Assembly: GCA_000531095.1 (NCBI GenBank)
Contig: HG799463.1
Coordinates: forward strand, 948,670-1,012,669
Length of the DNA stretch: 64,000 nucleotides
Source of the DNA: Gemmata massiliana
Lineage (GTDB): Bacteria; Planctomycetota; Planctomycetia; Gemmatales; Gemmataceae
Direction: 5' to 3'
Below the pieces are notes generated by a model, which was not told the origin of the DNA, searched no databases, and saw only the letters and a list, made by a program, of their open reading frames with translations. Positions within the stretch are counted from its first letter, which is position 1. Each line of letters begins with the position of its first letter. Positions 1-64,000 of this stretch are shown piece by piece. A program made the position numbers and the translations under genes.

Positions 1-1
1 C

Positions 2-28
2 ATAACTTCGTATAATGTATGCTATACG
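2..28. other. Partial loxP site (probable library-linker remnant)
   Basis: Bases 2-14 match one complete 13-bp arm of the phage P1 loxP site, bases 15-22 match its 8-bp asymmetric spacer (ATGTATGC), and bases 23-28 match the first six bases of the second arm. The match then stops abruptly and GC-rich planctomycete coding sequence begins. Twenty-seven consecutive matches to loxP are not expected by chance. Cre/loxP circularisation linkers were used in 454 paired-end libraries, so a linker or vector remnant at a contig edge is the simplest reading. Confidence 0.85.
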
Positions 29-2430
29 GTAGGGCCGTCGCGGGGGCCGTCGCGGCCTACCGCGCGGGCCTCGAACAGCGACTGCGAGGCGCCGAGCGCG
101 AGCGGGCCGCCGCCGAGGCCCGCGCGGCCGAACAGCGGAAGAAGCGGCGCGTGCAACTGGCACTGGCCGCCTCGGTCGTCGCCCTGGTTGGGTCGGTCGG
201 TGCGGGAGCGTGGTGGCAGGACCGTCGGGTAGCGGACCAGCAGCGCGACGAGGAGCGCCGGCAGTTCGCCGAGCGCGAGCGCCGGGACCGGAACGCGGCG
301 GCGCTCGACGACTTGCTGGCGCACTGCGAGGACCGGTTGCGGCAGGGCGACGCCGATCGGGCCGAGGAGGTGTTGCGCCGAGTCGAAGAGCGGTTCGCCG
401 ACGGCGGCGCGGCCGGCGCCAACGAGCGCCGGGGCCGCCTCCGAGCCGAACTCGCGCTGCTCAGGGAACTCGATCGCGTCCACGATCTGGAGTGGGGGGT
501 CATCAAGGGCGAACATACCAAAAAGGAGCGATTGATCGCCGCTTGGTCCGAGGCGCTGCGCCCGCTCGGGTTTACCGCGAGTTCGATGCCGTCGGACGAG
601 ACGGCGAACCGGATCCGAGACGCAATGACCCGCGAGCAGGTGCTCGGGGCGCTGGAGAACTGGTTCTGGACGCAACCGTCCGACGAGGTGCTGGCCCTGC
701 TCCGGGTGGCCGACCCCGACGGGTACCGCAACGACGTCCGCGCGGCCCGGCGAGGCGAGAACGTGGCGCGGTTGCACGAACTGGCGCGAGCACCAGAGGG
801 GCTCCGCCAGCCGGCCCGGTTCGCTCTCCTGCTCGCCCGCGAAACTTGGCTCCCGCCCGCGAGGCGCGACCAGATCCTCCAGACCCTCTACCAGCGGCAG
901 CCGAACGACTTCCACGTGCTGATGGACCTCGCGGCGGTGCGCCCGGGCGAGCGCACCGAGCGCACCGCCGAACGGGTGGGGTGGTACCGCGCCGCGATCG
1001 CAGTACACCCCCGCAACGTCCCCGCCTGGAACAATCTCGGCAACGCCCTGCACACCCTGGGCCAGTTCCCGTCGGCGATCACCGCGTACCGGGAAGCCAT
1101 TCGACTCGATCCGAAGTTCGCCGTGGCGTACTCCAACCTCGGGAACGCACTGCGCGATTCAAAGGACTTGCCCGGCGCCGCCGCCGCCTTCAAGGATGCC
1201 GTCCGACTCGACCCCGGCTACGCCCTCGGGCACAACAACCTCGCCAACGCCCTGCAAGACGCGGGGGATCTGCCCGGGGCGCTCGCGGCCTTCAGGGAAG
1301 CCGTTCGGCTCAAACCCGACTTCGCCCTGGCGCACTCGAACATGGCGAGTGCCCTTTGTGAATCGGGGGATCCGCGGGCGGCGGTCGCGGCGTGCCGGGA
1401 GGCCGTTCGGCTCGCCCCGGCGGACGCACCGTTCCGCTCCAATCTGGGGAGCGCCCTGCGCGAGGCGGGCGATCCGGACGGGGCGATCGGTGCTTACGAG
1501 GACGCGATTCGACTCGATCCGCGGTACGCGCCGGCCCGATCCAACTTGGGGACGGCCCTGCGCGACCGGGGCGACCTGCGGGGTGCGATCGCGGCCTATC
1601 AAGAGGCGATCCAACTCGACCCGAAATTTGCCCCGGCCCACTCCCACCTCGGGAACGCGCTCCGCGAGGCCGGCGACCTGCGAGCCGCGACCGCGGCGTG
1701 CGAGGAAGCGGTCCGACTCGACCCGAGCCAGGCGCACGCGCACTATCACCTGGGACTGGTCCTGAAGGCCGCCGGCGACGCACCCGGGGCCGTCACCGCG
1801 TACCGAGAAGCGATCCGGCTCCGGCCCACATTCGCCCCGGCGCACAACAACCTCGGGATCGCGCTGAAAGCCGCCGGCGACCTGCCGGGGGCCGTCACCG
1901 CGTACCGGGCCGCGGTCCGAACCGACCCCAAGTACGCCCCGGCCTACAACAATCTCGGGGTCGCGCTGAAAGCCGCCGGCGACCTGCCGGGCGCTATTGG
2001 CGCCTACCAAGACGCCGTGCGACTCGATCCGAAACACGTGTCCGCCAACTACAACCTGGGCCTCGCGCTGACGGCGAGGGGCGACGCGCCGGGGGCGATC
2101 GCCGCGTACCGACGGGCCCTCCGGCTCAACCCCGACCTCCTCCCCGCTCACGCCAGTTTAGCGCCGTTACTACAGGCATCCGGCGACCTGCCGGGGACCG
2201 TTGCCGCGTACCGCGAGGTGATCCGACTAGCTCCCCGGCACGCCGGCGCCCACGCCGCGCTCGGGTTGGCCTTGTTGGAGTCGGGCGACGCGGGGGCCGG
2301 GCGGGCGGCGTTTGCCGAAGCGGTGCGCCTCGACCCGAAACAATTCGGGCCACCGTTTCGCGCGCGCTTCCCCCTACCCGTTGCCCCCCCTCCTCGTGAG
2401 GCGAAGTCGCCCACCCGCGAGCGCGATTAA
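19..2430 (+). CDS. TPR-repeat C-terminal part of a membrane-anchored (probable Ser/Thr kinase) protein, 5' truncated
   Basis: The first ATG lies inside the loxP-like sequence, so genuine coding sequence starts only at about base 29 and the N-terminus is missing. What remains has an Arg/Glu/Ala-rich coiled segment, one membrane span at about residues 44-66, a charged helical stretch, a poorly characterised middle region (about 90-330), and 13 consecutive 34-residue tetratricopeptide repeats to about residue 780. Repeats carry the canonical NLG-A and AI-RLDP signatures. In planctomycetes this juxtamembrane-plus-TPR architecture usually follows an N-terminal Hanks-type Ser/Thr kinase domain. That kinase assignment is inference, because no kinase motif is present in the window. 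TPR arrays serve as protein-interaction scaffolds. Confidence 0.75.
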   Translation: MLYGRAVAGAVAAYRAGLEQRLRGAERERAAAEARAAEQRKKRRVQLALAASVVALVGSVGAGAWWQDRRVADQQRDEERRQFAERERRDRNAAALDDLLAHCEDRLRQGDADRAEEVLRRVEERFADGGAAGANERRGRLRAELALLRELDRVHDLEWGVIKGEHTKKERLIAAWSEALRPLGFTASSMPSDETANRIRDAMTREQVLGALENWFWTQPSDEVLALLRVADPDGYRNDVRAARRGENVARLHELARAPEGLRQPARFALLLARETWLPPARRDQILQTLYQRQPNDFHVLMDLAAVRPGERTERTAERVGWYRAAIAVHPRNVPAWNNLGNALHTLGQFPSAITAYREAIRLDPKFAVAYSNLGNALRDSKDLPGAAAAFKDAVRLDPGYALGHNNLANALQDAGDLPGALAAFREAVRLKPDFALAHSNMASALCESGDPRAAVAACREAVRLAPADAPFRSNLGSALREAGDPDGAIGAYEDAIRLDPRYAPARSNLGTALRDRGDLRGAIAAYQEAIQLDPKFAPAHSHLGNALREAGDLRAATAACEEAVRLDPSQAHAHYHLGLVLKAAGDAPGAVTAYREAIRLRPTFAPAHNNLGIALKAAGDLPGAVTAYRAAVRTDPKYAPAYNNLGVALKAAGDLPGAIGAYQDAVRLDPKHVSANYNLGLALTARGDAPGAIAAYRRALRLNPDLLPAHASLAPLLQASGDLPGTVAAYREVIRLAPRHAGAHAALGLALLESGDAGAGRAAFAEAVRLDPKQFGPPFRARFPLPVAPPPREAKSPTRERD

Positions 2431-2521
2431 TGGTCCAGCGGCTCCGGGAAAGCGGCGCCGGCAACGACCCGTGCGGGCCGCCCCGCCCGCATCACGGAGC
2501 AATCGCTGCCGAGCGGACCAA

Positions 2522-3609
2522 TCACGGGATCCCGCGGACGATGAGCGGGCCGACGAGACGGGTGAGCGCGACGGGGAGCCGCTGCCACAACCGGATGACC
2601 TGCTGGAACCGCGGGTTGTCCGGGCGCATGTCGCCGACCTCGCCCTGGAGCACGCTGTACTGCCAGGTGGCCGGGTGCGGGACCGCGCCCCACTGCTTCT
2701 TGAACCGGAACGTGCTGCTCGCGACGGTCGAGCGGCCGAAGTCGAACACCCGCTGCCCGCGCTCGATCGCGCGCCGCAACAGGTGGTGGTACATCAGCAT
2801 GTTCACGTTGCTGGGGTTCTGTTCTTTCAGCGCCGAGGCCGTCGGCACCTCGGTGATGCCCCAACCGTGCAGCAGGAGCGCGGCCGCTACGGGGTGGTCG
2901 CCGGCGTGCAGGAGGCAAATTTCCGCGTCGTTGGGGAACTTGTTCAGGATCGCACGGAACAGCTCCTTGCCGTACACGGGTGAACCGAGGTCGCGCATAT
3001 TCGCGCACAGGACGTCGTGGAACCCGTCGAGGCACTCCGCGCCGCCCCACTGCACCGAGAACCCGCCCTTTTCGCCCTTGCGGATCTGGTTGCGCACCTT
3101 GGGGCTGAATCCCTTCCACAACTGCTCGGGCACCCGGGCAGCGGCAACCGCATGTGAAACCTTGCTGGTCAGCGAGGCGTTCAGCGCCGGGTGCGCGATT
3201 CGGGGCCTCGTGCCGCAGTTCGAGGTAGCGGACGTTTGAGTTCCTCGGCGAGCGTCGCGGCGCGCGCGACGAGTTCGGCCTGGACTTCGGCGGAATGCGC
3301 GACGACGCCGTTCGTGTTCAGGTACGGCAGGCTGACGAGGAACCGGCCGAACAGCATCGAGCTGACGCACGCGAGCGGCAGGAACCCGACGGTGCGCCCG
3401 CTGGCGGTGGTTTCGAGCGCGTAGACCTCGTGCCCCAACCCGGTGCGCAGCACGTCGAGCCAGAGCGGGTGCTTGCTGAGCGGAACCTCCGGGGCCGAAT
3501 GCCGCACGAACGCCGCGAGGTCCGCGACCCGGCCGGAGATCGCGGCGCGCGAGTGGGCGACCGTGACGAGCGGCGGTGGTGGGACGGGCGACATGGGGCG
3601 ATGCATCAC
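2522..3609 (-). pseudogene. FemAB-like GNAT acyltransferase, XrtA/PEP-CTERM associated, double frameshift
   Basis: Two overlapping minus-strand frames together make one FemAB-like protein of about 360 residues. The N-terminal part (3609 down to about 3237) contains PLSKHPLWLDVL and SLPYLNTNGVV. The C-terminal part (from about 3205 down to 2522) contains NASLTSKVSHA, a phenylalanine/glycine core and DFGRSTVASSTFRFKKQWG, typical of the FemAB family found with XrtA exopolysaccharide loci. Between them, removing one A from the AAA run (minus strand, 3235-3237) and one C from the CCCC run (3202-3205) restores the family-like YLELRHEARIAHPALNA join. The family is thought to transfer acyl or aminoacyl groups in surface-polymer assembly. 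It is the last gene of the minus-strand locus. The two homopolymer indels suggest sequencing error rather than true decay. Confidence 0.8.
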
Positions 3610-3842
3610 GAATTACCGAGGGTCAAAAACCGGCAGCGAACAATGGGGAGCACATCAATCACGGCCAGAAAAACTAAGACGCAGGATCGTACAAGAAATA
3701 AAACGGATAATGGACCGGGGGCACATCCGTAAATTAGGTAATTTCTGGTCCTCTTTATGTGCTTCTGGTGCCCTTCTGTGGCCAGCCCCGTTTTTCTGTT
3801 TTGATCGTGCCTGAATCAACGTTCTCCTGTGGCGTTTCCGAT

Positions 3843-5051
3843 TCACCGTGCCAGCAGTTCGTCGTAGAGGCACTTGAGGCGCTGCATTCGCGTTGCGAAG
3901 TTGTATCGTGTCTCGACGGTTTTCCGCCCGGCCGCGCGGAACTGTTCCCGTCGGGAATCGCTCCGGAGTAACTCGGCCAGCGCCGCGGTCAAGCCATTGA
4001 GGTCACCCGGTTCGACCAGTGCGCCGTTGTGCCCGTCCCGAATCAACCGCGGGACGCCGTTCACGCGCGTCGAGACGACCGGCACGCCGAGCGCCATCGC
4101 TTCGAGCACCACGTTCGGGAGCCCCTCGCGCAAGCTGCTCAGAGCGAACACGTCCATCGCCTCGAAATACGCCCGCACGTTGGTCTGCCAGCCGGCGAGC
4201 CGCACGCGGGCGCCCAAGTCTAGTTCGCGAATCAGGCGCTCGAGGTTCGCGCGCTCGTCCCCCTCCCCGACGATGACGAGTCGAACGTCGTGCCCTTGCG
4301 CGACGAGCGCGTGAGCCGCGCGAATTAGAACATCGAATCCCTTCTCGGGCGACAACCGACCCACCGCGCCGATCACGGGGGAGTTTGTGGGTAAATCTAA
4401 TGTGGCCTTTGCGTCCGCCAAAGTTTGTACGCGCGAATACTCCGCGGTGTCGATACCGTTTTCGAGCAGCACGCAGTTTTTGGCCGGCACCCCGGCCGCG
4501 AGGCACGCATCGAGGAGGTCGTCCGACACGCAGATCACGCGCTCGTAGTACGGGAGACAGAGCTGGTCGATGCGGTAATACAGCGGCGTCCGGCGCGTGT
4601 GCCGGACCCACCCGTGAACCGTCGTCACCAACCGCATCGGCCACAGGCGCTTCAGCAGCAGCCCGAGCGCGTTCGTCTTGTAATCGTGGCCGTGCCACAC
4701 GGTTACGTTTTCGCGCCGGCAGATCGCGAGCGCCCGCGTCACGACGCGCCAGTCCCACGCTCCGCGGTCCGGGATGGAGGTGAGCGGCGCGCGGTACTTC
4801 GCGGCCTGGCGCGTGAGCACGTCGAACCCCGGATCACCGGGCGGGTGCATGTACGCGCACACCGTCCGGTACCCGAGCGGCTCCAGGAACCGCGGCGAGT
4901 TCAGGATGGTCTTCTCCGGCCCGCCGCCGGCCCCGGTCACGACGCGCGCGTCCAGGATCACCGGTTTGGTGGTCGGTTCAGCGCCTCGTTCGATTTCCGG
5001 TGAATCGGACAACAGAGCGGGCGGGTGAATGAGTGAGCCGGCGGTGTCCAC
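3843..5051 (-). CDS. Glycosyltransferase family 4 (GT-B fold)
   Basis: A protein of 402 residues with two Rossmann-like halves. The N-terminal half has a glycine-rich GAGGGPEKTI segment (about 40-50) and WHGHDYKTN near residue 120. The C-terminal half has GAVGRLSPEKGFD and the GT4 signature EGLPNVVLEAMA, in which Glu309 and Glu317 form the E-x7-E nucleotide-sugar motif. GT4 enzymes are retaining transferases that add hexoses from nucleotide-sugar donors to growing surface glycans. It lies 63 bp after the preceding glycosyltransferase and probably shares its transcript. Its donor and acceptor cannot be told from sequence. Confidence 0.9.
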   Translation of the reverse strand: MDTAGSLIHPPALLSDSPEIERGAEPTTKPVILDARVVTGAGGGPEKTILNSPRFLEPLGYRTVCAYMHPPGDPGFDVLTRQAAKYRAPLTSIPDRGAWDWRVVTRALAICRRENVTVWHGHDYKTNALGLLLKRLWPMRLVTTVHGWVRHTRRTPLYYRIDQLCLPYYERVICVSDDLLDACLAAGVPAKNCVLLENGIDTAEYSRVQTLADAKATLDLPTNSPVIGAVGRLSPEKGFDVLIRAAHALVAQGHDVRLVIVGEGDERANLERLIRELDLGARVRLAGWQTNVRAYFEAMDVFALSSLREGLPNVVLEAMALGVPVVSTRVNGVPRLIRDGHNGALVEPGDLNGLTAALAELLRSDSRREQFRAAGRKTVETRYNFATRMQRLKCLYDELLAR

Positions 5052-5114
5052 GGCGTGGGTCGGTTGGAGTAAGTGTAGGTCGAGAACGGCCCGCGCGTGA
5101 GGAGAAGCGCACGA

Positions 5115-6323
5115 TCAAGCGGGCGGAAAGATCGCGGCGAGCAGCGGTTGTAAACAGTGTTCCCAGTGGTGGTGCTGCTCGACGTATTGCCGAGCGGCAC
5201 CCGACAGCGCGTGACGCAGGGGCGCGTCCGTGAACAATGCACTGACGGCACGGACCCACTCTTGCGGGGTCGAAGCCGAGAGCAGGTGAACCCCGCTCTC
5301 CGTGCCCAGTGCGGCCAGCGCCGGCGGCGCGGCCACCACCGCTTTCGCCATTGCCATCGCTTCCAGTACCTTGTTTTGCACGCCGCGGGCGAGCCGGAGC
5401 GGAACCACTACGGCCGCGGCCGAAGCCACAAACGGGCGCACATCAGGCACTTGACCGATAACAGAGATACCGGGGATCGCGGCGAGCGCTTGCACCGCGG
5501 CCGTCGGTTTGCGCCCGATAATGCGGAACTCGGCGGTGGGGAATTTTTCACGGAGCGCCGGCCAAACGTCACGCGCGAACCAGATCGCGGCGTCTTCGTT
5601 CGGCAGGTAATCGAGCGCGCCGACGAACGCACACGCCAGTTGTGTTTCGTACTGCACCGGCGCGAAGTAGTCCAAATCGACGCCGTTGGTCGCGACCGTC
5701 GCAGCGCCCGCGTGGGTGAACGAATCGTAGACGTTCGCTTCGGCCCGACTTACTACACTCGCGGCCCGCGCGAATTCGGCTATCGCGCGTTCGGCCTTTC
5801 GTACCCGCTTCGCTTCGAGGCGGTACAGCCATTTCTTGGGCGCGCGACCGACCGCCGCGAAATCGAGCCATTTTTGGCTGTCCACGTCGATCAAATCGAC
5901 GACCGCGGGCGTACCAGCAAGAGCGGGGATGCGCAGATACGGCACGAGCGCGGACGACGACGCGACAACGGTATCGAACTTCGTCTCCGCCGCCCACTGT
6001 TTCAACACGCGGGCCAGCCCGCTCGACGCGAATAACCCTTCCGAAAGGCTCGCGCCGGTGGCGAGGCTCCACGCGGCCCGGCCCCAACGCGACACGCGGC
6101 CGACTGGGATCACAGCGACCCGTTCGCAGAGATCATTGAGTGCGGTGAGCGATTCCGGCGGAACGGGTTCGTCCGCGAGGCACCCGAGCCAGACGCGGCC
6201 GCGCGTCACCATCTGCCGGAGCAGATGGTACGTGCGAATGCGGTCGCCTTTATCTGGGGGGTAGGGAACGCGGTGCGTGAGATAAAGAACCCGCGGGGCG
6301 GGTTCTTGTAGCGACCGGTCCAT
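5115..6323 (-). CDS. TIGR03087-type XrtA/PEP-CTERM-associated glycosyltransferase
   Basis: A protein of 402 residues starting [10 protein letters not shown]. It opens with LTHRVPYPPDKGDRIR near residue 15, has DLIDVDSQKW near 135, a GVDLDYF segment and a C-terminal RGVQNKVLEAMAMAKAVVA motif. This pattern is characteristic of the GT family catalogued with exosortase A exopolysaccharide loci. The open frame continues 483 bases upstream, but that part is out-of-frame sequence of the sugar transferase, so the internal ATG is chosen. Its start shares one base with the stop of the upstream gene (TGATG), a strong sign of translational coupling. It probably adds a sugar during repeat-unit assembly at the cytoplasmic membrane. 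Confidence 0.9.
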   Translation of the reverse strand: MDRSLQEPAPRVLYLTHRVPYPPDKGDRIRTYHLLRQMVTRGRVWLGCLADEPVPPESLTALNDLCERVAVIPVGRVSRWGRAAWSLATGASLSEGLFASSGLARVLKQWAAETKFDTVVASSSALVPYLRIPALAGTPAVVDLIDVDSQKWLDFAAVGRAPKKWLYRLEAKRVRKAERAIAEFARAASVVSRAEANVYDSFTHAGAATVATNGVDLDYFAPVQYETQLACAFVGALDYLPNEDAAIWFARDVWPALREKFPTAEFRIIGRKPTAAVQALAAIPGISVIGQVPDVRPFVASAAAVVVPLRLARGVQNKVLEAMAMAKAVVAAPPALAALGTESGVHLLSASTPQEWVRAVSALFTDAPLRHALSGAARQYVEQHHHWEHCLQPLLAAIFPPA

Positions 6324-7150
6324 CACGCGGGCATGAGAGCGGGCATCGTTTCGCTGTCGTCGGGGATCGACACAACGTTGGCGACGAACCCGGCGGCCAC
6401 GGCGTCGCGGTTCGGGAGGAAAAACAGGCGGCGGAGCGCGTTCGGGCTTGCTCCCGCTTTGCACAGAGTGGCCGCAATCAAGCGGAGGTCGAGGAACAGG
6501 CTCTGGTTCTCGACGTAGTAGAGGTCGTACACGACCTTGTAGCGCACGCTGGTCACGTCCGAGTCGGCCGGCAGTTGGCACTGCGCGAGGCCGGTCACGC
6601 CGGGCTTCACGCGGAGCCGGTGGCGGTAGCCCGGGACAAGTTGGTTCAGGCCCTTCGCCTGGATCACTTCGGGCCGTTCCGGGCGCGGGCCGACCAGACT
6701 CATGTGCCCGAGCAGCACGTTGAACAGTTGCGGCAGTTCGTCGATGTGCGTGGCCCGCAGGAACTTGCCCACGGCGGTGATGCGCGTGTCGCCCTTCTGC
6801 GACCACTGAATGCCGGAGCTGGCCTCGCAGTTCAGTCGCATCGAGCGGATCTTGATGATCTTGTATTTGCGCCCGTTCAGCCCGACGCGCGTTTGTGTGT
6901 AGAACACCGGGCCGGGCGACGTGATCTTGACGGCGATCGCGGCGAACGCCATGAGAACGAGAGCCAACGGGAGCATGGCGAGTGCGGCGGCGTAGTCGAA
7001 CACGATTTTCGCCGCGGCGTACCAGCCCAAGTTCACGGGGATCTCAAGAACCGCGTCCGACGGGAGGCAATCGATCTCCGGCCACGGTTCGCGTTCGGGC
7101 GACTGGGCGGGGGTCGGCAGTGTCGGCGGGTGCGTCGGCACAGCACTCAT
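6323..7150 (-). CDS. Bacterial sugar transferase (polyprenyl-phosphate glycosyl-1-phosphate transferase)
   Basis: A protein of 275 residues that starts exopolysaccharide repeat-unit synthesis by moving a hexose-1-phosphate onto a lipid carrier. One hydrophobic segment (about 45-75, [13 protein letters not shown]) precedes the catalytic domain. The family signatures follow: [42 protein letters not shown] and [11 protein letters not shown]. It is the short form, without the four-helix and CoA-binding N-terminal region of WcaJ-type enzymes, so it resembles the monotopic PglC/RfbP type. It lies 81 bp after the EpsI-like gene and overlaps the next glycosyltransferase by one base. Confidence 0.92.
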
Positions 7151-7231
7151 AAGGAGTCCGTTCTCCGGCTTCGGGGCGAGGCGTTAAACGTTCTCGGGTT
7201 CCCGCTCGCGTTACGGGCGAAGCAGCGGGTC

Positions 7232-7942
7232 TTACTTCGATTCGGACGGTCGGGGGGCCAGCGCTTTTTTCACTTCGGGCAAAAAGTCCGTCAGGAATTC
7301 GTGGATCGGGTCGTGGGCGCTGGTCGCATCTGGTCCGGGTCGCGTCACGTACATTTTGTATAGCGCAGACTGCCAACCGAACCGGACATTTGTGGAAGCT
7401 TCCCAATCCCCACCCAATCCCCACATCCAGCAAACCCGTTGCGACTCGGCTGGTGGGGCCATCTTATCAAATCGAGCCGACCAGTAGGTCGCGGGCGACT
7501 GGTCCGGCAGTGCCACCGCTTTTTTCTGCGGCTCTCCTGCCATTGTATAACCGCTACCGGCGTAACAAGCCTCGGGGGTATGGGCGCCGATAGGACCGCT
7601 AGGACCGCACAAGATCAGTACGCTGAATTCTGCTCCGGTCTTTCTGTGTTTATAAATTCTTGACAAATGCCCAGTCGCTTCAGCTACTTTCAACACCTTA
7701 TCAGACATCTGGTATTCTGAGCTCGTCCAGTTTCCGAAATTTGTGGGAATACCGGCGAGCTTTTCAGATGCGGCGCGAACGTCTTCAGACGGTCCCCATC
7801 GATTCGACCGCGTTCCTTCAACTATCGCGGCTCCCGCAAGCCCCGCCACCGCAAGCACAATCACCAACCACTTGCGAAGCACCGCACGCCCGGCATTTCC
7901 GGGCGAAAGTGCGGGCGCGATTTGGTGGGGGTGAATGCTCAT
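7232..7942 (-). CDS. EpsI-like exosortase-associated protein
   Basis: A protein of 236 residues with one N-terminal membrane anchor (about 22-43) followed by an exported domain. The segment CGPSGPIGAHTPEACYAGSG (about residues 112-131) is the hallmark of the EpsI domain (DUF3485), which is found fused to or beside exosortases. Its biochemical role is unknown; it is an accessory of exosortase and exopolysaccharide systems. It sits in the glycan locus between the tyrosine kinase and the sugar transferase, but no exosortase gene is adjacent. The C-terminus is charged and disordered-looking. Confidence 0.85.
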   Translation of the reverse strand: MSIHPHQIAPALSPGNAGRAVLRKWLVIVLAVAGLAGAAIVEGTRSNRWGPSEDVRAASEKLAGIPTNFGNWTSSEYQMSDKVLKVAEATGHLSRIYKHRKTGAEFSVLILCGPSGPIGAHTPEACYAGSGYTMAGEPQKKAVALPDQSPATYWSARFDKMAPPAESQRVCWMWGLGGDWEASTNVRFGWQSALYKMYVTRPGPDATSAHDPIHEFLTDFLPEVKKALAPRPSESK

Positions 7943-7969
7943 GTGGGCACTATTCGCATCGAACTGCGG

Positions 7970-8012
7970 TTTCGCAAGGTGAGCAGGGCTTAAATTCGCT
8001 CGCCTTGCGAAA
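7970..8012. repeat. Hairpin between autokinase and EpsI-like genes
   Basis: Two 15-bp arms (7970-7984 and 7998-8012) with a single mismatch are separated by 13 bases. It lies just after the tyrosine autokinase gene on the minus strand. No U-tract follows, so it could attenuate transcription or stabilise a processed mRNA end. Confidence 0.6.
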
Positions 8013-8046
8013 TCGATAGCGACATAAGTCTCTATCCGAAAAATGG

Positions 8047-10290
8047 TTACGCGGGAAGCTGTTTCACGTAGTTGTAACCGTAGGAATACACGTCCTGCTT
8101 GATGCCGTTCACCACGGCTCCGACCAGTTGGATATTCAACTGCGTCAGTTTCTCCGATGCGGTAACGACCTTCGGCAGTTGGCTTACATCCTGCATGATC
8201 GAAAATACAACACCGTCCACGTGTTGCGCGATTAAGAGGGCGTCCGCGACCGGCAGCACCGGGCAGCTATCAACGATCACGAAGTCGAACTGTCCGCGGA
8301 GCCGGTTGAACAACGTTTTGAGCGGGTTCCCTTGCGCGAGCGCGGCGATGGTTGCGTTCGAGCAGTGGCCGGCGGGGATGACCCACAGGTTCGGGACCGC
8401 GGTAGCCTGCACCGCGTCGCTCACGTCCACTTCCTGACGCAACACTTCAGACACGCCCGGCGCGAGGGGAAGCTCGAACAGCTTCATGATCGACGGGTTC
8501 CGCAAGTCGCAGTCCACGATCAGGGTGCGCATCCCGGCGGTCGCCATACTGGTTGCCAGTTGGCTCGCCAGCGAGGTCTTGCCCTCGCCTTGCGTGGCAC
8601 TAGTCACCATCACCACTTGCATCGCCTGGGCCTTCGCGGTGTGGAGCAGCATCGTGCGCGTCGAGTTGATGGACTCGTTGAGTACGAAGCGCCAGTTCGC
8701 GCCGCCGGCCTCGGTCGCGGCCTGGAGGCTCGCGCGGTTCGGGAACGCGGGCACGGTCCCGATGACCCGCATCCCGAGTTCGTTCACCACCTGGTCGACG
8801 CCGTCGACACGGCGCGAGCGCCATTCGAGGAACGAGACGAGCAGGATCACGCCGAAGAAGGACACGGCTCCGCCGGCCGAGGACAGCACGATCTTCTTGT
8901 TTTGGTTGTTGTTCGGGATCTTCTCGGCGCCGCCCCGGGCGCTCACGCGCCCGCTCTGCAGGGCCGCGACCTGCAACTGAATGAGCTGCGACTGGATCTT
9001 GTCGTGCATCTCGCGCTGCGGCTGAAGGTTTTTGCGGTCCTCGTCGATGCTCAGCCCGCCCGCGGCGGTGGTCGCGATCACCCGTTGCAGCCCGTCGCGC
9101 TCGAGCCGGTGCTTTTCGCGCACCCCCTTCTTGACCTCGATCGTGTAGGCCAGTTCCTCGGCGCGTTTTTTCTTATTCGCGGTGTCGATCGCCCGGGCGA
9201 CCTCGAGGGCCTCGGTCGCGGCCAGTTTTTCGGCGCCCTTGACCTCGGCTTCGAGTTTCTTCACCTCGGCCCGCAGGGTCGCGATCCCGTCGTCGAGGTC
9301 CGGGTTGGTGGCCTTCGTTGCCTCTTTGTCCGCGTACTCCTTGCGGGCGGTGTAGGCGCTCTTCGCCGCCTTGACCCGCACGTCCGCGGCCACGAGTTGG
9401 GTGACGATGGCCGGGTCCGGTGGGGTCTTCGGATCCTTGTCTTCTAACTGTTTTTGCACCACCTTGAGTTCGGCCTCGGCCTTCTCGATCTCGCGCCCGG
9501 CCCCCACGAACAGCGCGTCGGCTTCGACGTGCTGCTTTTGGAGCAGCGCGAGGGCGTTGCTGGTGGCCTCCGCGCCCGTGGTACCGTTGGTCCGGCCGGC
9601 CAGTTCGAGCTTACTTTTTTGGTCGCTGAGCTTCTTTTCGATGCTCGTGAGCGTGGCCTGGAGAGCGGCGCTCTGGTCGTCGCGCTGTTTGCGGTCGAGG
9701 ACGGTGGCGTCGTCCACGTACCGCCGGACGACGTGGTCGAGGATCACCTTCATGTCCTCGATGTTGTTGCCGGTGAGCGTGACTTCGAGGATCTCCGGAG
9801 CCGCGACCGCGACCCGGATCGTGTCCTCGAGCATCGCGACCGGGTCCTCGGACTGCTTGACGGTGTCGAGGCTCGATACGGCCGGGTCCGCGAGGGCGCG
9901 GGTGAACACGTCGCGCGACTTCAGCAGGAACATCTGGTGGCGGCGGTACGCCTCGAAGTCCTCCTGGGTCTTGTTGACGAACTCGACCTGCTTGGGTTGT
10001 AGCTGCACGAGCGCCCGGACCTGGTGCTTGCCCGTGGGCAGTGCGAGCCAGATCCCGACCGCGACCGCGACCGCGACCAGACCGCCGATAAACGTGCCCA
10101 GCACCCACCGCCGTCGGAATGCGTTCAGCAACCCAAGTGGGGTGGGAGTGGCCGCCACCGCCGGTCCCGGGATGTTGGGCTGGTTCGTGTAGTTAAACGG
10201 CGAAAGCGCGACCGGGACCGGCCCCCCGCTCTGCGGGACCTGGTACGGCGGCTGCATCATGGGTGGGTCACCGGCGATCGGACGGGCCAT
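8047..10290 (-). CDS. Polysaccharide co-polymerase / tyrosine autokinase (Wzc-like BY-kinase)
   Basis: A protein of 747 residues starting MARPIAGDPP. A proline-rich N-terminal tail leads into membrane span 1 (about 60-85). A long extracytoplasmic alpha-helical, Lys/Glu/Ala-rich coiled coil follows (about 170-470), then span 2 (about 500-520) and a C-terminal cytoplasmic BY-kinase domain. That domain has Walker A SATQGEGKTS, Walker A' LIVDCDLRNP, Walker B FVIVDSCP and a short C-terminal tyrosine cluster (YSYGYNY). Such proteins set polysaccharide chain length and drive export through cycles of autophosphorylation. The frame is open another 324 bases upstream, but composition and motifs favour the internal ATG. 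The divergent Wza-like gene is its expected outer-membrane partner. Confidence 0.92.
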   Translation of the reverse strand: MARPIAGDPPMMQPPYQVPQSGGPVPVALSPFNYTNQPNIPGPAVAATPTPLGLLNAFRRRWVLGTFIGGLVAVAVAVGIWLALPTGKHQVRALVQLQPKQVEFVNKTQEDFEAYRRHQMFLLKSRDVFTRALADPAVSSLDTVKQSEDPVAMLEDTIRVAVAAPEILEVTLTGNNIEDMKVILDHVVRRYVDDATVLDRKQRDDQSAALQATLTSIEKKLSDQKSKLELAGRTNGTTGAEATSNALALLQKQHVEADALFVGAGREIEKAEAELKVVQKQLEDKDPKTPPDPAIVTQLVAADVRVKAAKSAYTARKEYADKEATKATNPDLDDGIATLRAEVKKLEAEVKGAEKLAATEALEVARAIDTANKKKRAEELAYTIEVKKGVREKHRLERDGLQRVIATTAAGGLSIDEDRKNLQPQREMHDKIQSQLIQLQVAALQSGRVSARGGAEKIPNNNQNKKIVLSSAGGAVSFFGVILLVSFLEWRSRRVDGVDQVVNELGMRVIGTVPAFPNRASLQAATEAGGANWRFVLNESINSTRTMLLHTAKAQAMQVVMVTSATQGEGKTSLASQLATSMATAGMRTLIVDCDLRNPSIMKLFELPLAPGVSEVLRQEVDVSDAVQATAVPNLWVIPAGHCSNATIAALAQGNPLKTLFNRLRGQFDFVIVDSCPVLPVADALLIAQHVDGVVFSIMQDVSQLPKVVTASEKLTQLNIQLVGAVVNGIKQDVYSYGYNYVKQLPA

Positions 10291-10910
10291 TATGTGGGGT
10301 CTCCGGCGCGGAAGCTCGGAGCGGGGTGCGTGCGCACGTCCCGCGTGCGGACAGGCTCGGGCCGAACCCGGAGCCGGGACCGGGGCTGGTTTATCCGGGG
10401 CGACCGATTCGACCCGCAAATTCAACCCCGTTAAAACCTTAGCACGCTGCGCGCCGGATGTTCCGGTGGCCGCGATGCTTCTCGCTGAGCGATCGCAAAC
10501 AACTACCGTCGTTGGAGTTCCGGCAGCGGTTTTGCCGCGGTGCCGGGGCGCGGTTGCGGTTCCGCGGTTCGCGCCGGAATGGTGCCGCGTAGGTATTACC
10601 GACGTCCGCGCCATTTTCGCCGGAGTTTACGACACTTTCGTTTGGTCCGTCACAGTGTAATCTCTGCAACCCAGGATAGGAAAGAGCACCTGTCAAGGCA
10701 GTCGGGAAGATTTGGCCCCGGCGCGGAAGGATTAAAGGTGGGGTTAGGATGGGTAGGTCCGGAAAGGGCGGATGGGAGGGAATGTTTTTATTGGACCGGG
10801 AAATGGGGGACGCCGATTAGACAGGCGAGCGTGGCGGACCGGGGAACCGGAGCGGTCCCGGTCGTCCGCACTGTTTGCGTAGTCCCAAGGATCGGGATAA
10901 GGAGAGTATC
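10291..10910. other. Divergent intergenic region of the exopolysaccharide locus
   Basis: These 620 bases separate the minus-strand autokinase operon from the plus-strand Wza-like gene and must hold both promoters. No convincing -35/-10 pair, operator or riboswitch can be recognised. The only clear signal is the AAGGAGAG ribosome binding site just before 10911. Confidence 0.5.
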
Positions 10911-12011
10911 ATGGCGCCCCGGCGCTTCTGGAAAGTGTGGGTGGCGTTGGCCGCGGTCGCCGGTTCGTTCGGCGGCTCCGGGTGTCGGTCGGCCCACGAT
11001 TTGAAAGCGGAACGCGACTGCTGCAAGCCGCCGCAGTTTAACTGCTGCACCATCCCCGACGTCCCGGTTCCCAAGGAACTGAACAAGGTCAGCCTCCCGG
11101 CATACATCGTGGAGACGCCGGACGTCCTTCAGATCGAAGCGATCCGGGTGATCCCGTTGCCGCCGTTCCGGTTGGAGCCGCTCGACGTACTCTACCTGAG
11201 CGCGGAGAACGACTTCGACCAGAACAAGCTCACCGGGCTGTACCCGGTGGACCCGGACGGCACCATCAACCTGGGGCCGCGCTACGGCGGGGCGCTCCGG
11301 GTCGCGGACATGACCGTCGAAGAGGCTCAAAAGGCCATCGAAGATAAGGCGCGGATCAAGGCGAAGAACGTCAGCGTGACCGTGTCGCTGGCGCAGTCGC
11401 ACGGCGTCCAACAGATCAGCGGGCAGCACATCGTCCGGCCCGACGGCACGGTGGGGCTGGGGTCCTACGGGAGCGTGTACGTCGCGGGCCTGAGCCTCGC
11501 GCAAGTGAAGCAAGCGATCGAGGCGCACCTCTCGAAGTACCTCGTGCGCCCCGAAGTGTCCGTGGACGTGTACTCGTACAACAGCAAGTTCTACTACGTC
11601 ATCACCGACTTCGCGGGCAACGGCGAACAGGTGACGCGCCTGCCGCACACGGGCAACGAGACCGTGCTCGACGCGGTGTCGCTCATCGGCGGGCTGTCGG
11701 CGGTGTCGAGCAAGAAGATCTGGGTGGCGCGCCCGGCCCCGACCGAAGCCGGTAACGACCAGATCCTGCCCGTGGACTGGTGCGGGATCACCCGTAAGGG
11801 GCAGGTGAAGACGAACTACCAGATCATGCCGGCCGACCGGATCTACATCCTGTCGCAGCCGCTGAGCAAGTTCGACACGTACTTCGCCCGCGTCCTGTCG
11901 CCGGTCCAGCGCACGCTCGGTGTGGCGCTGCTCGCCGGGAGCGTGAACAACCAGTTCCGCAACAACGGGAACAACGGGAACGTCGGGATCGTGGCCCCGA
12001 TCATCCCTTAA
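10911..12011 (+). CDS. Polysaccharide biosynthesis/export lipoprotein (Wza-like, SLBB)
   Basis: A protein of 366 residues starting MAPRRFWKVW, chosen because AAGGAGAG precedes this ATG. A lipoprotein signal peptide ends in GSGC (Cys near residue 26). A polysaccharide export domain follows, with LDVLYLSAEND, YPVDPDGTINLG and VRPDGTVGLGSYG, then an SLBB-like segment around YYVITDFAGNGEQVTRLP. It is expected to form or line the outer-membrane channel for the polymer. Its divergent neighbour is the BY-kinase partner. A run of Asn/Gly residues (NNGNNGNVG) marks the C-terminus. A 38-bp-arm hairpin lies directly downstream. Confidence 0.9.
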   Translation: MAPRRFWKVWVALAAVAGSFGGSGCRSAHDLKAERDCCKPPQFNCCTIPDVPVPKELNKVSLPAYIVETPDVLQIEAIRVIPLPPFRLEPLDVLYLSAENDFDQNKLTGLYPVDPDGTINLGPRYGGALRVADMTVEEAQKAIEDKARIKAKNVSVTVSLAQSHGVQQISGQHIVRPDGTVGLGSYGSVYVAGLSLAQVKQAIEAHLSKYLVRPEVSVDVYSYNSKFYYVITDFAGNGEQVTRLPHTGNETVLDAVSLIGGLSAVSSKKIWVARPAPTEAGNDQILPVDWCGITRKGQVKTNYQIMPADRIYILSQPLSKFDTYFARVLSPVQRTLGVALLAGSVNNQFRNNGNNGNVGIVAPIIP

Positions 12012-12030
12012 AACGGGACCGTCTGAATCG

Positions 12031-12114
12031 AAGGTTGTAGGGTCGAAAGTCACAACGTCGGAGACCGCGCTCGATTGCGGTCTCCGACGTTGTGACTTTC
12101 GACCCTACGACCTT
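12031..12114. repeat. Long palindromic hairpin downstream of the Wza-like gene
   Basis: The arms 12031-12068 and 12077-12114 are 38 bp long with one mismatch (G:U in RNA) and an 8-base loop. It begins 20 bases after the stop codon. It may terminate transcription or protect mRNA, but its length and perfection exceed an ordinary intrinsic terminator and there is no U-tract. Confidence 0.85.
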
Positions 12115-12324
12115 TGTCATTTGTCATTGGTGGCTCGAATTGAGGAATCGGCACGTCCGGCCGGTTCTTCTGGTCGTGCCGCCGGTCACCGTGCGGAACA
12201 TGGACATCGGTGGTGCGGCGCCTGCTTCGGCGCGTTCCGCGGCGCCGATGTCGTTTGCGGCAGCCGGAAGTGGGTCGTGCTAAACTGAACGGCCTCGCGC
12301 ACCCTCTTCTGAAGGAGTCCCAGT

Positions 12325-12873
12325 ATGTCGTTCCGAGTGTCCGCGATCATCGCCGCTGTCATCGTTTTGGAGTTCGCGACGCTCAACCCAGCGGGGGCAC
12401 AACCGCAGGCCCCCGTCCGCCCGCGGAACACGCAGTTTCAGAGCGTCTTCGGCGGCGGGCGCCCGATCGTGGCCAATCCCGCTCAGGGGTTCCTGGGGCA
12501 GAACCAACCGGTCGTGAACCCGAACGGTCCGCAAGTGCCCGGGTTCGCGTACCCGGGTCAGGTTTTGTACCCCCAGGGTCTCAACGGCCCGACCGCCGTC
12601 GACCCACAAATGCGACCCACGGGCGTCGTCGGCTCGTTCAACAACCTCGGGCACTGGTACGGCGGGAACACGGGGAGCTACGGCCACTGGTACCCGAACG
12701 GGATCGCGAACGGGCGCGGGGTGTTGGGCTACGGCGGCGGGAACGGCACCTTTGGTCCCGGCGGGAGCGTCGGCCCGACGGTGGGCAACTCGGCCCGATC
12801 GGGCGGCTTGCTGAATTCCGTGGGTGGAACTGCACTTGGCGTGGGGGCCGCGGTCGGCTCGTTCCGTCGGTGA
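12325..12873 (+). CDS. Small secreted Gly/Pro/Asn-rich protein of unknown function
   Basis: A protein of 182 residues with a clear Sec signal peptide (positively charged start, hydrophobic core, cleavage near AGAQPQ). The mature part is rich in Gly, Pro and Asn, with paired aromatic motifs LGHWYGGNTGSYGHWYPNG (about 110-128) and a glycine-rich tail. AAGGAGTCC lies upstream of the ATG. No known domain is recognised. Its low-complexity, cysteine-free composition suggests a structural exported or surface-associated protein. It lies between polysaccharide genes. Confidence 0.75.
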   Translation: MSFRVSAIIAAVIVLEFATLNPAGAQPQAPVRPRNTQFQSVFGGGRPIVANPAQGFLGQNQPVVNPNGPQVPGFAYPGQVLYPQGLNGPTAVDPQMRPTGVVGSFNNLGHWYGGNTGSYGHWYPNGIANGRGVLGYGGGNGTFGPGGSVGPTVGNSARSGGLLNSVGGTALGVGAAVGSFRR

Positions 12874-12933
12874 ATTGAAGACCCGAGTTGCGCTGCTTCG
12901 GGCACGTAACGAACCGCGCCGTGAGGACGTGTG

Positions 12934-13039
12934 TTTACGAGCCGCGACCGCAAGGGAGCGGGGAAGCTCCCAGGGTTCTCGGAATCGTGCCCGCTACTGG
13001 ATGCCGTTGCACCGCTCCCTTGCGGTCGCGGCTCGTAAA
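12934..13039. repeat. Inverted repeat, CCGCAAGG family
   Basis: Perfect 28-bp arms at 12934-12961 and 13012-13039 flank a 50-bp spacer. The arm core GACCGCAAGGGAGCGG shares the CCGCAAGG motif with palindromes near 22914-23008 and 43886-43960. It lies between two small secreted-protein genes. Confidence 0.85.
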
Positions 13040-13088
13040 ATGGTTCGTTTGAACGAATTCTGCTCTCAACCGTGAAAGGAGTCTCGGT

Positions 13089-13628
13089 ATGAGTATTTGC
13101 TCGTGTTTCGCCCGGCTCGCGACGAAGGTCGCGGCCGTGGGGGTAGTGGCGTGGGCCGGTTCGTCCGCACGCGCCGCGGACGTCACGCCGCCGGTCCCGG
13201 TGGCGGTCGGCGCGCCGGTCACTCTCGGTGCGCCCGGCTGTGAAACCTGTCAGCACGGCACCCCGAAGGGGAGCTGCACCACGTGCGGGAAGTCGATCCT
13301 CTTCCCGAACAAGAACAAGAAGCCGTACCCGGTCACCCTGGCCCCCGGCGCGTGCTTCGGGTACTTCCAAACGCAATGGCGGAAGTGGGACGAAGTGTGC
13401 CCGTACCCGTACCAGGGGCAGAACGCGAGCGACGCCCCCAAGCCGCCCGTCATGACGCCCCCGCGCCCGGGCGAAGAACTGAACCCGCCGCGCCCGGTCG
13501 AGCCGAAGGGGACGAACCCGAAGGGGACGAACCCGAAGGGGAGCGACGCCGAGCCGAAGACGGACACCAAGAAGCCCGGCGACCTGCCGCCGATCCCGCC
13601 GGTTCCGGGCAGCAAGTTTAATCCGTGA
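13089..13628 (+). CDS. Small secreted cysteine-containing protein of unknown function
   Basis: A protein of 179 residues. A signal peptide (cleavage near SARAAD) is followed by a segment with two Cys-x2-Cys pairs (CETCQ and CTTCG) that could bind metal or form disulfides. Next comes a conserved-looking aromatic block (CFGYFQTQWRKWDEVCPYPY), and then a Pro/Lys-rich tail with the tandem repeat KGTNP. The aromatic FQTQWR-W pattern recurs in planctomycete exported proteins of unknown role, from memory. The start is supported by AAAGGAGTC upstream. Function is unknown. Confidence 0.75.
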   Translation: MSICSCFARLATKVAAVGVVAWAGSSARAADVTPPVPVAVGAPVTLGAPGCETCQHGTPKGSCTTCGKSILFPNKNKKPYPVTLAPGACFGYFQTQWRKWDEVCPYPYQGQNASDAPKPPVMTPPRPGEELNPPRPVEPKGTNPKGTNPKGSDAEPKTDTKKPGDLPPIPPVPGSKFNP

Positions 13629-13745
13629 TCGTATGCTAAGCCGAGGACCGAGGACCGTCGCCCGCACCCGACCGCGACCCGGTCGGGTTGCTGTGTTTGT
13701 GGGGCTCCCGGTTTCACGTTCCACCTCTTCCACGGGGAATTTGCG

Positions 13746-14690
13746 ATGGCGGGAAAGTGTCTGGTGACCGGCGGGGCGGGGTTCATCGGCTCGCACTTGG
13801 TGGAAGCACTCACCGCAGCGGGTTACACCGTGCGCGTGCTCGACGACCTTTCGACCGGGCTCCCGAGTAACCTCGAGCACATCTCGCCCGCCCCGGAACT
13901 GATCCGCGGGTGCGTAACCGATGCCGGGGTGGTCGAGCGCGCGGTATCGGGGTGCGACGTCGTGTTCCACCTCGCGGCCCTGGCGTCGGTCGCGAAAAGC
14001 GTCGAAGACCCGCTCGCGTCGCACGCGGCCTGTGCAACGGGGGCGCTGAACGTGTTCCACCAGGCGCGCAAGGCCGGCGTTCGGCGCATCGTGTATGCGG
14101 GGAGTGCGAGCGCCTACGGGAACGCCTCCGACGAGGCCGGTCAGGACGAGAACACGCCGCTCATGGCGCTCTCGCCCTACGCCGCGGCGAAGCTCGCCGG
14201 GGAGTTGTACGCGGAATCGTTCGCGCACTCTTACGGCATCGAAACGGTGCGGCTCCGGTTCTTCAACGTGTTCGGCCCGCGCCAGCGCGCGGACAGCCCG
14301 TACTCGGGCGTGATCGCGATCTTCGCGGCACTGCTCGCCGCGGGGCGCACCCCGACCATTCACGGCGACGGGCTCCAGTCGCGCGACTTCGTGTACGTCT
14401 CGGACGTCGCGAAGGCGCTGATGCTCGCGGCCGAAACGCCGGGCGTGAGCGGGCGCGTTTACAACGTGGGCACCGGCGGGAGCGTGAACCTGCTGATGCT
14501 GATCGCGGAGCTGAACAAGATCCTCGGCACGACCGCGGTCCCGACCCACAGTGATTCTCGCATCGGCGACGTGCGGCACTCGCGCGCGAAGATCGACCGC
14601 ATCCGGGCCGACCTCGGCTACGCGGCCACGGTGCCGTTCGCCGAGGGGCTGCGCCGCACGCTGGAGTGGTCCCAGTCCCAGGCGAACTAA
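13746..14690 (+). CDS. NAD-dependent epimerase/dehydratase (extended SDR, UDP-glucose 4-epimerase type)
   Basis: A protein of 314 residues with the N-terminal dinucleotide motif GGAGFIGSH (about 8-16), HLAALASV, catalytic SASAYG and YAAAK (Tyr-x3-Lys near residue 140-144), and the substrate-site motif RFFNVFGPRQ. These fit extended short-chain dehydrogenases that interconvert nucleotide sugars, for example UDP-glucose and UDP-galactose. Its place near the polysaccharide genes suggests it supplies sugar donors. The exact substrate cannot be assigned. Confidence 0.88.
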   Translation: MAGKCLVTGGAGFIGSHLVEALTAAGYTVRVLDDLSTGLPSNLEHISPAPELIRGCVTDAGVVERAVSGCDVVFHLAALASVAKSVEDPLASHAACATGALNVFHQARKAGVRRIVYAGSASAYGNASDEAGQDENTPLMALSPYAAAKLAGELYAESFAHSYGIETVRLRFFNVFGPRQRADSPYSGVIAIFAALLAAGRTPTIHGDGLQSRDFVYVSDVAKALMLAAETPGVSGRVYNVGTGGSVNLLMLIAELNKILGTTAVPTHSDSRIGDVRHSRAKIDRIRADLGYAATVPFAEGLRRTLEWSQSQAN

Positions 14691-14712
14691 CCCCGACTTC
14701 TTCACCGGGCTC

Positions 14713-14856
14713 CCGCCCTGTGCTACGTCAGACGGCCCCTCCGGGGCGAAAACCCGAACCCTCGGTCACCCGGTCACCTTCATCTCATCTGCAATGTGGC
14801 GGTGAAGGCCAGTGCCTTTCCGCCCCGGAGGGGCCGGTGTTCGTAGCACAGGGCGG
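14713..14856. repeat. Two-part inverted repeat downstream of the epimerase
   Basis: Left segments 14713-14727 and 14733-14748 pair with right segments 14842-14856 and 14821-14836. This forms nested stems around a 72-base loop, with short unpaired bases between segments. The outer stem contains GCCCTGTGCTACG and the inner stem contains GGCCCCTCCGGGGC, itself partly palindromic. Confidence 0.75.
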
Positions 14857-14952
14857 AAGCCCTGTGTGCTTGACGGCCGCGCACAAAAGGCGATGATAAG
14901 CACCTCGATTCGAGTTGGTCCCGCCTTCATCCTGACACGCCGTTCCCACACC

Positions 14953-16227
14953 ATGAACTCACACGAACACTCACGCCGTTCGTTCGTTAAGCACTCTGTT
15001 GCGCTGGTAGGTTCCGCGCCCCTCATGGGCGGCACCCTTCGCGCGGAAGCGGACAAAGCCGACAAGCCGCTCCTTGCTTATGTGGGGACGTTCAGTTCTC
15101 CGCTGCGCGACGTGTTGCCGACTCAGGTGGATCTGCCGCCCGGGAACGGGCGCGGCATTCACATTTTCAAAGTGGACCGCACCACCGGGGCGCTAACGGC
15201 AACCGGCATTCACGAGATGGGCACGAGCCCGAGTTGCCTAGCCGTCAACGCGGCCGGAACGCGGCTGTATTCGGCCAACGAAACCGACCGCGTGGGCAAG
15301 GACAAGGTGGGCACGGTCAGCGCGTTCGCGATCGACCGGGCGGACGGCAAGCTGAAGTTGCTCAACACGGTGAACTCGGGCGGCGCCGGCCCCACCTACG
15401 TGAGCATCCACCCGTCCGGGAAGTTTGTGCTGGTGGCCAACTACTTCGGCGGGTCCGTTGCCGTACTGCCGATCCTCGAAGACGGTCGGTTGGGCGACGC
15501 CACCGACACCAAAATCGACGCCGGGAAGGTTGGCCCCACCAAGGCAACCCATGCCCCGCCCGGGAGTTTCGCTTTTAGTGGCCACGACCGGACCCACGCG
15601 CACATGATCGAAGCCGATCCGAGCGGGCGCTTTGTGCTGCACGTGGACCTGGGCTTGGACAAGATCTTCGTCTGGAAGTTTGACGAGAAGAAGGGCACGC
15701 TGACACCGAACGAACCGCCCGCGGTTTCGCTACCGCCCGGCGACGGCCCGCGGCACTTTCACTTCCACCCCAACGGCAAGTGGTTCTACTCCATTCAGGA
15801 GGAAGGCTCCACGGTCGTGCTGTTCGACTACGACGGCACGACCGGCACGCTGACCTCCCGGCAGACGATCTCCACGCTGCCGCCCAAGTTCGCGGGCAGT
15901 AACTTCTGCTCCGAGATCCTCGTTTCCACCGACGGTCGATTCGTCTACGCGGGCAACCGGTTGCACGACAGCATTGGGATCTTTGCCATCGGTGAGAAGG
16001 GAACGCTGACCCACGTTGCCGACGAATGGACCCGTGGGAACTACCCGCGCAGCTTCAGTTTCGATCCAACTGGCCAGTTTCTGTACTGTTGCAACCAGCG
16101 CGCGGACAACGTCACCGTGTTCCGCGTGGACCGCAAGACCGGCGGACTCACTTTTACGGGGCACTACACGCCCGTTGGTAACCCGTCGATTGTCGTGTTC
16201 CTCGATTTGGCGAAACCGGGTGAGTGA
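14953..16227 (+). CDS. Lactonase-family seven-bladed beta-propeller protein (6-phosphogluconolactonase-like)
   Basis: A protein of 424 residues starting MNSHEHSRRSFVKHS, a twin-arginine export signal (RRSFVK). The mature part has repeated propeller strands: YVGTFSS, GIHIFKVDRTTGALT, SPSCLAVNAAGTRLYSAN, GPTYVSIHPSGKFVLVANY, GDGPRHFHFHPNGKWFY and NYPRSFSFDPTGQFLYCCNQ. This is the Pgl/3-carboxymuconate cyclase fold. Such proteins may hydrolyse sugar lactones, but the export signal argues against a role in the cytoplasmic pentose phosphate pathway. An upstream in-frame start at 14812 lies within the repeat and is rejected. Confidence 0.85.
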   Translation: MNSHEHSRRSFVKHSVALVGSAPLMGGTLRAEADKADKPLLAYVGTFSSPLRDVLPTQVDLPPGNGRGIHIFKVDRTTGALTATGIHEMGTSPSCLAVNAAGTRLYSANETDRVGKDKVGTVSAFAIDRADGKLKLLNTVNSGGAGPTYVSIHPSGKFVLVANYFGGSVAVLPILEDGRLGDATDTKIDAGKVGPTKATHAPPGSFAFSGHDRTHAHMIEADPSGRFVLHVDLGLDKIFVWKFDEKKGTLTPNEPPAVSLPPGDGPRHFHFHPNGKWFYSIQEEGSTVVLFDYDGTTGTLTSRQTISTLPPKFAGSNFCSEILVSTDGRFVYAGNRLHDSIGIFAIGEKGTLTHVADEWTRGNYPRSFSFDPTGQFLYCCNQRADNVTVFRVDRKTGGLTFTGHYTPVGNPSIVVFLDLAKPGE

Positions 16228-16254
16228 CGCGCTCAGAATTGAGGAGTCCGCTTC

Positions 16255-17184
16255 TTATAAGGGAGCGGCTCCAGTGCCTGTGTTCATGACACTTTTGAAG
16301 AACGCCCAGATCATCTCGGTGGCGTTGACGGCGTTCGAGGGCGGTCCGGCCACACGCGGGTTCAGTTGTGCTCCACCCCCGGGCCAGTGGTGGCCGAGGT
16401 CTTCGACCGTGACCGCGTCGAAGACGACCGGTCCGCGGTAGCGATCCACCCTAACTGTCTGATCGTCTTGTTGTAGTACGGGGGCTTCGGCGCACCCGAG
16501 CGCCCGCGCCCAGCGTTCGAGCGTATCTGTAATGGGCGGCCGGCGCACGAGTCGGTTGCGCCACGGCAACCGCACATCGCCCCCGCGGAGTGGGAGCAAC
16601 AAATCACGCGCGCCGACGGTATAGAGTGTGGGGACGGGGCGAGCGGGGCGCGGGTCGCGTAGCCAGCAGTATCCCGCAACAGGGGCGATGGCCGCCACAC
16701 GGTTCGCCGCTTCTGCCGCGAGACGAAATGTCATCCCGGCCCCGTTCGAGAAGCCCGTTACAAAGATGTTGCGCGCGTCAGCGCGGAGACGAATTATCGC
16801 GTCGTCCATGACCGCTGTGAGGAAACGAACATCGTCCGGTAAAGCCGAAGAACGCGGCGCGAAGGGCGAGTCGGAATTAGAAGAAGATTCGGTGCCTGAG
16901 TCTTCGATTGCTCGCGGTTTGTTATTCGCTTCAGAAGCGTCGTTCCAGCGCTGCGGATTCGCAAGAAATGACGGCGGTTTAGTCGGGTCCGGGGGAAGTG
17001 CTTCCGGAACAGCGAGCGCAAAGCCTTCGCGCCGGGCGAGTTCCGACCAACCTGTTTCGCGGTCGGCCCATTCCGCGGTCCCGCCCGTGCCGGTGAGGAA
17101 GATCACGAGCGGCGCGCCCGGAGACACGGGGAATGAGAGCCATTCCCGACGAAAACCAGAGATTTCTGCCCCAATTCGTTCCAC
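16255..17184 (-). CDS. Alpha/beta hydrolase, PHB-depolymerase / feruloyl-esterase-like
   Basis: A protein of 309 residues with a GTG start. Near the N-terminus is an oxyanion-hole-like FLTGTGG, and the nucleophile elbow is GFSNGAG with Ser146. An aspartate-containing strand follows (YTVGARD), and a candidate catalytic His lies in DLGHHWPGG. These match the LpqC/PHB-depolymerase family of serine esterases. A Ser-rich, low-complexity insertion (about 95-113) is unusual. No signal peptide is seen, so it is probably cytoplasmic. It converges on the lactonase gene with a gap of 27 bases. Confidence 0.82.
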   Translation of the reverse strand: MERIGAEISGFRREWLSFPVSPGAPLVIFLTGTGGTAEWADRETGWSELARREGFALAVPEALPPDPTKPPSFLANPQRWNDASEANNKPRAIEDSGTESSSNSDSPFAPRSSALPDDVRFLTAVMDDAIIRLRADARNIFVTGFSNGAGMTFRLAAEAANRVAAIAPVAGYCWLRDPRPARPVPTLYTVGARDLLLPLRGGDVRLPWRNRLVRRPPITDTLERWARALGCAEAPVLQQDDQTVRVDRYRGPVVFDAVTVEDLGHHWPGGGAQLNPRVAGPPSNAVNATEMIWAFFKSVMNTGTGAAPL

Positions 17185-17703
17185 AGGGACGTTTTAGGAA
17201 ATGAGTACCTCTCCGGAACGTGAACTTACTGACTCGTTGAGCACGTTGAACGGGACCATCTGTAACGAACTGCGCAATGTCGTAATTGGCTCCCGGGGAA
17301 GCGTGAACCGAGTTCGTCCCGATCGCGCCAGTAGATTTGGGCACGCGGTTTGCGCGGAAGTGTAATTAGTGAAGGGGGCGAAAGTTTACCGGCCGAATCT
17401 GCGCCCGGCCTTGGAAGGTCGGGTATAATACTGAGGGATCGAACGGAATCGGCGCGAACCGTGAACCTTTCGTTCTTCGGGACCGTCGAAATTCTGGGGC
17501 GGGTTGTTCCGCCCACAATCGCGACCTAAGCTGTTGTTCCCATCGCGGGCCAGTGTCCGGAACCACTGACGCGCGAGACCCCCATCAAGACAAATTCGTT
17601 GGCACGGGACTCGGAGCGATCAGGCCCCGGTAGACCCGTATCGCGATACGGTACGCACACGACTTTTGCCGACCGGGGTTCACCGGACGGAACGGACTGA
17701 AAT
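17185..17703. other. Leader region of the sigma factor gene
   Basis: This stretch of 519 bases has no credible gene. It contains a TATAAT-like -10 box at 17424-17429 without a well-spaced -35. If used, it would give a leader of about 270 bases. No hairpin or riboswitch is evident. Confidence 0.35.
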
Positions 17704-19275
17704 ATGAACCGTATGACGCACAACGACGAACTGAACGACCAACCCGTGAACGAACTGCCACACGACGAACGTGTGCCGCAGGACGAGCGCGAGGATTCGG
17801 ACGACGATTTGGCCGACGACAGTGAGGAATCGGACGAGGATACCGCACTCGAACCAGAAGAGGCGAGTGGCGATAGCGAGGCCGCGAGCGAAGACGAGTA
17901 TGCCGGTGGACCGGACGACGCGCTCGGGTTGTACCTCCGGCAGATGGGTTCCATTCCGCTGCTCAACCGCGAACGGGAACTCGCACTGGCGAAGCGCCTG
18001 GAGCACCACCGGAACCGGTTCCGCAGTGCGGCACTATTGTGCCCGCGTTTGCTCGTCCGGGTGTTGGAGAAGTTCGAGCAGATCGCGGCCGGCCAAACGC
18101 CCATCGACCCGAACATCGACGCTTACTCTTCCGCGGACCTGCGTCTCACTCGGGCGCAGATTCTTGCACGCCTCGGCACCGACCTCCCGACGCTCCGCGT
18201 GCTGCTCGGTCAAGACAGCGTGGTGTTCGCGGCCGGCGTGCGGGACGAGTTCCGCGGCGACCACAGCGCGTGGCAGCGTGACCGGTTCCACCGGCTCGCC
18301 AAGTGCCGTCGACTCGTGAGCGAACTGTCGCCACGAACGGAGCTCCTGGAGCGCTGGACGGACGAACTGAACGACCTCGCGGACGAACTGAAGCATTTGG
18401 CGATCGCGCAGAGCGAAGTCGGGTGCCCGGCCGACCGCATTAAACAAACCAAACTGCTCCGCGACGCCGAGTGCGGTGCGTCGATGACGACCGACGAACT
18501 GGCGGCGCTGATCCGCGTGCTGCGGAAGCGGCGGCTGGCGTACCAGGCGGTGCGGAAGGAACTGGCGGAAGCGAACCTCCGGCTCGTCGTCTCGATCGCC
18601 AAGAACTACCGCAACCGCGGGCTGCCGTTCTCGGACCTCATTCAAGAGGGCAACCGCGGGCTGATGCGGGCCGTGGACAAGTACGAGTGGCGGCTGGAGT
18701 TTAAATTCGGCACCTACGCAACGTGGTGGATTCGGCAGGGGATCACCCGGGCACTGCACGACAATGCCCGGACGGTCCGCGTGCCGTGCCACCAGATCAG
18801 CCTGCTGTCGCGTATGGAGAAGACGCGAGGGGAACTCACGGCCGCAACCGGTCGCGAGCCAACCACCGAAGAACTGGCCGCAGCGTTGGACATCAAGCCC
18901 GAGGACGCCCGCAGCCTGCGAATCGTCGGCCGGCACCCGGTGAGCTTGAACGACGCAGTTGGTGGAGAGGGCGAACGCGCTCTCGAAGACTTCCTGAGCG
19001 ACGGTCAGATCCCGAACCCCGGCGAACACGTCGACGCGAACTTGTTGAAAGAACGTATCGGCGAAGTGCTGAAGAGCCTGGCGCCCCGGGAGCGCGAGGT
19101 GATCGAACTGCGGTTCGGTCTGAAGGACGGTACCCCGCGCACGCTCGACGAAGTGGCCAAGCAGTACGGCATCACGCGCGAACGTATCCGCCAGATCGAG
19201 GCCCGCGGGCTGCTGAAACTCCGCCAGCCGACGCGCTCGTGCCGGCTCGAAGAGTTCGCCGACGAGAACGAGTAA
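17704..19275 (+). CDS. RNA polymerase sigma factor, sigma-70 family (RpoD/group 2-like)
   Basis: A protein of 523 residues. A highly acidic N-terminal tail (about 1-65) precedes region 1.2 ([20 protein letters not shown]). A variable insert (about 100-280) is followed by region 2 (about 285-355), with [41 protein letters not shown] and VRVPCHQ. Region 3 comes next, and region 4 contains [15 protein letters not shown] and the helix-turn-helix [20 protein letters not shown]. It directs promoter recognition by RNA polymerase. The VRVPCHQ stretch departs from the IRIPVHM of primary sigma factors, which favours an alternative group 2-like factor. A strong terminator follows. Confidence 0.9.
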
Positions 19276-19291
19276 CTCGGACCAATAAGCG

Positions 19292-19335
19292 AACGACGCG
19301 GCCGGAGAGAAACACTCTCCGGCTGCGTCGTTTTT
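19292..19335 (+). terminator. Rho-independent terminator after the sigma factor gene
   Basis: An 18-bp stem with one mismatch (19292-19309 paired with 19315-19332) and a 5-base loop is followed by a T-run (TTTTT ending at 19335). It lies 17 bases after the sigma factor stop codon. It also lies at the 3' end of the convergent lipoprotein gene. Confidence 0.9.
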
Positions 19336-19347
19336 CGTACCCATTAC

Positions 19348-19665
19348 TTACTTGATCCCGCCCTTAACGCGCGACACCTCGACGGTGACCGGGCCAGTCG
19401 TTGACGGCTTGCTATCGATTCCCAGTTCGCTCGAAAGCTTGTTCGCGGCCTCTTGGGGATTGCCCTTCACGTCGCTCGGCGTAACGAGCATCGTCGGCGG
19501 CGTGGGGGCAATAGCCGGAGGCGGCGTCGGGTCGATGCTGGGCACACTTGCGAGGGGCTTGCCCTGCTGAGAGAGCGGCGCGTCCTTGGCGAACGGTCCA
19601 ACCGGTTTGAACGTGTTGCACCCGGCGAGCAAGCACACGCCCAGCGTGAAGAGGAGCGATTTCAC
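19348..19665 (-). CDS. Small lipoprotein of unknown function
   Basis: A protein of 105 residues with a GTG start and a textbook lipobox (LLAGC, Cys16). A Pro/Thr-rich linker (DPTPPPAIAPTPP) follows, then a short charged tail. Its start overlaps the stop of the upstream gene by four bases (GTGA), so translation is probably coupled. No domain is recognised. Together with the two genes upstream it forms a small envelope-protein cluster. Confidence 0.75.
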   Translation of the reverse strand: MKSLLFTLGVCLLAGCNTFKPVGPFAKDAPLSQQGKPLASVPSIDPTPPPAIAPTPPTMLVTPSDVKGNPQEAANKLSSELGIDSKPSTTGPVTVEVSRVKGGIK

Positions 19666-20255
19666 GGGTTCACCTCCCGAACTTCCTGAGTGGGACGCAC
19701 GGGAGCCGAGGTGCCGCCGAGCGCTGCGGTGCCCGTTACCGGGACCGGCGCGGCCGGGGCGACCAGTTTCGCCGCAGCCGCTTTCGCGTCGAGCGGCTTC
19801 TCCGGAGCGAGATCAAACGACGCGACACTGTTCGAGGGCAGTGGAGCCTTCGTGTTCTTCGACACGCCGAGTGCCGCGACCCGCGTTTGGTAGATCGCGT
19901 TGGCCTGACGCTCCAGCTCGTCGACCTGCCGCATCAGCGCCTCGTCGACCGGAGTTTTCTCCAGGGCCGCTTGGCGGAGTTCGGTGCAGACGGTGAGCCG
20001 GCGGAGCAGGGCCTCGGCCTCGGCTTGTACGGCCCCCTGGACCACGTCCGGCGGGAGCGGGGCCGCCGGGCGCGGACCGCCCATTACCGGTCCGCTGCGA
20101 ACCGTCGGGCCGGTCGGTTTCGGTGCGCTGAAGACCTTCTTGTACCACGGCCGCGTATCGGTCGCGGACCCGTTATCGGCCGCGATCGCCGGTGTCGCCG
20201 TCGTTGTGCCGACCGCCAGCGCAGCGGCGACCCCCCAAGCCCGTAGTCGGCTCAT
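19662..20255 (-). CDS. Secreted helical protein of unknown function
   Basis: A protein of 197 residues starting MSRLRAWGV, with GGGGGGAA upstream as a possible ribosome site. A signal peptide ends near AIAADN. The mature part has a short basic/Pro segment and a helical, Glu/Leu-rich middle (about 75-125, AEAEALLRRL and DELERQANAIYQ) that could form a coiled coil. An Ala/Pro/Val-rich tail follows. It overlaps the downstream lipoprotein gene by four bases. No family is recognised. Confidence 0.7.
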   Translation of the reverse strand: MSRLRAWGVAAALAVGTTTATPAIAADNGSATDTRPWYKKVFSAPKPTGPTVRSGPVMGGPRPAAPLPPDVVQGAVQAEAEALLRRLTVCTELRQAALEKTPVDEALMRQVDELERQANAIYQTRVAALGVSKNTKAPLPSNSVASFDLAPEKPLDAKAAAAKLVAPAAPVPVTGTAALGGTSAPVRPTQEVREVNP

Positions 20256-20480
20256 GGTTCCCCCCATTTCCCGCAGTACCGCAAGCGCGGCTCGAGCGGC
20301 AGCCCGTGATCCGCGCGTTCCCCAACGGCACGTCTTCAGCGGGTGACTATTCGCAGTGAGTGGGCGGCTTATGCCAATGAGAACCGCGCGTGTAAAGACC
20401 GTTTCGGGCGCGATCGGGGATTTCTTAAAGTGTGGCTGTCGCAAGTAACTATCGGGCGGCTGCTCGGGAGATGAAATGCA

Positions 20481-20510
20481 CCGGCCCTCCCCCAATTGGG
20501 AGAGGGCCGG
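20481..20510 (-). terminator. Hairpin after the BBP7 barrel gene
   Basis: A 13-bp stem with one mismatch and an AATT loop (CCGGCCCTC paired with GAGGGCCGG-type arms) lies 21 bases after the BBP7 stop on the minus strand. No U-tract follows, so it is a terminator or mRNA-end stabiliser. Confidence 0.6.
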
Positions 20511-20531
20511 GTGACGAACCTTTCTACTGGC

Positions 20532-22181
20532 TCACCATTTGAACGCGAAGCCGAAGCTGATGCCCTGGATGAAGTAGCCGCTCGTGCTGAATTGCGGCTG
20601 CGGACGGATCGGGCTGACCAGCGGCGCCCCGGACCCCGGCGGGAGCAGGTTCGGTACGCGGGCCGCGTCGAGCCGGGTGTCGATCGCCTCACCCGGGCGC
20701 ACCGCGCTGCTCAGGTACAGGAAGTTATACCCGACGAACAGTTTCAGGCGCTCCGTGGCCTGCCACCCGACGTTCAGCCCGACTTCGGGCACGACCGCGA
20801 ACTTGTCCTGGCTGAAGCGCCCGATGTTCGCCCCGGGCACGGCGAGCAACCCGCCGGGCGTCGTGGTCGTCAGACCGTTCGCGAACGTCAGCGCCTGGGA
20901 GCCATTAATTTCCACCGTCTGGTGAACCGTACCGAACGCGACCGTCGCACGCGGATCGAGCGACCAGCGCCCGCGCTGGAACGTTCCGGTGATCCCGATC
21001 TGACCACCGTGGAACTGGTTCTCGGTGCGGAACGAGTCGTTAATCACGCCTGAAATTGCCGGGATGCCGACGTTTGGATCCGAGTCCGCGGTGCGCGCGA
21101 ACCGCTCGGTGATCGTGAGTTGCTCGGTGACGTTCAAGTAGCGGTAACCGGCGAGCAGGTCGATCCGCGCGGTCGAGTCCCCGATGAGGTAGCGCCGGTA
21201 GTTGAGTTCCCCGCCCCACACGGTGCTCTTCATGGCGGCAGTCACGCTGCCGACCGCGACGCCGGGACCGGCGATCACTTCCGACGACTGGCCGAAGGGG
21301 AAGTTCGGGTCCGAGAGCGTGCCGTTGATGTTGAAGAACGGCCGCGCCAGGAGCGGGAACTGATTGGTGTTCGCCGAAAACGTCGCCGTGGTCGGCGCGA
21401 CCCAGAACACGCGGGCGTCGATCCCGCGGCACTCGTTCTCGCCGAACCAGTAGCCGGCCCCGATGCGCCCGCCGACGTGGTAAGTGTCGCCGAACGACCC
21501 GCCGAGCAGCACCCGTGTGTCGCCCTGACCGACGATGCCGTTGAATTGGGGCGAACTGGTGGTCACGAGCGGTGGCACCTGGCTGCTGCGGTTCCACCAC
21601 AGCAGCACTTCTGAGGTCAACCACCACGACCTTCGGGTGCTGGCCAGGCGATCGAAGGGGCCGTGCTGCTGGTTCGCGTTATAGAACGGATCGTCCGTCC
21701 CCACCGGGCAGTCGTAGCCGGGCACAACGGACGGAACCACGACGCCCTCACTCGGAAGGCTGCCCGTGGGGATGCGCCCGGTCGGGTCGCGCGACTCGGT
21801 GATGCTCGGTGTGCCCGGAACGGCACGCGGCGGCGTCAGAGCGCCGGGCGTCATCGGCTGAGTCATCGGCATTTCGCCCATCACGACGCCCGTGGGCGGC
21901 TGCGAAATGACCGGTGTGGGCGTACCGAAGTTGCCGGGCGCGTAGGAGCTACTCGGGGGGTAGCTGCCGGGCACGCTGGTCGTAGTCGGCCGGGATGTGA
22001 TGTTGCGCAACCCGGTCTGCGTGATGCCCGAATCGGGTTGCGGGTCGGGAATCGCACTCGGGCGCCCGAACGCTGCGGCGCGCGGGCTCTTCGTACCAGT
22101 CGGGGCCGGCTGCTGAGCGAACGCGGGGTGTGCAAACACGCCCAGCGCGATTCCCAGACCGCCGAGCAGAATGCGGCGCAT
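20532..22181 (-). CDS. BBP7-family outer-membrane beta-barrel protein
   Basis: A protein of 549 residues. A Sec signal peptide (MRRILLGGLGIALG to about AFAQQ) is followed by a Pro/Ser/Thr-rich disordered stretch (about 25-160). Then comes an aromatic-rich barrel with RSWWLTSEVLLWWNRSSQVPP near residue 190, GGRIGAGYWFGE, LLAGYRYLNVTEQL, and a terminal beta-signal ending GISFGFAFKW (C-terminal Trp). This organisation matches the planctomycete BBP7 barrel family, which sits in the outer membrane. Its transport or adhesion role is unknown. Confidence 0.88.
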   Translation of the reverse strand: MRRILLGGLGIALGVFAHPAFAQQPAPTGTKSPRAAAFGRPSAIPDPQPDSGITQTGLRNITSRPTTTSVPGSYPPSSSYAPGNFGTPTPVISQPPTGVVMGEMPMTQPMTPGALTPPRAVPGTPSITESRDPTGRIPTGSLPSEGVVVPSVVPGYDCPVGTDDPFYNANQQHGPFDRLASTRRSWWLTSEVLLWWNRSSQVPPLVTTSSPQFNGIVGQGDTRVLLGGSFGDTYHVGGRIGAGYWFGENECRGIDARVFWVAPTTATFSANTNQFPLLARPFFNINGTLSDPNFPFGQSSEVIAGPGVAVGSVTAAMKSTVWGGELNYRRYLIGDSTARIDLLAGYRYLNVTEQLTITERFARTADSDPNVGIPAISGVINDSFRTENQFHGGQIGITGTFQRGRWSLDPRATVAFGTVHQTVEINGSQALTFANGLTTTTPGGLLAVPGANIGRFSQDKFAVVPEVGLNVGWQATERLKLFVGYNFLYLSSAVRPGEAIDTRLDAARVPNLLPPGSGAPLVSPIRPQPQFSTSGYFIQGISFGFAFKW

Positions 22182-22495
22182 GTGAAGTGGTCCTCCCTGA
22201 CACGCTTGTCGGGTCGGTTTCCTGCCGCCCGGAATGCGTCACGTCACATCTCTCATTCGGCCAAATTCCCGCGCCACACGGAACTTCACTGGCCGTCCGG
22301 CGCAACTTCTTTTCCCGGCGCGCCGGACTCAACGGATTTTCGCGCGCCTTCGTACTCACCCGCGCCGGGAGCGCAGATACGGGGACCGCGTTACTCGGGG
22401 GGAATGGCTGAAGTGGCGCCGGTACGCGGACCGAAGTAAGCGTCAGAAGCCGCACAAACTGAAGCTTCTCGGGGAAGATGCCAAGGAGGGCGATC

Positions 22496-22891
22496 GTGGC
22501 AACTCGGCGCACGCGACTCAAGAAGAAGATGAAGCAACTGATCCCCGCCGTGACCGTGACGCTTACCACGGTCCCGTTCGCGGTGTGGTCGTCGTCGGCA
22601 CAGGCGTTCTTCCCGCCGGTGTGGGGTAGCCCCCCGGTCACGGTGGTTCCGCCGGTGAGCCCGCCGCCCATTATTGTGGTACCGCCGGTGAGCCCACCGC
22701 CGTTCGTGCCGCCGCCCCCGCCGCCGGTGATCGTGCCGCCGGTCGTGCCGCCGCCGGTGATCGTACCGCCGACGTGCCCGCCCCCGCCGTGTGGGGTGCC
22801 GGAGCCGGGTACGATCGTGGGTGGAGTGATTGGGCTGGCCGCGGCCGCGGGCTACGGGTTCCGCCGGCGCGACGGGAAGAAGCCGGAGTAA
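22496..22891 (+). CDS. Minimal proline-rich PEP-CTERM sorting-signal protein
   Basis: A GTG start at 22496 is chosen because AAGGAGGG lies just upstream; the protein is 131 residues. A basic start and hydrophobic signal segment (QLIPAVTVTLTTVPFAVW) are followed by about 70 residues of Pro/Val repeats (VVPPVSPPP, VIVPPVVPPP). The C-terminal sorting signal has VPEPGT, a hydrophobic helix and a basic RRRDGKK tail, which are the three parts of a PEP-CTERM signal. Almost nothing besides the export and sorting signals and polyproline is present. It converges on the XrtA-type deacetylase gene. It is a likely substrate of an exosortase encoded elsewhere. Confidence 0.85.
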   Translation: MATRRTRLKKKMKQLIPAVTVTLTTVPFAVWSSSAQAFFPPVWGSPPVTVVPPVSPPPIIVVPPVSPPPFVPPPPPPVIVPPVVPPPVIVPPTCPPPPCGVPEPGTIVGGVIGLAAAAGYGFRRRDGKKPE

Positions 22892-22913
22892 GAAACCTCG
22901 GCCCCTAAATGGC

Positions 22914-23008
22914 GAACCCCGACCTTGTGGTCGGGGGTGGCGCGGACTGTTAGGACCGACGGTGGCGCTGGTTTTTGGCTGTTACCCCCGACCTTGCGGT
23001 CGGGGTTC
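22914..23008. repeat. Paired GC-rich hairpins between convergent genes
   Basis: Two short hairpins of the form CCCCGACC-loop-GGTCGGGG lie at 22914-22937 and 22985-23008. They are also partly complementary to each other. They may terminate both convergent genes. The second overlaps the last codons of the deacetylase gene and carries the CCGCAAGG motif on the minus strand. Confidence 0.8.
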
Positions 23009-24004
23009 ACAATCAGTCGCATCGACCTGGAACCGCGGCAGATCGTCGCTGTTCGCGCGAAGTTCGCGCACGGTGTCGATCGCGCGGCGGAACCGGAACT
23101 CGCCCAGGAGTTGCGCGAGCCGGTCCGTTGTGCGCCCGACTCCGACGTAAGTGCGCCAGCGCGCGAGGCGCCCGAGCGGGAGCTTCGGCTGGTCCGGGTC
23201 GAACTCCCACGGGTGGAAGTACAGCATCCCCACTTGTGGCACTTCGGAGCGCGCCGCTTGTCGCAACCCCGCACGCATCACCGCGAGCGGGAACAGGCGG
23301 AAGTACCCGCCCCCCGCGACCGGCAGGTTCATACCCGCAACGCGGTACGTCAGCGGCGGGAGTTCGAGGATCTCGCGCTCGCGGCCCTGTGCAACGAACG
23401 GCACGCGCGGCGCGGTCGGCAGCCCGTAGCGGTCATGCCGCACCGGGAAAATGGAGCTGTCGTACTCGAAGCCGCACTCAGCGAGCGCGTCAATCGCCCA
23501 CCACGTCTCACGCATCAAACTGAAGGTCGGCGCCCGGAACCCGAATACTGTTGCGCCGATCGTTTGTTCCAGGACGTCCTTACTTTTACGCAGGTCTTCG
23601 CGGAAGCTCGCCGGCGTGAACTGGTGGATGCGGCGGTGGTCCCAACTGTGCGACCCGATTTCGTGACCGGCCGCGAAGATGTCGCGCACGAGCTTCGGGT
23701 GGTTCCGGGCGATCTCGCCGACGATGTAGAAAGTGGCCGTGACTTTTGCGGCGGCGAGTTGGTCGAGCAGGCGCCGCGTGGTGGCTTCCATTCGGGCCGC
23801 GTAGTTGGCTTTCAGTTCCGGCGAGCACGGCAATCCCACCGCGGCCTCGATCCGGTCGTGTTCTTCGACATCAAAGCTGATGACGTTTGCCACGCGAACG
23901 GCCGGGGAGTGTCCGGAGCGAGTCGGGGTACTCGTACCCGCACTCACGCTCGCGGCCCCCAGAGGGCGGTAGGGCGATTGCACGATCTCTCGCATTGCGC
24001 TCAT
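22982..24004 (-). CDS. XrtA/PEP-CTERM-associated polysaccharide deacetylase
   Basis: A protein of 340 residues. After a variable N-terminal tail it has the NodB-type motifs: VISFDVEEH (about 42-50), a metal-binding HSWDHRRIH (about 117-125), GFRAPTFSL and a C-terminal FHPWEFDPDQP. This combination, with the DUF3473 tail, is the XrtA-linked deacetylase seen with exosortase exopolysaccharide systems. It should remove N-acetyl groups from an exported amino-sugar polymer. No signal peptide is apparent. The last nine codons (CEPRPQGRG and stop) come from the downstream hairpin repeat. It is about 11 kb from the main polysaccharide locus. Confidence 0.9.
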   Translation of the reverse strand: MSAMREIVQSPYRPLGAASVSAGTSTPTRSGHSPAVRVANVISFDVEEHDRIEAAVGLPCSPELKANYAARMEATTRRLLDQLAAAKVTATFYIVGEIARNHPKLVRDIFAAGHEIGSHSWDHRRIHQFTPASFREDLRKSKDVLEQTIGATVFGFRAPTFSLMRETWWAIDALAECGFEYDSSIFPVRHDRYGLPTAPRVPFVAQGREREILELPPLTYRVAGMNLPVAGGGYFRLFPLAVMRAGLRQAARSEVPQVGMLYFHPWEFDPDQPKLPLGRLARWRTYVGVGRTTDRLAQLLGEFRFRRAIDTVRELRANSDDLPRFQVDATDCEPRPQGRG

Positions 24005-24487
24005 ATCGGTCTTCCAACGGGAAGCCGGACGGGTTCAGCAGGGCGTGGCGCTGAAGGGTAGCACTTTTTGGGAGTTCGACTCAAGACGGGTCTTGGAAAT
24101 GCCGATCCGTAAAGGTTTCGCATCGCCGTGTAAGCTCTTCGCTACCTTAGTAAATGCTACTGAGTGACAGAGAGCGACCGAACTAGCCCGCGTTCCTGCT
24201 TCCAATACGCGAAACTCCTCATCCAGCAGCAGTTACGTTCACTTGGCTCGGTCAGTTCGGCCGGCATTGAGATTGCACAGTAAATTCTCGGTTGTGTGCG
24301 GAATCGGGTTGACAGCGCGGGTGCCTTCTCGCTTTCTTAGCAAGAGGTTGCGGAATCCGCGCAACGCGCCCGCTCGGGAACGCCCCTCGATTCCCAACGG
24401 ACCGAACTCCATCAAGGAGCATCGGAACGCGACCCACGGAATTCGGACTGTTACGCCCACTCGGTCTCCAATTAGGAGCTGCCCGTT
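24005..24487. other. Divergent region between deacetylase and PEP-CTERM gene
   Basis: These 483 bases hold no credible gene. They contain a sigma-54-like site at 24262-24277, and a TTGACA hexamer near 24310 without a good -10 partner. ATTAGGAG near 24473 is the ribosome binding site for the next gene. Confidence 0.5.
24262..24277 (+). promoter_or_regulatory. Candidate sigma-54 (-24/-12) promoter
   Basis: CGGCATTGAGATTGCA has the invariant GG and GC dinucleotides separated by 10 bases, with the flanking GGCA and TTGCA of the consensus. It faces the PEP-CTERM protein gene about 210 bases downstream. Sigma-54 control of PEP-CTERM genes has been proposed in proteobacteria. No activator gene is visible here and a single short match can arise by chance. 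Confidence 0.3.
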
Positions 24488-25315
24488 ATGCTTCAGCGTC
24501 AGTTGCGGTGGATCGTCGCGGGCTGCGCGGCCGTCGCCGTGATCTGCTTCGCCCCGGCCCGGTCGAGCGCCGAAGTCCAGATCCTCGTTGAAGAACTCAA
24601 CGCGAGCAGCACCGTTGTCGGGAGCAGCGCCTACACCGTCGGTAGCCCGACCGGGGCGACGACCTTCTTCCAGAACTTCAGCTACTCCAGCCCCACGGGG
24701 CAGTTCACCCTGAGCGGCACGACCGGGACGAATAGTCAACTGGGCACGTTGAACGCTTCGCTCTCGACCAGCTTCACGGCCGGGTTCACGAGCAACTTCG
24801 ACCCGACCCAGGGGCACACGCTCCGGATCACCGTGACCGACGACAAGTACACCAGTAACGGTGCCCCCGCTGTACTCCAGAACAGTGCCGGCGTCGCTCT
24901 CGGGTTCGCGGGCGGGAGCATCCAGGTCGATTCGTTCAGCCGCATTTACGACCCCACCGCGCCCGGTGCTGTTGCGGCCAGCAGCACCAGCACGCTGGCG
25001 GACGGTACGACGCTCGGCGGCCCGACCGGAGTCGCAACCGACTCGCTGCCCTCGGACCCCACGAACGCCCGCATCACGTCGGCGAACGTCTCGGGCCTGG
25101 ATACGCCCTACGCGATTCAACAGGTGATCCTGATCTCGGTGAGCCAGAACCAGAACGGCTCGATCGACCCGAACAGCACGTTTACGGGTTCGGCCGGTGC
25201 CCGCGTGGACCCGACCACCCGTGCGGTTCCGGCACCGGGGGGCCTGGCCCTCGGGCTGATCGCGCTCCCGCTGTTCGGGCTGCGCCGCGCGCTCCGCAAA
25301 CGCGCTGCGACCTGA
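24488..25315 (+). CDS. PEP-CTERM sorting-signal exported protein
   Basis: A protein of 275 residues. A signal peptide (hydrophobic core IVAGCAAVAVICFA, cleavage near RSSAEV) is followed by a Ser/Thr/Gly/Asn-rich beta-type domain without charged clusters. The end has AVPAPGG, a hydrophobic helix (LALGLIALPLFGL) and a basic tail (RRALRKR), matching a PEP-CTERM-type signal. It is probably processed by an exosortase and linked to the exopolysaccharide matrix. The mature domain is not assigned. TTAGGAG precedes the ATG, and a Rho-independent terminator follows. Confidence 0.85.
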   Translation: MLQRQLRWIVAGCAAVAVICFAPARSSAEVQILVEELNASSTVVGSSAYTVGSPTGATTFFQNFSYSSPTGQFTLSGTTGTNSQLGTLNASLSTSFTAGFTSNFDPTQGHTLRITVTDDKYTSNGAPAVLQNSAGVALGFAGGSIQVDSFSRIYDPTAPGAVAASSTSTLADGTTLGGPTGVATDSLPSDPTNARITSANVSGLDTPYAIQQVILISVSQNQNGSIDPNSTFTGSAGARVDPTTRAVPAPGGLALGLIALPLFGLRRALRKRAAT

Positions 25316-25358
25316 CCGGGCGCCGGGTTTTCGTTGTGATTAATGTGTGCTACGCTGG

Positions 25359-25386
25359 ACGGGGCAACAATAGTTGCCCCGTTTTC
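25359..25386 (+). terminator. Rho-independent terminator after the PEP-CTERM gene
   Basis: A GGGGCAAC / GTTGCCCC stem (extended by flanking A-T and C-G pairs) with an AATA loop is followed by TTTTCGTTT. It lies 33 bases before the next GTG start, so the TPR gene needs its own promoter or read-through. Confidence 0.85.
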
Positions 25387-25418
25387 GTTTTTCCGGCCGC
25401 CCACCGAGGATCACGCCT

Positions 25419-28400
25419 GTGCGTCGAACGCTGTACTGGAAGCGCCTTCTGATCGTCTGCACCGTGTTTCTCGTTCTCAGTGGGGCCGTCTTCGCCGTTC
25501 ACCGGGTTCAAATCAAAAGTCAGGTTTCGGTCTACAGGGAGGCCGCGGAGCGTGCCGAAGCCGATATCGGCAGTGATTCCGCCAAGCGCGGAGACGTGAT
25601 CGCGCTGTACGCGAAGTACCTCAAGTTCCGACCGACCGACGAATCGGCGTACCAGAAATACGCCGCGCTGCTGTTCGAGCAGGGCAAAGCTGAAGCAGAT
25701 CCCGTTCAAGCCGAGCGCGTGGTGACCGGGGTCGAGGGCTTTCTGCGCGCGTTCCCCGCGCACGCGACCGAGCGCCGGCAGTTGGCCGAACTGTACGTGA
25801 AGAGCGGCAAGTTCACCAGCGCCCGGCAGCACATCGAGATGCTGTTCGCGGCCGGCGGGGGGCACAAATCCGATATCGAACTGCTGGAGCTGGCCGCGAC
25901 GTGCGAACAGGGCCTGGGCGATGTCACGAAGGCCATCGAGTACCTGAACGCGGCCATCAAGACCGGAACGGCGCCGGTGCGAGTATACAAGCGGGCGCTG
26001 GAACTGAACTTCGCGAGCACGTCCGACCAGAAAAACGCGAACATCGCCGGGTTACTGGAAACGCTGCTCCGCAGCCCCCGGTTCGAGAACGACGTCGCGG
26101 CCCGCGTCGCGGTGGCCCAATTCCAGCGCTTCCTGGGCGAGTTGCAGAACGCGCGGACCAACATCACCTACGCGCTGAAGGCCCCCGGCGGGGCCGATGA
26201 CCCGGACGCGCTCCTCGCCGCCGCGGAACTCGCGGTGGCCGAAATCAAGACGATCCAGGACGCGCCGGGCAAGCTCCGAGAGGCCGAAGGGTACTTGCGC
26301 CGCGCACGCGAACGCGACCCGAAGAACCTGGCCGCTGGTACGCTGCTCGCCGACGTGCTGACCCGGCAGGACAAGAAGGCCGAGGGGATCGAGCTCCTGC
26401 GCGCGACCGCCAAGCTGTTCCCGAAGGTGGACCCCGATTTCGCGATGATCGTGGACCGGCTCATCGATCTGGGCGAGCAGACGGACTCGGCCGCACTGGT
26501 GGAGAAGCTCGCGGCCGAGCCGTCGCACAAGGTGCTGGTACCGTACTACCGCGGGCGCCTCGCGCTCATCAAACAGGACTGGCGAACCGCTCAACCACTG
26601 CTCGAAGAAGCCGCCCCGAAGGTCGCGAGCGTGCGCGCGTTCCACAAGAAAGTGATGGTCGGGTTGGCCACGTGCTACGCGAACGTGCAGAACCCGGACA
26701 AGCAACTCGAATACTGCCAGAAGGCGCTCGGTGACGACCCGAACTATGCGTTCGCGATCATCGGCGAGGCCGAAGCGCTGTCCAAGATGGGCAAAACCGA
26801 GGCCGCCCTGCGCCGGTACCGCACCCTCGTGAGCGCCTTCCAGTTGTTCGACTACCGGCCCGAACTGGTGCGGCTCGAACTCCTCGACGTGCTCGGCCAA
26901 CCGGTCGAGGCCGAGGTACGGAACTGGAGCCGGTTCCAGGAGAGCCTCGGCCCGGTCGAGGGGCGCGCTGCGGAGATTTACGTTCTCGAAGCCGATTCGC
27001 TCGTGGCCCGTAACCAACCCGCCGAGGCCGCGAAGCTGTTGCGCGGGTGGCTCGACGCGAACCCGAAGCACGCGAAGGCGGCCAGTGTGTTCGTGGCGCT
27101 CGCGCGGGTCAAGGACGGCGGAGGGACCGAATCCGCCCGCTCGGTGCTCGACGAGGCCGAAAGCAAGATCGGCGACGCGGTCGATTTCCGGCTGGCCCGC
27201 GCCGGGTTGCTCGCCGCGCGCCCGAAGGTGCCCGCCCCCGACGAGTTTGAAGCGCTCGGGGCTGGCGCGGCGAAGTTCCCGCCTAGCGAGCAGTTTCGGC
27301 TCTGGTACGGATTGGGTCAGGTCGCGGGTCGGGTGGCGGACCTTCAGAAACCGGCCGAAGCGCAGGGGCTTCGCGCGGTTGCCATCACGTGCCTGCGGGC
27401 GGCGGCGGACCTGAAACCGAAAGATCTGACGTGCCACGCGGCGCTACTCGACCACGGTATTGCCGGCGGAAACATGGACGTCGTGACCCGGGCGCTCCGG
27501 GACATTGCTGAGGTCGAGGGGAAGGACGGTCCGGTCGGCGCGCTGGGGCACATCGCCATCAAGTTGCCCGAAGTCAGCAAGATGGCCGATAGCCCGCTGC
27601 GCACAGCGGCCGTGAGAGAGTTGCGCGATCTGGCCCGGCGCGTGCGGGACTTGCGCCCGGGTTGGGGGCGCGTGTTCGTGGCGCTCGCGGAACTCGACAT
27701 GATCGAGGGGCTGAACGACGCGGCGCTGACGAACTACACGGAAGCCATCAAGAAGGGCGAGCGCCAGGAGTTCGTGATCCGCCGGGCGGTGGACCTGTAC
27801 CGCACCAAGAAGCAGGACGACGATGCCGTCGGCACGCTGAACAAGCTGAGTACCGAGATCCGGCTCCCGGACGACCTGGAACGGTACCGCTCGATCCGCA
27901 ACCTGCTGCTGGCCCAAGAACTACCCAAGAACTCGCGCCCGACCATCGATCGCATTGCTCCGGTCGACAGCAAGGATTATCGACTCCAGTTGCTCCGCGG
28001 GTCGCTGTTGGCCACGATCCGCGAGGACGCGGAGGCGCTGGTCGCGTTTCGCCGGGCGGTCGAACTGAACGACCAGTTGCCCGAAACGTGGGGCGGGTTG
28101 GTTTCGCAACTGATCCGCGCCGACAAGCTCGACGACGCGAAGCGCGCGGTCGCACAGGCCGAGAAAGCGCTCACGAATGCCCCCGTTCCCCCGACGACCG
28201 AAGGGAAGGCCGAACTCAAGATCGGTTTGGGCAGTTTGCACGAGGTGGTGGGCGATCTGAAACCTGCTCTCGCTTACTACAACGCGGCCGTTGAGATCGC
28301 CCCGCGGGATCTCAACCCGACGCGACAACTCGTCCAGTTCTTCCAGCGCACCGGGCAGATGGAGCGGGCCGAGGAGCGGTTGAACCAGGCAAAGGACGCG

Positions 28401-29819
28401 ACCACGCCGGACGTGGCGCGGTGGGCCAGACGGCACCTCGCGATGACCATGATTAGCCGCTCCGATGCGTACACGCTGCGGGGAAAGGCGCTGGACCTGA
28501 TCGAGCGCAACTTGGCGGTCGCCGCGGACGACCCGGAAGACGTGAAGGCACGAGCCGTGATTTGGACGCTCGACCCGGTCACACGCGAAAAGGGCGTCGA
28601 GGTGTTGAGAGGTTACGGTGATCGCGGCGACCTCGCCCCGGAGGAGTTCTACCTGCTCGGGCGGCTCGCGTTCGACCAGGGCCGGGACAAGTTCGTTCAG
28701 GCGGAAAAGTATTTCCGGCTCGCAGCGCGCCTGCGCCCGGGCGTCACCCCCGAGCACCTCGCGGCCCACGTCCGGGTGTACCTGGCGCTCAACCGCGTGG
28801 ACCTCGCGGAAGCCGCACTGGAGCGCCTGCGGGGCAATTTCTCGAACAGTTGGGAGGCCACGCGGGAGACGGCGAGGGTGCTGTCTCGCAAGAGCAAGGA
28901 CCGGGCCATATTGGAGCCGGACGAGGCGAAGCGCCTGCTCGAACAGGCTCGCGGTGCGATCCAGAAATTTCCCGGTTGGGACGCGGGTGCGAGCGCAACG
29001 CTCCGCTCCGGTCCTCTCTTCGAGGAACTCGGGATGATCGCGGACGCGGAGTCCCTCTACAAGAAGTACCTCGCGGAGAACTCCGCGCCCGGCGCGCACC
29101 AGGCGCTCGCGATCCTGTACGTCCGGCAGAAACAACCGGACCGGGCCATCGACCTCGCGTTCGCACACGAACCGAAAGCGCCCGTCGCGGTGACGGCCCG
29201 GCTACTCACCGGAGCGGTGCGAGCGAAGCGCCCGGACGTCACGACCGAGATGAAGGTCGAGAAGTGGCTCGACGGCGCGCTCGCTAAGGCGGCCGGTAAC
29301 CTCGAACTGGAAGCCTCGCTCATCGGGGCGAAGGCCGAACTGTTCGACGCACGCGGGGAGTACGCGAACGCGATCAAGGAGTACGAGCGCGCGGTCGCCA
29401 CGTTCGCGCGCGTCGCCGGCCCGAAGGGGAGCAACGACATGGTTGTGAACAACCTGTGTATGCTCCTCGCGCTGTACCAGCCGGCCCGGGCGAGCGACGC
29501 GGTGAAGATGATGACGGACCTGATCGCGATCCGCGGACCGGTCCCGTCGTTCCTCGACACCCGCGCGGTCGCGTACCTCGTGAGCAGCCGACCGGAGGGG
29601 GCAATCAAGGATCTCGAAATGGCCCTCGTTCAGTTCGACCGCCCGACGTACCACTTCCACTTGGCCTGGGCGTATGACCTCAACGAACTGGAAGCGAACC
29701 GCGCACTGGCGGTGAGGGAACTCAAGAAAGCACAGAGTACCGGGCTGACGGCCGACGCCCTACACCCGATCGAACTCGATAAGTACCGGGCGCTGCTGGC
29801 GAAATACAAGTTGGAGTAA
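25419..29819 (+). CDS. Very large membrane-anchored TPR protein
   Basis: A protein of 1466 residues with a GTG start preceded by GAGGA; an earlier in-frame TTG lies inside the terminator and is rejected. One N-terminal membrane segment (about 8-28, LLIVCTVFLVLSGAVFAV) is followed by more than twenty degenerate TPR-type helical hairpins to the C-terminus (for example AIEYLNAAIKTG, LEYCQKALGDDPNYA, ALAYYNAAVEIAP, AIKEYERAV). Long TPR proteins such as PrsT accompany PEP-CTERM systems, and its neighbours here are two PEP-CTERM genes, so a role in polymer secretion or sorting is plausible. No catalytic motif is seen. Confidence 0.82.
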   Translation: MRRTLYWKRLLIVCTVFLVLSGAVFAVHRVQIKSQVSVYREAAERAEADIGSDSAKRGDVIALYAKYLKFRPTDESAYQKYAALLFEQGKAEADPVQAERVVTGVEGFLRAFPAHATERRQLAELYVKSGKFTSARQHIEMLFAAGGGHKSDIELLELAATCEQGLGDVTKAIEYLNAAIKTGTAPVRVYKRALELNFASTSDQKNANIAGLLETLLRSPRFENDVAARVAVAQFQRFLGELQNARTNITYALKAPGGADDPDALLAAAELAVAEIKTIQDAPGKLREAEGYLRRARERDPKNLAAGTLLADVLTRQDKKAEGIELLRATAKLFPKVDPDFAMIVDRLIDLGEQTDSAALVEKLAAEPSHKVLVPYYRGRLALIKQDWRTAQPLLEEAAPKVASVRAFHKKVMVGLATCYANVQNPDKQLEYCQKALGDDPNYAFAIIGEAEALSKMGKTEAALRRYRTLVSAFQLFDYRPELVRLELLDVLGQPVEAEVRNWSRFQESLGPVEGRAAEIYVLEADSLVARNQPAEAAKLLRGWLDANPKHAKAASVFVALARVKDGGGTESARSVLDEAESKIGDAVDFRLARAGLLAARPKVPAPDEFEALGAGAAKFPPSEQFRLWYGLGQVAGRVADLQKPAEAQGLRAVAITCLRAAADLKPKDLTCHAALLDHGIAGGNMDVVTRALRDIAEVEGKDGPVGALGHIAIKLPEVSKMADSPLRTAAVRELRDLARRVRDLRPGWGRVFVALAELDMIEGLNDAALTNYTEAIKKGERQEFVIRRAVDLYRTKKQDDDAVGTLNKLSTEIRLPDDLERYRSIRNLLLAQELPKNSRPTIDRIAPVDSKDYRLQLLRGSLLATIREDAEALVAFRRAVELNDQLPETWGGLVSQLIRADKLDDAKRAVAQAEKALTNAPVPPTTEGKAELKIGLGSLHEVVGDLKPALAYYNAAVEIAPRDLNPTRQLVQFFQRTGQMERAEERLNQAKDATTPDVARWARRHLAMTMISRSDAYTLRGKALDLIERNLAVAADDPEDVKARAVIWTLDPVTREKGVEVLRGYGDRGDLAPEEFYLLGRLAFDQGRDKFVQAEKYFRLAARLRPGVTPEHLAAHVRVYLALNRVDLAEAALERLRGNFSNSWEATRETARVLSRKSKDRAILEPDEAKRLLEQARGAIQKFPGWDAGASATLRSGPLFEELGMIADAESLYKKYLAENSAPGAHQALAILYVRQKQPDRAIDLAFAHEPKAPVAVTARLLTGAVRAKRPDVTTEMKVEKWLDGALAKAAGNLELEASLIGAKAELFDARGEYANAIKEYERAVATFARVAGPKGSNDMVVNNLCMLLALYQPARASDAVKMMTDLIAIRGPVPSFLDTRAVAYLVSSRPEGAIKDLEMALVQFDRPTYHFHLAWAYDLNELEANRALAVRELKKAQSTGLTADALHPIELDKYRALLAKYKLE

Positions 29820-29863
29820 CGCGACGACTCGCAGATCACCGTTGTGCGAACGGAGAGCGAAGT

Positions 29864-30262
29864 ATGCGTGTTCTCGATGAGGTCGCGGCGGCCGTTCACG
29901 CCGCTCGCTACTGTTTCCGACCGGTCCACACAGCGACCGGGTTAGAAGAGCAATTCGCCGCCCCAATTACCCCTCGGCAGTGGACCGCGATCCAACGGCG
30001 CCTCGCGTGCGACATTCCGCCGCTGGAGTTCGAGCAGGGGCACTGGTTCTTACCGGACGGTTTCGTCACCGTTTGGGATCTCGTCGATCACGTGGCCCGT
30101 TACCACCCCGAATGGCAACTTCCGCCCGAGCGCACCGGGAGCGCGTGGCGCGAGGCGCAGATTTTTGTCGGGGTGCGCGTCTGCATCGTGGGCGCGGGTA
30201 GTCTCGATGAGAAAGACGTCGTTCGTTCGGCACGATTGATGAAGGACTTGGGGCTCGCCTAA
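29864..30262 (+). CDS. Conserved-looking hypothetical protein
   Basis: A cytoplasmic-type protein of 132 residues with no signal peptide. It has aromatic, acidic and amphipathic character (FEQGHWFLPDGF, VWDLVDHVARYHPEW, REAQIFVGVRVCIVG, VRSARLMKDLGL). The ending, ARLMKDLGL, weakly resembles the start of an acyl-carrier-like helix (F-DDLG), but no phosphopantetheine serine is present. It starts 44 bases after the large TPR gene and may be co-transcribed. Not recognised further. Confidence 0.6.
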   Translation: MRVLDEVAAAVHAARYCFRPVHTATGLEEQFAAPITPRQWTAIQRRLACDIPPLEFEQGHWFLPDGFVTVWDLVDHVARYHPEWQLPPERTGSAWREAQIFVGVRVCIVGAGSLDEKDVVRSARLMKDLGLA

Positions 30263-30307
30263 TTCCGGTTCGGGTTTGTTGCTGCGGCCACCGTGCGAGA
30301 AGCGGAA

Positions 30308-30419
30308 GGAAGAGCCGCGGATCACGCAGATTACGCGGATCAGACAAAAAGGTGATTTTCTAGCCCCGATAGGGGCGATAGCGAGCGGCCAGGGGTGACG
30401 CGCTAGCGCAATTCCTGGC
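30308..30419. repeat. Intergenic repeat-like sequence at the patatin 3' end
   Basis: This segment has the short-period motif GCGGATCACGCAGATTACGCGGAT, followed by GCCCCGATAGGGGC and imperfectly complementary CCAGGGGTGAC / ATTCCTGG segments. From memory, similar strings recur in planctomycete intergenic DNA. Within this window it is related only loosely to the ACAGGATTTACAGGAT core of the elements at 38738 and 46010. Confidence 0.45.
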
Positions 30420-31671
30420 GCACTGGCTCGGCCGCAGCCCCTTCTACTTCCCAGTGGTGAACTCCAGCCCGGCGCGCGGCGGGCTGACCGCACCGGGCGC
30501 GGTATCGGGGGACTTGTTCCCACGAACCGCTCGACCCCATCTGGTACCCGACCAAGTACATGCGCTGAGATTCGTCCGGGTCGAACACCATGCTGCTCGA
30601 CCGCCCCTGGAAGCTGTCCGGGAGGGCGATCAGGCCGAACCGCGAGTGCGTCGTGCCGCAGAAGGCGTACAGTTTCACCATGTCGGCCCGGAACAGTGCG
30701 TACAGCGTGGTCGAAACCGCGGTCACCATCGTCTCGAAGATGCCGGGGCACTTTTCCGCGCGGTTCGGGTGCGTCTTCCCGGCCGAGAGAACCCACACGT
30801 TCGAGCCGGCCGGGATCGGGCCGGCGGTGCGCAGGAACACCTGCGTCAGGTTCCCGGCGTCGGCGTGCAGCTCCTTGTACCGCACGCCGTCCACGGTCAC
30901 GTCGAACTCGACCGGCGGCACGAGTCCGGGGATCGAGCACGCGGCGAGGATCGCCTTGCGGATGATGACCTTCGCGTCCGGGCGCCCGGAGCACGCGATC
31001 GCGCCGATGTCCCAGATCGCGAGCCGGTGCGACAGCACGTTCGACGTGGCGACGAACAGCCGGCGCCCCTGGTTGTGGGCCGCGCACAGGTCGGCCATCA
31101 CCGCGTCGTTGAGGTGCTTGTCGAGCAGGTCTTCGAGCGGGTGCGAGGTCATCAGCCCGCGACCCGTGAGCAGCCCGCGGACCGGGCGCCAGCGGAACAG
31201 GTCGGAGCGGTTCAGGTTCAGGAAGGTGCGGGCCAGTTCGTCGTCGTACTTCGGCCCGAGAAACGCCATGAACGCGGTCGGCGCGCCGCTACTCACCCCG
31301 GTCGCGACGTCGAAATCCGGGCGCGTGCCGGACGCGGTCCACCCGCACAGCGCACCGGCCGTGAACGCCGCGTACTTCCCGCCGCCGGACACGCACAGGA
31401 TGTTCTTGGGTTTCTCCGCGGCGGGCGGGGGCACCGGTTCGGCTCCCCGGAGCGCGGTGGCGAGGCTGGCCACCGTGTCCGCATCGGCGTCGTGGTAGTC
31501 GGCGGAAGGCTTTTCGTTGGTCCAGGCCTTCGTCGCGAGCGCGTCCGGGACCGGGTTCTGAACCCGGGGACCGGTACACCCGACCAACACCGCCAGCACC
31601 AGCGCTGTCATCAGTGCGAACAAGTGCACGTTTCGAGCGTACCCCCGTCGCTCGCACGAGCCGGTTCCCAT
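30403..31671 (-). CDS. Patatin-like phospholipase, lipoprotein (probable 3'-end frameshift)
   Basis: From the ATG at 31671 the protein is 422 residues; a GTG at 31629 is an alternative. A lipobox (LVGC) follows a hydrophobic signal. The patatin domain has the glycine-rich oxyanion motif VSGGGKYAAF, the nucleophile elbow GVSSGAPTA (Gly-x-Ser-x-Gly) and a DAGN-type motif (HADAGNLTQ) expected to hold the catalytic Asp. It should hydrolyse acyl ester bonds at the envelope. After GSSGSWEQVP the frame becomes Arg-rich. Removing one base from the five-G run at 30507-30511 gives DTAPGAVSPPRAGLEFTTGK and a stop at 30444-30446, a far more natural end. Confidence 0.85.
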   Translation of the reverse strand: MGTGSCERRGYARNVHLFALMTALVLAVLVGCTGPRVQNPVPDALATKAWTNEKPSADYHDADADTVASLATALRGAEPVPPPAAEKPKNILCVSGGGKYAAFTAGALCGWTASGTRPDFDVATGVSSGAPTAFMAFLGPKYDDELARTFLNLNRSDLFRWRPVRGLLTGRGLMTSHPLEDLLDKHLNDAVMADLCAAHNQGRRLFVATSNVLSHRLAIWDIGAIACSGRPDAKVIIRKAILAACSIPGLVPPVEFDVTVDGVRYKELHADAGNLTQVFLRTAGPIPAGSNVWVLSAGKTHPNRAEKCPGIFETMVTAVSTTLYALFRADMVKLYAFCGTTHSRFGLIALPDSFQGRSSSMVFDPDESQRMYLVGYQMGSSGSWEQVPRYRARCGQPAARRAGVHHWEVEGAAAEPVRQELR

Positions 31672-31859
31672 GCCACCCCCAAAGTCTGTTCGGCCTGAGC
31701 CGGGCGGAAATAACAGCACCCGTGTGCCCGGTCAAGCGTCAAATGGCCCGTTTTGGCGAACTCCCCCGGCGCGGTAAGCTGGAGAACGGGCCGGGCACCG
31801 GGAGGCCCAAGTGGTACACTCACTCCATTCGCCCGCGTGCCACCCTCTCGTTCCGCGCA

Positions 31860-33682
31860 ATGATTCTTATCGCACAAGGTCCGACCCCGTTCGATTCCTG
31901 GCGCCGCGTACTGCCGAACGACGTTCCCGTCGTTCTCGGGCGCGATTCGCCCGAATGGGCCGTGCCGTGGGAACCGTTTCTCGCGCGGCGCCACGCGGAA
32001 CTGACCGCGCGCGGCGCGAAACTCAAGGTGCGCAAGATCATCGGGGCGTCCAACCCGGTGTTCCACGCGGGCCGGTCCGTCGATCACTTCGACCTGCTCC
32101 CCGGCGGCTCGTTCGTGATCGGGCATACCACGTTCACGTTCGGTGACGCCGCGTATGAACCGGTTTCGCCCGGGAACGAGCCCCCGCTTTTAGACATGCG
32201 GACCGTTGCGCACCACGAACTCGATCGGCTCGCGTTCCGCGACGCTCCGCACCGGCTCGATGTGCTGAGCCGGCTCCCGGACGTGATCTCCAGCGCCACC
32301 GACGACGCGGACCTCCTCCGCCGGCTCGTGGACATGCTCCTGGCCGGGATTCGCCGGGCGGACGCGGTCGCGATCGTCTCACTCCCGGCCGGGGCGGACG
32401 CGGCCCACGAGCGCCTGAAACTGTTGCACTGGGACCGGCGTCTCTCGGGCGAGGGGGATTTCGAGCCGAGCAAGCGACTCGTCACGGCCGCGGTCGCGGA
32501 ACAGAAGCAAACAGTGCTCCACGTATGGGGGCGACACCGGGTAGCTCACTGAGGGACGATCCGTTCACGCTCCAGGGTCGGTTCGATTGGGCGTTCTGCA
32601 CGCCGGTGCATTGCGATGCGTGCCCGGGGTGGGGGCTGTACGTGGCGGGGCGGTTCAACGGGGCGGAACCGGCCACGTTACTCGCGCCGTGGGAATCGAA
32701 CGAACTCCGCGACGACGTGAAGTTCACGGAACTCGTGGGCGACATCCTCGGGGCGCTCCGGCAGGTGCAGGTGCTCCGAGAGCGCCAGGGCGTTTTCCGG
32801 CGATTCTTTTCGCCGGGAGTAATGAACGTGCTCTCCGGTGGCGACGCCCCGCGTGCGCTCGAACCGCGTGAGGCCGACGTGACGGTGCTGTTCTGCGACC
32901 TCCGCGGGTTCTCGCGCAAGGTGGAAGAGGGAGCAGACCGGTTGCTCGAAGTGCTCACGCGGGTCAGTGCCGCCCTCGGGCTGATGACGCAGAACATCCT
33001 TAGCCACCGCGGGGCGATTGCGGATTTCCTCGGTGACGCGGCGATGGGCTTCTGGGGTTGGCCCCTGGAGCAACCAGGGAAGGTGGAGTATGCGTGTCGC
33101 GCGGCGCTGGGCATTCGCGCCGCGTTTGAGGCCGTCGGGCGCGACGCGGGGCACCCGCTGTACGGGTTCCGGGTCGGTATCGGCATCGCGAGCGGGCGCG
33201 CGGTGGCGGGCGGTATCGGCACGCCGGAACAAGCTAAAGTGACGGTGTTTGGTCCGGTCGTGAACCTCGCGTCGCGCCTTCAAGACATGACCAAACTGCT
33301 CCGCGTACCGATCCTCATTGACGAACCGACCGCTGACGCGGTCCGTGAAAAGCTCCCGCACGACGTCGGTCGCGTGCGCCGAATGGTGAAGGTTCGACCC
33401 TACGGTTTGGAAACGCCACTCGTGGTCGCGGAACTGATTCCGCCGGCTCCTGCCCCGGGCGCAGAAATAACTGAGGGCGCGCTTTCGGACGCGGACCTCG
33501 TCGCTTACGACGCCGCACTCGATGCGTTTCTTCGCGGGGACTGGAACGCGGCTTACAAGCACCTGCACCGCGTTCCGCCGGACGATCGGGGAAAAGATGT
33601 GCTGACGGAGTTCATCCTGAAAAACAACCGCACCCCGCCCCCGGGTTGGGACGGGGTGATACCGCTGGGTAGTAAGGGGTAA
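31860..33682 (+). pseudogene. FHA-GAF-class III adenylate/guanylate cyclase, interrupted by one frameshift
   Basis: Two frames form one protein of about 607 residues. The first (31860-32552) has an FHA-like domain (VVLGRDSPEW, ARRHAEL) and a GAF-like helix-strand region (DLLRRLVDMLLAGIRRADAVAIVSLP). The second (from about 32525) continues with the GAF end (FDWAFCTPVHCDACPGWGLYVAG), a coiled linker and a class III cyclase domain with metal-binding VTVLFCDLRGFS, FLGDAAMGFWG and VVNLASRLQ. Adding one G to the five-G run at 32527-32531 joins the frames as LHVWGATPGSSLRDD. The domain makes cyclic nucleotide from NTP; GAF and FHA parts would sense ligand or phosphoprotein. It is probably intact in the organism. 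Confidence 0.85.
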
Positions 33683-33693
33683 GGCTCCCGCTC

Positions 33694-34437
33694 TTACTCC
33701 GCGGCCATTTCTTCGGTGAGCATTGCGTCGGTGTAGACGTTCTGCACGTCGTCGTGATCGTCGAGTGCGTCGATGAACTTGATGACCTTTTTGCCGGTCT
33801 CCACGTCGATCTCTTTTTGCATCTTCGGGAGGTACTTCACTTCGGCCTCGGCCACCTCAATGTTCGCGGCCTTCAGCGCCTCGAACACAGCCGTGAAGTT
33901 GGACGGGTCGCAGGTGATCTCGAACACGTCCCCCTCGCGTTTTAGGTCATCCGCGCCTGCTTCGAGCGCGATGGCCATCAGCGCGTCTTCGTCGGCGTGC
34001 TTCGCGGCCTCGACCGCGAAGAACCCCTTGCGCTCGAACATGTAGCTGACGCTGCCGGGGACGCCGACGTTCGCGTTGGCGCGCTCGAAGATCTTTTTGA
34101 TCTCGCCGTTGGTGCGGTTGCGGTTATCGGTCAGCACGTCGACCAGCACCGCGACCCCGCCGGGGCCGTAGCCCTCGTACATGATCTCGTCGAAGCTGGA
34201 ACCTTCGGTTTCCCCCGTCCCGCGCTTGATGGCCCGCTCGATGTTGTCCTTGGGCATGGAAACGGAGCGCGCCTTGTCGATGGCGTAGCGGAGCTTCAGG
34301 TTCATTGTCGGGTCGCCGCCGCCGGCGCGCGCCGCGATGATGATGTACCGGCTCAGCTTGCTGAACAGCTTGCCCCGCTTGGCGTCCACCACGTTCTTGT
34401 GGCGGACCATGTTCTTATAGTGGCTGTGGCCTGCCAT
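33694..34437 (-). CDS. YebC/PmpR-family DNA-binding protein
   Basis: A full-length protein of 247 residues, normal for the family, starting MAGHSHYKNM; an earlier in-frame start at 34485 lacks family similarity. Hallmarks are KLFSKLSRYIIIAARAGG (about 23-40), ARSVSMPKDNIERAIKRG, the acidic YEGYGPGGVAVLVDVLTDNRNRT and ALDDHDDVQNVYTD near the end. YebC proteins are described as transcription regulators and, more recently, as factors affecting ribosome stalling. Its neighbours give no operon context; the cyclase gene converges on it with an 11-base gap. Confidence 0.95.
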   Translation of the reverse strand: MAGHSHYKNMVRHKNVVDAKRGKLFSKLSRYIIIAARAGGGDPTMNLKLRYAIDKARSVSMPKDNIERAIKRGTGETEGSSFDEIMYEGYGPGGVAVLVDVLTDNRNRTNGEIKKIFERANANVGVPGSVSYMFERKGFFAVEAAKHADEDALMAIALEAGADDLKREGDVFEITCDPSNFTAVFEALKAANIEVAEAEVKYLPKMQKEIDVETGKKVIKFIDALDDHDDVQNVYTDAMLTEEMAAE

Positions 34438-34560
34438 ATCCCAAACCTCTCGGTTAACTCGATAGTGGAACAGTATAGCAGCCATTCTGTGGTGTGGCGT
34501 GCGCGGGGGGCGGGCGGGTGTTGAGTACCGAAACCTTCAGCGGTGCGGTAAACTCGCGTC

Positions 34561-35406
34561 ATGTCCAAACCGTTCGACGCGACGCTGAAGGAACTCATCA
34601 GTTCCTACCCGGAAGACTGGCTCACTCAACTCGGTGTGCCGGTCACGGACCCGCCCGAAGTTCTGTCGGCCGATCTGTCTACGGTGACCGCATCAGCCGA
34701 TACGCTTCTCAAGGTCGGTGATCTGGTCGTTCACATTGACGTGGAGAGCGGGCCGGACGACTTCCTGGCGCGGCGCATGTTGCTGTACAATGTGCTGGCT
34801 CACCACCACACCGGGTTGCCGGTTCGTTCGATCGTTGTGTTGCTCCGCTCGAAGGCGGTCGGGAGCGGGCCGATAAGCGGAGTCGAATACGCTCCGGCCC
34901 CGGGTTCTAGTGAGCTTCGGTTCCGGTTCGAGACCGTGCGAGCGTGGGAACTGCCCGCAGAGGATTTACTGAAGGCTGGTGTGGGATTCCTACCACTCGC
35001 CGTTTTGGGTAAACCTCCGCCCGGGAAGTCTCGTGAACAGGCGCTTCGGGGTGTCGTTGAGCAAATTGCGGCACGGGCCGAGCGCGAAGCCAAACCGGAC
35101 GCGGGGAAGTTGCTCACCGCGTCGTACATCTTGTCCGCGATGCACGTCGCACCCGAGGTCGCGCGAGGCATCTTCAACAAGGTAATCGCCATGCAAGAGT
35201 CGGGAACCTACCAACTGATCCTCGAAGAAGGCGCCGTCAAGCACATGCGCGAACTGATTTTGAGACAGGGATCAACCAAATTCGGTACGCCGACCGAGAA
35301 GCAGAAGAACAAATTAGCTACGATCGAGGATCTTGATCGACTCGATCGGATTGTGATGAAGGTATTGTCTGCTAAAGATTGGGACGCGCTACTCAAGGTG
35401 CAGTAG
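34561..35406 (+). CDS. Rpn-like (PD-(D/E)XK nuclease superfamily) protein
   Basis: A protein of 281 residues. The start FDATLKELISSYPEDWL and the block VVHIDVESGPDDFLARRMLLYNVL (about 58-81), followed by PVRSIVVLLR, match the Rpn / DUF4351-type nuclease fold common in cyanobacteria and planctomycetes. The family motif near E-x-Q appears here as DVES, so catalytic competence is uncertain. Family members are linked to recombination and mobile-DNA responses. Its last 14 bases overlap the 3' end of the convergent histidine ammonia-lyase gene. Confidence 0.75.
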   Translation: MSKPFDATLKELISSYPEDWLTQLGVPVTDPPEVLSADLSTVTASADTLLKVGDLVVHIDVESGPDDFLARRMLLYNVLAHHHTGLPVRSIVVLLRSKAVGSGPISGVEYAPAPGSSELRFRFETVRAWELPAEDLLKAGVGFLPLAVLGKPPPGKSREQALRGVVEQIAARAEREAKPDAGKLLTASYILSAMHVAPEVARGIFNKVIAMQESGTYQLILEEGAVKHMRELILRQGSTKFGTPTEKQKNKLATIEDLDRLDRIVMKVLSAKDWDALLKVQ

Positions 35407-36904
35407 CGCCCTCTCGCAGACCGGCCGCGTCCAAGAGCGCGCGGTCGTCGAGCAGTTCCGTAATGCGGCGCAAGTCGTCCTGGAACAGGTAGTCGGTTTC
35501 GCGGTGTGTGGTGACCGAGCGGATGCGCTGGTGCGCGGATTCTACCCCGCGCCCGGGGCGCAGCGGGGAGCGGTAGTCGAGCGCTTGGGCCGCGGTCAGT
35601 AGCTCGATCGCCAGTACCGTTTCCACGTTCTTCAACACCGCGAGCAACTTCACCGCGGAAATGCTTCCCATGCTTACGTGGTCTTCCTGACCGAGACTCG
35701 TCGGAACCGAATCGACGCTCGCCGGGTGGCACAACACCTTGTTCTCGCTCACCAGCGCCGCGGCCGTGTATTGCGGGATCATGAACCCAGAGTTGAGGCC
35801 CGTTTCGCGCATGAGCAACTTCGGCAAACCGTCGTGCCCTTCGAGCAAGAGGTAGATCCGGCGCTCGGAGATGCTCGCGTACTCTGCGAGTGCGATCGCG
35901 GCGAAGTCGAGCGCCAGCGCGAGCGGTTGGCCGTGGAAGTTCCCGCCGCTCACGATGTCGCCGGCCTCGAACACCAGCGGGTTGTCCGTCACGCCGTTGA
36001 TCTCGGTTTCCAGAACGCCACTTGCGTAGTTCAGCGCGTCGCGGCTCGCTCCATGAACTTGTGGCACGCACCGCAGACAGTAGGGGTCTTGCACCTTCCC
36101 GCAATTGCGGTGCGATTCCAGGATCTCGCTCGCTTGCAACAAGAACCGCACGTTAGACGCGACGACACCGTGCCCCGGGTGCGGGCGGATCGCGTGAATG
36201 CGCGAGTCGAACGGCGCGATGCTCCCCTGGAGTGCTTCGAGCGACATTGCGGCGGCGAGATCGAATAAATCTATGAGGCGCGAACACCGTTCCAAAATCC
36301 ACGCGCCGTAAGCGGCCATGAGCTGCGTGCCGTTGATGAGTGCCAGCCCGTCCTTTGCCGCGAGTGCGACCGGCTCAAGGTCGCGTGCGCGAAGTACGTC
36401 GGCTGCGGGGACGTACCCGCGCCGGTCGTCGTCCCAGAACTCGCCCAAACCGATGAGCGGCAAACACAGGTGCGCGAGGGGAGCGAGGTCGCCGGACGCC
36501 CCTACGCTTCCGCGGCTCGGGACCACGGGAAGGAGGTTCGCTTGGTCGAACTCGACGAGCCGGCGGAACACCGGGAGCGATACGCCGGAGTAACCCAGAC
36601 CGAGTGCGTGAACCTTCAACTGGAGCATGACACGAGTGATTTCGGGCGGCACCGGGGTGCCCACGCCGACCGCGTGGCTCAGTAATAAATTTCGCTGAAG
36701 GGCCGCGAGTTGTTCGTCCGGGACGCGCTTGTTCGCGAGTACACCGAAGCCAGTGTTGATGCCGTAATGAGGGTGACCGTCGGCGAGCGCGACTTCCACT
36801 CGCGCCCGGCTCCGTTCGACCGCGGACGTGTCGCGCGCGAAGTGCCGGATGCTCGCCGCGAGGTCGGCATGAAGGTTGCGGACGGTGATTCGCGGCGCGC
36901 TCAT
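35393..36904 (-). CDS. hutH: Histidine ammonia-lyase
   Basis: A protein of 503 residues starting MSAPRITVRN, normal family length. The MIO-forming Ala-Ser-Gly lies in GSVGASGDLAPLAHL near residue 143. Other conserved blocks are HYGINTGFGVLANK, NLLLSHAVG, NGTQLMAAY, QDPYCLRCVPQVHGASRDAL, NPLVF and SVPTSLGQEDHVSMG. It deaminates L-histidine to urocanate. No hutU, hutI or hutG gene is nearby, so it stands alone. Aromatic lyases share this fold, but the sequence order best fits HutH. Confidence 0.92.
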   Translation of the reverse strand: MSAPRITVRNLHADLAASIRHFARDTSAVERSRARVEVALADGHPHYGINTGFGVLANKRVPDEQLAALQRNLLLSHAVGVGTPVPPEITRVMLQLKVHALGLGYSGVSLPVFRRLVEFDQANLLPVVPSRGSVGASGDLAPLAHLCLPLIGLGEFWDDDRRGYVPAADVLRARDLEPVALAAKDGLALINGTQLMAAYGAWILERCSRLIDLFDLAAAMSLEALQGSIAPFDSRIHAIRPHPGHGVVASNVRFLLQASEILESHRNCGKVQDPYCLRCVPQVHGASRDALNYASGVLETEINGVTDNPLVFEAGDIVSGGNFHGQPLALALDFAAIALAEYASISERRIYLLLEGHDGLPKLLMRETGLNSGFMIPQYTAAALVSENKVLCHPASVDSVPTSLGQEDHVSMGSISAVKLLAVLKNVETVLAIELLTAAQALDYRSPLRPGRGVESAHQRIRSVTTHRETDYLFQDDLRRITELLDDRALLDAAGLREGATAP

Positions 36905-36917
36905 TCGGTTAGCTCCG

Positions 36918-37004
36918 GGCGAACGGCCGGCGTGAGCCGGCTCGGTGAGATGATTAAACGGGCGCCGTCGCCCTTTACCAGCCGGCTCGTGCCGGCCGTT
37001 CGCC
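36918..37004. repeat. Palindromic element, GAACGGCCGG family (copy 1)
   Basis: The left arm begins GGCGAACGGCCGGCGTGAGC and the right arm ends GTGCCGGCCGTTCGCC. They pair over about 25 bp with minor mismatches around a 37-bp centre. The element fills almost all of the gap between hutH and the next gene. It is related to the copies at 38738 and 46010. Confidence 0.85.
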
Positions 37005-37021
37005 AGTATTAAGGTATCGAC

Positions 37022-38422
37022 ATGCCCAACGAGACGTTCACCCTGCGATCGCCGATGCCGGTGTCGGCCGAAGAATTGTATGCGTGGCACGCGCGCCCGC
37101 TCGCGTTCCAGCGCCTTCAGCCGCCGTGGGAAGACGCCCGGATCATCAAGCAAGAGGGGACGTTCGGTAAGGACGGGTTCCGCATTACGATCCGTACCAG
37201 AACCGTTGGGCCGCTACGGGGAACGTGGGTCGCGGACGCATTCGATTTCCAGCCCGGGTCGCGGTTCCAGGACCGGGCGCTTGAAGGGCCGTTCGCGTCC
37301 TGGCACCACACGCACCTGATGGTGCCCGGCGACGCGGGCACTTCCGTTCTGGAAGACACGATCGAGTACCGCTTGCCGCTGGGGATCGCGGGTCGCGCAC
37401 TGGCGGGCGGAATGGTGCGCGAGCGGCTCGCGGCGATGTTCGCGTACCGACACTTCATCACCGCGAGTGATCTGCGCCGGCACGCGAAGTTCGCCCACAA
37501 ACCGCGTCTCACGATCGCAGTAACTGGGTCGCGCGGGCTGATCGGCTCCGAACTGGTCCCGTTCCTCACGACCGGCGGACACAAGGTCGTGCGTTTACTC
37601 ACGGGGAACGCGACTCCGCCTTATGACGATGGCACGAAGTGGGTGGCGTGGAAACCGGATCAACCCCTCGCGGCGAACACCTTCGACGGCATCGACGCGG
37701 TGATTCACCTCGCGGGCGATAACGTCGCCGAGGGGCGGTGGACGGACGCCAAGAAGCAGAAGATCCTCGACAGTCGCACCGGACCGACGCGGGCGATCGC
37801 TCAGTCTATCGCCGCTCTCCCATTAGACCGGCGGCCGAAGGTGTTTGTGTGTGCGTCGGCGGTGGGCTTTTACGGGAACCGCGGCGAAGAGGAACTGACC
37901 GAGGGTTCGCCGGCCGGTGAGGGGTTCTTTCCCCAAGTGGCGAAGGTGTGGGAGGACGCCTGTGTTCCGGCACAAGACGCCGGCGTGCGCACCGCATACA
38001 TGCGGATCGGGGTCGCCATTTCCCCCAAGAGTGGAGCACTCGGTAAGCAACTTCTGCCGTTCAAGATGGGCGTAGGGGCGGTACTCGGCGACGGGAAACA
38101 GTGGGTGCCGTGGATCACGGTGAACGACGTGGTCGGCGCGATTTACCACACGCTGATGAGCGATGAGATCCGCGGGCCGGTCAACACGGTGGGGCCGAAC
38201 CCGGTGACGAACCGCACGTTCACCAAGACGCTCGGGCGCGTACTGAGCCGCCCCGCGTTCTTTTGGCTCCCGGGAGTTGCGCTTCGGGCGGTGTTCGGGG
38301 GCGTCGCGGACGACGCGCTGCTCGCGAGCATGAAGGCCCGGCCCGCGAAACTCGCCACGAACGGCTTCACGTTCGATCACCCGGACCTGGAGCCCGCGCT
38401 GCGGTTCTTGCTCGGGCGATAG
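37022..38422 (+). CDS. TIGR01777-family epimerase with N-terminal SRPBCC domain
   Basis: A protein of 466 residues. Residues 1 to about 155 form an SRPBCC/START-like domain (RSPMPVSAEELYAWHARP, LMVPGDAGTSVLEDTIEYRL). Residues 160-460 form the SDR-type TIGR01777 (YfcH/SulA-like) domain with TGSRGLIGSEL, AVIHLAGDNVAEGRW, CASAVGFYGNRGEEELTE and PWITVNDVVGAIYH. The fused form is common in actinobacteria and planctomycetes. Its substrate is unknown. AAGG lies upstream of the ATG. Confidence 0.9.
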   Translation: MPNETFTLRSPMPVSAEELYAWHARPLAFQRLQPPWEDARIIKQEGTFGKDGFRITIRTRTVGPLRGTWVADAFDFQPGSRFQDRALEGPFASWHHTHLMVPGDAGTSVLEDTIEYRLPLGIAGRALAGGMVRERLAAMFAYRHFITASDLRRHAKFAHKPRLTIAVTGSRGLIGSELVPFLTTGGHKVVRLLTGNATPPYDDGTKWVAWKPDQPLAANTFDGIDAVIHLAGDNVAEGRWTDAKKQKILDSRTGPTRAIAQSIAALPLDRRPKVFVCASAVGFYGNRGEEELTEGSPAGEGFFPQVAKVWEDACVPAQDAGVRTAYMRIGVAISPKSGALGKQLLPFKMGVGAVLGDGKQWVPWITVNDVVGAIYHTLMSDEIRGPVNTVGPNPVTNRTFTKTLGRVLSRPAFFWLPGVALRAVFGGVADDALLASMKARPAKLATNGFTFDHPDLEPALRFLLGR

Positions 38423-38580
38423 TGTTTTGTGTTGGGTGAGTCGAGCGCGAGTGTTATCGTACTGGCGTCGGTCGGGTCGGTTGCGTTTAGCTCCGTACTT
38501 TGCACGGGGGCGATGTTGCGTCGCTCCGAGCGCTTGCCGGTCCGTGCGTCGTGGGGAAGGCTGTTTCCAGCACCGCTCTC

Positions 38581-38665
38581 GTTTCATTTGGGGCACCTGA
38601 ACCGCGGCGGTCTGGTGCTACCCCGCCAATCGTGGTGCCACCGCGGTTCAGGTGCCAAATGAAAC
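38581..38665. repeat. Inverted repeat with bulge downstream of the epimerase
   Basis: The arms 38581-38607 and 38641-38665 pair across 25 bp with a two-base bulge in the left arm (ATTTGGGGCACC against ATTTGGCACC). It lies in the 552-base gap 38423-38974, which holds no credible gene but carries this repeat and the element at 38738. Confidence 0.8.
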
Positions 38666-38737
38666 GGCGGTGCCGTGAGCCTTCCACACTCCAGGTCAGG
38701 AAGTAAACGCTCCGACCCGGCCGGCATTGTGTGGCCA

Positions 38738-38869
38738 GGCGAACGGCCGGTGTGAGCCGGCCGGTGAGAACCACGAAGAGTTTTGGACAGGATTTACAGG
38801 ATCAACACGATCAAGAACCGACAGGCCATTTGCAGCATTTCACCGGCCGGCTGACACCGGCCGTTCGCC
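38738..38869. repeat. Palindromic element, GAACGGCCGG family (copy 2)
   Basis: Arms of 30 bp (38738-38767 and 38840-38869) with one mismatch enclose a 72-base centre containing GACAGGATTTACAGGATCAA. The same left arm and the same inner core occur in the same order at 46010, so this is a dispersed element about 130-155 bp long. Confidence 0.9.
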
Positions 38870-38974
38870 CCAACCGCTGACAAACCGGCCGCTCGCCACA
38901 AAGCAGCCGGCATAAAGCACAACGCCGACCACTGGTCGGCGTTGTGGGTGCGGAACGGCTTCCCGTTACTCGTC

Positions 38975-40297
38975 TCACGCGAGGCCGGTGAGCGCGCCCG
39001 CGGCGCAGTGGTTCGGGTTACCGAACGTCTTGACGTTGTGCCCGAAGCCGTGCGCGAGCGACATCAGGAGGCGGTTGTGCGGCACCTTGTTGTACTTCAG
39101 TGAGCGGCCCATCTTGTAGTCCAGCCCGCCGCCGACCATCACGAACGGGATGTTATCCATCGTGTGCGAGTTGCCCTTGCCCAGCTCGTTCGTCCACACG
39201 ATCAGCGTGTTGTCGAGCAGGCTGCCGGTGCCGCCCGGTTCCGGTGTTTCGGCCAGGCGCTTGGCGAGGTAGGCCACCTGCTCGCAGTACCACTTGTTGA
39301 TCTTCACCAGCTTCTCTTGGGCCTTTTCGTTCGTGTCCGGCTCGTGCGACAGTTCGTGGTGCCCCTCCTCCACGCCCAGCCACTTCATGCGGGCGCCGCC
39401 CACCGAGTTCGTGATCTGGTACGACGCGACGCGGGCGAAGTCGGCCGCGAAGCTGTTCACCAGCAGGTCGATTTGCGCCTTGCTGATCTTCGGCATGTTG
39501 TCGTTGTCTTTCTTCATGCCGGCTTCGAGCTTCGGCACCGCGTGGCCCACGTTCGCCGCGGCCTTCTGCTCCTTCAGTTCCTTCTCCATGTCGCGCACGA
39601 ACGCGGCGTGTTCGTCGAGCAGGCGCTTGTCCGCCGCGCCCACCTTGTCGCCGACCTTCTTCAGATCGTCCTTGATGTCGTCGAGGACGCTGGCGAGTGC
39701 CTCGTTGTCCTTCGCCCGGCCGTAGAGCTTGTTGAACATCTGGTACGGGTCGTCGATCGGGGTGATCGGCTTGTTCGCGCCCGCGTAGCTCCAGCGCGTC
39801 CAGGTGTCGGCGCGGTCGGGGACCATCACGCCCATTTCGAGCGAGCCGAAGCGCGTCTTGGTGGCCGCGTCTTTCTGGAGGAAGTTCTTGATCTCCTGGT
39901 CGATGGAGATGCCCTTCGCCCAGCCCGCCGGCGTGTCGGACCCGCCCTGCACGTTACCGGGGTACAGTTCGATGCCCGTGAGCAAGCAGCCGATGCCGCG
40001 CATGTGACCGTCGCCGTCGCCGCGGATGCGGTCGCAGACGCCGTGCAGCGTGAGCACCTTGTCCTTGAACGGTTCGAGCGGCGTGAGGATCTCTTTGAGC
40101 GTGAACTTCGCGCCCTCTTCGTCCGGCCAGAACGACTTGGGCACGATCCCGTTCGGGCTGAAGATGAAGACGATCCGCTGTTTCCGCTTGGCCTGGTTCG
40201 CGAAGCTGAGGCTCGGCAGGTTCAACAGGAACGGCACGGCCGCGGCGCTGATGCCGAGGTCGCGCACGAACTCGCGCCGGGTGCGGGTGAGGGACAT
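38975..40297 (-). CDS. DUF1552-domain protein, twin-arginine exported
   Basis: A protein of 440 residues starting [15 protein letters not shown], a twin-arginine signal. The body has [43 protein letters not shown], the Trp-rich [13 protein letters not shown] and [16 protein letters not shown], all typical of DUF1552. Planctomycetes usually encode it beside a DUF1592 cytochrome-like protein, as here. The pair is probably periplasmic; the biochemical role is not established. The stop lies 81 bases after the DUF1592 gene's strand partner start, consistent with one operon. Confidence 0.92.
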
Positions 40298-40378
40298 GGC
40301 TTGGCTCCGAGGCGGGTGAGTATTAGGTAGGTGTGGCACGCGGGCGATAGCATTCACGCGGGTTAAGCGTGGGCCACA

Positions 40379-42703
40379 CTATTTCGGCGGTTTCTCGTTC
40401 TTGGGAGGCATAGCACCGATTACGGCAATCTCCACTACCAATTTTCGCATATTCAGGCCGTTATCGGCAAATATTTTCCGCAATTCCTCGGGCTTCGCAA
40501 GCCCATAAGCTCGGACGGGTTGCTTCACGAAGTAGTGGAACGCTTGCTGCGCGAAGGCGTACTGCGTTTCTTCGCTCGCGGCGAGAAACTTCGCCAGTTC
40601 CTTCGCGCCGGTGAACTTGGTCGTGGCGCCGGCCCGCGTGTCGTAACTGCCGCTCGCGTCCACGGTCTTTTTGTTGTCCTGCTCGCGGAACCGGCCGACC
40701 GCGTCGAAGTTTTCCAGCGCGAACCCGAGCGGGTTCATGATCGTGTGGCACCCGGCACACGCGGGAGCTTTCGTTTGCAGCAAGACACGCTCGCGGGTGG
40801 TCAGGCTGGGGTGCAGGTCCGGTGCGAGGGGCGTGAACGCTTCCATCGGCGGCTTGATGCCGATGCCGAGTAGCCCGCGCCCGACGAACACGCCGCGGTG
40901 GATCGGCGACGTCTCCCCCGTGTACGCGAGCGACGAGAGAACGTAGGGGTGCGTGACGACGCCGGAGCGCTTGTCGGCCTCCAGTTTCACTTTCTGGAAG
41001 GGCGCGTCCGGCGGCAGTTTCGCACCGTAAAACTTGGCGAGCCGGCCGTTGAGGTACGTTTCTTCGTTGAGGAAGAGTTGGCGGAAGTCGGCGTTGGGGC
41101 TTCCCACCACGTCATCCAGGAACAGTTCCAGTGACGTGCGGAGGTCGGACGCGAGGGCCGCGTCGAAATCGGGGAACCGCTTCGTGTCTTTCGGAAGTTC
41201 TTTGGCCTGATCGAGTTTCAGCCAGGCGAGCAAGAAGTCGCGGAGCTTGGCCTTCGCACGCGGATCGTTCAGCATGCGTTCAGCGTGTTTGGCGATTTCG
41301 GCGCGCGTGCCCAGTTTGTTTGCGGCAGCCGCGTCGAGCAGTTCCTTGTCGGGCGGCGAGTCCCACAACTCGAACGCGAGCCGAGAGGCGATCGTGTACT
41401 GTTCGGGCGCCTCAGCCGCGTCGGGGTAGAGGAAGCGGGGCGATTTCAGCACGATCAGAACGACGCGCTTCACCGCGAGCTGCACATCGTCGCCGGCCGC
41501 TTCAAATTGCCGGTCGATGTACAGGGCTTTCTCGGCTTCCGTCAGTGGGTGACGCAGCGCGCGCTCCGCGAACGTCCGGCAAAACGCTTTGGTCTTCGCA
41601 ACTCGATCGACTGAATTGGGTTGCGCGCCGCTTAATTCGGGTAGTTTCGCGACAATGTACGCGGCCGTTTCGAGTGCCCCTTCAGTGGTCGCGGCTTCCC
41701 ACTCCTTCGAGACGGTGGTGCCGCGTTCCCAGCCGAAGCTGCGGTCATCCGGCGGAAACGGCGATTCGATCACCGCGACTTCCGGGAACTTCTGAGGCGT
41801 GAGGTGCTTTGCCGAGATCACCTCGATTGCGCCCCCGGGGCGCTTCCAGTTGAGCGAGACGAACGCGGGTTTAACGGGCGGGTTCGGGTTCGTTTTCGAG
41901 TCGTCGACACCCTGCTTGGCCTTCGAGAACTCCAGCCGGATCGGGTACGCGCGCCCGGCCAGGAGGAACACGTTCACCTTGAATTCGGTGTCGGTACCGG
42001 ACTTCACCCAGGCATCGATAGAGGCTTTGCGGTTGTCGTTGACCCACAAACGCAGCGCGTGATCGGTGCGCACAACGAACTCGTACATCCCGGTTTCGGG
42101 CGCCCACACCGAGCCTTCCCACTTGATGCAAAACGTGTGCGGGTCGAACTTTTCCTTCGCGTCCGGGGCCACGACCGGTCCCTCTTTGCCGAAGTCGAAT
42201 TTCACTTCGGCATCAGTGCGGTCGATCAGCCGCTTGTTGCCCTGGAACCCGCGTGCGTTGAAATACTCGCCCCGAAGCCCTTGCTTGTCTTCCGGTTTTG
42301 GTTGCCCACGGAAGCTGCTGATTACGTCCGCGATGCTGTTGCGGTACTGCTTGACCGTGAGGCGCGACAACTCCACTCGGGGCGGGTTCAGTTTCGCTTG
42401 CGCGTTGGGAGAGTAGAAGGCGTCGTGCATGTACTCAGCGACGCGCTTCGACCCCGCGGCGTCGAGCAGTTCCGGCGCGCCGTCGGGCATGGTGAGGTCG
42501 ATCACCTGCGCGAGCTGCGCGACCGATTTGTCGCCGATGAGCGGTACCGGGTAGCTTTTGCCCCCCTCGCCCTTCGCGCCGTGACACTTCGCGCACATCT
42601 GCCGGTAGATCACTTCGCCGCTTTTCTCTTGGGCGTTCGCGAGCGGAATGAAGGCGAGCAGCGCGACGACGGCCGGGCCGAACTTCGGCAGGGAGGAGGT
42701 CAT
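40379..42703 (-). CDS. DUF1592-type exported c-type cytochrome with PA14-like domain
   Basis: A protein of 774 residues. A signal peptide is followed by a haem-binding CAKCH near residue 36, a DUF1587-like block (LSRLTVKQYRNSIADV) and a PA14-like carbohydrate-binding domain (about 145-285: GLRGEYFNARGF, WEGSVWAPETGMYEFVVRTD). The DUF1595/1592/1588/1585 series comes next, ending in a second CAGCH haem motif and NPLGFALENFDAVGRFREQD. It probably transfers electrons or binds a polymer in the periplasm. It lies directly upstream of its usual DUF1552 partner on the same strand. Confidence 0.93.
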   Translation of the reverse strand: MTSSLPKFGPAVVALLAFIPLANAQEKSGEVIYRQMCAKCHGAKGEGGKSYPVPLIGDKSVAQLAQVIDLTMPDGAPELLDAAGSKRVAEYMHDAFYSPNAQAKLNPPRVELSRLTVKQYRNSIADVISSFRGQPKPEDKQGLRGEYFNARGFQGNKRLIDRTDAEVKFDFGKEGPVVAPDAKEKFDPHTFCIKWEGSVWAPETGMYEFVVRTDHALRLWVNDNRKASIDAWVKSGTDTEFKVNVFLLAGRAYPIRLEFSKAKQGVDDSKTNPNPPVKPAFVSLNWKRPGGAIEVISAKHLTPQKFPEVAVIESPFPPDDRSFGWERGTTVSKEWEAATTEGALETAAYIVAKLPELSGAQPNSVDRVAKTKAFCRTFAERALRHPLTEAEKALYIDRQFEAAGDDVQLAVKRVVLIVLKSPRFLYPDAAEAPEQYTIASRLAFELWDSPPDKELLDAAAANKLGTRAEIAKHAERMLNDPRAKAKLRDFLLAWLKLDQAKELPKDTKRFPDFDAALASDLRTSLELFLDDVVGSPNADFRQLFLNEETYLNGRLAKFYGAKLPPDAPFQKVKLEADKRSGVVTHPYVLSSLAYTGETSPIHRGVFVGRGLLGIGIKPPMEAFTPLAPDLHPSLTTRERVLLQTKAPACAGCHTIMNPLGFALENFDAVGRFREQDNKKTVDASGSYDTRAGATTKFTGAKELAKFLAASEETQYAFAQQAFHYFVKQPVRAYGLAKPEELRKIFADNGLNMRKLVVEIAVIGAMPPKNEKPPK

Positions 42704-42912
42704 GCGTTTGTGCCGTGTGAACTAGGAGCAAAAGCGTGGGGCGGGCGGGAGGTTCTATCTTTTAATGATAGCGTGGAGACGGCCGGTGCGGGAAACAAAC
42801 GTGCCGGGAGTGGCGGATTTTGATTTTTACTCCGAAGGGGTAGTATCTCATAGCTTGGGGGCCAGTCACGAAATGATCGCCCCCGGAAACAAGGACCGAA
42901 GAGAGATTCACG

Positions 42913-43839
42913 ATGCCTCTTCCCCGCGTGCTCGCCGATCTTCCGGTGTCATCGGCCGTGCTGGAACTGCTCGGCGGGCGCGTCGATCTCGTGCCCTGGA
43001 ACGCGACCGGGCGCGTGGACGCGATCTACACCTACGGTCACCCGACCGTCGACGCGGCGATGATGGACCGCTTCGCGGGGGTGAAGGTCGTCAGCAATTT
43101 CGGGGTGGGCGTCGATCACATCGATGTGAAAGCCGCGACCGCGCGCAACATTCCCGTTGGGAACACGCCTGGTATTCTCGACGGTGCGACGGCGGACCTT
43201 GCGTTCGCGCTCATTCTCGCGGCCGGTCGGCGCATTGTGGAGGGCGACCGCTACGCACGCGGACCGGACTTCACGCGGTACGACCCGTCGTTCATGCTCG
43301 GGCGCGAGGTCCACGGGAGCACGCTCGGGGTGTTCGGGATGGGGCGCATCGGTCGACAGGTCGCGATGCGCGCGAACGGCTTCGGCATGAAGGTACTGTA
43401 CCACAACCGTAACCGGAGCGACGAGGCCGAAGTCGCGCTGAAGGCCCGGTACGCGACGAAGGACGAACTGCTCGCGGCATCGGACTTCGTGGTGTTGACG
43501 GTGCCGCTGACATCCGAAACGCGCGGGTTCATTGGTCGGGCTGAACTCGCGAAGATGAAGCCCACTGCGACGCTGGTGAACGTCGCGCGAGGAGCCGTCG
43601 TTGATAAAGACGCTCTCACGGACGCGCTATCGGCGAAACGCATCTTTGCGGCTGCGCTCGACGTAACCGACCCGGAACCGCTGCCGCGCGACCACCCGCT
43701 CCTGAAACTCGATAACGTCATCATCACCCCGCACCTAGGCAGCGCGACTGAAGAAACCCGCCGGCGCATGGCGGAACTGTCGGTCGTGAATCTGTTCGCG
43801 GGCCTGGAGGGGAAGGAACTGCTGTTCCGCGTGCGGTGA
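42913..43839 (+). CDS. D-isomer-specific 2-hydroxyacid dehydrogenase (glyoxylate/hydroxypyruvate reductase-like)
   Basis: A protein of 308 residues. The NAD(P)-binding motif is FGMGRIGRQVA (about 140-150). Catalytic residues are indicated by NVARGAVVDKDAL (Arg), DVTDPEPLP (Glu) and ITPHLGSATEETR (His). This pattern fits GhrB-type reductases of glyoxylate, hydroxypyruvate or 2-ketogluconate, using NAD(P)H. The exact substrate cannot be set. A GC-rich palindrome lies after it. Confidence 0.92.
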   Translation: MPLPRVLADLPVSSAVLELLGGRVDLVPWNATGRVDAIYTYGHPTVDAAMMDRFAGVKVVSNFGVGVDHIDVKAATARNIPVGNTPGILDGATADLAFALILAAGRRIVEGDRYARGPDFTRYDPSFMLGREVHGSTLGVFGMGRIGRQVAMRANGFGMKVLYHNRNRSDEAEVALKARYATKDELLAASDFVVLTVPLTSETRGFIGRAELAKMKPTATLVNVARGAVVDKDALTDALSAKRIFAAALDVTDPEPLPRDHPLLKLDNVIITPHLGSATEETRRRMAELSVVNLFAGLEGKELLFRVR

Positions 43840-43885
43840 TTCCTGGGAAACCAGACCGGTAGAGCGACCGGACTCACCGCAACTG

Positions 43886-43960
43886 GGTGAACCCCGCCCG
43901 CAAGGGCGGTGGGTGCTGTAGACGGCGAACAACCCACCACCCTTGCGGGCGGGGTTCACC
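43886..43960. repeat. Inverted repeat, CCGCAAGG family
   Basis: Arms of 28 bp (43886-43913 and 43933-43960) with one mismatch surround a 19-base loop. The arm core GTGAACCCCGCCCGCAAGGG resembles the palindromes near 12934 and 22985. It follows the dehydrogenase gene. Confidence 0.9.
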
Positions 43961-44102
43961 GACGAGTTGGGACCAACCGACCCCAACACCCCGGTCCCGG
44001 GTGAAATGCGCCCAGTCGACTGTCGTCACAATTTGCGAGAAATATTCTCACCTGTGTCCCGAATAGCAGTGATCGCCCAGCCCATCCCGAACGGAGTGCC
44101 GC

Positions 44103-44867
44103 ATGTCTCGCTCACGTCTGTTGCTCCTGTCTGCCGCTGCCACATTTGTGGTCGCGTTCGCGCCCGCCGGGGCGCGGGCCGCGGACGAACCGAAGGACAT
44201 CATCGAGAAGGCGATCAAGGCCCACGGTGGCGCGGACGTTCTCACGAAGAACAAGGCCGCGCAACTGAAGACGAAGGGCAAGCTCAACATCCCCGGTGTG
44301 GGCGAGGTCGAGTTCACACAAGAAACTGCCTTCATGATCCCCGACAAGATCAAGGAATCGCTGGAATTCAAGGTGGCGGGCCAGAACGTGAGCCTGCTCA
44401 CGCTCATCAACGGCGACAAGGTCACGGTCGAGGTGAACGGCAAGGAGATCGACGGCGCGGGCGACAAGGTGAAGGACGCGCTGAAGGGCATCGGGCACAT
44501 GATGGAAGTCGCCCGTCTGGTGCCGGTGCGGGAGAAGGGGTACGAACTGAGCCTCATCGGTGACGACAAAGTGGGCGACAAGAAGGTGGTGGGCGTCCGC
44601 GTGTCGAAGAAGGGCGAGAAGGACGTGAGCCTGTACTTCGACAAGGCAACGTTCCTGATCGCGAAGATCGAGCACCGCACCATCGATCAGGCGAGCGGGA
44701 ACGAGATCACCGAGGAGCGGATGCCCAGCGATTACGCGAAGAACAAGGAAGGGCTGATGATCCCCAAGAAGATCACGGTCAAGCACGACGGGAAAGACTT
44801 CCTCGACGCCGAAATCCTCGAAGCAAAGTACTTCGAGAAGCTCGACGACAGCGAATTCAAGAAGTAA
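44103..44867 (+). CDS. Exported protein of unknown function, LolA/LppX-like candidate
   Basis: A protein of 254 residues with a signal peptide (SRSRLLLLSAAATFVVAFAPA, cleavage near ARAADE). The mature part is Lys/Glu-rich with alternating beta strands (KTKGKLNIPGVGEVEFTQE, GQNVSLLTLINGDKVTVEVNG, EKDVSLYFDKATFLIAKIEHR). Such a series of antiparallel strands with a conserved AHGG start resembles LolA/LppX-like lipoprotein-carrier folds, but this is inference. It precedes a perfect 56-bp palindrome. Confidence 0.7.
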   Translation: MSRSRLLLLSAAATFVVAFAPAGARAADEPKDIIEKAIKAHGGADVLTKNKAAQLKTKGKLNIPGVGEVEFTQETAFMIPDKIKESLEFKVAGQNVSLLTLINGDKVTVEVNGKEIDGAGDKVKDALKGIGHMMEVARLVPVREKGYELSLIGDDKVGDKKVVGVRVSKKGEKDVSLYFDKATFLIAKIEHRTIDQASGNEITEERMPSDYAKNKEGLMIPKKITVKHDGKDFLDAEILEAKYFEKLDDSEFKK

Positions 44868-44888
44868 CGCGCGTTTGCTTTTTTGTTC

Positions 44889-44944
44889 GTGGAACAGGCC
44901 TCTGGCCTGTGGAAGCGCTTCCACAGGCCAGAGGCCTGTTCCAC
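44889..44944. repeat. Perfect 56-bp palindrome (ACAGGCC family)
   Basis: The sequence is its own reverse complement over 56 bases, with no loop and no mismatch. Its core ACAGGCCTCTGGCCTGTGGA resembles the repeat at 53029-53101. It starts 22 bases after the stop codon of the exported-protein gene. Confidence 0.95.
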
Positions 44945-45091
44945 TAAACCAAAATCCACACGCACAAAAACCGCGGAGCGACGGGTAGCGGAGCGAGTCG
45001 AAGCGCGACGGGGAAATTCACTTTCCTGATCCCGATCACGCTCGATCTTGTTATCCTGTCGAAAACCCTCCCCCACGGTTTGAAGCGACCC

Positions 45092-45988
45092 ATGCCGCTA
45101 CGCATTTCCGCGTTCCCCAAGTGCTACCTCGAAGCGATCGCCGGCCACCGGAGCATGACCGTCTTCGAGTGGATCGAAATGGCCAAGTCGCTCGACTGCG
45201 ACGGCCTGGAGATGTACGAGGGATTCTTCACCAGTCTCGAACCGGGCTACCTCGATTCCGTGGGCGACGCGATCCGCGCGACCGGTCGCGCGATGCCGAT
45301 GCTCTGCTGCTCCCCGGATTTCACCAACCCCGACGCGGACGCCCGGAAACGCGCCATCGACAAAGAAATCGAGATGGTCCGCGTCACGCGGCGGCTCGGC
45401 GGCGCCGGCACTGTGTGCCGCGTGCTCAGCGGCCCACGCTACCCGGACGTCTCGCGCGAACAGGGGCTTGCGTGGGTGATCGAGTGCATCAATGCGGTGC
45501 TTCCCGTCGCGCGCGAGTGCGATGTAATTCTCGGCCTGGAGAACCACTACAAGGACGGGTTCTGGAAGTACCCCGAGTTCGCGCAGAAGAAGGACGTGTT
45601 CCTCGATCTGGTGAACGCGATCCCGGACCGGACGCATTTCGGCGTGCAGTACGATCCGTCGAACGCGGTCGTGGCCGGCGACAATCCCATCGAGTTACTT
45701 CGAGCCGTTGCGGACCGCGTGGTGAGTATGCACGCGAGCGACCGGTACCTCGCGGATGGGGCCACGCTCGACGACCTCCGCGCCGCGGACGGCAGCATCG
45801 GCTACTTCGACAAGCTCCGCCACGGCGTCACCGGTAAGGGGTTGAACGACTTCGACGCGATCTTCCGCATTCTCGCGGCGCACAACTACCGCGGGTGGGT
45901 GAGCATCGAAGACGGCATGAACGGCATGGGCGAAATGGCCGAATCGCTTGCGTTCCTGCGGCAGATCACTGCGAAGTATTTCCCGTAA
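45092..45988 (+). CDS. Sugar phosphate isomerase/epimerase (TIM-barrel, xylose-isomerase-like)
   Basis: A protein of 298 residues from the ATG at 45092; an upstream TTG is less likely. Metal-site residues are suggested by LEMYEGFF, ILGLENHYKDGFW, VQYDPSNAVV, VVSMHASDRY and VSIEDGMNGMGE. It belongs to the AP-endonuclease-2/xylose-isomerase-like family, which isomerises or epimerises sugars and sugar acids. The oxidoreductase gene that follows at 46482 is a common partner in sugar or inositol catabolism. Confidence 0.9.
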   Translation: MPLRISAFPKCYLEAIAGHRSMTVFEWIEMAKSLDCDGLEMYEGFFTSLEPGYLDSVGDAIRATGRAMPMLCCSPDFTNPDADARKRAIDKEIEMVRVTRRLGGAGTVCRVLSGPRYPDVSREQGLAWVIECINAVLPVARECDVILGLENHYKDGFWKYPEFAQKKDVFLDLVNAIPDRTHFGVQYDPSNAVVAGDNPIELLRAVADRVVSMHASDRYLADGATLDDLRAADGSIGYFDKLRHGVTGKGLNDFDAIFRILAAHNYRGWVSIEDGMNGMGEMAESLAFLRQITAKYFP

Positions 45989-46009
45989 TGCCAGTAAGTG
46001 CCTGTATCG

Positions 46010-46164
46010 GGCGAACGGCCGGTGTGAGCCGGCCGGTGAGAACCGCGAAGAGTTTTTGACAGGATTTACAGGATCAACCAGATCAGAACAGACCAGTGTA
46101 TTCGCGGCAACCTACCGGTCGTTTGTGAGTGGCCCTACCAGCCGGATTACACCGGCCGTTCGCC
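46010..46164. repeat. Palindromic element, GAACGGCCGG family (copy 3)
   Basis: The left arm (46010-46039) is identical in core to copy 2 at 38738; the right arm (46140-46164) is more diverged. The centre again contains GACAGGATTTACAGGATCAA. A further half-copy of the arm lies near 46247-46270. The gap 45989-46481 has no credible gene and is less GC-rich than its surroundings. Confidence 0.9.
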
Positions 46165-46481
46165 TACAGATTTTAATTGTATTTTAGTTCACTATTGGAT
46201 ATGATTTCACAATTGGCTCGTTGCGCATACACGCAAGGTGTAATCGAGCGGCCGGTGTGAGCCAGTTGGTGGCAGGCGCAATCGGTGTTCACAGAATGCG
46301 ACTGTTAGCATTTTATCCCCAAATACCGAGCGAAAGCTCGTTGCCGACCTCGAAAACCTCGGTGTTTTGTGCAATCGGGGCGGGAAAAGTGCCTCGCCGG
46401 GCCAGAATGTTAGCAAATGTTAGCCTGGCGGTCCGGGGCGAACTTGTCGATCGAAATTGCAACTTGTGGTGAAGCTCTCCC

Positions 46482-47717
46482 ATGACACCAATGCGTGTTG
46501 CTCTCGTCGGTTGCGGGAAGGTCGCGGGGATTCACGCGGCGGCACTCGCGGCGATACCCGATGCGGAACTCGTTGCAGCATGCGACGTGAGCGCGGACCG
46601 CGCGGGCGCCTTCGCCGCGAAGTACGGCGCCAAACCGTTTACCGATCTCGGTACGATGCTCCGCGACGCTCGAGCGGACGCGATTATCATTTGCACGCCG
46701 CACCCCCTACACGCGGAAGCCGCGATCCAAGCGGCGGAAGCCGGGGTTCACGTGCTCGTCGAGAAGCCGCTCGCCGCGAGCCTCGACGACTGCGACCGGA
46801 TGCTGGCGGCCGCGAAGCGGGGCGGGGCCACGCTCGGCGTCATCAGCCAGCGCCGGTTCATCGAGCCGGTGCAGCGCATGAAGCGCGCGATTGACGAGGG
46901 CAAGATCGGGAAGCCGGCGCTCGGTGTCTTCATCCAGTACAGTTGGCGCGACGCGGCGTACTACCTCTCGGACCCGTGGCGCGGGAAGTGGGACACCGAG
47001 GGCGGCGGCGTGCTCGTGAACCAGTCGCCGCACCAACTCGACATCCTCCTGTGGCTGATGGGACCGGTCGCCGAAGTGAGCGGCTACTGGGCGAACCTGA
47101 ACCACCCGACCGTGGAAGTGGACGACACCGCGGTCGCATCGATTCGGTTCAAGAACGGCGGGTTGGGTTCGATCATCACAAGCCTCTCGCAGAAACCGGG
47201 CATTTACACGAAGGTCCACATTCACGGCTCCCTCGGAGCATCAGTCGGCGTCGAAACGGACCGCGGCGCGACGTTCATTGCGGGCGTATCCGAGATAATG
47301 GAGCCGCCGCTCACCGATTTGTGGACGGTCCCCGGCGAGGAAAAGCAACTCGCGGAGTTCCAGATGCAAGACCGGGCGAGCTTCACCAGCGTGAACGCCA
47401 CGGTTTACTACCACATGCTCCAGATTCGCGACTTTTTGCAGGCAATCCGCGAGAACCGCCCGCCGCTCGTGACCGGCGAAGACGGGCGCGCGGTGGTGGA
47501 GCTGTTCAGCGCGATTTACCGTTCCAATCAAGAGAAACGAGCGATCATGCTCCCGCTCGCGCCACCAGAAGAGAAGTGGGCGGTGTGTCGCACGGATGAC
47601 AACGGCAACACGTTCGTCGTGCGCGAGCACCTGACGCGGACCGAGGCCGATCGCGTTGTGGCCGAGTTCGAGGCACGCGGCCATAAGCAGACATACTGGA
47701 CCGAACGCGCGAAGTAA
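46482..47717 (+). CDS. Gfo/Idh/MocA-family oxidoreductase
   Basis: A protein of 411 residues; a second ATG nine bases downstream is an alternative start. The Rossmann motif is VGCGKVAGIHA, followed by the signature EKPLAASLDDCDR (Lys in EKP) and a catalytic-type block GGGVLVNQSPHQLDILLWLMG with His. These enzymes oxidise or reduce sugars and inositols with NAD(P). The sugar-phosphate isomerase gene lies upstream on the same strand with a repeat element between. The substrate is unknown. Confidence 0.93.
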   Translation: MTPMRVALVGCGKVAGIHAAALAAIPDAELVAACDVSADRAGAFAAKYGAKPFTDLGTMLRDARADAIIICTPHPLHAEAAIQAAEAGVHVLVEKPLAASLDDCDRMLAAAKRGGATLGVISQRRFIEPVQRMKRAIDEGKIGKPALGVFIQYSWRDAAYYLSDPWRGKWDTEGGGVLVNQSPHQLDILLWLMGPVAEVSGYWANLNHPTVEVDDTAVASIRFKNGGLGSIITSLSQKPGIYTKVHIHGSLGASVGVETDRGATFIAGVSEIMEPPLTDLWTVPGEEKQLAEFQMQDRASFTSVNATVYYHMLQIRDFLQAIRENRPPLVTGEDGRAVVELFSAIYRSNQEKRAIMLPLAPPEEKWAVCRTDDNGNTFVVREHLTRTEADRVVAEFEARGHKQTYWTERAK

Positions 47718-47722
47718 CGGAC

Positions 47723-47762
47723 CGGCATCACCCCGGTGCCGGCCGGCACCGGGGTGATGCCG
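47723..47762. repeat. Perfect 40-bp palindrome after the oxidoreductase gene
   Basis: The sequence is self-complementary over 40 bases without mismatch or loop (core GGTGCCGGCCGGCACC). It starts five bases after the stop codon, and could act as a terminator or mRNA-end hairpin. The rest of the gap to 48052 shows nothing notable. Confidence 0.9.
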
Positions 47763-48052
47763 ACAAGGAGTACATCGGGGGGCCAACACCGGCACGCAGA
47801 CGGTGGTGCCCCTGGTGCGGGCGAGCGCGTGAAGGCCCAGTTGAGCCAGTTCCAGGTGCCGCGGCAGATGTCGCGCGGCGTATTCGGTCGGCACACTCGG
47901 GCGCTTCGAGTGGCGGCCCGTTGGTGGATCGGCGGGCCGCTGTTACCCGCTCAGAACCTACCCGACCGCCGCCCGACGGAACCAGAACTTATTGCACAAC
48001 ACCCCTACTGACAGGATCGGCCAGATCCGCTTGTCAACAAGGAACCGAAGAC

Positions 48053-49144
48053 GTGAACGCGACCGCATTCGTGCTGCTCACCTGCCTCACTGCGCCGCCG
48101 GAACCACCGACGGTCGTAAAAGCGGAACCGGACGCGGCCCTCAACTCCCGGTTCCGACTCAAAGACGGCTGGGTCGGTGGCGACGGCGCGTTCTCGGTGG
48201 CGCTTTCGGACAAGCGAGCGTTGTGGTTGTTCAGTGACACGTGGGTCGGTACCGTGCGCGACGGCAAGCGCAAAGACGTAACGATGGTGAACAATACCGT
48301 CGGCGTTCAAGACGGCACGGGTGTTGATGCGAAGTTCACTTTCGCAGTTCAAAAGGGAACGAACGGTAAACCCGCCGCAATCTTCACCCCGCCGGACGGA
48401 AAGGGGTGGTTCTGGCAGTTCGCGGGGCACTTCGCGGACGACAAACTGCACGTGTTCTTACCGCGCTTCGAGAAGACAAGCGATCCCGGTGCGTTCGGCT
48501 TCAAGGCGCTCGACCTGTGGCTCGGCACGGTCGAAAAGCCCGACGCGGACCCGCTGAAGTGGAAGACGAAGTATGCGAAAGTCCCGTTCGCCGCGTTCGA
48601 CGGCGGGCGCAAGTTCGCGTTCGGCTCCTCGGTACTCACGGTCGGCGAGCACGCTTACGTCTACGGCTACGAAGAAAAGCCGGGCAAGCCGTTCCCGACG
48701 CGGAAGCTGCTCACGGCCCGCGTCCGGGCGAACAAGCTCGCGGACTTTGACGCCTGGCGCTTCCTCGCGAACGATGCGTGGAAGGCCGACGCCAAGGACG
48801 CAACCGGTCAAACGAGCGGCCTCGGGACCGAGTTCTCCGTGAGCTACCTGCCGGGGCTGAAACGGTACGTGCTCGTTTCCACCGACGACGGTTTGTCGGA
48901 CCGTATCGTGGGGCGGTTCGCGTCCGCGCCCGAAGGTCCGTGGTCGGCGCCGGTGCTCCTCTACACGTGCCCGGAGATGAAGAAAGACAAGAAGGTGTTC
49001 TCCTACGCGGGTAAGTCCCACGCCCACCTCGCGACCGGCAACGAACTCGTGATCTCCTACGTCGTCAACTCGTTCGACCTGGCGCCGGTCATCAACAACG
49101 CGGACCTGTACTGGCCCACGTTCGTCCGCGTGCAATTGAAGTAG
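48053..49144 (+). CDS. DUF4185-like five-bladed propeller protein
   Basis: A protein of 363 residues with a GTG start chosen because AAGGA precedes it. A short hydrophobic leader (ATAFVLLTCLTA) suggests export. Repeated strands include WVGGDGAFSVALSDKRALWLFSDTW, GWFWQFAGHFADDKLHVFLPRF, VGEHAYVYGYEE and LGTEFSVSYLPGLKRYVLVSTDDG. The pattern of ALWLFSDTWVG and APEGPWSAPV fits DUF4185 / glycoside-hydrolase-type propellers, which bind or act on sugars. The assignment is by pattern and is moderately certain. Confidence 0.7.
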   Translation: MNATAFVLLTCLTAPPEPPTVVKAEPDAALNSRFRLKDGWVGGDGAFSVALSDKRALWLFSDTWVGTVRDGKRKDVTMVNNTVGVQDGTGVDAKFTFAVQKGTNGKPAAIFTPPDGKGWFWQFAGHFADDKLHVFLPRFEKTSDPGAFGFKALDLWLGTVEKPDADPLKWKTKYAKVPFAAFDGGRKFAFGSSVLTVGEHAYVYGYEEKPGKPFPTRKLLTARVRANKLADFDAWRFLANDAWKADAKDATGQTSGLGTEFSVSYLPGLKRYVLVSTDDGLSDRIVGRFASAPEGPWSAPVLLYTCPEMKKDKKVFSYAGKSHAHLATGNELVISYVVNSFDLAPVINNADLYWPTFVRVQLK

Positions 49145-49149
49145 CGCGT

Positions 49150-50403
49150 TTAGAACAATCGCGGTTGGCGCTTCGGATCGGCGAGCGCGGTCATCAGTTT
49201 GCGCTGAGGGGAACTGACGGGGTAGTCCGCGAGATCGGTCGGCGATACCCACTTCGCGTCCGCGTAAGACCCGGGCACGAATTTGCCGCCGGTGCGAGTT
49301 GCTTCCAGACACACGAGCGTGATCGCGTAGCGCGTCACACCGTGCTTGATGGCGAGTAGTTCCGCCCCCGGTTCGATGTCGAAACCGGTCAACTCCTTTG
49401 CCACACGCACGGCCGCAGAGTTGACGTCTTCGCCTTCCGTCCGCGGCGCGTGGGGCACCTCCCACATATTCTGCCAGCGCCCCGCGTCGGCCGGTCGTTG
49501 GCACAACAGCAGTTTGTCCCCGTCGCGAATCACCACGCCGACCTCGGCCACGTCCGTAATCGCGACCGGCTTCTTCTTGGGCGGGATCACGTCCTGAAGG
49601 TTATCGCGGTTCGCGATGCAGTGCGCCGAAACCGGGCATTTGTCGCACGCGGGCGCGGTGGGAGTGCAGATCAGGGCGCCGAGTTCCATCAGCGACTGAT
49701 TGAAGTCTCCCGCGCGCTTTTGAGGCAACACGGCTTCGGCCGCGGACCACACCCACACTTTCCCCTCGCCCTCGCGTGGGTCTTTGCGATAGCCGAAGAT
49801 CCGCGCGAGTACACGCAGACTGTTCGCCTCGACGATCGGGAACGGGCGGTCGAACGCTTGCGACAGCACCGCGCCGAGAATGTACCGCCCCACGCCGGGC
49901 AGTGATTCCCACACCGCGGGATCGTCGGGAAGCTGGTGATCTGCACCCGCCCCGCCTTTTTCAGATGCCGGAAGGTGGTTCGCCACCAGTTCTTTTGCGG
50001 CCGCGTGCAGGTGCCGGGCGCGCCGGTAATAGCCCAGCCCCTCCCACAACTTCAGCACCCGCTGCTCGTCGGCTGCCGCCAGCGCGCGGACGTTCGGCAG
50101 CGCGGCCATGAAGCGCTCGAAGTACGGCACCACAGCCGCGACGGTCGTTTGTTGAAGCATGACCTCGCTGATCCAAACGCGGTAGGCGTCGCGCGGGGCC
50201 GTGAGTTGGCCCGTCGCATCGCGGCGCCAGGGGAGATCGCGCTGGTAGGCGTCGAACCAGTTGAGGAGTTTGGTGCGAAGGCCGGTGAGCGTGCGGCCGG
50301 ACCAGCCTTCGGGGAGTTCCCAGTTCCGCGTTCCGCGTTCCAAGTTAGGCCGGGGGTGGAGGGGAAAGCCGCACGAGTTTGAAGCGTGTAGCGCGGGCGC
50401 CAC
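49150..50403 (-). CDS. mutY: A/G-specific adenine glycosylase (MutY) with altered catalytic Asp
   Basis: A protein of 417 residues; the start is GTG at 50403 or TTG at 50343. The N-terminal HhH-GPD domain has WISEVMLQQT with catalytic Glu80 and the helix-hairpin-helix LPGVGRYILGAV. The [4Fe-4S] cluster is C-x6-C-x2-C-x5-C (CTPTAPACDKCPVSAHC). The C-terminal NUDIX-like domain recognises 8-oxoguanine. Family enzymes excise adenine opposite 8-oxoG. The usual Asp in the DGN motif is replaced by Glu192 in VEANSLRVL. Confidence 0.93.
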   Translation of the reverse strand: MAPALHASNSCGFPLHPRPNLERGTRNWELPEGWSGRTLTGLRTKLLNWFDAYQRDLPWRRDATGQLTAPRDAYRVWISEVMLQQTTVAAVVPYFERFMAALPNVRALAAADEQRVLKLWEGLGYYRRARHLHAAAKELVANHLPASEKGGAGADHQLPDDPAVWESLPGVGRYILGAVLSQAFDRPFPIVEANSLRVLARIFGYRKDPREGEGKVWVWSAAEAVLPQKRAGDFNQSLMELGALICTPTAPACDKCPVSAHCIANRDNLQDVIPPKKKPVAITDVAEVGVVIRDGDKLLLCQRPADAGRWQNMWEVPHAPRTEGEDVNSAAVRVAKELTGFDIEPGAELLAIKHGVTRYAITLVCLEATRTGGKFVPGSYADAKWVSPTDLADYPVSSPQRKLMTALADPKRQPRLF

Positions 50404-50447
50404 TCACTTCAAACTCGCGATGAGAAATGGTGATCGAAAACGTGAGG

Positions 50448-51242
50448 CTACTTGGGGCGGCGCATGTACTGGCGAAGGAGGTCGTTGGCCGCGTTCGTCA
50501 TGTCTTCGCGGCTCTGGACTTTCTTCGGATCTTTCTTCTCTTCGACTTTCGAGCCTTCGCCAGTGCCCGCGAGCGGGGACGGCATCTCCATTACGGTGCT
50601 CCCTTCGGGAACGTTACCGTTGCCGTCGTCGTCCATTCCGAGCAGCATCGCCGCGATGCGGTCGTGATCGTCGTCGCTCGTCGTTTCCGAGGACGTTGTG
50701 AGCGCCGGCGATTCTTTCGAGGGGGGCTTGGGTGCCGGCGTTTCCTTCGACGGTGCGGGCTTGGTCGCCGGGACCGACTTGGGCGCGCCCGGGGCCGTTA
50801 CGCCCGACTTCGCCGGGGCCGGGGTGGTGTCGCGGACCGGGGCTTTCGGGGCCGTGGCCGCGGTCGCGGCTTTCACCGCGGCGAGGGCCGCCGCCGTTTC
50901 CGCCGAACCGCCCGGCAGCGGGGTGCCATCGGTTTGAGGGGCGTTTCTCGCAATGCGCACGCGAAAGTCGAGGGGGCCAACTTGCAGCGCGGCACCGTCC
51001 TGGATCTCGACTTCCTTCGACTGGATCAGTTCGTAGTTGACCAGGGTGCCGTTCGTGCTGCCGCAGTCCTTGACGTACACTTTCCCGTCACGGATCAGCA
51101 CCGCGCAGTGAACCTTGCTGATCGCGGGACTGGCCGGGCGAAGGTGGCACTGTTGGTCACGGCCAATGAGGAACTGCGCGCCTGTGAGTGGAATCGCGCG
51201 CCCCTCGTGAGCTCCCGCCGCAACGACCAAACTCACCTTCAT
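50448..51242 (-). CDS. FHA-domain protein with disordered Ala/Pro-rich tail
   Basis: A protein of 264 residues from the ATG at 51242. The FHA domain (about 1-95) has FLIGRDQQCHLRP, SPAISKVHCAV and DCGSTNGTLVN, the full phosphothreonine-binding set. The rest is Ala/Pro/Lys/Thr-rich low complexity, with a C-terminal helix (DMTNAANDLLRQYMR). It probably docks onto proteins phosphorylated by Hanks-type kinases. Its targets are unknown. The start of mutY is 45 bases downstream. Confidence 0.88.
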   Translation of the reverse strand: MKVSLVVAAGAHEGRAIPLTGAQFLIGRDQQCHLRPASPAISKVHCAVLIRDGKVYVKDCGSTNGTLVNYELIQSKEVEIQDGAALQVGPLDFRVRIARNAPQTDGTPLPGGSAETAAALAAVKAATAATAPKAPVRDTTPAPAKSGVTAPGAPKSVPATKPAPSKETPAPKPPSKESPALTTSSETTSDDDHDRIAAMLLGMDDDGNGNVPEGSTVMEMPSPLAGTGEGSKVEEKKDPKKVQSREDMTNAANDLLRQYMRRPK

Positions 51243-51475
51243 ATTTTGTCCGCCTTCGCCGTTAGTCCGCCCGGTACGGGACGGGGGTGAAGAGCCGCGG
51301 AAGGGGGAAGCGCCAAACGGCACGACAAATGTCGTGCTCGCGTCTGTTGCTGCCGACTTGCCGTCAACCCTCGCTGGGCTACGCTCAGATTGTGCGAGCC
51401 ACTACGAGTCGCTGATGGGTTTATCGGTTAACCCTGGTGGCTGTGATCGTTATTCTACGTTATTGGGCGAGTGCG

Positions 51476-53005
51476 ATGCAACAGCCAGTTCACCCGATTC
51501 CGCGCAACCGGCACAAGTTTCACGCCGTTGCCACAATTGCGTCAATTTTGGGCCTCGCCGCGGGCATTATATCCCTAAGTGGGTGTGGTGATGCGCCGCC
51601 CACCACAAATGAGAAACCTAAACCCCACGACGGCGTGAAGTTAACGTTCAGTTGCCCGGACGCCGCGTTCGCCGGCGCGATCGAGCCGATGGTCCGCTCG
51701 TGGGAAGCGCGAACCGGCGCCAAAGTGGCGCTCACGCGCGACGCCATGACGCCGACCGATTACGCCGACCTCGCGGTCATTTCCGCGGGGCAACTCGGGG
51801 AGTGGGCCGAACCGGGGCACCTGGTGGCGCTCCCGACCAAGTTCCGCGGGGGCGATCACCCGCTCCAGTGGTTCGGGTTCCTGACGGACTCGGCCGACCG
51901 CCTCGCCGAGTGGGGCGCGAAAACCCAAGCGATCCCGCTCACCGGCGACGGTTACCTCGTGGTGTACCGGGCGGACCGGTTCGGGGATCAGGCAACCAGC
52001 CTCGATTTCGTGAACCAGTTCCGGCGCCCGCTCGCCCCGCCCGCGACGTGGCAGGAATTCGCCGTTATCGCCGAGTTCTTCGCGAAGCGCGACAAGAAAC
52101 CGAGCCTCCCGCCGCTTTCGACCGATCCCGCCCGGGCGCTCGACTTCTTTTCGCGCGTCGCGTCGTCAATGGACCGGCCCGCGTTCAGCGAAAAGGATCT
52201 GGACGGCCCGAAGGACACCGAGCGCATGGCGTTTCAGTTCGCCATGCAGACCGGCGCCCCGCGGCTCAAGGCGCCCGGCTTCGAGGCCGCCGCCGAGTGG
52301 TTCGCGGGCCTGCACGCGACGGGGGGCCTGCCCGTGGGCGGTTCGGACGATCCCGTCGCCGCACTCGCCGAGAACCGGGCGGTCCTCGCGCTCGTGTCAC
52401 TCGACCAACTCGCCCGGTTCCCGCGTGAGAACGGCGCCGTTCCCGCGCGGTTCGGACTGGCGAGCGTACCCGGTTCGTCCCGGTACTTCGTCTCGGCGAA
52501 GAGCACGCACATCGACGTCCCGGCACCGGGCACCAACTATGTCCCGCACTTCTCCGGCGGGCGCCTCGGCGTGGTTCGCGCGCGCTGCACGACGCCCGAG
52601 GTCGCGTTCGACCTACTCGCCGAACTCGGCGGACCGGCCCGCAGCGCCGAACTGATTAGCACACCGGGGCTTGGCGCCGGACCGACCCGCAGCGCCCATT
52701 TGACCCCCGATCACATTTTGCTCTGGCTCGGCTACGGGTTCGACGCCGAGCGCTCGAAGACCCTTCAAGACGCACTGCGGCACTACGTCGGCCAAACGGT
52801 GAAGAACCCGACTTACGGGCTTCGCGGCCCTGACCGCGCGCCCCTGACCGAAGCGGGCGGAAACGCGGTCCGGAAGCTCGGTACGGGGACCAAACCGGGC
52901 GACGTGTTGACCGAGGCGATCAGTGCGTGGAACGCGATCGACGCCAAAGCTCCAGACAAGACCGCGCTCATCCAGTGGCGCAAACGAGCTGCGGGTTTGA
53001 ACTGA
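51476..53005 (+). CDS. Extracellular solute-binding lipoprotein (ABC transporter family 1-like)
   Basis: A protein of 509 residues from ATG 51476; an in-frame GTG at 51437 is possible. A lipobox (LSGC) near residue 36 ends the signal. The body has a periplasmic-binding pattern: VKLTFSCPDAAFAGAIEPMVRSWEARTGAKV, YADLAVISAGQLGEW, AKTQAIPLTGDGYLVVYRAD and PATWQEFAVIAEFFAKR. These fit sugar-type solute-binding proteins, but no permease or ATPase genes are adjacent, so the ligand is unknown and orphan function is possible. Confidence 0.82.
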   Translation: MQQPVHPIPRNRHKFHAVATIASILGLAAGIISLSGCGDAPPTTNEKPKPHDGVKLTFSCPDAAFAGAIEPMVRSWEARTGAKVALTRDAMTPTDYADLAVISAGQLGEWAEPGHLVALPTKFRGGDHPLQWFGFLTDSADRLAEWGAKTQAIPLTGDGYLVVYRADRFGDQATSLDFVNQFRRPLAPPATWQEFAVIAEFFAKRDKKPSLPPLSTDPARALDFFSRVASSMDRPAFSEKDLDGPKDTERMAFQFAMQTGAPRLKAPGFEAAAEWFAGLHATGGLPVGGSDDPVAALAENRAVLALVSLDQLARFPRENGAVPARFGLASVPGSSRYFVSAKSTHIDVPAPGTNYVPHFSGGRLGVVRARCTTPEVAFDLLAELGGPARSAELISTPGLGAGPTRSAHLTPDHILLWLGYGFDAERSKTLQDALRHYVGQTVKNPTYGLRGPDRAPLTEAGGNAVRKLGTGTKPGDVLTEAISAWNAIDAKAPDKTALIQWRKRAAGLN

Positions 53006-53028
53006 GCCTCGCGGAGAAGTCCGTGGTC

Positions 53029-53101
53029 TTTGGTTTGGTGGTACAGGCCCGAGGCCTGTGGAAGACTTCCATAGGCCTCGGGCCTGTACCACCAAACCAA
53101 A
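53029..53101. repeat. 73-bp near-perfect palindrome (ACAGGCC family)
   Basis: Arms of 36 bp (53029-53064 and 53066-53101) pair with one mismatch around a single base. The core ACAGGCCCGAGGCCTGTGGA matches the palindrome at 44889 apart from the central two bases. It starts 24 bases after the solute-binding gene. Confidence 0.93.
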
Positions 53102-53238
53102 ACCCAAGCTCTCAATACACGAACCGCGACGGATTGCGCGTGGTGAGGTGCTTAGAGGTACCGCCGCGTAAGCGGGCTTGAGCTTCTGATGTCCCGGCTC
53201 CATTGGAGCTACTCACTCATAGAGCGAGCGACGCTTTG

Positions 53239-53280
53239 AAACGATGCGGCCCGCCGATCTTTCGGCGGGCCGCATCGTTT
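53239..53280. terminator. Bidirectional intrinsic terminator
   Basis: A 19-bp perfect stem (AAACGATGCGGCCCGCCGA with its complement) and a TCT-type loop, with T-runs on both strands, lies between the convergent solute-binding and EF-hand genes. It fits a bidirectional Rho-independent terminator. Confidence 0.85.
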
Positions 53281-53299
53281 TAGACTTCAGAAGGAAACG

Positions 53300-54712
53300 T
53301 TACCCTTTCTTGTTGAAGGGGTTGCCTTTCCGTTCGCCCTTCCGTTCTTCGCTCCCCCGGTCGCCGCGGTCCCCGCGATCGCCACCTTTGGGGCCACCCA
53401 TACCCGGACCGCCACCGCCCGGCCCAAAACTACCGGGGCCGAAGCCACCCGGTCCTCGTCCCGGACCCTTCGGTTCGTTACCGCCGGCCACTGAACCGAT
53501 GCCCCAGTTGGCGGGGCGAGTGCCGTTTTCTTCGTAGTTTGCGATCTTCGCGTCGATGCTCTGTTGGCGGGTGAACCGCAAGTACTCATCTGCGGTCACG
53601 AACCCGTCGTTGTTAAGGTCCATGTTCATGAAATCTTGGATGTCTTTGCCGGCCTTGCGCCACTCGTAGAGGCCGACCTGTCCGTCCTTGTCGGTGTCGT
53701 CTTGCTCGAACCACGACGGAAGATCCTTCGGTAACTTGCCGTAGCGCATCGCGATCGGCTTCTCTTCTTCGGTTTCTCGCTTCTCGAATTGGCGCTGGTC
53801 CCCACCGCCCCAACCGTTCTCGCCACCGCCCCATCCGCCGAAACTGCCCCCGAAACCACCGGGGCCACCGCCCCAGTTGCCCGGGCCACCCGGACCCATA
53901 CCGCCGGGGCCGCGCCCCGGACCGCCGCCGTTACCCGCGGACGCCGCGCGTGCCGCTTCGTTCGCGGCGTGATACTCGAGGTACTGGGCTTTCGACATGG
54001 TGCCGCTCTCGGGCAGCGGTCGGCCGCCCATGCGTTCGGTCATGTTTTTCAGGAAGTCGCGCGTTTGCGGGGGGATCGCGCCGAGATCAACGGTGTCGCC
54101 GGTGCTGTTCGTGAGTCGTTGGAGCATCGACCAGCCACGTTCGGGGTCTATTCCGCGGCCCATTCCGCCGCCGCCACCTGGCCCGCCGCCCGGCCCCATA
54201 CTACCGGGGCCACCGCCCGCACCCGGGAACCCGCCACCACCGGGGGCACCCGGGAACCCGCCACCGTTACCACGGTCGCGTCCGCCACCCGGCCCCGTGC
54301 CACCGCCAGAGCCACCCGGGAACCCACCACCGGGAAAACCTCCGCTACCGGGGAACCCGCCACCGCCCGGTCCCATGCCACCACCCTGGAATCCACCGCC
54401 TCCCGCACCGGGGAACCCGCCACCACCGCCTTGGAAGCCGCCGCCGTTACCGCGATCGCGACCTCCTCCACCGGGGCCGCCTTGGAAGCCACTACCTCCC
54501 GCGCCGGGGAAGCCCCCACCCTGGAAGCCACCGCCACCGGCACCGGGGAACCCGCCACCGCCACCGCCCGGGAAGCCGCCGCCACCGCCGTTATCCCGCC
54601 CGAAACCACCCTTTCCGCCCTTACCACCGCCGGGTTGAGCTGGTGTGGGGGTCGGGTCGAGGAGGACGATCAGACCGAGCATGCCGGAAAACGCGAGCCA
54701 CTTCTTCCACAT
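53300..54712 (-). CDS. Exported Gly-rich protein with EF-hand pair
   Basis: A protein of 470 residues starting MWKKWLAFSG with a signal peptide. About 180 residues of Gly/Phe/Pro repeats follow (FPGGG, GFQGG, GAGGGGF), then a helical block (GWSMLQRLTNSTGDTVDL) and another Gly-rich stretch. Two EF-hand calcium loops come next (DTDKDGQVGLYEW and DLNNDGFVTADEY, about 365-415), and then a second Gly/Arg-rich tail. The EF-hands keep the acidic ligands at positions 1, 3, 5 and 12. Calcium binding by an extracellular, elastic-like protein is likely; function is unknown. Confidence 0.82.
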   Translation of the reverse strand: MWKKWLAFSGMLGLIVLLDPTPTPAQPGGGKGGKGGFGRDNGGGGGFPGGGGGGFPGAGGGGFQGGGFPGAGGSGFQGGPGGGGRDRGNGGGFQGGGGGFPGAGGGGFQGGGMGPGGGGFPGSGGFPGGGFPGGSGGGTGPGGGRDRGNGGGFPGAPGGGGFPGAGGGPGSMGPGGGPGGGGGMGRGIDPERGWSMLQRLTNSTGDTVDLGAIPPQTRDFLKNMTERMGGRPLPESGTMSKAQYLEYHAANEAARAASAGNGGGPGRGPGGMGPGGPGNWGGGPGGFGGSFGGWGGGENGWGGGDQRQFEKRETEEEKPIAMRYGKLPKDLPSWFEQDDTDKDGQVGLYEWRKAGKDIQDFMNMDLNNDGFVTADEYLRFTRQQSIDAKIANYEENGTRPANWGIGSVAGGNEPKGPGRGPGGFGPGSFGPGGGGPGMGGPKGGDRGDRGDRGSEERKGERKGNPFNKKG

Positions 54713-55090
54713 GGCGATACCCCAAAAATGGGCAGCATATGTCAATGGTGATACTAACCCTAAGTGCCCCAACAAGTCACGGGGCATTCGCGAAAGTCTC
54801 ACCTTACTTTCAGAAATGAATGTGCCCGTTTTTGTGTTTGGTCAACGAGCGCAATGTGTACTTGTTAAACGCCAAAGCCGGCGCATCGGAGACAACACGC
54901 GCCACCAAATCTCGTGTGTGAGCTTGGGCGACCTCGTCCGTCATTCCTTTTTGAACCCGTCGCACCAGTCGGGTAAAGTGGATTATGAATTCCGCGTGAC
55001 CGGCGCGTGAAGCCGAAAACCCGCCTCGACCCAACTGAGCGGTGTTCGGAACCTGCCAATTATCCTTCTTTTGCCAGGGCCATTTACCCC
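54713..55090. other. Leader of the Tricorn-like gene
   Basis: This stretch of 378 bases has no credible gene, repeat or terminator. The divergent EF-hand and protease promoters should lie here, but no consensus box stands out. Confidence 0.4.
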
Positions 55091-58000
55091 ATGCGCACGC
55101 ACTTCTGCGCCCCGATTTTCGGCGAAGGAAATAGAACCCGGGGACCACGAACGGTACCCGCCCCGCGCGCCCTCGTTCGGTTCCTGCTGCCGCTCGTGCT
55201 GCTTTTGTCCGCGTCGGTCGCGTCGGGCCAGGAACCGATCCGGTTCGCCCGTACCCCCGACATCTCGCCCGACGGCAAGACGATCGCGTTCAGCTACCTC
55301 GGCGACATCTGGACCGTCGAGGCCATCGGTGGCGTCGCCCGGCCGGTCACGATGCACGAGGCCCACGACATCAACCCGATGTTCAGCCCGGACGGGAAGT
55401 GGATCGCGTTCAGCTCGAACCGGTTCGGCCAGTACGACGTGTTCGTCGTTTCCGCGGTGGGCGGGAAGCCGAAGCGCCTCACGTTCGACCACGCGCCCGA
55501 CATGGTGACGGGGTGGGCACCGGACGGGAAGAGCGTGGTCTTCACCTCGCCGCGTTCGACCGCGTACCCGTCCAACTCTGAGTGCTTCACCGTGTCAGTC
55601 GAGAGCGGTGCGGAGCGGAAACTGAACCTGTTCGAGGCCAAAGAAGCGCACTTCTCGCCCTCCGGGAACGTGGTCGCGTTCGTGCGCGGGCCGGGCATGT
55701 GGTACCGGCGCGGGTACCGCGGGTCGAGCAACGACGACATCTGGGTGAGCGAGGTGGACGGCAAGAGTCCGCGGCGCGTCACCACGTTCGACGGGCAGGA
55801 CAGTTACCCGATGTTCAGCCCGGACGCGCGGAAGCTCTACTACGTCACCGAGAACGGCAGCAGGTCCGGGTGCGCGAACCTCGTGTGCCAGACGCTCTCG
55901 TCCGACTTCACCCCCGCGGGTCCGGTCAAGCGGCTCACGATGCACGAGGACGACACGGTGCGCCACGCCCGTGTTTCCGGCAACGGCGAGTGGATCGTGT
56001 ACGAGTGCGGCGCGGACCTGTGGGTCGCCTACACGCAGGGCGACCGGTCCCCGCGCAAGCTCGCCATTGAAGTGAACGCCGACGACAAGTCGAACACCGA
56101 GCGCACGGTCACCCTCACCCGCGACGCGACCGAGTACGCGCTCTCGCCCGACGAGAACCACGCGGTGCTCGTGATCCACGGGCAATTGTTCCTGACGAAG
56201 ATTCCCGGCGGTGGGAAATGCACGCGCCTCACCGAGCACGCATTCGCCGACAGCAACCCGACGTGGTCGCCCGACGGCAAAAAGATCCTCTTCGCCTCCG
56301 ATCGCGGGGGCACCACGGACCTGTACGTGCTCGAAGCGGACGACGCCGAGCACCCCGAACTGACCAGGGCTCACAAGTTCAAAACGACCCGGCTCACGAA
56401 CACCGGGTCCGAAGAGATCAGCGCGACGTTCAGCCCGAAGGGAGATCAGATCGCGTTCATCCGCGAGGGGAAGCTCTGGCTGATGAAGCCCGATGGGAGC
56501 AACCAGCGGGTGCTCGTGAGCGCCCAGAAGGTACTCGATTACGACTGGGGACCGGACGGGAAACACGTCGCGTACTGCCGGATGGATGGTTCGTTTTCGG
56601 CGGAAATTTACATCTCCGCGACCGACGGCACCGGCGCGCCCGTAAACGTGTCCCGGCACGCCACGTTCAACAGCGACGTGTCCTGGAGCCAGACGAACGG
56701 GAAGCTCGCGTTCGTGGGCCAGCGCCGGAACGCATACGGCGTTCACGTCGTCTCGCTCCAGAAGCCGCTCGCCGACGGCAGCACCCGGCCGCCCGCGGAC
56801 CAGATCGACTGGGAAGACCTGCACCTCCGCGTCGAGCGCCCCACGAACATGAGTGCCGAGTACGGCACCGTCTCGCCCGACGGAACCCAGGTCGCGTTCC
56901 GCTCGCTGTCCAACGGCGACGACCTGTGGATCGTGAGCAGCAACGGCGCGCTCCTCACGCGCATGACGTCCGGCGGGCAGGTGCCGAGCTGGATCAAGTG
57001 GTCGAAGAAGACGTCGTTCGGGACGGTGTACTTCCTCAACGGGTCTGGGGAGCTGCGGTTCGTTCGCACCGGGTTCGGGTTTAACTCGACCAGTGGAGGG
57101 CCGCCCGAACCGAGCAAGGTCGCGTTCTCGGCGAAGATGACGATCAAGCGCGACGAAGAGTTCGCCGAGATGTTCGCGCAGTGCTGGCGGGCGCTCTCGG
57201 ACAATTTCTACGACTCCAAGCACCACGGCGCGGACTGGTCCGCGGTGCGGAGCAAGTTCCTGCCGCTCGTCGCGCACACCGCGACCCGCGAAGACCTCTA
57301 CGCGCTCGTCAGCCTGATGCTCGGCGAGTTGAACGCCTCGCACCTCGGCATCAGCGGGAAGATGCCGACGCCGGACGAGTGGACCGCGGACCTCGGGCTG
57401 ATCTTCGACGACACCTACCGCGGACCGGGGCACAAGATCACCGAAGTGCTCAAGCGCGGCCCGGCCGACAAGCGCGGGATGAACATCAAACCGGGGGACA
57501 TCGTGCTCTCGATCGACCGCACGGAACTGACCAACAACGTGAACGTCTCGAGGCTGCTCAACAACAAGATCGGGGAGGGCGTGCAACTCGAAATCGCCAG
57601 TGACCCGAGAGACGCGAAGACGAAGCGCCGGATCGAGATCGTCGCGGCGAGCCGCACCCGCATTTCGCAACTCATGTACGAGCGCTGGGTGCAACAGAAC
57701 GCCGACGCGGTCGCGAAAGTCAGCGACGGCAAGGTCGGCTACATCCACATCCCGAGCATGGACGAACCGGGGCTGGATACGTTCGTCCGCGCTTTGTACT
57801 CCGACCACTTCGACAAAGAGGCGCTGGTCATCGACGTGCGGTTCAACGGGGGCGGGTTCACGCACGACCAAGTGTTGAACTACCTCGCGGGGAAGGAGCA
57901 CACGTTCTTCAAGCAGCGCGACGGCGGCGAGGGACTTGTACTTCGCAGTGCCGACCGGAAGTGGACGAAGCCGATGGTGGTCATGGCCAACAACCGGTCG

Positions 58001-58450
58001 TACTCCGACGCGGAAATCTTCCCGCACGCCTTCCGCGCTTTGGGGTTGGGTAAGGTCGTTGGTCAGGCGACCGGCGGGTTCGTGATCGGCACCGGCAGCA
58101 CGCGGCTCATCGACGGCTCGTCGTTCCGGCTCCCGCGGATCGGGGTCTACACGAACAAGGGCATCAACATGGAGAAGCAGGGCGTGCAGCCGGACGTGCC
58201 CGTTGAAGTCACCCCCGACGACTGGGCGAAGGGCATCGACGGCCAGTTGCTCAAGGCCGTCGACGTCGTGGCCCTCGACGTTCGGGAGTGGAAGAGGACC
58301 AAGGCCGGCCTCGTGGGTACGCCCGCGCCGAGCGCGGCGCCGGCCACCGCGCCGGCCCAAGTGCCGGTCGCGCCGATGCCACACGGCTCGACCCCACCTC
58401 CAGCGCCGAGCAGCCGACCCACAACGCTCATTCCGATGGCGGAAGAGTAA
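55091..58450 (+). CDS. Tricorn-like S41 protease with beta-propeller and PDZ domain
   Basis: A protein of 1119 residues from the ATG at 55091, giving a signal peptide (RFLLPLVLLLSASVASG). A TolB/WD40-like propeller (about 40-600) has many SPDGK-type blades. A helical linker is followed by a Tricorn core: LGELNASHLGISG, whose His matches the catalytic one; a PDZ domain (RGPADKRGMNIKPGDIVLSIDRTEL); the S41 block DVRFNGGGFTHDQVLNYL; and NNRSYSDAEIFPHAFR with the nucleophile Ser. It should cleave small peptides or unfolded proteins in the periplasm. The last 60 residues are Pro/Ala-rich. Confidence 0.92.
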   Translation: MRTHFCAPIFGEGNRTRGPRTVPAPRALVRFLLPLVLLLSASVASGQEPIRFARTPDISPDGKTIAFSYLGDIWTVEAIGGVARPVTMHEAHDINPMFSPDGKWIAFSSNRFGQYDVFVVSAVGGKPKRLTFDHAPDMVTGWAPDGKSVVFTSPRSTAYPSNSECFTVSVESGAERKLNLFEAKEAHFSPSGNVVAFVRGPGMWYRRGYRGSSNDDIWVSEVDGKSPRRVTTFDGQDSYPMFSPDARKLYYVTENGSRSGCANLVCQTLSSDFTPAGPVKRLTMHEDDTVRHARVSGNGEWIVYECGADLWVAYTQGDRSPRKLAIEVNADDKSNTERTVTLTRDATEYALSPDENHAVLVIHGQLFLTKIPGGGKCTRLTEHAFADSNPTWSPDGKKILFASDRGGTTDLYVLEADDAEHPELTRAHKFKTTRLTNTGSEEISATFSPKGDQIAFIREGKLWLMKPDGSNQRVLVSAQKVLDYDWGPDGKHVAYCRMDGSFSAEIYISATDGTGAPVNVSRHATFNSDVSWSQTNGKLAFVGQRRNAYGVHVVSLQKPLADGSTRPPADQIDWEDLHLRVERPTNMSAEYGTVSPDGTQVAFRSLSNGDDLWIVSSNGALLTRMTSGGQVPSWIKWSKKTSFGTVYFLNGSGELRFVRTGFGFNSTSGGPPEPSKVAFSAKMTIKRDEEFAEMFAQCWRALSDNFYDSKHHGADWSAVRSKFLPLVAHTATREDLYALVSLMLGELNASHLGISGKMPTPDEWTADLGLIFDDTYRGPGHKITEVLKRGPADKRGMNIKPGDIVLSIDRTELTNNVNVSRLLNNKIGEGVQLEIASDPRDAKTKRRIEIVAASRTRISQLMYERWVQQNADAVAKVSDGKVGYIHIPSMDEPGLDTFVRALYSDHFDKEALVIDVRFNGGGFTHDQVLNYLAGKEHTFFKQRDGGEGLVLRSADRKWTKPMVVMANNRSYSDAEIFPHAFRALGLGKVVGQATGGFVIGTGSTRLIDGSSFRLPRIGVYTNKGINMEKQGVQPDVPVEVTPDDWAKGIDGQLLKAVDVVALDVREWKRTKAGLVGTPAPSAAPATAPAQVPVAPMPHGSTPPPAPSSRPTTLIPMAEE

Positions 58451-58679
58451 GTGCAATCTGGTACCGGCGAACGGTCGGCACTCGCCGACGTTCCCGGCGC
58501 CACTGGCCGGCTTGCATACCGTTAGTGAGCCACTGGAGAGGCGGAGCCTCGGCGGTGGAGGAGTTGTACTAAGCACCGACCGCGGTATTGCACCGGACCG
58601 GGCAGTCGGATCAGATCTGCTTCTCGTTGCTCACCGCGTGCCGTCGCCGCGCATTTGGAGCCGCGGCCGGTGAGTTATT

Positions 58680-59111
58680 AGAGTCGCTGCACAATAGCGG
58701 CTGATCGGTTCAAGTCGATGCGCTGCCCCGGGTGTTCGACCTCATGCGTACATGAGGTTGTGGAGTCCGGCGACGTTCTTGATGATGAGGGTGTGCCGGC
58801 GGCGCGGGTTCCGGTACCGCTCGGCCGCGATGCGCCACACCTTCATCTTCCCGATCCCGTGCTCGACCACGATCCGACGGCGCGACACGCGCCGGTTGCC
58901 GGCCTTCTGCCGGGCCGTCAGCTGACCCTTCGGCGGTCGCCGGCGCGGGGTACACAGCCCGGTTCCCAGGTACGCCGTGTCGCCCGTGCGCCGCACCCCG
59001 TCCGGGCACACCACGGCGGTCGCGTCGTACACCTTCTTGTCATGCGTCTTGACCGAGTCGTCTGCGCATACACCAAACCTACGCACCCGGCCACTATTGT
59101 GCAGCGACTCT
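58680..59111. mobile_element. Internally deleted IS5-like element (432 bp, miniature derivative)
   Basis: Perfect 18-bp terminal inverted repeats (58680-58697 and 59094-59111, AGAGTCGCTGCACAATAG) are flanked by ATT on both outer sides (58677-58679 and 59112-59114), a likely 3-bp target duplication. Only a transposase C-terminal fragment remains between them. The left end is fused close to the middle of the transposase, so most of the gene has been lost. Confidence 0.8.
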
Positions 59112-59218
59112 ATTGTCTCCGGATTGCTCGTGTTGATGTGGCGGGCAGTCACGGGCACCCAATCGCGCTCATTTTGATTGCCCGGGATCTTATCGCCGCA
59201 CGGCCCGGAAAGTGGCAC
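58742..59218 (-). pseudogene. Transposase C-terminal fragment (DDE, IS5/Tnp_4 type)
   Basis: The open frame extends past the inverted repeat, but similarity is confined to about 58742-59075. It contains the middle catalytic Asp region GDTAYLGTG, a basic loop (KAGNRRVSRRR) and VEHGIGKMKVWRI with the catalytic Glu, then LIIKNVAGLHNLMY. The first catalytic Asp and the N-terminal half are missing. It cannot be an active transposase. The first 45 codons read across the element end and flanking DNA. Confidence 0.8.
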
Positions 59219-59393
59219 GAACGTGAACCCGTCCGGGTTCCCAACAGCGCGGCACCTGGCTCGCCGATTCGTTTCTAAAACCTACCGCCCACCGAGTGAG
59301 TCCGGCAAGCGAACTGTGCTGTTCGACACCGGAAGCGACCCGAATGCGATTTGATCTCGTTCGTGCCGTGCAGTTACTCGTTGAGATTTGCAG

Positions 59394-59480
59394 CGGAAGG
59401 GCAGGGATTCGAACCCTGGAACACCTTTCGGTGTTGCCGGTTTTCAAGACCGGTGCAATCGACCACTCTGCCACCCTTCC
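59394..59480 (-). tRNA. tRNA-Ser (anticodon UGA)
   Basis: An 87-base class II tRNA on the minus strand: acceptor stem GGAAGGG/CCCTTCC, D-arm GTGGCAGAGTGG, anticodon loop CTTGAAA (UGA), a long variable arm (AACACCGAAAGGTGTT) and TpsiC GGTTCGAATCC. The discriminator base is G, as expected for serine tRNAs, and CCA is not encoded. It reads UCA codons, among others. Confidence 0.95.
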
Positions 59481-59726
59481 AAATACTCGCAGCGCCCTTT
59501 ATGCAAAGGGGACGCCTGACACAGTTTAGCGGTTCGCGCGCGTCTCGAAAAGCACCAACCGAATCGAAGAAACGGGACCGGGTCGGAACAACGCGGTGAG
59601 TTTGACGCGCATCCGGGCTCGGCGGTTCCGAACCAGAAATCTCCCGACTTTGAGAGTGGACCGCCCCGCCCCCGAAAGGGATGATAAAACAAGCCCGAGC
59701 ACATCGGCCCGACTCGCGAGACTCAC

Positions 59727-60716
59727 ATGCAGCTTGTTCGTCGCGCGTTTACACTCATTGAGTTGCTGGTGGTGATCGCGATTATAGCGATCCTGATTGG
59801 GCTTTTGCTCTCGGCCGTACAGAAAGTGCGCGAAGCGGCTGCACGGCTCAAGTGCCAGAACAACCTCAAACAACTCGGGCTCGCGGCCCACGCCCATCAC
59901 GACGCTTACGAGCGGTTCCCCGGCGGAATTCAGACCGGCCCACGGACCTCGTCATTGTTCGTCGAGTTGCTCCCGTTCATCGAGCAAACCCCGCTGTACC
60001 AGCAATGGGACTTTGTGAACCCGGGGACGAACTTTTCCGGTTCCCCGATGCGTGCCGGGACGGTGCTGTCCGTTTATGTGTGCCCGTCGCAAACGATGCA
60101 ACACGGCGGAGGTTCGCCCGCGCTCAGCAATTACGGCGGGAACGGCGGCACCATTGCGTTCCCGCCCTCGCGGGCCACGGTCGACGGCATGTTCCACACC
60201 ACCGGCCCGGCGTCCGAACCGCGTGCGAACCAGACCGGCGTGCGCATTACGGACGTGACCGACGGCACAGCGAACACGCTCCTCTTCGGCGAACGGGTCA
60301 TCGGCGACCCGGCGCTGGACTCGTTCCTGGACGCGCCGGCCGGGGTCATCACCCCGACGCCCTCACCGGCGATCCAACCGAGCGCGAACTACTGTTTGTG
60401 GGCCGCGCCCCCCGGCCCGAACGCGGCGGGCAGTCTCCTCTGCAGTGAAGCCGCGATCGGTTACCGGCACGGCACCGTATGGACGCCCCCTCCCCCGCCG
60501 CTCCCGGGGTTCCCACCAACCCCACCGCCACCGGTGCCGTGGGACGGTCTCAAGCTCCAGTGGTGGGCGCGGATCGGGGCCTACGGGAGCCTTCACAACG
60601 GCGGTGTGAACACAACTTTCACCGACGGCAGCGTCCGGTTTCTCAGTAACTCCACAACACTTTTGGTGTTGCGCGGATTCAGTACGCGAAACGGTAGCGA
60701 AGTGATTACTGAGTAA
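59727..60716 (+). CDS. DUF1559 pseudopilin-like protein
   Basis: A protein of 329 residues. The N-terminal prepilin cleavage/methylation motif AFTLIELLVVIAIIAILIG is followed by KVREAAARLKCQNNLKQLGLA, which defines the DUF1559 family. The body holds LPFIEQTPLYQQWDF and a C-terminal HNGGVNTTFTDGSVRFL block. Planctomycete genomes carry many copies. It is processed at the inner membrane and may belong to a type II secretion or pilus-like system; its own function is unknown. Confidence 0.92.
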   Translation: MQLVRRAFTLIELLVVIAIIAILIGLLLSAVQKVREAAARLKCQNNLKQLGLAAHAHHDAYERFPGGIQTGPRTSSLFVELLPFIEQTPLYQQWDFVNPGTNFSGSPMRAGTVLSVYVCPSQTMQHGGGSPALSNYGGNGGTIAFPPSRATVDGMFHTTGPASEPRANQTGVRITDVTDGTANTLLFGERVIGDPALDSFLDAPAGVITPTPSPAIQPSANYCLWAAPPGPNAAGSLLCSEAAIGYRHGTVWTPPPPPLPGFPPTPPPPVPWDGLKLQWWARIGAYGSLHNGGVNTTFTDGSVRFLSNSTTLLVLRGFSTRNGSEVITE

Positions 60717-60774
60717 AACCGCCTCTGACGATTCCGGTTTTCGGATGCGCGGAAGAAACCGGCGCCACCGACCT

Positions 60775-61764
60775 TCACTTCCCCAGGTGCAGTAGAAGTT
60801 CCCGCTGTCGGAGCGCCTGTAATCTGTGCAGCCCGCCGCACAGGTCGAGGTACTCGGTAAAGTCTCGCACGCCGAAGATGTGGTCCTCGAGGAACTGCGA
60901 GAACGCGGCCGGGTCTTTCTCGACGTCCATCCACAACTTCAGGTGGTCCTCGTCCGAGAAGTATTCGCCCGGCATGTTCCCCGGGTAGCTCCCGAACGGC
61001 ACTTCGCACACCGCGTCGACGCACAAAAAGGGGATCTGCGTGCGGTGCGGGTTCCGGCGCATCTCGTCGTGCGGGACCAGGCGCTCGCACGAAATAATGA
61101 CGCGCTTGGACGCCCGCGCGAGGTCGATGTCGGCCACGGACGTGCCCGTGAACCGGCAGTTCCCGTAGCGGTCGGCCTCGTGAACGTGGATCGCGGCGAC
61201 GTCGGGGTACAGCGCGGGAACGGCCGCGAGCTTCTCGCCGGTAAAGGGACAGGTGATGACCTTCGCCGGGCAGTTCCCGAGCGTGTCCGTGCCCAACAGC
61301 GAGCGCGCCGGGACGAACGGAACGCCCATCGCCGCCGCGGTGTAGCGCAGCGCGAGCGTGTAGTTCGACCACTCCGCGACTTGTAGGGCGCCCGATTCCA
61401 TGACGCGCCGGGCGTGCGGCGACAGCCCGCGTGCCTCCAAACCGACGACGTAAGCCGCGTCCACACGGGCGAGCGTCTGCCCGCGCCCGGTAAGGTTCCC
61501 GGCGCACAGGATCTGGAAGTCGTGTGTAGCGGTGTGGCCGGAGAACCCGAGATGCTGCTTCCGCTGGCGCAGGATCTCGTGACACACGGCCGTCGGGATG
61601 CGGTTCGCCCCGAACCCGCCCGTGGCGAAGTAGTCGCCGTCGCGCACGAACCGCGCGACGGCCTCGGACACGGTCATGACCTTATCGACCAGACCGCGCG
61701 GCTTGGCGGCAAACGCGGCCCGGGCGTCGTCGGACGCGGGAGAGGTAAAGAGAGGAGCGGCCAT
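60775..61764 (-). CDS. CoA-transferase family I, alpha subunit (GctA-like)
   Basis: A protein of 329 residues from the ATG at 61764. Family features are MTVSEAVARFVRDGDYFATGGF near residue 29, PYTAAAMGVPFVP-type central block, HVHEADRYGNCRFTG, VIISCERLVPHDEMRRNPHRTQIP and YPGNMPGEYF. These align best with glutaconate CoA-transferase subunit A (length about 320), more than with AtoD or PcaI. The beta subunit that carries the catalytic Glu is not adjacent on either side, so this subunit would depend on a partner elsewhere. Confidence 0.82.
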   Translation of the reverse strand: MAAPLFTSPASDDARAAFAAKPRGLVDKVMTVSEAVARFVRDGDYFATGGFGANRIPTAVCHEILRQRKQHLGFSGHTATHDFQILCAGNLTGRGQTLARVDAAYVVGLEARGLSPHARRVMESGALQVAEWSNYTLALRYTAAAMGVPFVPARSLLGTDTLGNCPAKVITCPFTGEKLAAVPALYPDVAAIHVHEADRYGNCRFTGTSVADIDLARASKRVIISCERLVPHDEMRRNPHRTQIPFLCVDAVCEVPFGSYPGNMPGEYFSDEDHLKLWMDVEKDPAAFSQFLEDHIFGVRDFTEYLDLCGGLHRLQALRQRELLLHLGK

Positions 61765-61770
61765 GCAAAT

Positions 61771-61875
61771 GAAGGGGTGAAAGTGTGGTCGGGTGACGGG
61801 TGAAAAAGACAGAGGGACAATATCATGCCCCGGGCCGCTTGTCACCCCTTCGCCCGCTCACACTTTCACCCCTTC
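61771..61875. repeat. Inverted repeat upstream of the CoA-transferase
   Basis: Perfect 17-bp arms (GAAGGGGTGAAAGTGTG and its complement) at 61771-61787 and 61859-61875 enclose 71 bases. It fills most of the gap between the TPR and CoA-transferase genes. It does not match the other repeat families here. Confidence 0.75.
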
Positions 61876-61895
61876 TCTTCCGGGGCCTTTATTCG

Positions 61896-62330
61896 CTACT
61901 GCCCCTCGTATTCCTTCACCAACTTGCGGAACCGCGGGTCTTTGCGAATGGAGTCGAGGTCGTGGTCCTCGCGCATGAACTCGAAGTCGCGGTACCCGAG
62001 TTCAACGGCCTGGCGGAGCGCCGTCAGGGCCTTTTCGCGCTGTTTGAGGAGCGCGTACCGGCACGCGAGGTTGTAGTGTGCGGTCGGGTCGTGCGGCCGG
62101 ACCGTGACGAGTTGCCGGTCCACGGCGAGGCCGTCCTGCAACCGGCCCTTCATGGTCAGGTTGCACGCCTGTGCGCGGAGCACGTCGGCGAAGTCGGGCA
62201 CTGAAGACAGGACTTTCCCAAAGAACTCGAGTTCAAAATCGAGTTGCGTTCGCTCGGCAAGGAGCCCGAGAATCGAACCGGGTGGAAACGAATTGGCTGG
62301 CGTCGGACTCGGGCGCTTGGGGTGCGGCAT
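61896..62330 (-). CDS. Small TPR-containing protein
   Basis: A protein of 144 residues with three helical TPR-like units (DVLRAQACNLTMKGRLQDGLAVDRQLVTVRP, TAHYNLACRYALLKQREKALTALRQAVELG) and an end block HDLDSIRKDPRFRKLVKEYEG. The last block resembles the C-terminal cap common in such proteins. It has no signal peptide and is likely cytoplasmic. Partner unknown. Confidence 0.78.
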   Translation of the reverse strand: MPHPKRPSPTPANSFPPGSILGLLAERTQLDFELEFFGKVLSSVPDFADVLRAQACNLTMKGRLQDGLAVDRQLVTVRPHDPTAHYNLACRYALLKQREKALTALRQAVELGYRDFEFMREDHDLDSIRKDPRFRKLVKEYEGQ

Positions 62331-62463
62331 GAACGTCCCCCGGCGAAGGTGCGCGGTAGTGAGAGGACAACTACCACGCTTACCGAATTATACCCCGCTA
62401 CCCAGAGCGTGCAAACGCAGAGTCAACGGGATATTCGGTTCGCGTTCGGGTTGTAGCGGCGTT

Positions 62464-63240
62464 TCACTCGGCCTTCACGACGAGACGATAACCGAAGTTA
62501 GCGCCGCCGAGGTCGTGTGCGTCGATGAGGGCGACGAAATACACCCCGTCCTTCGGAAGGGTAACGGTCAAAATCGGATCTGATGAACCGTTCACATCGT
62601 CGGCGGAGTCGATCACCTTGTGGTCGGCATCATAAAGTGTGAGGAACCCGTCGACGGGCGAGCCGAAGCGTGCGGCCTGGACCTCGATGCGCACTTTCGT
62701 GCCTTTTTTACCCTCGAACTTGAACACATCAACGTCTTTCTCCCCTTTGATCGTCCCTTCCACCGCGCACGGAACCGGCAGCGCTTGTGCTGTATCGAAC
62801 CCGTCGTTGTCCTCTTTCTCGGCAACCGCGGGGAGGTCGTCGCGAACGAGTAGCGTGTAAGCGTTCGAGTCGCCCCCGCCGTTCACCGCGGTGAGCTTCA
62901 CGGCACCGGGTTTGACGTCTTTGGGGAGGTCGAGGTCGAGGTCTATTTCCGAATCGCCGACGCGCTCGCCCGGGTAGTTATTCGGCACGCCCACGGCCTT
63001 CGCGCCGAGCACTTTGACCTTTGCGCCCTCGGCGCCGGCGACCTTCACCTCTTTCACCGCGGCGAGGTTCTTCCCACGGAGCACGAGTTTCTGCTTCTCG
63101 CCCGGCTTCGCGACGAGTGGTATCGCGTAAAGCACCTTCGGCGCGGGTTCTTTCTTCGCGTCGGGTTGTTTCTTGTCTTGCGACGACGCGAGCGAACCCA
63201 CAGCGAGCGAAATGACGACGAGGCAGAAGACGCGGTACAC
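62464..63240 (-). CDS. Exported protein with pre-peptidase C-terminal-type domain
   Basis: A protein of 258 residues with a GTG start. A signal peptide (VFCLVVISLAVGSLASS) is followed by a Lys/Pro linker, an Ig-like/IPT-like domain (KVLYAIPLVAKPGEKQKLVLRGKNL, GDSEIDLDLDLPKDVKPG) and a C-terminal pre-peptidase (PPC) domain with VAEKEDNDGFDTAQALPVP, DVFKFEGKKGTKVRIEVQAARFGSPVDGFLTLYD and GVYFVALIDAHD. PPC domains are usually tails of secreted enzymes; here no enzyme domain is present. Confidence 0.8.
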   Translation of the reverse strand: MYRVFCLVVISLAVGSLASSQDKKQPDAKKEPAPKVLYAIPLVAKPGEKQKLVLRGKNLAAVKEVKVAGAEGAKVKVLGAKAVGVPNNYPGERVGDSEIDLDLDLPKDVKPGAVKLTAVNGGGDSNAYTLLVRDDLPAVAEKEDNDGFDTAQALPVPCAVEGTIKGEKDVDVFKFEGKKGTKVRIEVQAARFGSPVDGFLTLYDADHKVIDSADDVNGSSDPILTVTLPKDGVYFVALIDAHDLGGANFGYRLVVKAE

Positions 63241-63831
63241 GGGAGCACCTGGGTGGTGAGCGTTGGGAGGAGGGCTCTGGTGGTTGGTCACATTATTGGG
63301 ATTAAGGCGCGTTCGAGAAAGGTGCAGAGTCTCATCCACCCGCCAGGCAGCCCTGCGGCAGCGGAGTTCATTCACGGAGATGATCTCACTTGCGCGTGTG
63401 CTCGCCATAAAATTTCACATATCAAGAGTTTCCATGCACACACGTGGTTGACCACGCCCGCGATTGCCGCTTGTGCCAAGCGCTCCGGCAAGGGTTTCCC
63501 CTCTTGGCGCCGGCGCCAAAGTTCGCTCAAATGCTCGCGGCTAAGTGCCCGCCCGGTGACGGGGCGACAGGCCGCGCATATCGGCCACCGTCATGGGTTC
63601 CGGCGTGAGTACCCGGCGGTCCCGCACGGGAACTGCTCCCGGCCGCAACCGCGCCAGTCCGAGCGCTTCTACACCTTGGAGCGGCTCGGGCCTCTGCCCG
63701 ACGGCCGGGCACAAGGGATGACCCAGCCGATTTCACATCGCGAGCGCCCCCGCACACCCGTCTTTATCCGGTTGCCCACTCGACAGTAGAATTCCGGGGA
63801 ACCGTTATTCGGACGCCACCGGAGCCGCACC
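63241..63831. other. Intergenic region without a confident gene
   Basis: This stretch of 591 bases shows no family-recognisable gene. A minus-strand open stretch at about 63374-63545 reads LSREHLSELWRRRQEGKPLP, which is protein-like and could be a decayed small gene, but it has no clear start. No hairpin of the families seen elsewhere is present. Confidence 0.35.
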
Positions 63832-64000
63832 GTGGACGATTTCATCGAGATCTACGACGACGCCCTCGACGCGACGCTGTGCGAGGAGATCGTCGCCGCG
63901 TTCGAGCGCAGCGGGCGCAAGGCGCGCGGGCGCACCGGGGGCGGCGTCGATGTGACCAAAAAAGACAGTCTCGATCTGAACATTTCCACCGACCCCGAGT
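63832..64000 (+). CDS. Probable 2-oxoglutarate/Fe(II) oxygenase, 3' truncated by the window
   Basis: A GTG start preceded by GGAG opens a frame to the window end (56 codons). It reads VDDFIEIYDDALDATLCEEIVAAF and then a charged KDSLDLNIS segment. The start resembles the N-terminal helix and strand of 2-oxoglutarate-dependent oxygenases. The Fe-binding His-x-Asp motif lies beyond the window, so the call is tentative. Confidence 0.5.
   Translation, partial: MDDFIEIYDDALDATLCEEIVAAFERSGRKARGRTGGGVDVTKKDSLDLNISTDPE

Follow-up and report, generated by a model that had tools for sequence, protein, structure and literature searches.

A loxP-like remnant beside a scaffold gap in Gemmata massiliana is very probably a residual 454 Titanium paired-end linker

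The first letters of the stretch studied here raise the question of how a piece of loxP came to stand inside a gene of Gemmata massiliana, and whether it belongs to the chromosome at all. The window, by which the whole 64-kb stretch of analysed DNA is meant, matches, at positions 2-28, bases 1-27 of the 34-base loxP site, with 27 of 27 identical. These read ATAACTTCGTATA-ATGTATGC-TATACG, that is 13 + 8 + 6 contiguous loxP bases, as the preliminary description had stated, and natural phage P1 loxP has the same 27 bases. A search of the window with the 27-mer, allowing up to three mismatches, gave one match, while the same search gave none in 100 dinucleotide-preserving shuffles of the window. 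The GC content is 0.32 over positions 1-28 and 0.65 over the window as a whole (64.9%); 74 of the 63,944 other 28-mers in the window are equally GC-poor, and low GC alone is therefore insufficient to single out this segment.

The remnant lies at the right-hand side of an assembly gap. A run of 25 N occupies G000:C2:948645-948669 (G000 being the genome itself and C2 the scaffold), and window base 1 (G000:C2:948670) is the first base after it; the 64-kb window itself contains no N letters. Scaffold C2 is 1,263,687 bases long and the remnant is internal to it, so the earlier placement at a left edge is right for the window, and the contig end assumed there is an internal gap. Compared with the 42-base linker of the Roche 454 Titanium paired-end protocol, the window copy is the same over positions 5-31, but it is truncated at both ends and differs from it at base 1. 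It carries neither of the non-loxP tetranucleotides that flank loxP in this linker (TCGT and TACG), since the single base on its left is C and its right end is cut. The assignment of the window copy to the Roche linker thus rests on the other copies in the genome, which do carry these flanks.

The Gemmata massiliana assembly comprises 22 contigs and 9,269,192 bases and is given as 96.5% complete. It was found to contain 26 exact copies of the 27-mer, against none for a reversed-pattern control; when up to one mismatch was allowed, half-sites numbered 132 in the genome and two in the control. The 96 exact 13-base half-sites fall in 65 linkers, 26 in forward and 39 in reverse orientation; the count includes only copies having at least one exact half-site, so the genome holds at least 65. 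End-to-end alignment over 42 bases was obtained for 24 of the 65, and many of the others are truncated, at varying points. The exact 34-base loxP is present in 24 linkers, and at least one of the Roche tetranucleotides in 54, with the full-length copies viewed in their context mostly continuing into ACGA or TACG. When the assembly was searched for the complete 42-base linker, as the preliminary description had suggested, this returned the exact 42-mer in nine of the 65 copies; together with the 54 flanked copies, this bears out its identification of the 27 bases as a piece of the 454 Titanium linker. The linkers are enriched near gaps: 21 of 65 have an N run within 100 bases, whereas about 1.5% of all positions in the fetched regions would be that close to one. 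In those same regions 41 of the 65 are more than 200 bases from any N run, and many thus stand in seemingly continuous sequence.

Some N-run lengths recur at distant places. Among 47 runs in the fetched regions, a length of 58 occurs six times, 114 three times, and 271, 307, 475, 259 and 85 twice each; the linker at C11:160160 also stands beside a run of 58. Direct repeats of 44-191 bases within 400 bases, on both sides of the linker, were seen at five loci (L049, L045, L044, L058 and L060), as if overlapping contig ends had been joined through the linker.

If a linker marks the junction of a circularised fragment, the sequence on one of its sides is predicted to recur in the same orientation beyond the other side of that linker, about one insert length away. 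The 64 linkers used for this test have 128 flanks (at most 60 bases each), of which nine were too short or contained N and 119 were tested, with no less than 7.7 kb available to either side and with only the best match recorded. A second copy was found for 30 of the 119 flanks and none for the other 89. The best copy was more than 500 bases away in 17 cases, and in 16 of these 17 it had the strand and side of a mate pair, at distances of 646-6008 bases. The single distant exception is at C3:700018, and one of the 16 agreeing flanks, at C6:134123, has six matches and lies in a repetitive place. With a chance of 1 in 4 for each case, and the cases taken as independent, 16 or more agreements among 17 would be expected by chance about 3 times in a billion. 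The remaining 13 copies were less than 500 bases away. Twelve of these share the strand, and some of the twelve resemble contig ends that overlap; the thirteenth is on the opposite strand. The 14 matches of 30 lacking mate-pair geometry are therefore these 12 same-strand repeats and two opposite-strand matches. Of 510 control 60-mers, 29 also had a copy, and some of these are reciprocal to linker flanks. For the 65th linker, C11:160160, neither flank has a copy (the left-flank query contained N letters). The 60-base right flank of the window's own copy has no second copy in its 20-kb region, and its left side offers one base before the N run. A narrower form of the test, superseded by the wider one, covered 20 regions, in which 16 tails ran from a linker to an N run. 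Seven were well above shuffled controls, six of them with mate-pair geometry; for the seventh, L205, the copy is 157 bases away and belongs to a repeat on the two sides of the gap. Nothing clear came from the nine tails that remain.

What the remnant interrupts is a gene for a Ser/Thr protein kinase with TPR repeats. Right of the gap, Pfam matches TPR repeats in the frame that runs through 29-2430, and the open reading frame from the ATG at 19 to 2430 encodes 803 amino acids, having its start within the loxP spacer. Left of the gap, Pfam matches Pkinase (PF00069) over profile positions 1-210 of 263, where the match is ended by the gap. A query from the right-hand part found some match in all 41 genomes searched, the own genome included. 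Ten of 19 homologous loci from other genomes were examined, and in nine of them the kinase match and the window-part match lie within one open reading frame; at L188 and L192 the kinase match is partial, the window-part match of L188 beginning at residue 80, and the tenth locus, L194, has a shorter frame with no kinase match. The gene thus has the Pkinase-then-TPR layout of planctomycete kinases of this kind, but unlike these homologues it is split by gap and linker and is frameshifted. The earlier claims of a junction inside a gene and of an artificial ATG agree with this. The N-terminus had further been thought missing and probably a kinase domain; its nature was correctly foreseen, whereas the domain is not lost and lies left of the gap, about nine codons being missing.

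Table 1. Features at the window start and in the surrounding genome (positions are those of the window unless a scaffold is named; base 28 can be assigned to the linker or to the resuming coding sequence)
Feature	Position	Strand or place	Basis
Single base between 25-N gap and linker	1..1	+	C seen; 42-base linker has T
Very probable truncated 454 Titanium paired-end (loxP) linker, linker positions 5-31 of 42	2..28	+	Sequence identity
False start codon ATG inside loxP spacer	19..21	+	ORF reading
Coding sequence resuming: C-terminal TPR part of Ser/Thr kinase-TPR protein	29..2430	+	Pfam, homologues
Kinase part, outside the window	G000:C2:947630-948644 (L017:8961-9975)	Left of gap	Pfam Pkinase
Tyrosine recombinases like P1 Cre	C1:1557272-1558102; C5:904198-904986; C3:1052663-1053502	G000	27-30% identity

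The size of the missing piece can be estimated from the homologues. In nine of nine, nine residues separate the positions that correspond to SLCKQFAE and GRAV of the Gemmata massiliana protein, and this constant spacing suggests that about nine codons (about 27 bases) are absent where the assembly has 25 N, one base and the linker. One extra T in a run of four (L017:9949-9952; G000:C2:948618-948621) slips the kinase frame left of the gap and gives the upstream fragment a false stop just before it; a one-base over-call in a T run is a typical 454 error. GC is also low in the 28 bases to the left of the gap, and a foreign origin was considered for them. It was rejected because their other frame gives SLCKQFAE, which aligns with SLCKRCLS and similar stretches in the homologues. 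A 25-base piece of them occurs once in the genome at up to three mismatches, and, to judge from this alignment, the stretch resembles normal coding sequence that follows the T-run over-call.

Among 392 genomes of the phylum, a sample in which this genome is the only member of its genus, the 34-base loxP was found in this genome only. Among 19 genomes of the genus, the 27-mer was likewise found in this one and was absent from the 18 others. The exact 42-mer is present in other assemblies of a GTDB-based collection, in at least 100 stretches with at least 129 copies. The carriers are at least nine organisms belonging to several unrelated groups: Candidatus Paracaedibacter symbiosus, Rickettsia endosymbiont of Diachasma alloeum, Legionella tunisiensis, Clostridium sartagoforme, Kitasatospora cheerisanensis, Agrobacterium genomosp. 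13, Litoribacter populi, Paenibacillus sp. PAMC 26794 and Streptococcus macacae. In Litoribacter populi, four exact linkers stand in a row near one end of each of two short scaffolds (L094:194-622 and L117:147-557), with spacings of 129 and 123 bases, perhaps as tandem library junk. Titles and abstract openings of the literature on linker contamination of deposited genomes were also searched, and this linker was not met among the matches listed.

Published records indicate where such a linker could have come from. An excerpt of the likely source paper describes Gemmata massiliana IIL30 as sequenced on 454 Titanium from 3-kb paired-end and shotgun libraries and assembled with Newbler 2.8, into 22 scaffolds and 417 contigs with 9,249,437 bp and 64.07% GC (PMC4672568); the assembly used here differs from that size by 19,755 bases. 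The same excerpt states that open reading frames spanning gaps were eliminated. Both orientations of the 42-base sequence are printed, in a passage of PMC5199103, among adapters screened from mate-pair libraries made with the Roche circularization adaptor and Cre.

Several other origins of the loxP bases have to be weighed. The sites might be real ones in the chromosome, derived from the DNA of a P1-like phage or plasmid, or belonging to a native system of the Cre-lox type. The bases are indeed loxP, and three tyrosine recombinases of this genome match P1 Cre at 27-30% identity with E values of 3e-16 to 6e-12 (a fourth has E 0.5); such matches are presumably what any general member of the Xer/integrase family would give, and no close Cre gene was found in this assembly, 96.5% complete, the best identity being those 27-30%. 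Compared on the right side, the flank of P1 lox, ATTAAGGG, differs from that of the full-length copies in the genome; 54 of the 65 copies have at least one flank of the Roche linker. Natural P1 loxP also differs from what is seen here in that the genome has 65 scattered copies. That the point of truncation varies among these copies, that they are enriched near N gaps, that their flanks recur with mate-pair geometry and that the 27-mer occurs in none of the 18 other genomes of the genus all speak against real sites, which we regard as exceedingly unlikely. The special case of a strain whose chromosome truly contains loxP-like sites by the dozen, spread by a Cre-like element, has a practically negligible probability.

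Human handling of the strain offers another source, because certain cloning vectors and engineered strains carry loxP. A BAC or fosmid vector, or Cre-lox engineering of the strain, would be expected to leave one or a few sites and not 65; moreover, in the contexts viewed, the linkers adjoin an N run or sequence that is mostly, judged by composition only, of the genome's own GC, and their flanks match the sequencing linker. This origin is accordingly extremely improbable. A closer relative of the preferred reading keeps the Roche adaptor and changes the reads, which would then be Illumina reads of a hybrid library with Roche circularisation. The 42-base adapter is printed for such a library in the passage of PMC5199103, and part of PMC3507753 reports Roche/454 circularization adapters with a LoxP linker in another study. 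The excerpt of PMC4672568, in contrast, describes 454 Titanium libraries only for the likely source project. The one-base T over-call beside the gap is also an error of the 454 type, and we consider a hybrid library very unlikely.

The reading that these data favour, and that we hold with high confidence, is that window positions 2-28 are a residual Roche 454 Titanium paired-end linker, an artefact without biological function. All 42 bases of that linker are present in nine other copies of the genome, the mate geometry was found at other copies, and the window's own copy presumably arose as they did. In such a library the ends of genomic fragments receive loxP adaptors and Cre circularises the fragment, so that reads run from one end through the loxP linker into the other end. 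Linkers that were incompletely recognised, being truncated or carrying base-call errors, may have been retained in part by the reads, probably through a failure of trimming. Reads bearing them could then have entered the consensus, both at the ends of contigs and where gaps were filled, and gap filling would be a plausible route into places where no gap is now seen. On this reading, the contig right of the 25-N gap begins with such a remnant inside the kinase-TPR gene, and its loxP spacer supplies the false ATG.

The meaning of the finding is practical only. At least 65 linker remnants stand in the draft that serves as reference for the species, and through one of them and its gap a kinase-TPR gene is present in two pieces, one with a false start and the other with a false stop. 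Using the 42-mer and its truncated forms as a query would expose erroneous starts, genes that have been split and chimaeric joins.
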